34,851 bases of DNA from assembly GCA_000989765.1 (NCBI GenBank), contig LBOW01000009.1, positions 1-34,851 on the forward strand, read 5' to 3'. The notes below the pieces were generated by a model. The model was not told the origin of the DNA. It did not search any database and saw only the letters and a program-made list of their open reading frames with translations. The translations under genes and the position numbers were made by a program. Shown here in pieces: positions 1-34,851 of the stretch (positions are counted from its first letter, which is position 1; each line of letters opens with the position of its first letter). This DNA comes from Candidatus Woesebacteria bacterium GW2011_GWB1_33_22 (lineage in GTDB: Bacteria > Patescibacteriota > Microgenomatia > UBA8517).

Positions 1-122
1 TTTGTACTTCCGAAGATTCCAGGAGATATAAGTAATGCTCCAAAATAAACTGAGGTTAAATTAATCCAAACTCCTGATAAAACCTCAAGTGTTGATTTGC
101 TGGAAAAAGTTATTTTCTGCAT
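1..122 (-). CDS. TM-A small membrane protein, partial copy cut by the window edge
   Basis: This is the N-terminal 40 codons of a small membrane protein, read on the minus strand and running off the left edge of the window. It is almost identical to the complete gene at 1885-2106: in the shared stretch the only coding change is one base at position 100, which gives Ser instead of Asn at residue 8. The start ATG is at 122-120. It carries the family motif W-I-N-L near the beginning of the first membrane segment. Function is unknown. Its presence shows that the window starts inside a duplicated block. Confidence 0.6.
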   Translation of the reverse strand, partial: MQKITFSSKSTLEVLSGVWINLTSVYFGALLISPGIFGST

Positions 123-148
123 CCATATATTCTCTATTATATACTCAA

Positions 149-167
149 ATTGTTGCAAATTGCATGC
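149..167. repeat. 19-bp word containing a palindromic core, copy 1
   Basis: The 19-mer beginning ATTGTTGC and ending GCATGC occurs at 149-167, 2132-2150 and 3191-3209. Each time it lies just before an array of seven-base units. The end of the word is near-palindromic (TTGCATGC followed by GA or AA). At 3191 it is joined directly to a fragment of the cytidylyltransferase gene end at a shared AAATT, which looks like a microhomology junction. Confidence 0.75.
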
Positions 168-168
168 G

Positions 169-193
169 AGTTAAAAATTAAAAGTTAAGAATT
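169..193. repeat. Seven-base-period array 1
   Basis: Three to four consecutive heptamers of the types AGTTAAA, AATTAAA and AGTTAAG. All fit the window-wide unit NNTARNN when rotated. Confidence 0.7.
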
Positions 194-203
194 CGTTTGG
201 GGA

Positions 204-231
204 TTGACTTTTTGGCCAAATTACATATAAT
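204..231 (+). promoter_or_regulatory. Strong sigma70-type promoter, antisense to the PemK-like gene
   Basis: TTGACT at 204-209, a 16-base spacer and TATAAT at 226-231. It points into the 3' end of the gene read on the opposite strand, and no plus-strand coding start follows within reach. Its -35 region (TTGACTTTTTGGCC) closely matches the promoter at 34719-34748 on the other strand. Confidence 0.6.
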
Positions 232-236
232 GACAA

Positions 237-689
237 TTACAAATTGCCTTTTAAAGGCACCTGAGGACCTCGCAAGAGGTCCGTTTCATTTATTAGGCCA
301 ATTATATGTTTTTCAATATTCCTAAAAGATTTAAGTCCAATTTTTCCCATTCTTCTGATTAACCTCTTTGAACTTAAAACTCGAAGTTGAGACAATATTA
401 CAGTTGAGTTTCTATTTTTAAATTTGAAAGAAAAATAAAATCTTCCCTTTTTAGTTTTTGAGGTTAAAGGTATTCCCCAAAACATACCTTTGTTAAATTT
501 TCTAAAAACTAAAACTGGTCTTTCAAATCTTGTATTTTTACCATCCTCTTCAAAACCGATGTTTACACCAATTGAACACCACCAAACTTCCCGATCATGG
601 AAAAATTTTTCTTTACTTTCGTTTTCAATTTGAGATTTTAGTTTATGCCATTTTTTGTAGGCTTTAACATATTTAGTAGGTTTGACCAT
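237..689 (-). CDS. PemK/MazF-like toxin family protein
   Basis: A 150-residue basic protein resembling the PemK/MazF family found alone in many CPR genomes; family members are usually mRNA-cleaving ribonucleases of toxin-antitoxin systems. An N-terminal Lys-rich helix (residues 1-30) precedes the core with W-W-C-S-I-G-V-N-I-G around 36-46, R-P-V-L-V-F near 56 and L-S-Q-L-R near 99. These resemble the beta-strand positions of the MazF fold. No antitoxin gene adjoins it. The start is supported by an extended -10 box (TGC-TATAAT, -10 at 698-703) only 8 bases upstream. The last codons contain two hairpins that may belong to an antisense RNA. Confidence 0.6.
   Translation of the reverse strand: MVKPTKYVKAYKKWHKLKSQIENESKEKFFHDREVWWCSIGVNIGFEEDGKNTRFERPVLVFRKFNKGMFWGIPLTSKTKKGRFYFSFKFKNRNSTVILSQLRVLSSKRLIRRMGKIGLKSFRNIEKHIIGLINETDLLRGPQVPLKGNL
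238..296 (+). ncRNA. Candidate short antisense RNA ending in an intrinsic terminator
   Basis: Downstream of the promoter at 204-231 there are two hairpins. One is a small palindrome at 245-259. The other is a perfect 7-bp stem with a GCAA tetraloop (GGACCTC, loop, GAGGTCC) at 265-282, followed by the T-rich run GTTTCATTTATT. That is the form of a roughly 55-60 nt transcription unit, complementary to the last codons of the PemK-like mRNA. The RNA is an inference: the hairpins could instead serve the protein gene's own 3' end. Confidence 0.4.
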
Positions 690-697
690 ACCTAAAA

Positions 698-706
698 ATT
701 ATAGCA
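698..706 (-). promoter_or_regulatory. Extended -10 promoter of the PemK-like gene
   Basis: TGC followed by TATAAT; the hexamer ends 8 bases before the ATG, so the mRNA would be leaderless or nearly so. Confidence 0.6.
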
Positions 707-745
707 AATTTATTAGAGGATTGGGTTATTAAAAATTAAAACAGA

Positions 746-751
746 TATAAT
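746..751 (+). promoter_or_regulatory. -10 box of the cytidylyltransferase gene
   Basis: Perfect TATAAT ending 7 bases before the ATG at 759. No clear -35 and no Shine-Dalgarno, so a leaderless mRNA is predicted. Confidence 0.55.
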
Positions 752-758
752 ATCTTAA

Positions 759-1133
759 ATGAAACTCAAAAAAGTTCTTGTTGGAGGTTGTTTTGATATT
801 TTACATGTTGGACATATTAAGTTTTTGAAGAAAGCAAAAAGTTTTGGGGATTATTTGATTGTTCTTTTAGAGTCTGATGAAAATATTAAAAAATTAAAGG
901 GTAAAGGCAAACCTATTTTTAGTTTAAAAGAAAGAATAACAGTTTTAAAAGCTATTAAATATGTAGACAAAGTAATTGTTGTGCCTAAAAATCCTACTCA
1001 TGAAACTTATTTAAAATTAATAAAAAAGATTAAACCTAATGTAGTTGCAATTACTGAAGGAGATATTTTGCAAAAACACAAACTTAGCAAAAACACAAAC
1101 TTAATCAGGCAAAATTGGTTGGGGCTAAATTAA
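759..1133 (+). CDS. Cytidylyltransferase (RfaE2/TagD-like nucleotidyltransferase), frameshifted at the C-terminus
   Basis: The protein opens with the nucleotidyltransferase signature G-G-C-F-D-x-x-H-x-G-H (H16-V-G-H19), typical of cytidylyltransferases that transfer CMP or AMP to a sugar or alcohol phosphate. A conserved acidic I-T-E-G-D motif lies near residue 100. The reading frame ends at 124 residues with an atypical tail. In another frame the expected ending (A-K-L-V-G-A-K-L-K-V, then S-S-T-K-I-T-K) continues to a TGA at 1190-1192. The break is explained by a 17-bp tandem duplication at 1070-1103; one copy fewer restores a single frame. The product is probably truncated, though slippage could revert it. 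The true substrate cannot be told from sequence. Confidence 0.75.
   Translation: MKLKKVLVGGCFDILHVGHIKFLKKAKSFGDYLIVLLESDENIKKLKGKGKPIFSLKERITVLKAIKYVDKVIVVPKNPTHETYLKLIKKIKPNVVAITEGDILQKHKLSKNTNLIRQNWLGLN
1070..1103 (+). repeat. 17-bp perfect tandem duplication that shifts the reading frame
   Basis: The 17-mer starting GCAAAAACACAA occurs twice back to back (1070-1086 and 1087-1103). Seventeen is not a multiple of three. Deleting one copy joins the N-terminal frame of the cytidylyltransferase to its conserved C-terminal frame. Confidence 0.9.
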
Positions 1134-1204
1134 AAGTAATTAAAAAGTACAAAGACTTTTCTTCAACTAAAATTACAAAACTACTTTTTTGAAACTTTGG
1201 GAGA
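1121..1204. repeat. Direct repeat B, copy 1: convergent gene-end junction
   Basis: This segment occurs again at 1706-1786, and its first ~53 bases occur at 3140-3193. On the plus strand it is the 3' end of the cytidylyltransferase gene. On the minus strand its right end encodes a tail S-P-K-V-S-K-K-stop (stop at 1183-1181), like the end of the TM-B protein at 1766-1888. Copies 1 and 2 differ at several positions. Confidence 0.85.
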
Positions 1205-1209
1205 ATCTT

Positions 1210-1416
1210 TTATATTTTTAAATTTGATGTTTTCAAGATATTTGATAAAGTTCCTTTCTTTAATACTTTGTGTTGTGGAACTATTACTAAAGTTTTTCCC
1301 AAACCTAAATCCTTCGAGAGTTTAACATGACTTCCTTTTTGACTGACTAAAATCCAACCCTCTTTCTGAAGTAATTTAACTATTTTCCAACCTGAAATTT
1401 GTGGCAATTTGGGCAT
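1210..1416 (-). CDS. hicA: HicA toxin, cassette 1
   Basis: A 68-residue protein of the HicA mRNA interferase family, a double-stranded-RNA-binding-like fold that cleaves mRNA with a single catalytic histidine. The hallmark G-S-H motif is present with H30. The N-terminal helix K-I-V-K-L-L-Q-K-E-G and the C-terminal K-K-G-T-L-S-N-I-L match the family. It starts directly after the stop of the upstream antitoxin gene (adjacent, no gap), so the two are one transcript with the antitoxin first. Immediately downstream lies a leftover TM-B tail. Confidence 0.9.
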   Translation of the reverse strand: MPKLPQISGWKIVKLLQKEGWILVSQKGSHVKLSKDLGLGKTLVIVPQHKVLKKGTLSNILKTSNLKI

Positions 1417-1665
1417 TTAAATTGCAAAGGTAACTTTAATGGGTGCCATAAATTGATTTCTTGGATCCACTGAATAAACTGGAGCTTTATTAAATTCTGG
1501 CTCTAGGTAAAGCTCAATTGCCTCTTTAATATTCTTTTGTGCTTCTTCAAAGGTATCACCTTGAGAAAAACAACCTGAAAGTTCAGGTACAGAAACCGAA
1601 AATCCACCACCATCTTCTGATGTAAAAACTGCATTGTATTCCATTATTTTTAGATTTTTCCTCAT
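1417..1665 (-). CDS. hicB: HicB antitoxin, cassette 1
   Basis: HicB antitoxins neutralise HicA by covering its active site. The partial RNase H-like HicB fold is visible: Y-N-A-V-F, then G-G-G-F-S-V-S-V-P-E-L-S-G-C-F-S-Q-G-D-T, then E-E-A-Q-K-N-I-K-E-A-I. A longer open frame begins at 1737, but I prefer the ATG at 1665 (82 residues, M-R-K-N-L-K). A perfect TATAAT at 1672-1677 ends 6 bases before it, predicting a leaderless message. The ATG at 1644 (M-E-Y-N-A-V-F) is the alternative. No C-terminal DNA-binding domain is seen, so autoregulation would need another route. Confidence 0.85.
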   Translation of the reverse strand: MRKNLKIMEYNAVFTSEDGGGFSVSVPELSGCFSQGDTFEEAQKNIKEAIELYLEPEFNKAPVYSVDPRNQFMAPIKVTFAI

Positions 1666-1671
1666 AAAAAG

Positions 1672-1677
1672 ATTATA
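1672..1677 (-). promoter_or_regulatory. -10 box of HicBA cassette 1
   Basis: TATAAT ending 6 bases before the ATG at 1665. Confidence 0.55.
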
Positions 1678-1705
1678 CCATAAAATGGCAAGATAAAGCT
1701 TGGTC

Positions 1706-1786
1706 GGGGCAAAATTAAAAGTAATTAAAAAGTACAAAAACCTTTCTTCAACTCAAATTACAAAACTACTTTTTTGAAACTCTTGG
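1706..1786. repeat. Direct repeat B, copy 2
   Basis: Second copy of the cytidylyltransferase/TM-B convergent junction (see 1121-1204). Copies 1 and 2 bracket HicBA cassette 1. Here the plus-strand remnant is not attached to a gene body, while the minus-strand TM-B gene is complete. Confidence 0.85.
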
Positions 1787-1888
1787 TGTGTTTGAAGTAT
1801 TTAATACAAACCAAGCTAAAAGAATACTTACAATTGCAAGTAAACTATATGCTATCGACGTGCTTGTAAAAAAATTTTGCAGATTCAT
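1766..1888 (-). CDS. TM-B small membrane protein (40 residues)
   Basis: A 40-residue protein consisting of one hydrophobic helix (about residues 12-30, S-I-A-Y-S-L-L-A-I-V then L-L-A-W-F-V-L) and a basic tail ending P-R-V-S-K-K. Its ATG overlaps the stop of the upstream TM-A gene as ATGA, so the two are translationally coupled. Size and arrangement match the 34-residue proteins at 2192-2296 and 3241-3345, although sequence similarity to them is weak. No known family is recognised. The coupling and the recurrence argue that it is a real gene. Confidence 0.6.
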   Translation of the reverse strand: MNLQNFFTSTSIAYSLLAIVSILLAWFVLNTSNTPRVSKK

Positions 1889-2106
1889 ATATTTTTAGCC
1901 TTTTCCGTTAAAATAATTGCTATTACAAAACTTAATATAGCAGATGGTAAGTTTGATAACAAGAGCTTTAGTGTTTCAAATGAGTTTGTACTTCCGAAGA
2001 TTCCAGGAGATATAAGTAATGCTCCAAAATAAACTGAGGTTAAATTAATCCAAACTCCTGATAAAACCTCAAGTGTTGATTTGTTGGAAAAAGTTATTTT
2101 CTGCAT
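1885..2106 (-). CDS. TM-A small membrane protein (73 residues)
   Basis: A 73-residue protein with two predicted membrane helices: one around residues 18-35 (V-W-I-N-L-T-S-V-Y-F-G-A-L-L-I-S-P) and one around 50-66 (N-L-P-S-A-I-L-S-F-V-I-A-I-I-L). It shares a pattern with its relatives at 3342-3533 and 2293-2480: aromatic-(I/V)-N-L-(S/T), then (W/Y)-(F/L)-G-(A/V), then a Pro after the helix, and a second helix ending near A-I-x-(L/I). It is followed by a coupled TM-B gene through an ATGA overlap. Function is unknown. A two-gene unit of hairpin-like and single-span membrane proteins could be a holin-like, immunity or anchoring module, but nothing in the sequence decides this. Confidence 0.65.
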   Translation of the reverse strand: MQKITFSNKSTLEVLSGVWINLTSVYFGALLISPGIFGSTNSFETLKLLLSNLPSAILSFVIAIILTEKAKNI

Positions 2107-2172
2107 CCATATATTCTCTATATATACTCAAATTGTTGCAAATTGCATGCAAATTAAGAATTAAAAGTTAAG
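1985..2172. repeat. Direct repeat A, copy 2
   Basis: Near-identical to 1-190. It contains the TM-A start, its upstream region, the 19-bp word (2132-2150) and the first units of a seven-base array. Confidence 0.9.
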
Positions 2173-2179
2173 AGTTAAA
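2152..2179. repeat. Seven-base-period array 2
   Basis: Four consecutive heptamers of the types AATTAAG, AATTAAA, AGTTAAG and AGTTAAA. Confidence 0.8.
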
Positions 2180-2191
2180 AAGGGATAAAAA

Positions 2192-2296
2192 TTACTTAAG
2201 CACTAAAAAGTAAACCGTAGCGAAAGCTATTAATGACAAACTAAATGCAATTGCTGCTCTTATATTTAAATCGGCTAAATCAATTTTATTTTTCAT
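2192..2296 (-). CDS. TM-B small membrane protein (34 residues)
   Basis: A 34-residue protein: charged head M-K-N-K-I-D-L-A-D-L-N-I-R, then one membrane helix ending V-Y-F-L-V-L-K. It is a clear paralogue of the 34-residue protein at 3241-3345: same head (M-K-N-K-x-D-L), same length, identical last seven residues. The ATG overlaps the stop of the degraded TM-A frame (ATGA at 2296-2293), the same coupling seen in the other two copies. No family recognised. Confidence 0.6.
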   Translation of the reverse strand: MKNKIDLADLNIRAAIAFSLSLIAFATVYFLVLK

Positions 2297-2480
2297 AAAT
2301 TATTCCTTATATCAATTGCTAAGATTAAACTTAGTATAGCCAAAATAATGTTTGTAAACAAGAGCGTATTGGATACTTTTTTCTTAGTAATTGTTGGTGG
2401 AATTATAACAGCAACTCCAAACCATCCTGCTGATAAATTTACAAACAAATCAGAAAGTAAATTATTCCAAACCTGGAGGA
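2293..2480 (-). pseudogene. TM-A relative with lost N-terminus
   Basis: The minus frame reads S-D-L-F-V-N-L-S-A-G-W-F-G-V-A-V-I-I-P-P, then a second helix I-I-L-A-I-L-S-L-I-L-A-I-D-I-R-N-N-L and a stop. This is closely similar to the TM-A protein at 3342-3533. Going upstream the frame passes into a seven-base-period array (2495-2522) with no ATG, GTG or TTG start before homology begins. The 5' end appears to have been replaced by the array. The coupled TM-B gene remains intact. Confidence 0.6.
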
Positions 2481-2494
2481 AGAAAACAGAAACA

Positions 2495-2522
2495 AGTAGT
2501 AAGTAGTAGGTAGAATGTAGAA
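2495..2522. repeat. Seven-base-period array 3
   Basis: Four heptamers of the types AGTAGTA (twice), GGTAGAA and TGTAGAA. The array lies where the start of the degraded TM-A gene should be. Confidence 0.8.
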
Positions 2523-2539
2523 AGGAATGTTAAAAAAAC

Positions 2540-2563
2540 TTACTTTTTGGAAATTCGAGGAGT
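2540..2563 (-). pseudogene. Leftover TM-B tail downstream of HicA cassette 2
   Basis: The minus strand encodes A-T-P-R-I-S-K-K-stop, matching the tail T-P-R-V-S-K-K of the TM-B protein at 1766-1888. It is in the same frame as the preceding hicA, so readthrough of the hicA stop would append it. It probably marks the other side of the HicBA insertion. Confidence 0.55.
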
Positions 2564-2581
2564 TGCACCATCAAAAGGTGT

Positions 2582-2800
2582 TTATCTTCTAAAGAGATCT
2601 GAATTTAATTGAGATTGTCTGATAATACTTCTTAATGTTCCAACTGGTATTGCTTTTGAGTGAAACGAAACTGTAGTGTGAGCTTTTGTTTTGGGATTAA
2701 AATACTGTTTATGACTACTTTTACTAACATTTACTACAAACCCATTATTACTAAGTATCTTTTCAATTTCTCGAGGTTTTAGTTGAGTTAATTTAGGCAT
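2582..2800 (-). CDS. hicA: HicA toxin, cassette 2
   Basis: A 72-residue HicA-family mRNA interferase with the catalytic histidine H30 in the motif S-S-H-K-Q-Y, and the C-terminal P-V-G-T-L-R-S-I-I-R-Q helix typical of the family. It follows its antitoxin gene with a 3-base gap on the same strand. It shares only general family features with the HicA at 1210-1416 (both begin M-P-K-L), so the two cassettes look separately acquired rather than recently duplicated. Confidence 0.9.
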   Translation of the reverse strand: MPKLTQLKPREIEKILSNNGFVVNVSKSSHKQYFNPKTKAHTTVSFHSKAIPVGTLRSIIRQSQLNSDLFRR

Positions 2801-2803
2801 TTA

Positions 2804-3061
2804 TTAAAAGGCAAATTGTACCCCTTGAGGTATGTTTACTTCTGTTTGGCTGATAAAATAGTCTTGTGTGTCTGGTTCCGGAATTTCTGTTTTTGTCTTC
2901 AATAAACCTTCAATATGGCACTCAATGGCTTGTTTAACATTTTTTTGAGTTTCTTCGATTGTTTTTCCAAAATCAGAAATTCCAAGCGTTGGAACTTGGG
3001 CAACATAGAACTTCCCCTCTTTTTTTATAAAAACATTATATTTAAGTAAATTAATTTTCAT
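2804..3061 (-). CDS. hicB: HicB antitoxin, cassette 2
   Basis: An 85-residue HicB-type antitoxin with the pattern K-Y-N-V-F-I-K-K-E-G, V-A-Q-V-P-T-L-G-I-S-D-F-G-K-T and E-T-Q-K-N-V-K-Q-A-I. No DNA-binding domain is visible. The start is supported by TATACT at 3068-3073, which ends 6 bases before the ATG and predicts a leaderless mRNA. It lies upstream of its hicA partner. Confidence 0.85.
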   Translation of the reverse strand: MKINLLKYNVFIKKEGKFYVAQVPTLGISDFGKTIEETQKNVKQAIECHIEGLLKTKTEIPEPDTQDYFISQTEVNIPQGVQFAF

Positions 3062-3067
3062 AAGTTA

Positions 3068-3073
3068 AGTATA
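3068..3073 (-). promoter_or_regulatory. -10 box of HicBA cassette 2
   Basis: TATACT ending 6 bases before the ATG at 3061. Confidence 0.5.
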
Positions 3074-3104
3074 ACACATTTTGGAGATGGAAAAATGAAG
3101 AGAA

Positions 3105-3139
3105 AGTAGAAATTAAAAGTTAGGTATTAGAAATTAACT
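3105..3139. repeat. Seven-base-period array 4
   Basis: Five heptamers with a fixed TA at positions 3-4: types AGTAGAA, ATTAAAA, GTTAGGT, ATTAGAA and ATTAACT. The units differ in sequence but keep the period exactly. The array abuts a cytidylyltransferase-end fragment at 3140. Confidence 0.75.
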
Positions 3140-3193
3140 GGGGCGAAATTAAAAGTAATTAAAAAGTACAAAGACTTTTCTTCAACTAAAATT
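3140..3193. repeat. Direct repeat B, copy 3 (truncated)
   Basis: About 53 bases nearly identical to 1121-1174, the 3' part of the cytidylyltransferase gene. It breaks off at AAATT and continues into the 19-bp word at 3191-3209. It is a remnant with no coding role here. Confidence 0.85.
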
Positions 3194-3210
3194 GTTGCAA
3201 ATTGCATGCG

Positions 3211-3245
3211 AATTAAGAGTTAAGGGTTAAGAGTTAAAAATTACT
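3211..3245. repeat. Seven-base-period array 5
   Basis: Five heptamers of the types AATTAAG, AGTTAAG, GGTTAAG, AGTTAAA and AATTACT, running up to the stop of the TM-B gene at 3241. Confidence 0.75.
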
Positions 3246-3345
3246 TAAGGACCAAGAAGTAAACTACTGAAAACACTATTAGTAAAAATCCGTAGATATA
3301 TATAGCCTTTATATTTATTTCAGTCAGGTCAAATTTATTTTTCAT
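3241..3345 (-). CDS. TM-B small membrane protein (34 residues), second paralogue
   Basis: A 34-residue single-span protein: head M-K-N-K-F-D-L-T-E-I-N-I-K, then a helix rich in I, Y, F and L ending V-Y-F-L-V-L-K. It parallels the protein at 2192-2296 along its whole length. The start codon overlaps the stop of the TM-A gene as ATGA (3345-3342). Conservation of head and tail with a drifting helix suggests selection on a real protein. Confidence 0.6.
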   Translation of the reverse strand: MKNKFDLTEINIKAIYIYGFLLIVFSVVYFLVLK

Positions 3346-3533
3346 ATGTTTCGTAAATTTATCGCTATAACCAAAGACATAATAGCAAAAACAGTGTCAG
3401 CAATCAACAAGGAAGTTGATAATTTATTATCTTTATTCAAAAACGGAGAAATAATTATTATTGCTCCAAGCCAACCTGCAGAAAGGTTAATAAAGAGATC
3501 TGAAATTGAAGAAGGACAAATTCTACTTCTCAT
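3342..3533 (-). CDS. TM-A small membrane protein (63 residues)
   Basis: Two membrane helices: I-N-L-S-A-G-W-L-G-A-I-I-I-I-S-P, then T-V-F-A-I-M-S-L-V-I-A-I-N-L. It is similar to the TM-A frames at 1885-2106 and 2293-2480. The open frame extends upstream to 3599, but I chose the ATG at 3533 (M-R-S-R-I) because it gives a length matching its relative, and TAATAA/TAGAAT-like hexamers lie just upstream. The start is uncertain. An overlapping plus-strand frame at 3346-3642 shows no family features and is treated as a shadow. Confidence 0.6.
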   Translation of the reverse strand: MRSRICPSSISDLFINLSAGWLGAIIIISPFLNKDNKLSTSLLIADTVFAIMSLVIAINLRNI

Positions 3534-3650
3534 CGATTCTATTATTAGTACATATTTATGCCAAACAAAATCTTGTGAAAAGACATACTTGTTGCACATA
3601 AAGCTTCACATAGTAATCTTAAATAGGATAGTAATTAAATAATCTGCCAT

Positions 3651-4604
3651 ATGGAACAGCATCCGATACCACAACAAATAAGCTCTTACCAATTCAAATT
3701 GGTGGGAGACATGACTTTAAAACAATTTTTTCAAGTTGCGGGAGGTGTTGTTATTTCTTTAATTTTTTACTCACTCCCCCTTCATGGATTAATCAAATGG
3801 CCATTAATTTTAATTTCAGCTGGGCTTGGTGCTGCTATGGCTTTTTTACCTTTTCAAGAAAGGCCTCTTGAAAAATGGATCATTGCTTTTTTTAGAAGTA
3901 TTTATTCCCCCACTTTATACTCCTGGAAAAAAACAGAAAAGCCTGTAATCTTTTTTACGGAAACTGCAGTTGCACCCGCTGTTGGAGTAGTTCCAATAGG
4001 TCAAACTAGTGAACCAAATACTAAAAAACTAGAGGAGGCAGAAAAAAGCTTCTTAACAAGACTAACATCAATATTTCAAATGCCTATAGCTAACAGTCAA
4101 CAGTCTACAGTAGTACAAACTCAAACGCCGGCAACAAACAACCAACAGTCTACAATACAACAACAAATACCAACATTAATTACACATTCCGCACCCAGAC
4201 TGGTTGTAGAAGAAACAGGATCAAATAAACAAACAGGATTGCCTGTTAACAATATTTTAATTACTAAGGTGGAGGAAAAAGAAATTACTACTAACCCTGC
4301 AGAATTTTCAATTGATGCAGCCCCACCAGCACCACCGACAGTTATAAATACCATTGTTGGCCAAGTTATGGATATGGACAGAAAAATAATTGAGGGGGCA
4401 ATTTTGGAAATCAAAGATGCAAATGGAAGACCTGTTAGGGCTTTAAAAAGTAACAAAGCTGGGCATTTTATAATTGTGACCCCCCTTGCAAATGGGAAAT
4501 ATGAGATATCAACAGAAAAAGATGGTTTTACTTTTGAGCCAATTAGTTTTGAAACAAAGGGAGAAATAATACCGGCGATAGCGATACGAGGAACGCGAAT
4601 CTAG
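3651..4604 (+). CDS. PrgI-family membrane protein with a carboxypeptidase-regulatory-like C-terminal domain
   Basis: The first ~95 residues match the PrgI family, a VirB3-like small inner-membrane component of Gram-positive type IV secretion systems. They include I-P-Q-Q-I-S-S-Y-Q-F-K-L-V-G-D-M-T, two adjacent membrane helices (about 27-48 and 50-68) and P-L-E-K-W-I. A long Gln/Thr/Pro-rich linker follows (about 110-230), partly encoded by seven-base-period arrays. The C-terminus (about 230-317: G-Q-V-M-D, A-I-L-E-I-K-D, T-P-L-A-N-G-K-Y) resembles a carboxypeptidase-regulatory or Cna-B-like beta-sandwich. It heads the secretion cluster. Its stop codon lies inside a seven-base array. Confidence 0.8.
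   Translation: MEQHPIPQQISSYQFKLVGDMTLKQFFQVAGGVVISLIFYSLPLHGLIKWPLILISAGLGAAMAFLPFQERPLEKWIIAFFRSIYSPTLYSWKKTEKPVIFFTETAVAPAVGVVPIGQTSEPNTKKLEEAEKSFLTRLTSIFQMPIANSQQSTVVQTQTPATNNQQSTIQQQIPTLITHSAPRLVVEETGSNKQTGLPVNNILITKVEEKEITTNPAEFSIDAAPPAPPTVINTIVGQVMDMDRKIIEGAILEIKDANGRPVRALKSNKAGHFIIVTPLANGKYEISTEKDGFTFEPISFETKGEIIPAIAIRGTRI
4087..4114. repeat. Seven-base-period array 6, coding
   Basis: Units of the types CAGTCAA, CAGTCTA and CAGTAGT inside the linker of the PrgI-like gene. The reverse complement fits NNTARNN (TGTAGAC). Confidence 0.6.
4132..4159. repeat. Seven-base-period array 7, coding
   Basis: Units of the types CAACAAA, CAACCAA, CAGTCTA and CAATACA in the same linker. The period holds but the units are more degenerate. 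Confidence 0.5.
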
Positions 4605-4634
4605 CTGCTAGTAGCTAGAAACTAGAATCTAGAA
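4600..4634. repeat. Seven-base-period array 8, forming the PrgI to VirB4-N junction
   Basis: Five heptamers containing CTAG at a fixed position: types TCTAGCT, GCTAGTA, GCTAGAA, ACTAGAA and TCTAGAA. The stop of the PrgI-like gene is inside the first unit, and the next ATG follows three bases after the last. Confidence 0.85.
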
Positions 4635-4637
4635 AAC

Positions 4638-5435
4638 ATGGATAACACAAACACAACAAACAATTTACAAGTTACAAGCCTGCCTGCGCAGGCAGGTAAC
4701 AAGTTACAAGAAAGTAACAGGGAACAATTATCAAGTCCACAAAAACCACTTGAAAATTGGAAATCAAAGGTTAAAAATTTGGTATCAAAGATTCCTTACT
4801 TTGGTACTCCTGATATGCCTTTGCGGTCTACGACTCAAGATCATTTACCAATTGCTGACATTAAAGATGATATTGTTTTATTTAAAGATGGAGGAGCCTC
4901 AATTGTTTTAGAATCTTCTTCTTTAAACTTTGGACTTTTATCTGAAAAGGAACAGCAGGCGGTTGTTGCTGCTTTTGCTGCTTTAATTAATTCATTGTCT
5001 TTTTCAATGCAAATAGTTGTTCGAACTCAGAGAAAAGATATCTCAGGTTATATCAACTTTTTTGATAGAGAGTCAGCGAAGATAGTAAACCCCAAGTTAA
5101 AAGCGATTACAGAGGACTACAGACGCTTTATAACAGAATCTATCAAGAAAAAAACAGTTCTTGGAAAACGGTTTTTTATAGTCATACCTTTTAGCTCACT
5201 TGAATTAGGTGTAACTAAATCTGCACAATCAATTCTTAAAAAAGGACCTCTTCCTTTTCCAAAAGATTATGTGATGAAAAAGGCTAAAATTACACTTTTT
5301 CCAAAAAGAGATCATTTAATTAGACAGGCAGGGAGACTTGGACTAAGGTTGAAGCAATTAAATACAAATGAGCTTATCGATTTGTATTATGGAATTAATA
5401 ATCCAGAACCACCAGCAGTTAAACGAGATATATGA
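4638..5435 (+). CDS. VirB4/TraC-like N-terminal domain as a separate protein
   Basis: A 265-residue protein resembling the N-terminal, non-ATPase part of VirB4/TraC-type proteins: D-D-I-V-L-F-K-D-G-G-A-S-I-V-L-E, then an A-A-F-A-A-L-I-N-S-L core and V-V-R-T-Q-R-K. Residues 1-45 are a disordered Asn/Gln-rich leader encoded by heptamer arrays and a palindrome. The next gene, the VirB4 ATPase, starts at ATGA overlapping this stop. VirB4 therefore seems split into two coupled proteins, a known arrangement in Gram-positive and CPR clusters. It likely acts at the cytoplasmic face of the membrane with the ATPase. Confidence 0.75.
   Translation: MDNTNTTNNLQVTSLPAQAGNKLQESNREQLSSPQKPLENWKSKVKNLVSKIPYFGTPDMPLRSTTQDHLPIADIKDDIVLFKDGGASIVLESSSLNFGLLSEKEQQAVVAAFAALINSLSFSMQIVVRTQRKDISGYINFFDRESAKIVNPKLKAITEDYRRFITESIKKKTVLGKRFFIVIPFSSLELGVTKSAQSILKKGPLPFPKDYVMKKAKITLFPKRDHLIRQAGRLGLRLKQLNTNELIDLYYGINNPEPPAVKRDI
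4661..4720. repeat. Seven-base-period array 9 interrupted by an 18-bp palindrome, coding
   Basis: Heptamers of the type CAAGTTA occur on both sides of the perfect palindrome CCTGCCTGCGCAGGCAGG (4679-4696). The whole lies in frame in the VirB4-N gene, where the palindrome encodes part of S-L-P-A-Q-A-G. The palindrome is far more GC-rich than its surroundings, which suggests an inserted element. Confidence 0.75.
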
Positions 5436-7258
5436 ATAACAACACAGCAAAAATAACACCAGAAGCACAAAACACAGAAACAGTGAAACCTGTAATTTTA
5501 AATCCTGTTGCAATGGTTGAAAGCGGGGAAATGCAGTTACATGATGTTATTGCCCCAAATGACGTAGAAGTAGATTTTGATTTTGTTAAAGTCAATAATG
5601 TCTACTATAGAACCTTGTTTGTTGCTGGTTATCCAAGATTCGTTGCTCCTGGATGGCTTGAACCAGTTGTCAATTTTAATAGTTCACTGGATATTTCTTT
5701 TTATGTTTACCCCGTCCAGGGGAAATCTGTACTTGACGATTTGCGCCGTAAAATCGCAGAAATGGAGGCTGAAATTTCAACTGATATTGAAAGGGGAAGA
5801 ATAGTTGATCCTTCAACAACTGCAAAACTTGAAGACGCAAGGGCCTTACAAGAACAACTTGTTAAAGGGATAGAACGCTATTATGAATTTTCTTTCTATA
5901 TAACAATTCCAGCCAATTCAGTTGATGAGTTAAATAATATTAGCCGTCAAATAGAATCACTTCTAGGTTCACTTTTGATTGTTGCTAAGCACGCATCGCT
6001 TGATCAAAGAGAAGGTTTTCTTGCATCAGCCCCATATGGACAAGATAGGTTAGCAATAACTAGAAATATGGATACCACCTCGGTGGCTACAACTTTTCCA
6101 TTTACTTCAGCAGAACTTAGTTCAGACAGGGGAGTCTTGTATGGAATTAACTCTCAGAATGAATCATTTATTATTTTTGACAGGTTCTCTTTAGAGAATG
6201 GAAACATGACTGTTTTTGCCACATCGGGATCCGGAAAATCCTATTTCGTAAAACTAGAAGCCCTAAGATCTTTGATGATTGGTACTGAAGCAATTATTCT
6301 TGACCCAGAGGCAGAATATAAAGCACTTTGTGAAGCTGTTGGTGGGGAATATATTGCCTTTTCATTTAACTCTCCTGCCAAAATTAACCCATTTGACTTA
6401 GCCCAAATTAGAGAGGAAGGGGAGAACCAGTTGGGACTAAAAATATTATCGCTTCATTCTTTAATGAAAGTCATCATGGGCCAAATATCTCCAACTCAGG
6501 AAGCAATGCTTGATCGTGCTTTAATTTTAACCTATAAAGCTAAAGGAATAACTAATGATCCAGAAACACAAACCAAGGAACCACCTTTAATTGAAGATCT
6601 TTACAAAACATTAATTGGCATGGAGGTTCCTGATGCACTTGATTTAGCAGCTCGCCTTGAAAAATTTGTAAGGGGATCTTTCCAAGGAATTTTTGATAAA
6701 CAAACAAATATAAATCTTAATAATCCCTTTACAGTTTTTTCGGTTAAAGATTTACAAGATGCACTTCGCCCAATTGCTATGTTTATGATTCTTGACTACA
6801 TCTGGACCAGAGTTAAAAAGGATATAAAAAGAAGAATATTAATTGTTGATGAGGCTTGGCACATGATGAGATATCCAGACACCGCACAATTTTTGTGGAG
6901 TGTTGTTAAAAGAGCCAGAAAATATTATCTTGGATTAACAACAATCACTCAGGATGTTGAGGACTTCCTAAGTCAAGATATAGGAAAGGCAATAGTCACA
7001 AACTCAGCCCTTAGACTTCTATTGAAACAGTCTCCAGCAGCAATAGATAAGATTGGAGATCTTTTCTATTTGTCTCAAGGTGAAAAACAATTGCTTTTAG
7101 CTGCAAATGTGGGGGAGGGGATTTTCTTTGCAGGACCACATCATGCACCAATTAGAGTTGTTGCCAGTGAGGAAGAACATAAACTTATAAATACTAAGCC
7201 GCAAGACTCACCACAAGGGACCATGCCAAATTTAAAGGCATGGAATAAGGAGGCATAA
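5432..7258 (+). CDS. VirB4-type secretion ATPase
   Basis: A 608-residue P-loop ATPase of the VirB4/TraC/TrbE family, which powers type IV secretion or conjugative pilus functions at the inner membrane. Walker A is A-T-S-G-S-G-K-S (residues 263-270) and Walker B is I-L-I-V-D-E-A-W (469-476). The downstream T-T-I-T-Q-D motif and the C-terminal G-E-G-I-F-F-A-G are family features. The N-terminal ~230 residues continue the VirB4 N-domain. It overlaps the upstream gene by 4 bases (ATGA), and its TAA shares an A with the next ATG. No VirD4 coupling ATPase is visible nearby. Confidence 0.9.
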   Translation: MNNNTAKITPEAQNTETVKPVILNPVAMVESGEMQLHDVIAPNDVEVDFDFVKVNNVYYRTLFVAGYPRFVAPGWLEPVVNFNSSLDISFYVYPVQGKSVLDDLRRKIAEMEAEISTDIERGRIVDPSTTAKLEDARALQEQLVKGIERYYEFSFYITIPANSVDELNNISRQIESLLGSLLIVAKHASLDQREGFLASAPYGQDRLAITRNMDTTSVATTFPFTSAELSSDRGVLYGINSQNESFIIFDRFSLENGNMTVFATSGSGKSYFVKLEALRSLMIGTEAIILDPEAEYKALCEAVGGEYIAFSFNSPAKINPFDLAQIREEGENQLGLKILSLHSLMKVIMGQISPTQEAMLDRALILTYKAKGITNDPETQTKEPPLIEDLYKTLIGMEVPDALDLAARLEKFVRGSFQGIFDKQTNINLNNPFTVFSVKDLQDALRPIAMFMILDYIWTRVKKDIKRRILIVDEAWHMMRYPDTAQFLWSVVKRARKYYLGLTTITQDVEDFLSQDIGKAIVTNSALRLLLKQSPAAIDKIGDLFYLSQGEKQLLLAANVGEGIFFAGPHHAPIRVVASEEEHKLINTKPQDSPQGTMPNLKAWNKEA

Positions 7259-10059
7259 TGGCAAATAAAATATTAGCCCAGTTACTCGAATTACCAATAC
7301 CAGAAGATCAAACAAGAGCAAGTTTGAGATTTTTGGGCGATGAATTAAATTCAACCGACATCGGTACTGAGAAGTTTAAAAAAATAAAATTAAAACTTAT
7401 TGATCTAGGAATACCTGAAGATATACCTGATAAATATTTTGGTATTGTAGTTGAAAATTGGTATGAAAATTTTACAGAAGCTCCGGAATACGTAGCCCAA
7501 GACCAAACAGTTATCTCAGAAAAAACCAATGAGGCTACCTTTGAAGAGTTGGAAAAACGACAAACTTCTGAAAAGGAAGCTTGGACAAATGCAAAACAAG
7601 AAGTTGATAGAGCAAGACAAAAACTTGAAGAAATTAAATTAGATAAAGATAAAAAATATTATGCAAAGGTTGAAGCAGAAAAAGTAAAACTAAATGAAGA
7701 TCAAGAAAAAAAATTTAACAATTATAAAGAATTTTTAAAAGGTCAAACAAAAGAAGAACTGACACATGAAGTAGAAGTAATACAAACAGAAATTAAAAAT
7801 AGGGTCGGTTCTGATTTAATAAGTAAAGGTCTATCAGATCAACAAGTTGAAGTTGTAACAAAAGGCGCTGCTACAGAGTTTGTTGAAAATGTTGTCTTAA
7901 TGGATTCACCAAACTACGTACCACCCACACACCAAACGGCAGTACTTGCTCATGTTGCAAATGACCCACAAAAATTTGGGACAGTTGTTTCTGAAAGTGC
8001 AAACAATGTCGCTACTACAGAAATACTTAAAAAAGATATATATGAAGCAACAATAAGGGCGGCATTCCCTGATTTGGCAGATAAAATATTAGGGACGACG
8101 CCGGAAAATGTATATGTTTCCGAAAATCCACAACCTGGATATACTCAAACTTTTAGCACCTATCAACTAAATCAAGGCAACAAAGATATTTTAGACAATC
8201 AAAGCCAGGGTTTAACAATGATTAAAGATTTGTCCAAAGATCAAATTCAAAAAATCGCCCTCGATAAAACAGGGGAAATTATAAGTAAAAGAATTGCGTT
8301 ATTACAACCTCAATCAACCGCTGCAAGATTATTAGCTTCACCTGAGGCAAGAAGCATGTTATTTACAACATTTGGAATAGGGTCACCGATCGAGTGGGGG
8401 GCAACAACCAAATTAGGACAACTTGCTTTACAAATCTCTCCTGAATCTGGCGCATACTTAAGTACTTTTAGTCAGCTGTCAGGAGTGGGTTTAGGTATAT
8501 ACGCTGCAAATGTTGCATCAGCAGGTGTTGTAACTGTCGGTGAAGCCACAATTGGAGGAGTAATGAGTTATGAAGCAGGAACTATTGCAGGAGCCTCAAT
8601 GTATGGAGGAACAACAACAACTTTTTTTGTATCTGAAGCAGGAGCTCAAGTTACTTCTCAAGTAACTGGACAAGTGGCTGCTAAAACAGGTTTGGCTGGT
8701 TTAATTTCGGGAATCGCAAAATTTCTTGGCATAGGTCTTGGTTGGGCAACTTTTGGTTTGAGTACACTTGCTGGAATATTAGTCGGAGAAATAGCTAAAA
8801 AAATTGATTGGACAAAAGTTAAAGAATGGTTAAGAAAAAACGGCTGGATATTGGGGCTTGGAGCCGTAGCAATTAATCCATGGCTCGGGATTGGTTTAGC
8901 TGCAGCAATGTACGGTCTAACTAGGCAAATTAGACTTGCTGCAATTGGTGCAGGAATATGGGGATTTTTTGGAGCAATTGGTTCTGCTTTTGTAATTTCA
9001 ATTAGTACTCCAATAATTGTTACACTTTTAGTTCTCCCACCTCTTGTTGCTTTTATAATGTTGGTTATAAACACAGGAGCCTATTTAGTTCCACCAGATC
9101 TTAAATCCCTCGGTATAAATATAGATAACCCTTATATTTTGGTTACAAAAATAGCTTCACCTGACACGATAGGAAATTTCTCTGGAGTTACAAAAGTTAC
9201 ATATACAGTAACTATCACTGCACTTAAAGATCCATTAACCAATCTTAGTATCACTGACAAAAAATGTACTGTCAGTAAAAAAGATGTTTCTACAGTTACG
9301 CCTTGTCCTAATGGTTTAGAAGATATTCCTGACTTACCAAACGATTTAACAGTTTCACCCGCCTCACCTTATTCATTTACTTTTGATGTTGAATATGACT
9401 CAAAATATCTTGATTCTTTGATTTTTGATTCAATTACAATTAAAGCAGATGCAGGAGAGAAAAAAGGTATAACAACGACAGGATCTGAATCTGTTTGTAT
9501 TGGTGACTGTCCACATGGTTGTTTTGTTTTATCTGACAATAGTGAATCATGGCCATCTAACTACAAATCTACACTTGAAGGAGCAACTCAAAAATTGACT
9601 TCAGAATTTCCAGACTTTGTAGAGAAAGCATGTTCTGAAAGAGCCGAAATTAATTTATGTTATACGACAAGTGATCCTTCACCTGTTGGTACAGGAGGTT
9701 TATGTAATGGTGCTATATATGGATTTCATTCACATAGTCAAGAATGCGACATTTTATTTAATCAATGTGGTTTAAGTAATGATTCAGATGCTTTATTTTT
9801 GCTTACACACGAATTAAGTCACCATGTTCAAAAATTCGATGGAGATATGATTAATAGGTACGAAAATTTTGGAGCCGACGATGAATTACCGCTTTGTTCA
9901 TATTCAGGAACAAATGGTAGTTTAGAAGAAGGTTCTGCTGAAGCCAACGCATTATATGCAAATGGAGGTACCGCTTCTTTTTCAACTTGTTCAATGAATT
10001 TTAGAAGCCAATATCCAAACAATTACAACTTTGCAAATGATTACATGAATAATCCTTGA
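7258..10059 (+). CDS. Large membrane protein of the secretion cluster with a C-terminal HExxH domain
   Basis: A 933-residue multidomain protein. Residues ~90-170 are a charged coiled coil. Residues ~370-620 are a Gly/Ala-rich block with several membrane helices, as in VirB6/TrbL-like channel proteins (inference from position and composition). Residues ~630-740 look like an extracellular beta-sandwich repeat (V-T-Y-T-V-T-I-T-A). A Cys-rich C-terminal domain carries T-H-E-L-S-H-H at 850-856 and E-E-G-S-A-E at 890-895, consistent with a zinc metallopeptidase with a downstream Glu ligand. The last part would face outside the cell. It is transcribed with VirB4. No exact family is recognised for the whole protein. 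Confidence 0.7.
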   Translation: MANKILAQLLELPIPEDQTRASLRFLGDELNSTDIGTEKFKKIKLKLIDLGIPEDIPDKYFGIVVENWYENFTEAPEYVAQDQTVISEKTNEATFEELEKRQTSEKEAWTNAKQEVDRARQKLEEIKLDKDKKYYAKVEAEKVKLNEDQEKKFNNYKEFLKGQTKEELTHEVEVIQTEIKNRVGSDLISKGLSDQQVEVVTKGAATEFVENVVLMDSPNYVPPTHQTAVLAHVANDPQKFGTVVSESANNVATTEILKKDIYEATIRAAFPDLADKILGTTPENVYVSENPQPGYTQTFSTYQLNQGNKDILDNQSQGLTMIKDLSKDQIQKIALDKTGEIISKRIALLQPQSTAARLLASPEARSMLFTTFGIGSPIEWGATTKLGQLALQISPESGAYLSTFSQLSGVGLGIYAANVASAGVVTVGEATIGGVMSYEAGTIAGASMYGGTTTTFFVSEAGAQVTSQVTGQVAAKTGLAGLISGIAKFLGIGLGWATFGLSTLAGILVGEIAKKIDWTKVKEWLRKNGWILGLGAVAINPWLGIGLAAAMYGLTRQIRLAAIGAGIWGFFGAIGSAFVISISTPIIVTLLVLPPLVAFIMLVINTGAYLVPPDLKSLGINIDNPYILVTKIASPDTIGNFSGVTKVTYTVTITALKDPLTNLSITDKKCTVSKKDVSTVTPCPNGLEDIPDLPNDLTVSPASPYSFTFDVEYDSKYLDSLIFDSITIKADAGEKKGITTTGSESVCIGDCPHGCFVLSDNSESWPSNYKSTLEGATQKLTSEFPDFVEKACSERAEINLCYTTSDPSPVGTGGLCNGAIYGFHSHSQECDILFNQCGLSNDSDALFLLTHELSHHVQKFDGDMINRYENFGADDELPLCSYSGTNGSLEEGSAEANALYANGGTASFSTCSMNFRSQYPNNYNFANDYMNNP

Positions 10060-10061
10060 TA

Positions 10062-10067
10062 TATAAT
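10062..10067 (+). promoter_or_regulatory. -10 box before the 196-residue anchored protein
   Basis: TATAAT ending 6 bases before the ATG at 10074, just after the previous stop. Confidence 0.5.
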
Positions 10068-10073
10068 TAAATT

Positions 10074-10664
10074 ATGAAAAATATTATAGAAAATTTTAAA
10101 AAAAGGAAATTTATAATTTTAGGAATTATATCTTTAGTTTCTATTGTTTTTATTGTTTTTAAAACAAAAACTAAACCTGTCATAACAAACCCAACACCAA
10201 CACCTTTTACTTCAAGTCAAATTGCAGATTTTAATTCAATTGTTCCAAACCAAACAAGTTTAGAGAGGATAAATGAATTATTAGGCTATCCTGTAGAGAC
10301 AAAAAATGAAAATGGAATAACAATCAATGAATATAGAACCACAAACAAATATAGAACTCACGTGATAAAAATCGAGAATGGTATAGCAACTTTTATTAAA
10401 CAAGAAATAATTTCAGGTGAACAAAAAACATCTGATATACAAAATGTTTATGGGGTAGCTCCAAATGTGTTATACAGTCAAGCTCCAAACGCTTCTTTTG
10501 ATCTATTCGTATATCCTGCTAACGGAATTGCTTACCTAGGCCATTCCGATGGCACAATTTTGGAAATTTGGTATTTTCCACCAGTAGAAAACATTGATAT
10601 GTTTATAGAAAACTATGGTCAAGGATATGGAAAAGAACCTTCAAAAGTAATTCCACTGTATTAA
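10074..10664 (+). CDS. Membrane-anchored protein of unknown function at the end of the secretion cluster
   Basis: A 196-residue protein with a basic N-terminus, one membrane helix (about 13-29, F-I-I-L-G-I-I-S-L-V-S-I-V-F), a Thr/Pro linker and a ~150-residue exposed domain. The segment T-S-L-E-R-I-N-E-L-L-G-Y-P (about 61-73) resembles the helix of SmpA/BLIP-like folds, but this is weak. It lacks a lipobox. It sits 14 bases after the giant protein yet has its own -10 box, so it may be transcribed both ways. It overlaps the end of the convergent hepT gene by 4 bases. Confidence 0.6.
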   Translation: MKNIIENFKKRKFIILGIISLVSIVFIVFKTKTKPVITNPTPTPFTSSQIADFNSIVPNQTSLERINELLGYPVETKNENGITINEYRTTNKYRTHVIKIENGIATFIKQEIISGEQKTSDIQNVYGVAPNVLYSQAPNASFDLFVYPANGIAYLGHSDGTILEIWYFPPVENIDMFIENYGQGYGKEPSKVIPLY

Positions 10665-11116
10665 TCAACTTCAAGAGAAAAGTCAGCAGGATTTAGTAAG
10701 ACTTTCTTTATTGCAGATAGGAAACCATCAAAATCACCCAAATCATCATTTATTAATTTATACAATTCTTCTGGGGTAATTTGTGCATAGAAATGAACTA
10801 TTCTATTTCTGTATTTTGCCATTTCAACTAATTTTTCTGTAAACTCATTAGGAATTATTTTATTTTCAGTAAGTTTGACAGCAATTTCCTTATACTGTGT
10901 AGCTGTTGCTCCAGGAATTCTTGATAAAATATGGTTTCCAATATTAAATACTCCCTCCAAAGCCCTATGAAGATGAAATTGGGCCAGTTTCCATGAATCA
11001 CCACTTTTAAATTCATCAAATGGCTTATTTTTAAGCAATTGAAGTTCTTTTATTTCACCTTCAATGCCTTCAATTCTTTTTAAAATTATGTCTTTTTCCA
11101 GTTTTAAATTTGTCAT
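10661..11116 (-). CDS. hepT: HepT-like HEPN-domain toxin (DUF86 family)
   Basis: A 151-residue all-helical protein with the HEPN active-site signature R-x4-H-x-Y at R103, H108 and Y110 (Y-R-N-R-I-V-H-F-Y). HEPN proteins of this type are RNases. In MntA/HepT systems the partner nucleotidyltransferase blocks them by AMPylating the motif tyrosine, which is present here. An N-terminal coiled coil (about 1-30) precedes the domain. It starts one base after the stop of the mntA-like gene, in the same transcript. Confidence 0.85.
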   Translation of the reverse strand: MTNLKLEKDIILKRIEGIEGEIKELQLLKNKPFDEFKSGDSWKLAQFHLHRALEGVFNIGNHILSRIPGATATQYKEIAVKLTENKIIPNEFTEKLVEMAKYRNRIVHFYAQITPEELYKLINDDLGDFDGFLSAIKKVLLNPADFSLEVD

Positions 11117-11117
11117 T

Positions 11118-11474
11118 TTAGTTTATTCTATCAAGTGTAGCTTGTTGAAACGTTTGTCTGTAGTGTGCAAAATCTTGATAATTAGCCATAACTTGTTCTT
11201 TAAAATTAGGAAATATTTTCTCATTTTTTTGATAAATAACATTTCCATATGTAATTAAATGATTTTTAAGTTCCATTGTCGCATCAGAATCAAAAACGAT
11301 ATCAATAAAAATTTCATATAAATAATTGTAAGTATTTGTGCTTTTTATTCCAATTACGTAAAAATCATAATCGCTATTTATATTTGCTTTTTTTTGTGCT
11401 TGAGAACCAAAAAGAATTAAGGCATCCACACCTAATTCCAATAGTTTTGATTTCTCACGATCAGTTAAATCCAT
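11118..11474 (-). CDS. mntA: MntA-like minimal nucleotidyltransferase antitoxin
   Basis: A 118-residue MNT-family protein with G23-S24 and S-D35-Y-D37 (G-S-x9-S-D-x-D), the metal-binding core of DNA polymerase beta-like nucleotidyltransferases. Known MntA antitoxins AMPylate the HepT tyrosine. The C-terminal half has lower similarity and ends in D-R-I-N. It precedes hepT with a one-base gap. A perfect TATAAT at 11481-11486 ends 6 bases before the ATG. Confidence 0.85.
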   Translation of the reverse strand: MDLTDREKSKLLELGVDALILFGSQAQKKANINSDYDFYVIGIKSTNTYNYLYEIFIDIVFDSDATMELKNHLITYGNVIYQKNEKIFPNFKEQVMANYQDFAHYRQTFQQATLDRIN

Positions 11475-11480
11475 AATTTT

Positions 11481-11486
11481 ATTATA
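11481..11486 (-). promoter_or_regulatory. -10 box of the mntA-hepT module
   Basis: TATAAT ending 6 bases before the ATG at 11474; leaderless mRNA predicted. Confidence 0.55.
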
Positions 11487-11496
11487 CTACAAAAAA

Positions 11497-12609
11497 CTAA
11501 TTCTGTGACTTGATTGGCATGATAAGATGAAGGAAATTGGGGAATTTAGAATCAAGGAAAATTGCAGAAGTATTTTGACCTGTTATTTTTATTTGAACTT
11601 CATCATTCTCTATGACTTTTAATACTTCTTCAATAAATTTAAAATTAAACATTATTTCTACTTCGGCAAGCTCAGTATCTGAATCTGTTCTAATCTCTAT
11701 TTCTGTTTCCTGGCTCCCAGCGTTTGCGCTTTCTGCAGTTACTTTTAAATTTTGATCTTTGATTTTTAATTTAATTATATTTCCTGCATCTCTAGCAAAA
11801 ACAGATGAAAGTTTAATTGCCTTTTCCAATTCGAATTTATCAATATTTATAACATTCTCAGAAGTTTTGGGGATTATTTTCTTATAATCAGGAAAAGAGC
11901 CTTCAATTACTCTTGATGAAAGTAAAATATCTTCAATTTTAAAAAGTACTTGGTTATTGTCTTTATCGTATGACATTTCAATATTTCCATCTTCTTCAAT
12001 TCTAACTATTTCATTTAAGATCGACTTAGGAATAATTAGACTAAAATCATCTGATGTGATTTTGTTTTTTAATTTTATTTCCGACAATCTAAAACCATCA
12101 GTTGCAACCAAAGAAAGGTTGCCTGACTCTAGAACAAATAAAACTCCAGTTAAAATAGGCCTTGATTCATCAAGAGACACTGAAAAAAGAACTTTAGATA
12201 AACTTTTAATAAATTCGTCTTTCTCAAAAACAATTGGTTTTTTACCTAAATTTTTAGGTAATTTTGGAAAATCAGAGGTATTAGACCCTAAAATCTTTGA
12301 TTTAAAATTAAAAGAAGTTAATATTATTTGTTCTTTTAAAACTCCAAGGTCAATTGGACCAGAAGAAAGATTCGTAATAATTTCGTTAAAAACTTTACCA
12401 TTTACAGTAATTTCTCCCTCTTTTTCTATTTTAGCTGCAATTGTAGTAGTTATTGAATTTTCTAAGTTCGTTGCTGATAAGGTTAGTTTTGATTTATCTG
12501 TTTGAATTAATATATTTGAAAGAATTGGAAGCTGAGTTTTATTAGAAATAAAATGACTAACAAGATTAACGTATTTTTTTAGATTTTCTTGTAAAAGCGT
12601 TAATTTCAT
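11497..12609 (-). CDS. dnaN: DNA polymerase III sliding clamp (beta subunit)
   Basis: A 370-residue protein of normal clamp length. It shows the conserved opening M-K-L-T-L-L-Q-E-N-L, T-Q-L-P-I-L-S-N-I-L-I-Q, the middle-domain R-P-I-L-T-G-V-L, A-T-D-G-F-R-L-S, and the C-terminal P-I-K end. It forms the ring that tethers polymerase to DNA. It lies downstream of dnaA on the same strand, the usual order, separated by 170 bp that contain DnaA boxes and a seven-base array. Confidence 0.97.
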   Translation of the reverse strand: MKLTLLQENLKKYVNLVSHFISNKTQLPILSNILIQTDKSKLTLSATNLENSITTTIAAKIEKEGEITVNGKVFNEIITNLSSGPIDLGVLKEQIILTSFNFKSKILGSNTSDFPKLPKNLGKKPIVFEKDEFIKSLSKVLFSVSLDESRPILTGVLFVLESGNLSLVATDGFRLSEIKLKNKITSDDFSLIIPKSILNEIVRIEEDGNIEMSYDKDNNQVLFKIEDILLSSRVIEGSFPDYKKIIPKTSENVINIDKFELEKAIKLSSVFARDAGNIIKLKIKDQNLKVTAESANAGSQETEIEIRTDSDTELAEVEIMFNFKFIEEVLKVIENDEVQIKITGQNTSAIFLDSKFPNFLHLIMPIKSQN

Positions 12610-12643
12610 ATCTATGTAATATCATATTTTAATTAGTAGTACT

Positions 12644-12699
12644 AGTAGTAGGTAATGTTGATAAGTTAATAATTAAGAATTATGAATTAAGAATTTGGA
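12644..12699. repeat. Seven-base-period array 10, beside the origin
   Basis: About eight heptamers with TA held at positions 3-4 in six of them: types AGTAGTA, GGTAATG, GTTAATA, ATTAAGA (twice) and ATTATGA. It is very AT-rich and lies 20 bp from the first DnaA box. Confidence 0.7.
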
Positions 12700-12719
12700 G
12701 TTAGTACGGGTGATAAGCC

Positions 12720-12761
12720 TGTGGATAAATATGTGGAAAAGTAATTGATTTTTGTGGATAA
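12720..12761. other. oriC-like cluster of DnaA boxes between dnaA and dnaN
   Basis: Two perfect boxes TGTGGATAA at 12720-12728 and 12753-12761, a one-mismatch box TGTGGAAAA at 12732-12740, and weaker matches AGTGGATTA at 12761-12769 and TTATCCTGT at 12780. Together with the adjacent AT-rich array this looks like a bacterial origin. A further perfect box lies on the other side of dnaA. Confidence 0.75.
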
Positions 12762-12779
12762 GTGGATTAAACAAGAAAG

Positions 12780-14153
12780 TTATCCTGTAAATGTTTTTCT
12801 TATCCCCTTCATATCCTCTTGAGTATCCACATCAGTTGAGAGTAAATGAGTTACCTTTTCCACAGCGTGCATTACTGTAGTGTGGTCTCTACCCCCAATC
12901 AACCTACCCACTTCTTGATGTGGTAAACCAATTTGAGTCTTCAAGATATACATTAGAATTTGCCTTGGTCTTACTATTGGTCTTTGTCTTGAATCTCCAA
13001 GAAGCTGTTTTTTTCCAAGTGAATAGTATTTAGCAACTGATGTTATTACTTCATCTGGGCTAACTTTAATTTTGATGTTTGATGTCTCATCAGGTTTACC
13101 CAAGAAAGATTGAATAAGGTCTGTTGTTAGTTCTACATGTTTAAAATTTACTTCAGTAAATAGTCTAACTAAGAATCCTTGTATCTCACGAGCTGAAGTA
13201 ATGTTTCCAGCAATCAAGGCAACCTGATCGTTTCCTAAAACAATTCCTCTTTCTTCCGCTTTAATTTGAACGATAGCAGACCTTAATTCAAAGTCTGGCG
13301 GAGCAACATCTACTATTAAACCTGCTTGAAATCTAGTTTTAAGTCTGTCCTCCAGTTTAAATATTTCCATAGGTGGTTTATCTGCAGTTAAAATTACTTG
13401 TCCCCCCGCTGAAGTTACTGCATTAAATGTATGGAAAAATTCTTCTTGAGCAGTGTCTTTACCTGCAATAAATTGTATATCATCAACAAATAAAGCATCC
13501 AGTTTCCTATATTTCTTTCTAACTTCTGATGTTGTTTTGTTTCTGATTCCATCAACAATATCGTTGGTAAAATCTTCAGCTGTACAGGCTAAAATCTTAG
13601 AATTAATGTTTTTAAGTATCATAGAATGTCCAACAGCGTGCATGAGGTGGGTTTTACCAACACCAACTCCACCATATATAAATAATGGATTATAAGAAAT
13701 CCCCGGATTATCAGCTACTGCTTGAGCTGCAGCATGTGCCATTTGATTAGATCCTGAGACTGCAAATTTTTCAAAGGTAAAAAGAAATCTTAGGTTTGCT
13801 TTTTTTAAAGCTTCATTTATCTCCTCCTGGTTTATTTTAGGCTGATCAAAAAGAGGTGAAATTGTCTCAGTTTTAGGTTTTCTCATCTCTGATTTGACAA
13901 TGAATGTTATATCAGTTGATTTTTCTAATTGTTTACTTAAAGTATCTTGAATTAGCCCATAATATCTTTGTTCTACTTGTTGTTTAATAAATATAGACTC
14001 ACAACCAATTTCGACAATTTCTCTATCTCCAATTTCCTTAAGACCAACTAAATGAGTATGAGAAAGATATGTATTAAAAGTTGCTTCAGACACAGAAATT
14101 TTTAATATTTCCAAAGTATCTTTCCAAAGTTTGTCGTAATCTTTACTTTCCAT
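12780..14153 (-). CDS. dnaA: Chromosomal replication initiator DnaA
   Basis: A 457-residue protein with all four DnaA domains. Domain I starts W-K-D-T-L-E-I-L-K. Domain III has Walker A G-G-V-G-V-G-K-T-H (about 158-168) and Walker B A-L-F-V-D-D-I-Q-F. Domain IV carries the DNA-binding signature G-R-D-H-T-T-V-M-H-A near 420. It binds DnaA boxes and opens the origin. The ATG at 14153 is preceded at 7 bases by TATATC. The gene diverges from rpmH, the classical dnaA-rpmH arrangement. Confidence 0.97.
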   Translation of the reverse strand: MESKDYDKLWKDTLEILKISVSEATFNTYLSHTHLVGLKEIGDREIVEIGCESIFIKQQVEQRYYGLIQDTLSKQLEKSTDITFIVKSEMRKPKTETISPLFDQPKINQEEINEALKKANLRFLFTFEKFAVSGSNQMAHAAAQAVADNPGISYNPLFIYGGVGVGKTHLMHAVGHSMILKNINSKILACTAEDFTNDIVDGIRNKTTSEVRKKYRKLDALFVDDIQFIAGKDTAQEEFFHTFNAVTSAGGQVILTADKPPMEIFKLEDRLKTRFQAGLIVDVAPPDFELRSAIVQIKAEERGIVLGNDQVALIAGNITSAREIQGFLVRLFTEVNFKHVELTTDLIQSFLGKPDETSNIKIKVSPDEVITSVAKYYSLGKKQLLGDSRQRPIVRPRQILMYILKTQIGLPHQEVGRLIGGRDHTTVMHAVEKVTHLLSTDVDTQEDMKGIRKTFTG

Positions 14154-14204
14154 AGAATTTGATATAAAAATCTGGAGCAGTCAGTATTGCCAATGTTTAC
14201 AAAG

Positions 14205-14213
14205 TTATCCACA
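14205..14213. other. DnaA box upstream of dnaA
   Basis: Perfect TTATCCACA about 50 bp upstream of the dnaA start; a candidate for origin function or dnaA autoregulation. Confidence 0.6.
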
Positions 14214-14243
14214 ATATGCAATAGCCAAAAAGTTAGTTTCTAG

Positions 14244-14288
14244 TAAGGTCGGACCTTTAAAGAAAATCTGTAATAAGGTCCGACCTTA
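14244..14288. promoter_or_regulatory. Paired 13-bp palindromes in the rpmH promoter
   Basis: AAGGTCGGACCTT (14245-14257) and its reverse complement AAGGTCCGACCTT (14275-14287). Each is palindromic except for the central base, and their centres are exactly 30 bp apart. The second covers the position expected for the rpmH -35 element. They could be operator half-sites bound by a dimer, or a mobile palindrome. Confidence 0.5.
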
Positions 14289-14296
14289 AAATATGT

Positions 14297-14302
14297 TATA
14301 CT
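14297..14302 (+). promoter_or_regulatory. -10 box of rpmH
   Basis: TATACT ending 6 bases before the rpmH ATG; the -35 position falls in the second 13-bp palindrome. Confidence 0.5.
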
Positions 14303-14308
14303 TCCTTC

Positions 14309-14452
14309 ATGGCAACAAAAAGAACATATCAACCACACAAACTAAAAAGAATTAAAAAATTTGGGTTTATGAAGAGAAATTCTTCTAAAGATGGCAGGAA
14401 AGTTTTAAAACGAAGAATTTTAAAAGGTCGAAAGAGACTAGTTAATGCTTAA
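14309..14452 (+). CDS. rpmH: 50S ribosomal protein bL34
   Basis: A 47-residue, highly basic protein beginning [14 protein letters not shown] and containing [18 protein letters not shown], the canonical bL34 sequence. The start of rnpA follows its stop without a gap. It heads the rpmH-rnpA-yidD-yidC-jag operon, divergent from dnaA. Confidence 0.97.
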
Positions 14453-14794
14453 ATGCTTGCTTCTAAATATAGATTAAAGAAAAGGATGAATTTTGCCCGT
14501 TGTGAAATTGATGGGCGTTTAATTCAGTCAAGATCGTTTGGTGTTGAAATATATGACAGAAAAGACAAAGATAACTCGCGTTTTGGTTTTATAATTTCAA
14601 CTAGAATTTCCAAAAAAGCAGTGGTCCGAAATAAAATAAAAAGGACAATTTCAGATTATATAAGAATAAATATCAATATGATTAAAAATGGATTGGATGT
14701 TGTATTTTTAATTAAACCCGCAATTTTAAAATTAAACAAAGAACAAATTGAAAACGAAATTTATGAAATTATTATTAAAAATTTACAAAAATAG
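14453..14794 (+). CDS. rnpA: Ribonuclease P protein component
   Basis: A 113-residue basic protein carrying the RNase P protein signature F-G-F-I-I-S-T-R-I-S-K-K-A-V-V-R-N-K-I-K-R (about 43-63). It binds the RNA subunit that matures the 5' ends of tRNAs. It starts immediately after rpmH, and its last ~30 bases overlap the start of yidD. Confidence 0.95.
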   Translation: MLASKYRLKKRMNFARCEIDGRLIQSRSFGVEIYDRKDKDNSRFGFIISTRISKKAVVRNKIKRTISDYIRININMIKNGLDVVFLIKPAILKLNKEQIENEIYEIIIKNLQK

Positions 14795-14948
14795 TCTTTC
14801 CCCCGCTTTAAAATTTCTATTTCCAGGTGGAGGATGTAGGTTTAAACCTACTTGTTCTGAATATATGGTTATAATGGTTGAAAAACATGGATTATTACGT
14901 GGGGGTTTAATGGGAATAAAAAGAGTGTTACAATGCAACAACCTATGA
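14763..14948 (+). CDS. yidD: Membrane protein insertion efficiency factor YidD, short form
   Basis: The YidD signature G-G-G-C-R-F-K-P-T-C-S-E-Y, followed by E-K-H-G-L-L-R-G, is clear. I prefer the ATG at 14763 (61 residues, M-K-L-L-L-K-I-Y-K-N-S-L-S-P), the usual N-terminus; an in-frame ATG at 14748 adds five residues. The protein ends soon after K-R-V-L-Q-C-N, lacking the P-x-x-x-G-G-x-D-P-V tail common in longer homologues. Its stop overlaps the yidC start. Confidence 0.88.
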   Translation: MKLLLKIYKNSLSPALKFLFPGGGCRFKPTCSEYMVIMVEKHGLLRGGLMGIKRVLQCNNL

Positions 14949-15766
14949 ATATATTTCAAGTTATATTAATTCAACCCCTTACTAATGGTCTAATTTTATT
15001 TTATAACTTACTGTTTCATAATATGGGGCTTGCTATAATTGGGTTTAGTTTATTCTTAAGATTTGTTTTAAATCCCCTAACAGCTCCATATATGGCTTCA
15101 ATGAAAAAAATCAAAGAGGTAGAACCTCTAATAACCAAGTTAAAATTAAAATATAAAGAAGATAAAAAAGGTCTAATGACTGCTCAAACTGAACTTTACA
15201 AACAAAGAGGGATTAATCCATCAGCAGGCTGTTTACCTTATATTTTGCAAATAGTTATTTTAATTGCTCTTTTTAATGTTTTTACTCAAGTTCTTTCACA
15301 AAATGGAGATACGATTAGTAAATTAAATTCAATGCTTTATGCACCATTAAAATTTACCGAAACTTCAACACTTAATACTAGGTTTTTATATATGGACGTT
15401 AGATTTCCTGATGTTTTTAACGTTTCTGGTGTACCTTTTCCAATTCCTGGACCAATTTTGATTCTTGCAGGGTTATTACAATTCTTTTCAGCTAAGATGA
15501 CTCAGCCGTTAATTAAAAAAGAAGAAAAGATTGTTAAAGATACCAAAGGTGGAGCTGATGATATGGCTGTCGCTATGCAATCTTCGATGATTTATACATT
15601 TCCTGCGATGACAATTCTTTTTGGTATTAAATTTCCATCCGGACTTGCGCTATACTGGTTGTTGTTTTCTGTTTTTCAGATGTATCAGCAATTTAAATCT
15701 TCAGGTTGGGGCGGTCTTACCCCTTTTGCAAAACGTTTAGGTTTGGTACAATCGAGAGTAGTATGA
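14945..15766 (+). CDS. yidC: YidC/Oxa1 membrane protein insertase
   Basis: A 273-residue, short (Gram-positive-like) YidC without the large periplasmic domain. The membrane helices and motifs P-L-T-A-P-Y-M-A-S-M-K-K, E-L-Y-K-Q-R-G-I-N-P-S-A-G-C-L-P and F-P-S-G-L-A-L-Y-W fit the insertase core. The first ATG of the frame is at 14933, but the ATG at 14945 forms an ATGA with the yidD stop, as in neighbouring gene pairs, so I chose it. It inserts membrane proteins with or without SecYEG. Confidence 0.93.
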   Translation: MNIFQVILIQPLTNGLILFYNLLFHNMGLAIIGFSLFLRFVLNPLTAPYMASMKKIKEVEPLITKLKLKYKEDKKGLMTAQTELYKQRGINPSAGCLPYILQIVILIALFNVFTQVLSQNGDTISKLNSMLYAPLKFTETSTLNTRFLYMDVRFPDVFNVSGVPFPIPGPILILAGLLQFFSAKMTQPLIKKEEKIVKDTKGGADDMAVAMQSSMIYTFPAMTILFGIKFPSGLALYWLLFSVFQMYQQFKSSGWGGLTPFAKRLGLVQSRVV

Positions 15767-16227
15767 CAAAGACATTAAACATCGTTGAGACGATAGAGAA
15801 ATTAGCCAAGGACCTTTTTTCTTTAGCTGGAGTTGATGTACAAGTTAAAGTGGAAGAAAGCGAAGAGGGAAATTATGAAGTTAATCTTGAAACAACAGAA
15901 GAAACAGGTTTACTAATAGGATTTAGGGGAGAAAATATAAATGCCATTCAAACAGTACTTGGCATTATGGTTAAAGGAGTAACAGGTGAATGGATTAGGA
16001 TTATTGTAAACATAGGAGATTATAGACAAAAACAGGAACAGAAATTATTTGCATTAGCTGACCAATCTGCAGATCGAGCAATTGAAACTAAAGAACCACA
16101 ACCTATATATAACTTAACAGCAGGACAGCGAAGAATAATTCATATGTATTTAAGTAAAAGAGATGATGTTGTTACTGAATCTCAAGGAGAAAATCTCGAA
16201 AGATTTTTAGTGATAAAATCCAAATAG
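15763..16227 (+). CDS. khpB: KhpB/Jag RNA-binding protein
   Basis: A 154-residue protein with a KH domain (G-L-L-I-G-F-R-G-E-N-I-N-A-I-Q, about 49-63) and a C-terminal R3H domain (R-R-I-I-H-M-Y-L then E-N-L-E-R). The N-terminus has the Jag-like start with little linker. The open frame begins at 15706 inside yidC, but the ATG at 15763 forms ATGA with the yidC stop and gives the right start. Jag proteins bind RNA and influence cell elongation in Firmicutes. Confidence 0.92.
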   Translation: MTKTLNIVETIEKLAKDLFSLAGVDVQVKVEESEEGNYEVNLETTEETGLLIGFRGENINAIQTVLGIMVKGVTGEWIRIIVNIGDYRQKQEQKLFALADQSADRAIETKEPQPIYNLTAGQRRIIHMYLSKRDDVVTESQGENLERFLVIKSK

Positions 16228-17321
16228 TGTTATATTTAATTTCACTTTTATCATTTCTTTTACCGACCCAATTAGGCTTGCACGTCAACAGTCTACAAAC
16301 TATGGTCTATGGCTTTAGAATTGATTATTTAATTCCAACTCTTTATTTAACAGATTTAATTGCTTTGTTAATAATATTATTAGGATTTAGAAAAATTAAA
16401 TTTACAAAAAAGAATTTAGTATTTAGTATATTGTATATAGGGTTTGTAGTTGCCAACATACTACATACTACATACTACATACCGGCTATTTATAAATGGC
16501 TGAAAGTTACTGAAACGATTCTTCTAGCAACCGTACTTATTAAGAATAAAAAAATAGATTTTTTCAAGAATATTTTAAAACCCCTTTCATATTCCATGTT
16601 TATAGTTTGTTTACTTGGCATTTCGCAATATTTAAATAAAGGTTCTGTGGGGGGAATTTTCTACTGGCTTGGTGAAAGGACATTAAGATTTAATGATCCA
16701 AACGTCTCACCATTTCCTTATTCAACTTTTTCTCACCCGAATTCTTTTGCTGGATTTTTACTTGTTTTTGGAATATTTTTAATCCAGTTTAAAAATAAGT
16801 TTAAGCTTAAGTATTTTTTAACTTTGGCTATATTAGTTTTTATAAATCTGATTTTAACTAATTCACTGAATGTATACATTGCAATTGTTTTGTTGGTTAT
16901 TTTAAATTTTCGTTCTAATTTGGCATTTAGTTTTTTAGCATTTGATTTTTCAAGTCGTACATTTTCGCATCGTCTTGAGCTAATTTCTGCTTCATGGAAA
17001 ATGATTAAAGATAATTTTTTGTTTGGAGTTGGATTAAATAACTTTATTCCAAACCTTCCAAAAGTAACTAATTCTTTTTTAAATGCTTGGGAATTACAAC
17101 CTGTTCATAATATCTTTTTGTTGGTTTTCTCCGAAACTGGAGTTATTGGTTTTATTGTTTTCAGTCTTTTGGTTTTGTTTTCCCTATCACCTATAAGCTA
17201 TCCCTTAATCGCTATTCTGGCCACAGGCCAGATGGATCATTATTGGTTGACCTTACAACAGAATATGTTACTCTTTACATACGCTTTAGCCCTTAATTTT
17301 AAATGGAAAAAGAAAATTTAG
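16227..17321 (+). CDS. O-antigen-ligase/Wzy-like polytopic membrane protein
   Basis: A 364-residue protein with roughly ten membrane helices. The pattern of O-antigen ligases and polymerases is present: S-H-P-N-S-F-A-G-F-L about halfway, and V-H-N-I-F-L-L-V-F-S-E-T-G-V-I-G-F near 290-310. It would ligate or polymerise a surface glycan. The GTG start at 16227 shares a base with the jag stop. Two seven-base arrays lie in the coding sequence; the second inserts I-L-H-T-T-Y-Y-I-P in a loop region. The next gene overlaps its end by 19 bases. Confidence 0.8.
   Translation: MLYLISLLSFLLPTQLGLHVNSLQTMVYGFRIDYLIPTLYLTDLIALLIILLGFRKIKFTKKNLVFSILYIGFVVANILHTTYYIPAIYKWLKVTETILLATVLIKNKKIDFFKNILKPLSYSMFIVCLLGISQYLNKGSVGGIFYWLGERTLRFNDPNVSPFPYSTFSHPNSFAGFLLVFGIFLIQFKNKFKLKYFLTLAILVFINLILTNSLNVYIAIVLLVILNFRSNLAFSFLAFDFSSRTFSHRLELISASWKMIKDNFLFGVGLNNFIPNLPKVTNSFLNAWELQPVHNIFLLVFSETGVIGFIVFSLLVLFSLSPISYPLIAILATGQMDHYWLTLQQNMLLFTYALALNFKWKKKI
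16282..16309. repeat. Seven-base-period array 11, coding
   Basis: Four heptamers of the types ACGTCAA, CAGTCTA, CAAACTA and TGGTCTA in the O-antigen-ligase-like gene. Confidence 0.55.
16457..16482. repeat. Seven-base-period array 12, coding
   Basis: Three perfect CATACTA units plus a partial unit. In this frame they encode H-T-T-Y-Y-I. Confidence 0.9.
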
Positions 17322-17728
17322 TAATTTATTGTGATGGTGGCTCACGTGGAAATCCAGGTCCAGCAGCATCGGCATTTGTCGCAATTGATAAAAATACGAT
17401 CATACATAAAGAAAGCAAATTTTTAGGAAACGAAACCAACAACGTCGCCGAATACACAGCCGTTTTATTAGCAGTTTCCTGGCTTTCTAAAAATTTAATC
17501 TTTAATCATCGGTACTTAATCATTAATTTAGATTCTCAACTTGTTGAAAGACAACTTAATAAAAAATATAAGATTAAAAATAAAAATTTAAAAAGTATTT
17601 ATGACAAAATTGAATTGCTAATTTCTAACCATAAATTAAAAATTAATTTTGTTTGGAACTATAGAGACAAAAACCATCTAGCCGACTCACTGGTTAACAA
17701 AGAATTAGATCAACGGGAAAACTTCTAA
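17303..17728 (+). CDS. rnhA: Ribonuclease HI
   Basis: A 141-residue RNase H-fold protein. The catalytic acidic residues are visible: D11 in C-D-G-G-S-R-G-N-P-G, E50 in N-N-V-A-E-Y-T-A, D77 in N-L-D-S-Q-L and D128 in N-H-L-A-D-S-L, with H125 nearby. It cleaves RNA in RNA-DNA hybrids. The N-terminus overlaps the upstream gene. A 12-bp word (TCAACGGGAAAA) is repeated at its end (17710-17721 and 17733-17744). Confidence 0.93.
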   Translation: MEKENLVIYCDGGSRGNPGPAASAFVAIDKNTIIHKESKFLGNETNNVAEYTAVLLAVSWLSKNLIFNHRYLIINLDSQLVERQLNKKYKIKNKNLKSIYDKIELLISNHKLKINFVWNYRDKNHLADSLVNKELDQRENF

Positions 17729-17792
17729 AGGTTCAACGGGAAAATAGAAATTATTATCGTAAAAGCAAATTGCTAATTTGAGGAAATCAACA

Positions 17793-17798
17793 TAATAT
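17793..17798 (+). promoter_or_regulatory. -10 box of the DUF4012 gene
   Basis: TAATAT ending 6 bases before the ATG at 17805. Confidence 0.4.
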
Positions 17799-17804
17799 AT
17801 AGAT

Positions 17805-20363
17805 ATGCACGACGTGAATGCGTTTGGATACGATTCGATCCTAGGTTTATATTCAAGCCAAGTTTTTTTAAACAATAAGGTTAAAGAAAAATTTAACGAT
17901 AAATATGTTGATGTTAAATTTTTTTTTGATTTCTCAAAAGTTGATTTATCAAAGTTTAGTTACCTGGTTATTAATCTTTTAGATCAAAATTACACGACAA
18001 AAGAAATACTTGATATAGTTTCGCAAGTAAGTTGCAAGACCGTAGTCATTGCGCCCTATAGAGTAAAAAAGGAAAAATTTATAGACTTTAATTTATTCTT
18101 AAATAATTTAATTAAGTCTAATCAAAACTTAGGTGTAATTCTTTCACCTGAAGTATTGGGGGAATCTGTGAAATATGAAAAAGATTATATTTCACACGAT
18201 CTAATAATGCAGTCAATATTAAGCGAAAGGGTTAAAGTCAAAGATTTTTATAAAAAACTCAATTTAATATCTGTTAATAAATTGGTAGAAGAGATTGTTA
18301 AGGAGACCTTCTCATTTGGTATATCTGGCAAGAAAATACTTCCGATTGGTTTTAACAAGAGTCCAAAGGTTTTTATTAAAAACTATTTAAGTGTTAGCGA
18401 TGAAAACATAATTTCTAAACTGGAATCAGACGAGTTTCAAGAAATCTTGCCAGATATTAAAAAGGAAATTTTTTTTTCAATTAATTCTGCAGTCGAAAAA
18501 ACTAAAAAGGCCTTTACATTACAACAAATAATTAAACCCGAAGATGATATTTTAAATCCACTATCTGATACAAAATCGAAAACTAGAAAGAAAAATAAAC
18601 TACATAAAGCCTTTCGTAGTGCCTCATTTTTTCTTATAATTGCTCTGATAATTCTAATAACTCCCTTAATTTTAATGCTGACCTCTTTGGGTAGCCTTTA
18701 TATGTCTGGAAAGATTATTACTAAAAATCAAAATCTTGGAGTTTATTTAATTAATTTTTCCAGGACTGTGTCAGGATTATCTACAAATATGAATTTTGGA
18801 ATCTCATTTTATTCTGATGTGGGAAATCTAATCTATAAATCTACTTCAGTTGCCAAACAATTTACTCTGTTAATAAATTCAGGTAAAAATTTATTAACAA
18901 ATGTATTGGGAGATAAAATCTATCCTTTTGAAAGTTATGCTAATGATATTTCTGCTAATCTAGATAGAATCTATACAGATATTAGTTTTATTCAAAGTGA
19001 TATTGATGAAATGCAAGGAATTTTGGGAAAAGAACTGCGTTTCAACCTTGATTTGCACAAGATAAGTATAATTGATATCAAACAACGAATTTATAATTTA
19101 AAGAAGTTTACCTCACGACTCTCGGAAATATTAGGTGTAAATGCACCCAAAAAATACTTAGTGCTTTTTCAGAACAATATGGAGTTAAGACCTACTGGAG
19201 GGTTTATTGGATCATTTGCTTTAATTACATTTGATAAAGGTAAAATGACTGAAATTGTAGTTAACGATGTCTACTCTGCTGATGGTCAATTAAAAGGACA
19301 TGTTGATCCACCAGAGCCAATTAGAAAGTATTTAAACGAAGGCGGGTGGTACTTAAGAGATGCAAATTGGGATCCTGATTTTATAACCTCTGCCCAAAAA
19401 ATTGAATGGTTTTTAGATAAAGAAATTGATCAGCGAGTTGATGGAGTAATATCAGTGGATCTTCATTTTGTCAAAAGTTTGCTTGATATTACTGGCCCTA
19501 TAAATTTAAGTGATTTTGGTAAAACAATAACTTCAGAGAATCTTTATCAAATAACCCAAAGTGAAGTTGAAGACAACTTTTTTCCTGGTTCAATTAAAAA
19601 ACAAAGTTTTTTAACATCTTTAAGCCGGAATTTAATAGATGAATTAAAAAGCTTAAAGGGGGATAAATACCCACTACTTTTTAAAGAGTTGTATAGAAAT
19701 TTAGAAGGAAGGCATATACAAGTCTATCTTCATGATTTAAATGCACAGGAATCTGTCTCTGAAGTGGGTTATTCTGGTGATCTAAAAATGAATATTAATT
19801 GTGGACTACGTTGTATCCACGATCAGTATCAATTGGTTGATGCTAATTTGGGTGTCAATAAATCAAACTTTTTTGTAAAAAGGATGCAAGAATTAATCTT
19901 AAATGTTAATAAAAATTCAGTAAGCCATGAGCTTTTGGTGACATACGATAATAATGCTGGACCGTCAATTGGTCCGTCTGGAATTTATAAAAACTATGCC
20001 AGGGTAGTATTACCAAAAGAAGCAAAAGTGTCAGGCGTTAGACTATACAAAACTAATGGTACTTATCAAGATATGGAGTATGACCTTATAGATATAGATG
20101 GTAGAAGTGAATTAGGATTTTATTTTGAATTAATGCCCGCATCTTCCGTAAGGGTTCAGGTTGCCTGGAGTATCAACACATCAGTCTTAAACCAAGGTGG
20201 TGAATATAAGCTTTTAGTTAGAAAACAATCTGGGACTGATAATGACGCTTTCAGTGTAAAAATAAACTCCTCTGATTTAAGCTTGACTGGGAAGACCCTT
20301 TCAGTCTATAATACAAATCTAGCCAAGGATTATAAGGCTAGATTCTTTTTTAGACCGCAGTAG
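17805..20363 (+). CDS. DUF4012 domain-containing membrane protein
   Basis: An 852-residue protein typical of Microgenomates and some Gram-positive bacteria. The N-terminal ~250 residues form a cytoplasmic domain of unknown type that begins H-D-V-N-A-F-G-Y-D-S and may be Rossmann-like. A membrane helix follows near 272-297. The DUF4012 core begins at K-Y-L-V-L-F-Q-N-N-M-E-L-R-P-T-G-G-F-I-G (about 447-466) and continues with D-V-Y-S-A-D-G and D-A-N-W-D-P-D-F. The C-terminal ~200 residues are probably beta-rich and extracellular. It is likely a surface or cell-wall-associated protein; its biochemical role is not known. Confidence 0.9.
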   Translation: MHDVNAFGYDSILGLYSSQVFLNNKVKEKFNDKYVDVKFFFDFSKVDLSKFSYLVINLLDQNYTTKEILDIVSQVSCKTVVIAPYRVKKEKFIDFNLFLNNLIKSNQNLGVILSPEVLGESVKYEKDYISHDLIMQSILSERVKVKDFYKKLNLISVNKLVEEIVKETFSFGISGKKILPIGFNKSPKVFIKNYLSVSDENIISKLESDEFQEILPDIKKEIFFSINSAVEKTKKAFTLQQIIKPEDDILNPLSDTKSKTRKKNKLHKAFRSASFFLIIALIILITPLILMLTSLGSLYMSGKIITKNQNLGVYLINFSRTVSGLSTNMNFGISFYSDVGNLIYKSTSVAKQFTLLINSGKNLLTNVLGDKIYPFESYANDISANLDRIYTDISFIQSDIDEMQGILGKELRFNLDLHKISIIDIKQRIYNLKKFTSRLSEILGVNAPKKYLVLFQNNMELRPTGGFIGSFALITFDKGKMTEIVVNDVYSADGQLKGHVDPPEPIRKYLNEGGWYLRDANWDPDFITSAQKIEWFLDKEIDQRVDGVISVDLHFVKSLLDITGPINLSDFGKTITSENLYQITQSEVEDNFFPGSIKKQSFLTSLSRNLIDELKSLKGDKYPLLFKELYRNLEGRHIQVYLHDLNAQESVSEVGYSGDLKMNINCGLRCIHDQYQLVDANLGVNKSNFFVKRMQELILNVNKNSVSHELLVTYDNNAGPSIGPSGIYKNYARVVLPKEAKVSGVRLYKTNGTYQDMEYDLIDIDGRSELGFYFELMPASSVRVQVAWSINTSVLNQGGEYKLLVRKQSGTDNDAFSVKINSSDLSLTGKTLSVYNTNLAKDYKARFFFRPQ

Positions 20364-20374
20364 ATTTTTAAATA

Positions 20375-21037
20375 ATGACAAAATTAACAATTAAATATAA
20401 AAAGAGGGAATTGTTTGGTAGAAAAGTAAAGAGATTAAGAAAAGAAGGCTTAATACCAGCAAACATTTTTGGTAAAAAGATTAAATCTGAAGCTATTACG
20501 GTTGAAGCTAAAGAGTTCAGGGAAATTTTTGAAAAAGCAGGAGAAACTCAAATAATCGATCTTCAGGGGAAGCCTGTTTTGGTCTCTAATTTACAAATTG
20601 ATCCAGTAACTTCAGATTATATTCATGTTGACTTTAGGCAGGTTGACTTAACTGAAAAGATTACTGCTAAAGTTCCTATAGAGGTTCTTGGAGAGTCTCC
20701 AGCAGAAAAACAGAATATTGGTACTGTTGTTCAACAGTTATCAGAAATTGAGGTTTCGGCACTACCTACTGACCTACCTGAAAAAATTGAGATTGACGCT
20801 ACTATACTTACAGAAGTTGATCAGGCTATTTATGTTAAAGACTTAAAGATTGACAAGAAAGTTACTGTTAAAACTGATCCTGAATCAATTGTTGTTAAAG
20901 TAGAACCTCCAATTAAGGAAGAAGTAGTAGAGGTAGTAGCCCCAGTAGAGGGTGAGGTTCCTGTAGAAGGAGTAGTTCCTGCTGAAGGAGAACAACCTGT
21001 TTCTGAAGAGCAACCAAAACCAGAAGCTAGTAATTAG
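20375..21037 (+). CDS. rplY: 50S ribosomal protein bL25 (Ctc family)
   Basis: A 220-residue long-form bL25, which binds 5S rRNA. The N-terminal domain has R-L-R-K-E-G-L-I-P-A-N-I-F-G-K-K, and the second beta domain has H-V-D-F-R-Q-V-D and P-T-D-L-P-E-K-I-E-I-D. The last ~45 residues are an acidic Glu/Val/Pro-rich tail. It lies 11 bases after the DUF4012 stop, so probably in one transcript. Its end overlaps a convergent small gene by 11 bases. Confidence 0.93.
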   Translation: MTKLTIKYKKRELFGRKVKRLRKEGLIPANIFGKKIKSEAITVEAKEFREIFEKAGETQIIDLQGKPVLVSNLQIDPVTSDYIHVDFRQVDLTEKITAKVPIEVLGESPAEKQNIGTVVQQLSEIEVSALPTDLPEKIEIDATILTEVDQAIYVKDLKIDKKVTVKTDPESIVVKVEPPIKEEVVEVVAPVEGEVPVEGVVPAEGEQPVSEEQPKPEASN

Positions 21038-21254
21038 GATCAATTTCTCTTACTTTGTCCATTCTCCCTAGTTCTATCCAGCCATCTATGTAGGTTGGAT
21101 GTTTAGTCATAAAATCTTCCCAAAATACAGTGTTTGTTTCAGCTCCCAAAACTTTGATTTCCCGCCTTTTTAAATTTTGAAGATTGGATATTGATAGAAG
21201 AATAATCAGTATTGCAAAAGTTATATACAAAAGATCATTCAGTTCTTTTCTCAT
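21027..21254 (-). CDS. Small anchored protein with a TPR-like tail
   Basis: A 75-residue protein: one membrane helix (about 8-24, L-L-Y-I-T-F-A-I-L-I-I-L-L), then an exposed segment W-E-D-F-M-T-K-H-P-T-Y-I-D-G-W-I-E-L-G-R-M-D-K-V. The latter reads like a single tetratricopeptide-type helix pair ending at I-D-P-N-Y. It starts within the last 20 bases of valS on the same strand, so it is probably co-transcribed. Its function is not known. Confidence 0.6.
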   Translation of the reverse strand: MRKELNDLLYITFAILIILLSISNLQNLKRREIKVLGAETNTVFWEDFMTKHPTYIDGWIELGRMDKVREIDPNY

Positions 21255-23424
21255 TACTCATCATAGGCCATTTACTAGTAATTAGTAAATCCTCGTTTCC
21301 TAATTCATGCCAACAAGCCTCAGTTATAAAAGGCATAAATGGATGAAGTAGTTTAAGAAAAGTTTTCAATCCATTTATCATTACAGATTTGTGAATTATT
21401 CCAAGTTTCGCTTTTTCAATACAAATATCGCAAAACCAATGCCAAAATTCTTCATAAAGTACTTCTGATGCTATGTTTAATTGATATTTTTCAAGAGCCT
21501 TCGTAACTTCAAGCGTAATTTCATTCATTCTTTTTTCAAAGTCTACATTCTCGTTTGCAATTTCAGCTTTCGGTCCCCAATGTTCTGATTGAAGTAGATT
21601 CAAAAATCTAGCGGAGTTCCAGATTTTATTTGAGAAATTTCTCATCCCTTTTACTTTTTCTTCACCAAAAATTATTTTACTTCCTGACGGGGTACCATAT
21701 AATAGCGACATTCTTAAAGCATCTGCTCCATATTTATCAACAATCTCTATTGGATTAACTACATTATTTTTACTTTTACTCATCTTGATACCTTTAGTGT
21801 CTGCAACCATACTCCACAAATAAACATTTTTAAAAGGAATTTCATTTTTAAGATAAATTGAAAACAAAATCATTCTTGAAATCCAAAATTTTAATATTTC
21901 GGACAGTGTACCTATCATGTCTGTTGGAAAACGGGTTTTAAACTCATTATCCTTTAAAGTTACAATAGGCCACTGGCTTGAAGAAAACCATGTGTCAAAG
22001 GTGTCAGTTTCCGGAAGATACTTACCATCAGGTTTTGTTTCACTAACTATATATTTTGAATTAGCAGGGGCGTTAACCGACTGAAGGCCGTTAAGTACTT
22101 CATCAAAATCAAATTCAGTTATTCTGCCATATTTTTTGTTTCCAGATTTATCAATAAAAGTAACAGATAAATCTTTATTACCGTCTACTTCATACCAAAC
22201 GGGGATTCTAATTCCCCAGACAATCTGACGACTAATTGGCCAATCATGCATAACATCAAGCCAAGAAAGCATGTGCCTTTTGAATTTTTTTGGAAAAAAC
22301 TTAACCTCGTCGTTTTCAACAACTTCTTTTACTTTTGCTTTTAAATCCTTAACTTTTATAAACCAATTAGGAATAATTAGAGGTTCAAGTGTGTGCTTAC
22401 ATTTATAACAGACAGTAACATTGTGTTCATAGTTTTTATCGATCTTTTCTATTAGTCCTTTTTCATCTAAATCTTTAACAACCAATTCTCTAGCCATATT
22501 TACTTTCATCCCAGAATATTTTCCAGTTATATCTGTAAGTCTGCCAAACATGTCAATTACTGAGATTGGACCTTCAATTTCATCTTTATGTCTTTGCCAA
22601 ACTGCAAAATCATTAGGGTCATGAGCTGGCGTAATTTTTACAACTCCTGTTCCAAAGTCTTTATCAACATAACTGTCAGATATAACCTTAATTTTGGTTT
22701 TTCCAAGCAGTCCTTCAATTTCAATTTCTTTTCCAACCCACTTTGAATATCTTTTATCTTTTGGATTAACAGCAAGTGCTGTATCTCCAAATTTCGTTTC
22801 AGGTCTAACAGTTGCTAAAGTTAAAGGTCCATATTTTATATAATAAAGCGGTTCTATTTTTGTTTCATGAACGACCTCTAGTTCTGCTAGAGAGGTTCCA
22901 CAGTGGGTGCAGTAATTTACAATATATCCATCTCTATAAACCAAACCCTCAGACTCCATTTTCTTAAATGTTTCAAAAACCTGATCTGTTACCTTTTTAT
23001 CAAGTGAAAATACACTTCTATCCCAATCGGCTGAGAAACCTAACCTTTTAAATTGTTGAAAAATTAGTCCAGAATTGTTTTTTACAAACTCAAAGATGTT
23101 TTTGTAAAGTGTTTCTCTGTCAAAGTCCATTCTACTTTTACCTTCCTTGGCTAGATTCTTTTCATAGACATACTGTGTTTCAAATCCTGCATGATCCATA
23201 CCTGGGATCCATAAAGCAGAAAAACCCTGCATTCTTTTAAACCTAATCATGACATCGTCTACTGTGTACATAGCATGACCTGCATGAAGTGAAGCATTTG
23301 CATTTGGGGGAGGCATTAATATTGTATAAGGTTCACCTTTCTCTCTTGCCTTAAAAGCTCCAGATTCTTCCCATGTCTTATATATCTCATCTTCATATAA
23401 TTTGTGATCGTATTTTGAATCCAT
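21235..23424 (-). CDS. valS: Valyl-tRNA synthetase, short form
   Basis: A class I synthetase with HIGH motif H-A-G-H (47-50) and K-M-S-K-S (about 547-551). Zinc-type C-T-H-C and C-Y-K-C pairs lie in the editing and connective region, and P-N-W-F-I-K-V is also present. At 729 residues it is shorter than the usual 850-950: the anticodon-binding domain is present but the C-terminal coiled-coil arm is missing, as seen in other reduced genomes. The ATG at 23424 is preceded at 7 bases by TACAAT (23432-23437), predicting a leaderless mRNA. Confidence 0.95.
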   Translation of the reverse strand: MDSKYDHKLYEDEIYKTWEESGAFKAREKGEPYTILMPPPNANASLHAGHAMYTVDDVMIRFKRMQGFSALWIPGMDHAGFETQYVYEKNLAKEGKSRMDFDRETLYKNIFEFVKNNSGLIFQQFKRLGFSADWDRSVFSLDKKVTDQVFETFKKMESEGLVYRDGYIVNYCTHCGTSLAELEVVHETKIEPLYYIKYGPLTLATVRPETKFGDTALAVNPKDKRYSKWVGKEIEIEGLLGKTKIKVISDSYVDKDFGTGVVKITPAHDPNDFAVWQRHKDEIEGPISVIDMFGRLTDITGKYSGMKVNMARELVVKDLDEKGLIEKIDKNYEHNVTVCYKCKHTLEPLIIPNWFIKVKDLKAKVKEVVENDEVKFFPKKFKRHMLSWLDVMHDWPISRQIVWGIRIPVWYEVDGNKDLSVTFIDKSGNKKYGRITEFDFDEVLNGLQSVNAPANSKYIVSETKPDGKYLPETDTFDTWFSSSQWPIVTLKDNEFKTRFPTDMIGTLSEILKFWISRMILFSIYLKNEIPFKNVYLWSMVADTKGIKMSKSKNNVVNPIEIVDKYGADALRMSLLYGTPSGSKIIFGEEKVKGMRNFSNKIWNSARFLNLLQSEHWGPKAEIANENVDFEKRMNEITLEVTKALEKYQLNIASEVLYEEFWHWFCDICIEKAKLGIIHKSVMINGLKTFLKLLHPFMPFITEACWHELGNEDLLITSKWPMMSNEKRTE

Positions 23425-23460
23425 GCCTACAATTGTATCATCTCAATTTGACTTTTGCAG
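23422..23460. repeat. Direct repeat D, copy 1 (second copy 23952-23990)
   Basis: 39 bases with 33 identities to 23952-23990, starting at the ATG of the minus-strand gene and ending TTTTGCAG. Each copy carries a minus-strand TACAAT box plus the -35 region of the plus-strand gene that follows. Confidence 0.85.
23432..23437 (-). promoter_or_regulatory. -10 box of valS
   Basis: TACAAT ending 7 bases before the valS ATG. The same box at the same distance precedes the gene at 23742-23954. Confidence 0.5.
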
Positions 23461-23475
23461 TTATCGATATAGAAT
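23448..23475 (+). promoter_or_regulatory. Promoter of the 76-residue gene
   Basis: TTGACT at 23448-23453, a 16-base spacer and TAGAAT at 23470-23475, ending 6 bases before the ATG at 23482. Confidence 0.6.
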
Positions 23476-23481
23476 ATTGTC

Positions 23482-23712
23482 ATGACAGACTATACACCAC
23501 CACTCCATGAGGAAAGTTCAGCTTCTCTTAAAAACATGTCGGGGGATATATCAATATTAGATTTTCCCACTGGGTCTAAATACGGTAGTGCTGGACGAGT
23601 AGTTTCAAACGATGGCTTAAAAATTAAAATCTGTTACCAATATTCAAAGGAAAATTGTAGTAATTGTGTAGTTGAATGTCCGTTTAATACAAGGAAAAAT
23701 ATTGAATCTTAA
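23482..23712 (+). CDS. Small orphan protein with a four-cysteine cluster
   Basis: A 76-residue protein of unknown family. The first ~45 residues are polar with no clear pattern. The C-terminal part holds four cysteines spaced C-x7-C-x2-C-x3-C-P (C-Y-Q-Y-S-K-E-N-C-S-N-C-V-V-E-C-P). The final C-x2-C-x3-C-P is like the cluster ligands of bacterial ferredoxins, but the first spacing is longer than usual; zinc binding is the alternative. It has its own promoter and lies between valS and a leftover piece of the tsaD end. Confidence 0.5.
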   Translation: MTDYTPPLHEESSASLKNMSGDISILDFPTGSKYGSAGRVVSNDGLKIKICYQYSKENCSNCVVECPFNTRKNIES

Positions 23713-23717
23713 AGTCT

Positions 23718-23739
23718 AAGTCTTGGATTTCGGTCAGTA
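23718..23739. repeat. Direct repeat T, copy 1: leftover tsaD 3' end
   Basis: The minus strand encodes T-D-R-N-P-R-L-R-L-stop, matching V-D-R-N-P-R-L-E-L at the true tsaD end (24264-24285). It lies directly after the 76-residue gene, so the pair D-gene-T occurs twice between valS and tsaD. Confidence 0.8.
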
Positions 23740-23741
23740 TG

Positions 23742-23954
23742 TTAGTGAATAATATCAGTAACACCTTTATTATAAGCGCCTCTGACCGAAACCTCACTTT
23801 CTTTTCCTAAAGACTTAACTTTTTGAAAATAATCATTATAGCGTACTTGTAATTGTTCAGCTGAAAGAGCTTTGATTTCATCGATAGTAGCAATACCAAA
23901 ACCTAAGCAGGATTCAATTGTCTCCTTGCTGTGATGATAGTTTTTTAAGTTCAT
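23742..23954 (-). CDS. Small orphan protein (70 residues)
   Basis: A 70-residue, soluble, helix-rich protein (I-D-E-I-K-A-L-S-A-E-Q-L-Q-V-R-Y-N-D-Y-F-Q, about 24-44). No family recognised. Its start codon and upstream 30 bases are a diverged copy of those of valS, with a TACAAT box 7 bases before the ATG. It has thus taken over a valS-type promoter. A partial tsaD tail lies just beyond its stop. Confidence 0.5.
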   Translation of the reverse strand: MNLKNYHHSKETIESCLGFGIATIDEIKALSAEQLQVRYNDYFQKVKSLGKESEVSVRGAYNKGVTDIIH

Positions 23955-23990
23955 GCCTACAATTGTAGCACTTGAATTTGCATTTTGCAG
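23952..23990. repeat. Direct repeat D, copy 2
   Basis: Second copy of the valS start region (see 23422-23460), here serving the minus-strand 70-residue gene and the plus-strand 82-residue gene. Confidence 0.85.
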
Positions 23991-24006
23991 AGAGAGAGAG
24001 TAATAT
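23978..24006 (+). promoter_or_regulatory. Promoter of the 82-residue gene
   Basis: TTGCAT (23978-23983), a 17-base spacer containing a run of AG dinucleotides, and TAATAT (24001-24006), which ends 6 bases before the ATG at 24013. Confidence 0.45.
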
Positions 24007-24012
24007 CAGCCA

Positions 24013-24261
24013 ATGAAAAGTTTTGGTAGCCCAGAAGCACGTAGTGCAGCTGTTTTTTGTACCCAGTTAGATTGTCGACAAAATTCTGCTGTCCATTTTA
24101 AATCTAAAGTTGCCGCTGAAGAAACTGCACGGATTCATGAGATGGGTAGACACGAATCTGTAATTGTCTATCTTGACAAAGATCATAATATCGATCAATC
24201 AATTGTAGAACAAATTGAAGAACTAACAGGGATTCGTGCATTACACGAACTAATATCCTAA
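24013..24261 (+). CDS. Small orphan protein (82 residues)
   Basis: An 82-residue soluble protein of unknown family: F-C-T-Q-L-D-C-R near the start, K-V-A-A-E-E-T-A-R-I-H-E-M-G-R-H in a likely helix, then S-V-I-V-Y-L-D-K-D-H and a helix I-V-E-Q-I-E-E-L. It is not similar to the 76-residue gene, which occupies the equivalent place in the other repeat unit. Its 3' end overlaps tsaD by 12 bases, convergently. Confidence 0.5.
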   Translation: MKSFGSPEARSAAVFCTQLDCRQNSAVHFKSKVAAEETARIHEMGRHESVIVYLDKDHNIDQSIVEQIEELTGIRALHELIS

Positions 24262-25263
24262 CTCCAGTCTTGGGTTTCGGTCAACAGATTCATAATTATA
24301 AAAATCTTCTAATTTTAATTTTTGATTTTTGATCTTTAAATATGCAGTTACTCCAATCATTCCTGCATTGTCTCCATTAAGTTTTTTAGTATAGGGAACA
24401 TGAAGTTTAATATTATATTTTTTTAATAATTTACGAAGTTTAGATTTTAATAAAATATTATTAGCTACGCCACCTCCAAAAAGTAACGAAGTTACTTTTT
24501 GTGAACAGTGATACTCTAAAACACGGATAATGTGATCGAAAGCGGTGGACTGAAAACTAGCTGCTAAATCATAGATATCCTGCTTTGAAGGATCCTTGAT
24601 TGTGGAAAATAAACGAACTAAAGCTGTTTTTAAGCCTGAGTAACTAAATCTATTTTTAATTTTATCATTTCGTAAAGGTAGAGGTAATTTATATTTGTTA
24701 GGATCTCCCAAACGGGCTATTTTTTCCAAAATTGCTCCACCTGGGTAACCAAGGCCTAAAAGTCTTGCAGCTTTGTCTAATGCTTCACCTAATGCATCAT
24801 CTGAAGTTTCAGCTAAGATTTCATAGTCTCCAATATTTTTAACTAAACATAACATTGTTGTTCCTCCAGAAAGTACTAAACCCAACATTGGAAATTTCGA
24901 GTTTACGAAGGAACTGAGCAAGTGTCCCTCAACATGATTAACAGGTATTAATGGCAATTTATATTTAATGGCTAGTTCTTTCGCTTTATTTATGCCAACT
25001 CCTAATGCAATTCCAAGACCCGGACCAATTGTAACAGCAATAGCGTCTATATTTAGCATTTGACATTTAGCATTTAGCATTGCGCGATTGACTATGTAGT
25101 CGATCCGCTCCTGATGTTGCCTTTGTGCTAGGCTTGGCATGACACCGCCGAAGCTAGCATGGAGAACGGCTTGGCTCCAAATCTTGTTCGAAACGACCTT
25201 AGTGTTATGAGTAATTGCAACCGCCGTCTCATCACAAGATGTATCTATGGCTAATATTTTCAT
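24250..25263 (-). CDS. tsaD: tRNA t6A threonylcarbamoyltransferase TsaD
   Basis: A 337-residue Kae1/TsaD protein that transfers threonylcarbamoyl to A37 of ANN-decoding tRNAs. It shows I-D-T-S-C-D-E-T near the start, the metal-binding H-Q-E-R-I region and N-H-V-E-G-H, S-G-G-T-T, and F-G-G-G-V-A-N-N-I-L-L near the end. One external loop, between Y-I-V-N-R-A and A-I-A-V, is encoded by a seven-base array (M-L-N-A-K-C-Q-M-L-N). It starts 3 bases after the tsaC-tsaE stop. Its 3' end is duplicated at 23718-23739. Confidence 0.95.
   Translation of the reverse strand: MKILAIDTSCDETAVAITHNTKVVSNKIWSQAVLHASFGGVMPSLAQRQHQERIDYIVNRAMLNAKCQMLNIDAIAVTIGPGLGIALGVGINKAKELAIKYKLPLIPVNHVEGHLLSSFVNSKFPMLGLVLSGGTTMLCLVKNIGDYEILAETSDDALGEALDKAARLLGLGYPGGAILEKIARLGDPNKYKLPLPLRNDKIKNRFSYSGLKTALVRLFSTIKDPSKQDIYDLAASFQSTAFDHIIRVLEYHCSQKVTSLLFGGGVANNILLKSKLRKLLKKYNIKLHVPYTKKLNGDNAGMIGVTAYLKIKNQKLKLEDFYNYESVDRNPRLELGY
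25051..25085. repeat. Seven-base-period array 13, coding (tsaD)
   Basis: Five heptamers: ATTTAGC three times, ATTTGAC once and a decayed last unit. On the minus strand the unit is TGCTAAA, which fits NNTARNN. Confidence 0.85.
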
Positions 25264-25266
25264 AAT

Positions 25267-26331
25267 TTATAAATTTCCCCAACTGATTAGACGATCGGAT
25301 AAATTTTTACCGTACCTTATTTTTACCCAAATAATTATTGCATCACTTAAGTATTTCCTAATTTCTTCAATTGCTTTGTCTGCCCATTCGATTGCGATTA
25401 TTGATCTGTCTGTGATTAATTTTTTTATGTTCAAATCATCCAGTTCTGAGTTTGGATCAATCATGCGCCAAGTGTCGATGTGTGCTAACTGCTGGCCGTC
25501 GACAGTCGACTGAAAGCAGCTCAACAAATCATACGTTGGAGACGTGATTTGTTGTCTTATTCCCATGGCACGGGCAAGACCTTTGACAAAAACAGTTTTA
25601 CCAACCCCCATTTCGCCCTCTAGACAAAAAATAATTGCTCTTTTTCCTGCAAAATCCTGATATTTTTGCCAAAGTTCTTTGGCAGTGTTTTGTGTGTTTT
25701 CATCACTGCGCGACAAAACTTCATTTTTACCTTTTAATTTTATTTCGCCCTGCCTTAAAATTACAGTTTCATCATCAAGAGTTGTGTCAATGACAGTTGA
25801 TGGTTCATTATGAGGAAGTTCCCCTGCATCAATCATCAAGTCAATTAACTTCTTTTGTTTTTCTGAAATGTTTTCCAAAATGTCAGATATCTTGTAAGGT
25901 CTTCTTTGATAACTAGCATTTGCAGAGGTTGCCACAATTGGTCTTCCAAATTCTTTGATTAATTTTAATAAATCGGGATAATCTGGAATCCTGACACCCA
26001 AAGTTCCTGTTTCAGATTCTATACCTTTTGGAACCTTGCCTTTTCCTTTTGAAACGACAGTAACAGGTCCAGGTAGAAATCGTTTGTATAAATTAAAAGC
26101 CGTTTTATTTAGTGAAACATACTCTTCAGCCATTTTTTGACCTGAACACATAATTGCATATGGTTTACCTAACGGCCTTTGTTTATATTTATTTAATTTC
26201 TCAACAACCATACAATTGGATGAGTCTACAGCTACGCCGTAAACAGTTTCGCAAGGGAATACTACTAATCCTCCGGCTTCTAAAACTTTAATAATTTCTT
26301 TGTTATCAAACTTACTAATTTTTTTCATCAT
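25267..26331 (-). CDS. TsaC-TsaE fusion protein for t6A synthesis
   Basis: A 354-residue fusion. Residues 1 to ~200 are a TsaC/Sua5-YrdC domain that makes threonylcarbamoyl-AMP (L-E-A-G-G-L-V-V-F-P-C-E-T-V-Y-G, K-Q-R-P-L-G-K-P, P-G-P-V-T, S-A-N-A-S). Residues ~210-354 are the TsaE P-loop ATPase (L-E-G-E-M-G-V-G-K-T, about 237-246; S-P-T-Y-D; H-I-D-T-W; I-E-W-A-D). A short segment just before H-I-D-T-W is encoded by a weak seven-base array. The gene overlaps dedA by 17 bases and precedes tsaD. TsaB is not in the window. Confidence 0.93.
   Translation of the reverse strand: MMKKISKFDNKEIIKVLEAGGLVVFPCETVYGVAVDSSNCMVVEKLNKYKQRPLGKPYAIMCSGQKMAEEYVSLNKTAFNLYKRFLPGPVTVVSKGKGKVPKGIESETGTLGVRIPDYPDLLKLIKEFGRPIVATSANASYQRRPYKISDILENISEKQKKLIDLMIDAGELPHNEPSTVIDTTLDDETVILRQGEIKLKGKNEVLSRSDENTQNTAKELWQKYQDFAGKRAIIFCLEGEMGVGKTVFVKGLARAMGIRQQITSPTYDLLSCFQSTVDGQQLAHIDTWRMIDPNSELDDLNIKKLITDRSIIAIEWADKAIEEIRKYLSDAIIIWVKIRYGKNLSDRLISWGNL
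25486..25514. repeat. Seven-base-period array 14, coding, weak
   Basis: Two clear units (GACAGTC type) with decayed neighbours, encoding Q-S-T-V-D-G-Q-Q in the TsaE domain. Confidence 0.4.
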
Positions 26332-26950
26332 GGGGTTCGTCTTTTTTGAAATGATGATATTCGTGTTTTATGGCTCTAATAATTACGAAAATAGCTATCG
26401 CTAAAAAAATCCAGGCTAAGATTCCAACACCACTAACAATTCTTTTTAAGTATTCTTTTTCATATCCTGCTAAAAACCCCAAAATTGTCATCAGTGAGAC
26501 CCAAGTAATTGACGCAACAGATGCATAAATATTAAATTTTAAGAAATTAATTTTCTCAACACCCGCGATATAACTAATCCAGAAGCGGGTCAAATTAGCC
26601 ATCATAGAAGTTGTTAAAATTACAGTTCCATTATTTCTTAATATCCTTTTAGCAAATTCTGCATTTTTTTCTTGATGCAATTTTTTAACTAGCCACATGC
26701 CGGTTTTGCTTCCCAGGATATAGGCTAAAACAAAAGCTAACCATGCACCGACAGTTCCAGCAATAATAATTGGCACTAAATTTAAAGTTGAACTACCGTT
26801 TGCTAAATAGCCCGCAATGACAAGAATTACTCCTCCAGGAACAGCCCAACCAAACGGAGTAATTTCAATTAGAGACCCAAGAAAAATAATTGGGTAGCCG
26901 AACTGTTCAAAAAGCAAGCTAATTATATTTAGTAACTGATTTATGTCCAC
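26315..26950 (-). CDS. DedA-family (VTT domain) membrane protein
   Basis: A 211-residue membrane protein of the DedA/SNARE-associated family, linked to lipid (undecaprenyl phosphate or phospholipid) translocation. It shows E-Q-F-G-Y-P-I-I-F-L-G-S-L-I-E-I, P-G-G-V-I-L-V-I-A-G, A-Y-I-L-G and the F/T-R-F-W-I-S-Y-I-A-G re-entrant motif. The start is GTG; TATAAT at 26958-26963 ends 7 bases before it. Confidence 0.9.
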   Translation of the reverse strand: MDINQLLNIISLLFEQFGYPIIFLGSLIEITPFGWAVPGGVILVIAGYLANGSSTLNLVPIIIAGTVGAWLAFVLAYILGSKTGMWLVKKLHQEKNAEFAKRILRNNGTVILTTSMMANLTRFWISYIAGVEKINFLKFNIYASVASITWVSLMTILGFLAGYEKEYLKRIVSGVGILAWIFLAIAIFVIIRAIKHEYHHFKKDEPHDEKN

Positions 26951-26957
26951 GAAGCTT

Positions 26958-26963
26958 ATTATA
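26958..26963 (-). promoter_or_regulatory. -10 box of dedA
   Basis: TATAAT ending 7 bases before the GTG start, predicting a leaderless mRNA with a GTG start. Confidence 0.5.
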
Positions 26964-26975
26964 TCTTGGAAAGAA

Positions 26976-27003
26976 TCTAGTATCTAGTAACTAGTAGCTA
27001 GCT
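26976..27003. repeat. Seven-base-period array 15
   Basis: Four heptamers with CTAG at a fixed position: types TCTAGTA (twice), ACTAGTA and GCTAGCT. The stop codon of the VanW gene is at its right edge. Confidence 0.85.
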
Positions 27004-28681
27004 ACTGGGCTGTTCCACGAAGATATATAGCCTGCCAAGGTCTGTAGTTACTTACAAATCTTTGAGAAATTATTGTTTCACCATTTTTAACTACGTTATA
27101 GTCGAATGTAACCTTTGCTCCCCAGGCTTTATGTTCAATTTGTTTAACCGTTCCAGCAGGTAATGTTGGATCGTCAATGTACAAATCTGCAGGAGGGGCC
27201 GTCTGGGACGAAATAATTGGTTTAGATGTTGTTGCAACTCTTCCATCACTTGTTCCGTATATTTCAAAAGTTAAAGTTAGATTGGCTAGATTGATAGTTG
27301 GTTGAATTAAAATATAAGCAGGCGTATCATTTTTGAATTTCAAGTCTGTGGTGGGGGAATAAACAGTTGCGTCAAGACCTGGAGGAAAACCTTGTTCATA
27401 ATAACCAACTCTATAGGCATGGGCTCTTCTCTCAATAATAGGTAAGCCCGCATTAAGTAAAGCTCTAAACAAAGTTGTTGAAACCTGACAAACACCACCG
27501 CCATCGCCTAAAACTGTTTTTCCATCCTTAATTACGTATGCAGCCTTATATCCAGTCAGACTACTAACATCCCCCAAGATATTATTGAAAGAAACCTCTT
27601 CATTTGGAGGAATCAAAACACCTTTAAATCTTGATTGGGCTAGATCAACATTATAAATTCTGTTTGGGATAGAACCTTTAAAATTAGAATTACCTCTACC
27701 TAGTAAAGTGTTAATCCCCAAATCATTTACGTCTTCGTTTTTAATTTTTGCAGGATATATAACAACTGGAATCTCTAAAGTTATAGCTTTGCTGTCAGAG
27801 TTTAATAAATCATCCATTGCAACTTTAATATTTTCGACAAGTTTATCTTCGTTAATAGTTATGCCATCTTTGGAAGGTGTAAATTCTTGAACAATATTAT
27901 TTTCAACAATAAAGACAGAATCCTGAGGATTTCGATTTACAGCTCTTGAAGCTTTTTTAATTTGACCCTCAATTAATTCTTGACTATAATCCCCCCTGGG
28001 GTCAAGCAATTCTAAAAGATTATTGTCAGACAGTTTAATGTTATGTTCTTCAAAAGTAAAAATAATCTCTTTACCAATGAGTTTGGTAGCCCTTACTTTA
28101 TAATCTTCTAATTCACTAGGTTTAAGTGAAGCGTCTACTACTTTAGTGTTGAAACTTAATTCTTCATTAATTTGTAGAGAAATATTAGTAAGAATCTTAC
28201 TTTCAATTTCATTAATATCAATTTCGACCCCATTTTTACCTGGATTAATAACAATAACACCATTGACAATTTTGGCAGACGGCTTAATGGGCTCAATTCC
28301 AGTTTTTGAGGAAATAATCAAAAGTGTTTCGGTTAATTTATTTTTTTCAAAATCTAATTTTAATCCTAAATTCACCGGTTTCAAAATAAGACCCAACTTA
28401 TTCGGAAAATTATAAGCTCTTTCTATCGTTGCATTAAAATCATACTCAAGGTCGATTTCAGAAGTTAATATTTCATATGATATTCCGTTTATTTTAAAAA
28501 TAATTTTTTCTGGAATTTTAATATTTTCCAAGAGCAAATTAGTAGCTGTTTCTTTAGTTTTATCGCCAAGGTAGATTCCAGCTATATAAGTATTTGGATA
28601 AATCTTTTTTATAAAAGGAATAGTAATAATTGAGACAAAAAATAGCAATGCAACAAAAAAATATATAAAGATTTTGGTCAT
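27002..28681 (-). CDS. VanW-family wall protein with peptidoglycan-binding-like repeats
   Basis: A ~559-residue protein: a membrane anchor (first ~20 residues), two PG_binding_4-type repeats (about 50-290), the VanW domain with G-D-G-G-G-V-C-Q-V-S-T-T-L-F (about 388-401), and a C-terminal G5-like segment. Such proteins are common in Gram-positive and CPR envelopes and resemble B. subtilis YoaR. The frame opens at 28696, but the ATG at 28681 (M-T-K-I-F-I) is preceded at 5 bases by TATCAT, so I chose it. It shares a -10 region with the divergent solute-binding protein. Confidence 0.88.
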   Translation of the reverse strand: MTKIFIYFFVALLFFVSIITIPFIKKIYPNTYIAGIYLGDKTKETATNLLLENIKIPEKIIFKINGISYEILTSEIDLEYDFNATIERAYNFPNKLGLILKPVNLGLKLDFEKNKLTETLLIISSKTGIEPIKPSAKIVNGVIVINPGKNGVEIDINEIESKILTNISLQINEELSFNTKVVDASLKPSELEDYKVRATKLIGKEIIFTFEEHNIKLSDNNLLELLDPRGDYSQELIEGQIKKASRAVNRNPQDSVFIVENNIVQEFTPSKDGITINEDKLVENIKVAMDDLLNSDSKAITLEIPVVIYPAKIKNEDVNDLGINTLLGRGNSNFKGSIPNRIYNVDLAQSRFKGVLIPPNEEVSFNNILGDVSSLTGYKAAYVIKDGKTVLGDGGGVCQVSTTLFRALLNAGLPIIERRAHAYRVGYYEQGFPPGLDATVYSPTTDLKFKNDTPAYILIQPTINLANLTLTFEIYGTSDGRVATTSKPIISSQTAPPADLYIDDPTLPAGTVKQIEHKAWGAKVTFDYNVVKNGETIISQRFVSNYRPWQAIYLRGTAQ

Positions 28682-28685
28682 GAGA

Positions 28686-28692
28686 TATGATA
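28686..28692. promoter_or_regulatory. Symmetric -10 shared by two divergent genes
   Basis: TATGATA reads as TATGAT on the plus strand (11 bases before the solute-binding-protein GTG) and TATCAT on the minus strand (5 bases before the vanW ATG). Confidence 0.45.
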
Positions 28693-28702
28693 CCATTTAT
28701 AC

Positions 28703-30031
28703 GTGGAAACTGAAAAAAAGAAATTTCCAATTAAAACACTTCTTATAATAATAGGCGCTTTTTTAATGGTTGTTGTTTTAGGCTTTTTGGCAAAGACATA
28801 TTTTTTTAAAAACACAGGTACAGGATTGGGAATAGAAATTGTCTGGTGGGGGCTTTGGGAGGACGAAGCAACCGCCTCTTCCATAATTAGTGGCTATCAA
28901 GCTAAAAATCCTAATGTAAAAATTAAATATGTTAAACAATCAAAAGAAGATTATAGAGAAAGACTAACAAATGCACTTGCTAAAGGAACAGGACCTGATA
29001 TTTTTAGATATCACAACACTTGGGTACCAATGTTTAAGTCAGAACTAGATAGAATACCAGCAAGTATTTATTCAGCAGGAGATTTTGCAAATACTTTCTA
29101 TCCTATAACAGTTGCTGATTTAACAAACGGAGCTTCTCTTGTTGGTATTCCTTTAGAATATGACGGTTTAACACTTTTTATAAATGAAGACATTTTTGAA
29201 CAAAGTGGCAAAAGTATTCCTACTACTTGGAATGATGTCAGGCAAACCTCAAGAGAATTAACGATTAAAGATGAGAGGGGAAGTATCACCCAATCTGGAA
29301 TAGCATTAGGTAGAACTGAGAATGTCGATCATTGGCCCGAGATACTTGGATTAATGATGCTTCAAAATGGGGTAGATTTAACACACCCCATTGGGAAACT
29401 TGCAGAAGATGCACTGGAATTTTATACAATTTTTTCCTCAGTAGACGGTGTTTGGGATGCAACATTACCTTCCTCAACGGTAGCTTTTGCTGGGGGAAAA
29501 ACAGCAATGTATCTCGGTCCTTCTTGGAGAGCCTTTGAAATTCGTCTACAAAACCCAAATTTAAGGTTTAAAACCGTACCTGTTCCACAGTTACCTAAAA
29601 CTTCTGCAAATGAACCAGATGTAAATTATGCTAGCTATTGGGTAGAAGGAGTTTCTCTCAAAAGTAAAAATAAAGTAGAATCTTGGAAGTTTTTAAAGCA
29701 TCTGTCAGAAAAAGAAAATTTACAAAGTTTTTATCAAACAGCATCAAAGTTAAGAATGTTCGGAGAACCATATCCAAGGGTAGACATGGAGACTCTCCTT
29801 TCAGATCATCCAATAATTGGCTCGACAGTAAGTGGAGCTAAATTAGCCCAGACTTGGTTTTTACAGAGTAGAACTTGGGATGGACCCACTGGAATTAATA
29901 GTCAGATTAATAAATATTTTGAAGATGCAGTTAATGCAGTAAATTCAGGCAAAGAACCTAGTAAAGTACTTGAACCTGTTGCTTCTGGTGTAATTCAGGT
30001 ATTATCTCAGTATGGAATCAAAGTCCAATAA
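28703..30031 (+). CDS. ABC-type extracellular solute-binding protein, membrane anchored
   Basis: A 442-residue family-1 (sugar-type, MalE-like) binding protein. It has an uncleaved N-terminal helix (about 10-31) in place of a lipobox. Then come the family features I-V-W-W-G-L-W-E, G-P-D-I-F-R-Y-H-N-T-W, G-I-P-L-E-Y-D-G-L-T-L-F-I-N, A-F-A-G-G-K-T-A-M-Y and Y-W-V-E-G-V-S-L. Start codon is GTG. No permease or ATPase gene is nearby, so the ligand and transporter are unknown. The next gene overlaps its last 20 bases. Confidence 0.88.
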   Translation: METEKKKFPIKTLLIIIGAFLMVVVLGFLAKTYFFKNTGTGLGIEIVWWGLWEDEATASSIISGYQAKNPNVKIKYVKQSKEDYRERLTNALAKGTGPDIFRYHNTWVPMFKSELDRIPASIYSAGDFANTFYPITVADLTNGASLVGIPLEYDGLTLFINEDIFEQSGKSIPTTWNDVRQTSRELTIKDERGSITQSGIALGRTENVDHWPEILGLMMLQNGVDLTHPIGKLAEDALEFYTIFSSVDGVWDATLPSSTVAFAGGKTAMYLGPSWRAFEIRLQNPNLRFKTVPVPQLPKTSANEPDVNYASYWVEGVSLKSKNKVESWKFLKHLSEKENLQSFYQTASKLRMFGEPYPRVDMETLLSDHPIIGSTVSGAKLAQTWFLQSRTWDGPTGINSQINKYFEDAVNAVNSGKEPSKVLEPVASGVIQVLSQYGIKVQ

Positions 30032-30806
30032 TTTTTCCTCAGTTAAATATCATGACATTTTTGACTACAAATTAACGAAAGAAGAACTCGTTAAGTGGCA
30101 GTATAAAAATTTAAAAGAAATAACAAGTGGACATAAAAACAAAAGTAGACTTCAAAATGAAACGTATTCCAAAACAAAGCTTGTAGTTGCTAAAAAAGTA
30201 GCAAAGCTTTTATCAAAAATCCCGAGCGTTAAATTTGTAGGTATAACTGGAGCACTTGCCATGAATAATGCTGGCAAAAATAGTGACATAGATTTGATGA
30301 TTATAACTTCTAAAAACAGATTATGGCTTACCCGTTTTTGTGTGTATTGCCTACTACATACTACATACTACATACTACGCAAACCGCGAGTTAAAAACGA
30401 GCGAGATGCCTTATGTTTAAACCTTTGGTTAGACGAGCAGGACCTAGTCTGGCCTAAAAAAGATAGAAATATTTATACAGCTCATGAAATTGCCCAAGTT
30501 GTGCCACTTGTTAATAGAAATAAAACTTATGAAAGATTTCTTTGTCAAAACAAATGGATTTTAGATTTTTGGCCAAATTCAACCAAAATTAGTAGTAAGC
30601 AGTATGTAGTAAGTAGTATGCGACGAAGCATTCTACATTCTACATTCTACATTCTACAAACTGTGATTGAAAATTTAGCTTTTAGGTTGCAATATTTATA
30701 TATGAAACCTAAAATTACTCGTGAAGTAGTCACTCCCACTCGTGCCATTTTTCATCCCAATGATTGGGGAAAGAAGGTCTTGACAATACTTAGTGATATT
30801 GTTTAG
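30012..30806 (+). CDS. Nucleotidyltransferase-like protein carrying heptamer insertions
   Basis: A 264-residue protein with a Pol-beta-type nucleotidyltransferase motif (T-G-A-L-A-M-N-N-A-G, then N-S-D-I-D-L-M-I-I, about 79-97). The aspartates of S-D-I-D are present; the usual Gly-Ser is Gly-Ala. Substrate unknown. Three seven-base arrays lie in frame: one encodes L-H-T-T-Y-Y-I-L, and a pair encodes S-S-K-Q-Y-V-V-S-S-M then H-S-T-F-Y-I-L. The groES promoter lies in its last codons. Confidence 0.7.
   Translation: MESKSNNFSSVKYHDIFDYKLTKEELVKWQYKNLKEITSGHKNKSRLQNETYSKTKLVVAKKVAKLLSKIPSVKFVGITGALAMNNAGKNSDIDLMIITSKNRLWLTRFCVYCLLHTTYYILRKPRVKNERDALCLNLWLDEQDLVWPKKDRNIYTAHEIAQVVPLVNRNKTYERFLCQNKWILDFWPNSTKISSKQYVVSSMRRSILHSTFYILQTVIENLAFRLQYLYMKPKITREVVTPTRAIFHPNDWGKKVLTILSDIV
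30350..30378. repeat. Seven-base-period array 16, coding
   Basis: Three perfect CATACTA units, flanked by a decayed unit, inside the nucleotidyltransferase gene. Confidence 0.9.
30591..30618. repeat. Seven-base-period array 17, coding, left arm of an inverted pair
   Basis: Four heptamers of the types AGTAGTA (twice), AGCAGTA and TGTAGTA. Confidence 0.9.
30629..30657. repeat. Seven-base-period array 18, coding, right arm of an inverted pair
   Basis: Four perfect CATTCTA units. Their reverse complement (TGTAGAA) resembles the units of the array at 30591-30618; with the centre near GACGAA the two arms form an imperfect hairpin. Confidence 0.9.
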
Positions 30807-30809
30807 AAT
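30780..30809 (+). promoter_or_regulatory. groESL promoter
   Basis: TTGACA (30780-30785), an 18-base spacer and TAGAAT (30804-30809), lying over the end of the upstream gene. The expected start of transcription falls inside the CIRCE element. Confidence 0.7.
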
Positions 30810-30827
30810 AGCACTCATACTAATCAA

Positions 30828-30834
<7 letters not shown>
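30808..30834 (+). promoter_or_regulatory. CIRCE operator overlapping the groES start codon
   Basis: Left arm ATAGCACTC, a 9-base spacer, right arm AAATGCTAA, matching the consensus TTAGCACTC-N9-GAGTGCTAA at 15 of 18 positions. The right arm contains the groES ATG. CIRCE is the binding site of the HrcA repressor. hrcA itself is not in this window. Confidence 0.8.
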
Positions 30835-32719
<1,885 letters not shown>

Positions 32720-32729
32720 GTTTATAAAT

Positions 32730-32760
32730 TTGACAACATCTTATTAAAGGTATATATAAT
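32730..32760 (+). promoter_or_regulatory. Promoter of the 67-residue gene
   Basis: TTGACA (32730-32735) and TATAAT (32755-32760, 19-base spacer) or TATATA (32753-32758, 17). The -10 ends 4-6 bases before the ATG at 32765. Confidence 0.55.
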
Positions 32761-32764
32761 TATT

Positions 32765-32968
32765 ATGACCATTGAATCTGTACCCCCCAAACCTAAAAAG
32801 GATTTATTACAAGAAACTCTGCTTAACATTGCAGCAGAAATAGATGTGCCTCGAAACAATTGGGAGCAGGTATGGGTGGATGTCGCAAGATCTGCAGGAA
32901 TTACTCCCGCTGAAATTGAAGCTGCGGCGGCTAAGAAACGCCCAAAATTAATTGATCTTCCTAGGTAA
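32765..32968 (+). CDS. Small protein of unknown function (67 residues)
   Basis: A soluble helical protein: L-L-Q-E-T-L-L-N-I-A-A-E-I (about 14-26), then N-N-W-E-Q-V-W-V-D-V-A-R-S-A-G-I-T-P-A-E-I-E-A-A-A-A-K-K in outline, ending in a short basic tail. No family recognised. It has its own promoter directly after groEL. Confidence 0.55.
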   Translation: MTIESVPPKPKKDLLQETLLNIAAEIDVPRNNWEQVWVDVARSAGITPAEIEAAAAKKRPKLIDLPR

Positions 32969-32991
32969 GTTTTACAAATTTTAAGTTTAGT

Positions 32992-32997
32992 TATATT
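32992..32997 (+). promoter_or_regulatory. -10 box before the 117-residue gene
   Basis: TATATT ending 8 bases before the ATG at 33006. Confidence 0.35.
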
Positions 32998-33005
32998 ATT
33001 TCTCA

Positions 33006-33359
33006 ATGAATGATTATTTTTCTAAATTTTCTAAGGCTGTTGAAACGGAGGTTAAAAAGGCTGAAAAAGGATACAAACATGCAGGGGAATCTGCACAGGA
33101 GATTGCAAAAACTGCTGCAAATTCAATGTCCCAAGCTGGGGATAGATTTCATTCACAAGGTAGTGCTGATTTAGCCAAAGAAAGATATGATGCAGTACTG
33201 GCTTTTAAGAACGAGGTGGAACAAAAAGGAGAAAGTATATTTATAAATTTTGAAGGGAATGACATAGTGTTAGTTGATAATCCGATAATAATACCAGGAT
33301 TTACAATTGCATCCACAAAATCTCCGTTAGGCCAAAAGCTTATTGATAAGAAGCCTTAA
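33006..33359 (+). CDS. Small protein with a possible GreA/GreB-like C-terminus
   Basis: A 117-residue protein: an N-terminal helical part (K-A-V-E-T-E-V-K-K-A-E-K, A-G-E-S-A-Q-E-I-A-K, A-K-E-R-Y-D-A-V-L) followed by beta-like F-I-N-F-E-G-N-D-I-V-L-V and ending T-K-S-P-L-G-Q-K-L-I-D-K-K-P. The last segment recalls the S-P-L-G-x-A-L-x-G-K-K of GreA-type transcript-cleavage factors, and a coiled-coil plus beta domain fits that layout, but the protein is shorter and the match weak. It overlaps the brnA-like gene by 20 bases, convergently. Confidence 0.5.
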   Translation: MNDYFSKFSKAVETEVKKAEKGYKHAGESAQEIAKTAANSMSQAGDRFHSQGSADLAKERYDAVLAFKNEVEQKGESIFINFEGNDIVLVDNPIIIPGFTIASTKSPLGQKLIDKKP

Positions 33360-33654
33360 ATTCTTGACGCACTTTTTCAGCTAAGAATACTTTCATTAAA
33401 GATTGATAGGGAACATCCTTTTTGTTTGCTAAAATTTTTAAGTCTTCTACCAAAAAAATAGGTAGCCTTACAGTTATTGGCCGAGTAGAAGGTTTAAGAT
33501 TAGAAAAATCAAGATTTACTTCTTTAAAATCATCAGGAAAATCAAGAATACTGTGATTTGCCCAAAAATCTCTTTCCTCGTCCTCGTTTTTAAAAACCGG
33601 TATTTTATTTACTGCCGATGCAGAAATTTTATTTATCTTTTTGTTTTTTTGCAT
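33340..33654 (-). CDS. BrnA/CopG-type antitoxin
   Basis: A 104-residue protein whose C-terminal half is a ribbon-helix-helix of the CopG antitoxin family: R-P-I-T-V-R-L-P-I-F-L-V-E-D-L-K-I-L-A (about 57-75), then S-L-M-K-V-F-L-A-E-K-V-R. The acidic middle (E-D-E-E-R-D-F-W-A-N-H) is typical of BrnA-like proteins. It follows the toxin gene with a 26-base overlap, the usual toxin-first order of BrnT/BrnA. It likely represses its own promoter. Confidence 0.8.
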   Translation of the reverse strand: MQKNKKINKISASAVNKIPVFKNEDEERDFWANHSILDFPDDFKEVNLDFSNLKPSTRPITVRLPIFLVEDLKILANKKDVPYQSLMKVFLAEKVRQEFKASYQ

Positions 33655-33916
33655 ATTTTATTTTTTCTTTTTTATTCATATCTCTAGCTGATATAACTCG
33701 AACTAAATTTCCTCTGACGGTAAAAGTTATATGTAATAGTCTTTTATTATCAGTTTTACCTAATATTCCATGTCTTTTTTCAAGCAAAGAATGTTTGATG
33801 TCTTTATAAGTAATTCTTGGACTATTAAAAAAGACTTCTTCACATTCTCTATAAGTTGCTTTGTGCTTGATCCAATTTTTATTTTTGTTCCAGTCGTCCC
33901 ATTCAAATCCATCCAT
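33629..33916 (-). CDS. BrnT-type toxin
   Basis: A ~95-residue BrnT-family RNase toxin (RelE-like fold): F-E-W-D-D-W-N-K-N-K-N-W-I-K-H-K-A at the start, E-C-E-E-V-F-F-N, and L-L-H-I-T-F-T-V-R-G-N-L-V-R-V-I-S-A-R-D-M near the end, all family hallmarks. The open frame begins at 33943, but I prefer the ATG at 33916 (M-D-G-F-E-W-D): BrnT proteins start there, and the promoter -10 at 33930-33935 lies inside the longer version. Confidence 0.85.
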   Translation of the reverse strand: MDGFEWDDWNKNKNWIKHKATYRECEEVFFNSPRITYKDIKHSLLEKRHGILGKTDNKRLLHITFTVRGNLVRVISARDMNKKEKIKYAKKQKDK

Positions 33917-33929
33917 AACATTGTACATA

Positions 33930-33959
33930 ATCATACAATACACATAATAAATTTGTCAA
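33930..33959 (-). promoter_or_regulatory. Promoter of the BrnT/BrnA module
   Basis: TTGACA (33959-33954), an 18-base spacer and TATGAT (33935-33930) on the minus strand. Confidence 0.65.
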
Positions 33960-33998
33960 GAGGGGTACTACTTGTGGAGATCACTTGAAAACAGATAG

Positions 33999-34679
33999 TT
34001 ATCTAGGCAAGATTGATAAGGGGTTTAAAGTAACTCCATGGTCTCTAACTTCAAGATGAAGATGATCTCCAAAGGCACGTCCTGTTGCACCCATTTCACC
34101 TAAACTTGTGTTTGTAGTTACTTCTTGTCCATTTGAAACGTTAATTTTTGACAGATGGGCATAAAGTGAAGTTAATTCATTACCATGGTCAACGATAACT
34201 GAATTACCATACGCAAATTTCGAATGGTCAATAGAAATAATTTTACCTTTTTTAATAGGTTTAATTGTGTCTCCCGTTATACCATCTAAATCCAGTCCAG
34301 GATGGAAAAAGTTGTATCCTTGAGTAATTCTTATTGGATCTGTAGGAAATTGTGTACCAATCTCTGTGTTTATTGGAGTTTCTGTTCCATTAACTACATA
34401 AACCGGAGTTTCAGTTTGAATGTTACCAATTGCAGTATTAGGCATGAAGGAGCTAGCCATAATCATCAAGGCCATGTTTGTTCCAAATAAGGCTCTAACC
34501 TTTTTGTGTTCAAAAAGATGCCTAAAGAACTTTCTGGTTGTGCCTCCAACTCTATACTTTAAGTTTAAAAGTTTAACACTAGGAATAATTGGTTCATCCA
34601 AAGAAGATCTACGCCTTTTTATAAATTTAAAATTTATAGACAGACGATATTTAGGTAGACTTAAAGTTATATATTTCAT
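33999..34679 (-). CDS. M23-family (LytM-type) metallopeptidase
   Basis: A 226-residue membrane-anchored endopeptidase with a basic N-terminus, a helix around 64-80 and a C-terminal M23 domain. Zinc ligands are visible: H126 and D130 in F-F-H-P-G-L-D-L-D, and the H206-L-H208 pair in G-D-H-L-H-L-E, plus Y-A-H-L-S. These enzymes cut peptidoglycan cross-bridges. The leader of its mRNA contains an intrinsic-terminator-like hairpin. Confidence 0.9.
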   Translation of the reverse strand: MKYITLSLPKYRLSINFKFIKRRRSSLDEPIIPSVKLLNLKYRVGGTTRKFFRHLFEHKKVRALFGTNMALMIMASSFMPNTAIGNIQTETPVYVVNGTETPINTEIGTQFPTDPIRITQGYNFFHPGLDLDGITGDTIKPIKKGKIISIDHSKFAYGNSVIVDHGNELTSLYAHLSKINVSNGQEVTTNTSLGEMGATGRAFGDHLHLEVRDHGVTLNPLSILPR

Positions 34680-34682
34680 GCA

Positions 34683-34710
34683 ATAAAAAATCCCGCAAAT
34701 ATCTTGCGAG
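34683..34710 (-). terminator. Intrinsic terminator or attenuator in the leader of the M23 gene
   Basis: On the minus strand a 7-bp stem CTCGCAA / TTGCGGG (one G-U pair) with a 5-base loop is followed by ATTTTTT. It ends only 4 bases before the M23 ATG and begins about where transcription from the promoter at 34719-34748 should start. Confidence 0.7.
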
Positions 34711-34718
34711 ATGTGGCT

Positions 34719-34748
34719 ATTCTATCATGTGGAAGGGCCAAAAGTCAA
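34719..34748 (-). promoter_or_regulatory. Promoter at the transposase gene end, facing the M23 gene
   Basis: TTGACT (34748-34743), an 18-base spacer and TAGAAT (34724-34719). The -35 overlaps the transposase stop codon (TGA). The -35 region TTGACTTTTGGCC closely matches that of the promoter at 204-231. Confidence 0.55.
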
Positions 34749-34851
34749 ATTATTGTATAGGTTCCCAACATATTCGACATTCCTCCTTCCTGTATAAGAT
34801 AGTTGGTAGGTGTCATGTTGTTTAAAGATTCATGCTCTCTTTGGCAATTGT
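34745..34851 (-). CDS. Transposase C-terminal fragment (integrase-core type), cut by the window edge
   Basis: The last 34 residues of a minus-strand frame entering from the right edge. They read C-Q-R-E-H-E-S-L-N-N-M-T-P-T-N-Y-L, the typical end of DDE integrase-core transposases (the R-P-H-x-S-L-x-x-x-T-P-x-x-Y region of IS3/IS481-like elements), followed by a short tail and TGA. The IS ends cannot be defined here. Confidence 0.75.
   Translation of the reverse strand, partial: NCQREHESLNNMTPTNYLIQEGGMSNMLGTYTII

What the first reader, a model, noticed from the sequence alone, without database searches (positions are those of the whole stretch)
1766..3533. A recurrent two-gene module of tiny, translationally coupled membrane proteins
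Three times on the minus strand a two-helix protein of about 63-73 residues (TM-A, with N-L-(S/T)...(W/Y)-(F/L)-G) is followed through an ATGA overlap by a one-helix protein of 34-40 residues (TM-B). Pairs: 1885-2106 with 1766-1888; 2293-2480 (5' end lost) with 2192-2296; 3342-3533 with 3241-3345. A fourth TM-A begins at the window edge. The TM-B genes are short enough for standard annotation to miss. Coupling plus paralogy indicates a functional pair, and its interleaving with HicBA cassettes suggests a defence, immunity or toxin-like role. That role is inference.
Basis: partly seen in the sequence, partly recalled or inferred. Interest (0 to 1): 0.75.

Follow-up and report, generated by a model that had tools for sequence, protein, structure and literature searches.

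The report
Paired tiny membrane proteins in Microgenomates
Many tiny-genome bacteria of the Microgenomates group carry a scattered, undescribed gene pair that makes two very small membrane proteins translated together; one is almost never found without the other, which would fit a membrane toxin kept in check by its partner.

Summary
A profile built from them finds TM-A in 52 of 374 Microgenomatia genomes. In 70 of 77 places examined a one-helix ORF (TM-B) starts at the TM-A stop, 41 of them by exact ATGA overlap. After other genes in the same loci this happens 4 times in 356. A separate TM-B profile finds the same loci, plus divergent TM-As. The pair is under purifying selection. It is accessory: missing at syntenic sites in a sister species, up to six or seven copies per genome, and each copy is closest to one in another genome. 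No Pfam, NCBIfam, PHROG, PADLOC or PDB family covers it, and none was found in phages, plasmids or viral contigs. The HicBA neighbourhood is local: most copies sit among unrelated genes, with only mild enrichment of toxin-antitoxin genes. One asymmetry stands out. TM-A almost never lacks TM-B (1 of 77), while TM-B often survives a lost or broken TM-A (15 cases). I therefore favour, without experiment, a membrane toxin (TM-A) held by a membrane antidote or assembly partner (TM-B).

The parts
1885..2106 (-). TM-A1: two-helix protein, 73 aa, subtype NLTS..SPGIFG; intact
   Evidence: same subtype paired with the same TM-B subtype in G041, G296, G277, G237
1766..1888 (-). TM-B1: one-helix protein, 40 aa, starts by ATGA overlap with TM-A1
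   Evidence: homologue MINAENFFTSTAVAYTLLLIAIMFLAGLTLWTSKTSKRRSH in L024
2293..2480 (-). TM-A2: two-helix protein without a usable start codon upstream of helix 1; probably decayed at its 5' end
   Evidence: E = 1.2e-12 to TM-A3
2192..2296 (-). TM-B2: one-helix protein, 34 aa, ATGA overlap, intact
   Evidence: E = 8.7e-14 with the TM-B profile
3342..3533 (-). TM-A3: two-helix protein, 63 aa; orthologue in G001 at the syntenic site, dN/dS 0.14; predicted helical hairpin (helices 7-31 and 37-62, mean pLDDT 82)
3241..3345 (-). TM-B3: one-helix protein, 34 aa, ATGA overlap; dN/dS 0.03 against G001
3..158 (-). TM-A4: start of a near-identical copy of TM-A1, cut by the contig end
138..193 (+). repeat copy 1 (holds TTGTTGCAAATTGCATGC at 150-167), 5' of TM-A4
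2121..2176 (+). repeat copy 2 (TTGTTGCAAATTGCATGC at 2133-2150), 5' of TM-A1
3180..3235 (+). repeat copy 3 (TTGTTGCAAATTGCATGC at 3192-3209), 3' of TM-B3

Best explanation
TM-A/TM-B is a compact, mobile accessory operon encoding a heteromeric membrane complex that works like a toxin and its antidote, both inside the membrane. TM-A is a helical hairpin with an Asn-x4-Trp motif in helix 1 and usually an Asn or Asp in helix 2; it would form the active, potentially harmful part (holin-like or ion-leak). TM-B has one helix and in many members a lysine-rich tail; it would be made alongside TM-A by ATGA stop-start coupling, bind TM-A's helices and hold it inactive. Shown here: the pairing, the overlap, purifying selection, joint inheritance, accessory distribution, and that TM-A is almost never found without TM-B. 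Inferred: that the two proteins bind each other, that TM-A is harmful, and that TM-B neutralises it.
For: Pairing: 70/77 TM-A stops against 4/356 controls, exact ATGA 41/77 against 3/356. Reciprocal TM-B search finds the same loci and divergent TM-As of the form SNFVVVW. Joint inheritance: Mantel r = 0.54, 0 of 2000 permutations reach it. Purifying selection on both frames. One-sided dependence: TM-A without TM-B in 1 of 77 places, and that one lies within about 2.5 kb of two complete pairs. Against this, 9 orphan TM-Bs and 6 TM-Bs behind a stopped or frameshifted TM-A: G000:C2, G001:C2, G370:C32, G104:C2, G366:C20, G266:C1 (p = 0.001 between the two search sets, p = 0.007 against length-neutral decay). 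Accessory: absent from the syntenic FBA and trigger-factor loci of G001; 52 of 374 genomes; nearest TM-A in another genome for 67 of 69. The pair's dS between G000 and G001 (0.34) is below that of two genes measured for comparison (0.81, 0.93), as expected if exchanged recently. Orphan antitoxins are common in known TA systems (PMC7192599), and TA systems are patchy and prone to transfer (PMC2701414).
Against: No toxicity or binding has been measured. TM-A could need TM-B only for stability or insertion, without being toxic. Orphan TM-Bs could act alone as small regulatory subunits. Toxin-antitoxin neighbours are only mildly enriched (21/224 against 6/179, p = 0.017; members of one module are counted separately and the Pfam tallies list only the 25 commonest families). 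Some broken TM-As may be assembly errors. A 2009 survey of type II systems noted that none with a membrane component was then known (PMC2701414), so the prior is low.
Confidence: 0.42

Rival explanations
1. A small non-toxic membrane complex: TM-A and TM-B are obligate subunits (TM-B stabilises or inserts TM-A) that modulate a larger membrane machine or form a minor channel or transporter, and are gained and lost as an optional function.
For: Strong purifying selection, conserved polar residues in both helices of TM-A, an unusual fused TM-A-TM-B frame in L077, housekeeping surroundings, and a three-gene variant with a second one-helix protein look like subunits of a complex.
Against: Up to six or seven divergent copies in one genome with no constant neighbour, absence from most relatives, and loss at syntenic sites are odd for a subunit of a fixed machine; orphan TM-Bs are then unexplained.
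Confidence: 0.35
2. Holin/antiholin-like remnants of prophages or other mobile elements.
For: Two-helix and one-helix proteins of this size resemble holins; weak chance-level matches to Holin_9 and Phage_holin_3_6 (E about 0.01-0.03).
Against: No match in phage genomes, plasmids, IMG/VR contigs or PHROGs; no phage genes recur beside the pairs.
Confidence: 0.07
3. An antiphage or anti-competitor module (abortive-infection pore with its partner, or a bacteriocin-like peptide with immunity protein) rather than a maintenance toxin-antitoxin pair.
For: Accessory, multi-copy, sometimes in islands with HicBA, PemK, DUF433/DUF5615 and HEPN-MNT; Microgenomates mostly lack CRISPR (PMC4742961).
Against: No PADLOC family fits; no sensor or enzymatic domain; no export gene or leader sequence seen.
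Confidence: 0.12
4. TM-B frames are translation artefacts or leaders, not proteins.
For: They are short and fall below usual annotation limits.
Against: dN/dS 0.03 with seven synonymous changes to one non-synonymous; a protein profile of TM-B gives 76 hits in 52 genomes.
Confidence: 0.01

Closest known systems
DUF6722 (PF20482), family of unknown function
   Same: Short membrane protein of similar size; two of 82 pooled TM-A/TM-B proteins match with best E = 4e-4; a DUF6722-like frame in G326:C45 (L211) is also followed by an overlapping one-helix frame.
   Different: All matches are below the curated cut-off of 27 bits (best 18.7); most TM-As do not match at all.
Type II toxin-antitoxin modules
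   Same: Two tiny genes, overlapping, patchy and mobile, solitary antidotes retained.
   Different: Both proteins are integral membrane proteins and neither has a DNA-binding or nuclease domain; a 2009 survey reported no type II system with a membrane component (PMC2701414).
Type I membrane toxins (TisB, ZorO, AapA1 and relatives)
   Same: Tiny hydrophobic membrane proteins; TM-B resembles them in size and charged tail (general knowledge; PMC11449926, PMC9860968, PMC10537873 listed).
   Different: Their antitoxin is an RNA; here the partner is a second membrane protein and the genes overlap in the same sense.
Class II holins and antiholins of phages
   Same: Two-helix hairpin with a small partner (general knowledge).
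   Different: No sequence match and no phage context.

Membership tests
Type II toxin-antitoxin module | two small adjacent, overlapping genes | tested here: met
Type II toxin-antitoxin module | patchy distribution and signs of transfer | tested here: met
Type II toxin-antitoxin module | soluble proteins, one usually with a DNA-binding antitoxin domain | tested here: not met
   both are membrane proteins without any Pfam domain
Type II toxin-antitoxin module | toxin harmful alone, relieved by antitoxin | not testable with these tools
   needs expression; only indirect evidence from one-sided loss
HicBA toxin-antitoxin system | HicA/HicB domains in the pair itself | tested here: not met
   HicBA are separate neighbours at 1210-1665 and 2582-3061; TM-A/TM-B have no such domain
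Phage holin | match to a holin family or position in a lysis cassette | tested here: not met
DUF6722 (PF20482) | score above the curated cut-off (27 bits) | tested here: not met
   best 18.7 bits, 0 of 12 genomes over the cut-off
Known antiphage defence system (PADLOC) | match to a defence model | tested here: not met
   best E = 0.008 in 82 proteins
Annotated protein family of any kind (Pfam, NCBIfam, PDB) | significant match | tested here: not met

The most novel reading that the evidence does not exclude
A new class of toxin-antitoxin (or toxin-immunity) system in which toxin and antidote are both tiny integral membrane proteins, translationally coupled, spread through Microgenomates by horizontal transfer and overlooked because both genes are so short.
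Probability: 0.35. Interest if true: 0.85.

Novelty: categorically new. Interest (0 to 1): 0.62.

Why it matters
If right, this is an undescribed, widespread two-protein family in organisms with very small genomes, where keeping six or seven copies of an optional module needs explaining. The pairs are short enough to synthesise and test in a laboratory strain in one experiment, so the toxin-antidote idea is directly testable. It also shows that one-helix proteins of 30-45 aa in CPR genomes can be recognised reliably by their coupling to a partner.

Tried and rejected
The first genome-contig query was too diverse and was replaced by a more uniform alignment (A6). Plasmid, phage and IMG/VR searches found nothing. 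A general link with HicBA was tested and is weak. A general link with toxin-antitoxin genes was tested against 48 control stretches of the same genomes and is only mild. Recoding of the in-frame TGA in G000:C2 was considered: other TM-As in the same genome end in TGA within the ATGA overlap, so a nonsense mutation near the W of SAGW is simpler; a UGA-as-Gly or -Trp code was not pursued. The window repeats were considered as integration sites: among the four genomes searched, TTGTTGCAAATTGCATGC occurs only in this island (three copies) and once in G001 near the start of a 714-aa gene, so they look like local duplications, not a general attachment site. Structure prediction gave only a hairpin; a fold search with two helices would be uninformative and was not run. 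Literature searches gave no report of this family.

Full report
WHAT IS THERE. The window is contig C9 of an 860-kb draft genome. On the minus strand three pairs of small genes lie at 1766-2106, 2192-2480 and 3241-3533, each with an ATGA overlap. TM-A2 lacks a start codon before helix 1. A fourth TM-A, 99% identical to TM-A1 at its start, is cut by the contig end. The pairs alternate with two HicBA modules (1210-1665 and 2582-3061) and a PemK/MazF-like gene (237-689), just outside a type IV secretion-like operon (PrgI-like and VirB4-like frames from 3651 on; my reading of the sequence).

THE FAMILY. Searching the own genome with TM-A3 gave three further TM-As on contigs C6, C3 and C2, each followed by a TM-B. 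A 12-row profile found TM-A in 52 of 374 genomes of the class (39 of 299 good ones), up to seven matches in one genome with the cut edge copy counted. Outside the class it is rare. Named hits are all Microgenomates or unplaced Patescibacteria: Woese-, Davies-, Collier-, Curtiss- and Gottesmanbacteria among them.

THE PAIR IS REAL. For 77 TM-A places I asked whether a 26-55-residue ATG frame with a transmembrane segment starts within -30 to +40 of the TM-A stop: 70 of 77, against 4 of 356 stops of other frames in the same loci. One of those four proved to be a TM-B behind a divergent TM-A. An exact -4 overlap occurs in 41 of 77 against 3 of 356. Most of the seven misses are a non-ATG start, a contig end, a frameshifted TM-A or a fused frame (L077); only G041:C8:3578 truly lacks a TM-B, and two complete pairs lie within about 2.5 kb of it. 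A TM-B profile run independently gave 76 hits in 52 of 351 genomes. Of 27 hits not next to a known TM-A, 17-18 have an upstream two-helix frame, mostly a divergent TM-A type with S-N-F-V-V-V-W in helix 1. Both frames are under purifying selection between G000 and G001 (dN/dS 0.14 and 0.03). TM-A and TM-B distances correlate (Mantel r = 0.54, 0 of 2000 permutations).

ANATOMY. In 72 TM-As the strongest positions are Asn (90%) and Trp (85%) spaced N-x4-W in helix 1, Pro (82%) after helix 1 and Asn/Asp (67%) in helix 2. AlphaFold2 gives a helical hairpin. TM-B begins with an acidic/Asn stretch, has one helix and often ends in lysines. A subtype with A-W-F-(T/S)-A-G has a third, one-helix gene; 12 of 71 pairs have such a TM-C.

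IT IS ACCESSORY. G001 lacks the pair at two loci where G000 has it between conserved neighbours. For 67 of 69 pairs the nearest TM-A is in another genome, not a paralogue. Between G000 and G001 the window pair has lower synonymous divergence (0.34) than two other genes measured (0.81, 0.93), as expected after recent exchange of the island. Neighbours are diverse: 140 Pfam families in 125 flanking proteins, none in more than three. No phage, plasmid or viral-contig match.

TOXIN-ANTITOXIN NEIGHBOURS. The syntenic island of G001 holds HicBA, two PemK-like genes, DUF433/DUF5615, the pair and HEPN-MNT (the PemK-like calls are my reading from similarity to the window's copy). Class-wide the link is mild: about 21 of 224 neighbours against about 6 of 179 in control stretches (p = 0.017), counting members of one module separately and with listings limited to 25 families. 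HicA is within 2 kb at only three loci.

MECHANISM. The most informative result is the one-sided loss. TM-A without TM-B: 1 of 77. TM-B behind an absent TM-A: 9 (three of them weak hits, E about 1e-4). TM-B behind a stopped or frameshifted TM-A: 6. TM-A therefore seems not to be tolerated, or not to be stable, without TM-B, while TM-B can stand alone. Toxin and antidote behave this way: orphan antitoxins are common (PMC7192599). A subunit that needs a stabilising partner would too. I put 0.42 on the first and 0.35 on the second.

COMPARISON AND NOVELTY. No curated family fits. The closest is DUF6722, below its cut-off. As a toxin-antitoxin system it would be unusual, since a 2009 survey reported no type II system with a membrane component (PMC2701414). 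I rate the family as categorically new in the sense that I found no described system with this composition; its function remains inferred.

Noticed in passing
G000:C2:18568-18759 (L007:1486-1677): TM-A with an in-frame TGA in the conserved NLSA.FLG motif and an intact TM-B behind it; G370:C32 has TAG at the Trp codon of the same motif. Looks like TGG-to-stop decay.
   Followed up: partly
L077:2107-2409 (G247:C33): TM-A and TM-B read as one continuous frame; a natural fusion or an assembly indel.
   Followed up: no
L274 (G041:C8:1-5000): Cluster of three TM-As and two TM-Bs in tandem, with a repeated stretch (..GWFPVVSIHLP..) behind the units, like the window's array.
   Followed up: partly
window:759-1192: Cytidylyltransferase-like gene with a frameshift near its 3' end; its last 55-85 bases are repeated at 1700-1786 and 3131-3193, as if units had been inserted behind that gene.
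   Followed up: partly
L143:11995-15582 (G001:C10): VirB4-like ATPase of 1195 aa whose extra 590 or so residues sit in the P-loop and end in HN before Ser: reads as an intein absent from the window's 608-aa copy (5432-7258).
   Followed up: no
L211 (G326:C45:7632-7784): DUF6722-like frame followed by an overlapping one-helix frame: the pair arrangement may extend to DUF6722 in other phyla.
   Followed up: partly
L249, L250, L253, L255, L261, L262, L269-L271: Solitary TM-B genes without any TM-A in 330 bases upstream.
   Followed up: yes
L015, L020, L036, L069, L087, L088, L090, L092, L094, L096, L097, L099: Three-gene variant: a second one-helix protein (TM-C) follows TM-B, in nearly all AWF(T/S)AG-type loci and some others.
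   Followed up: partly
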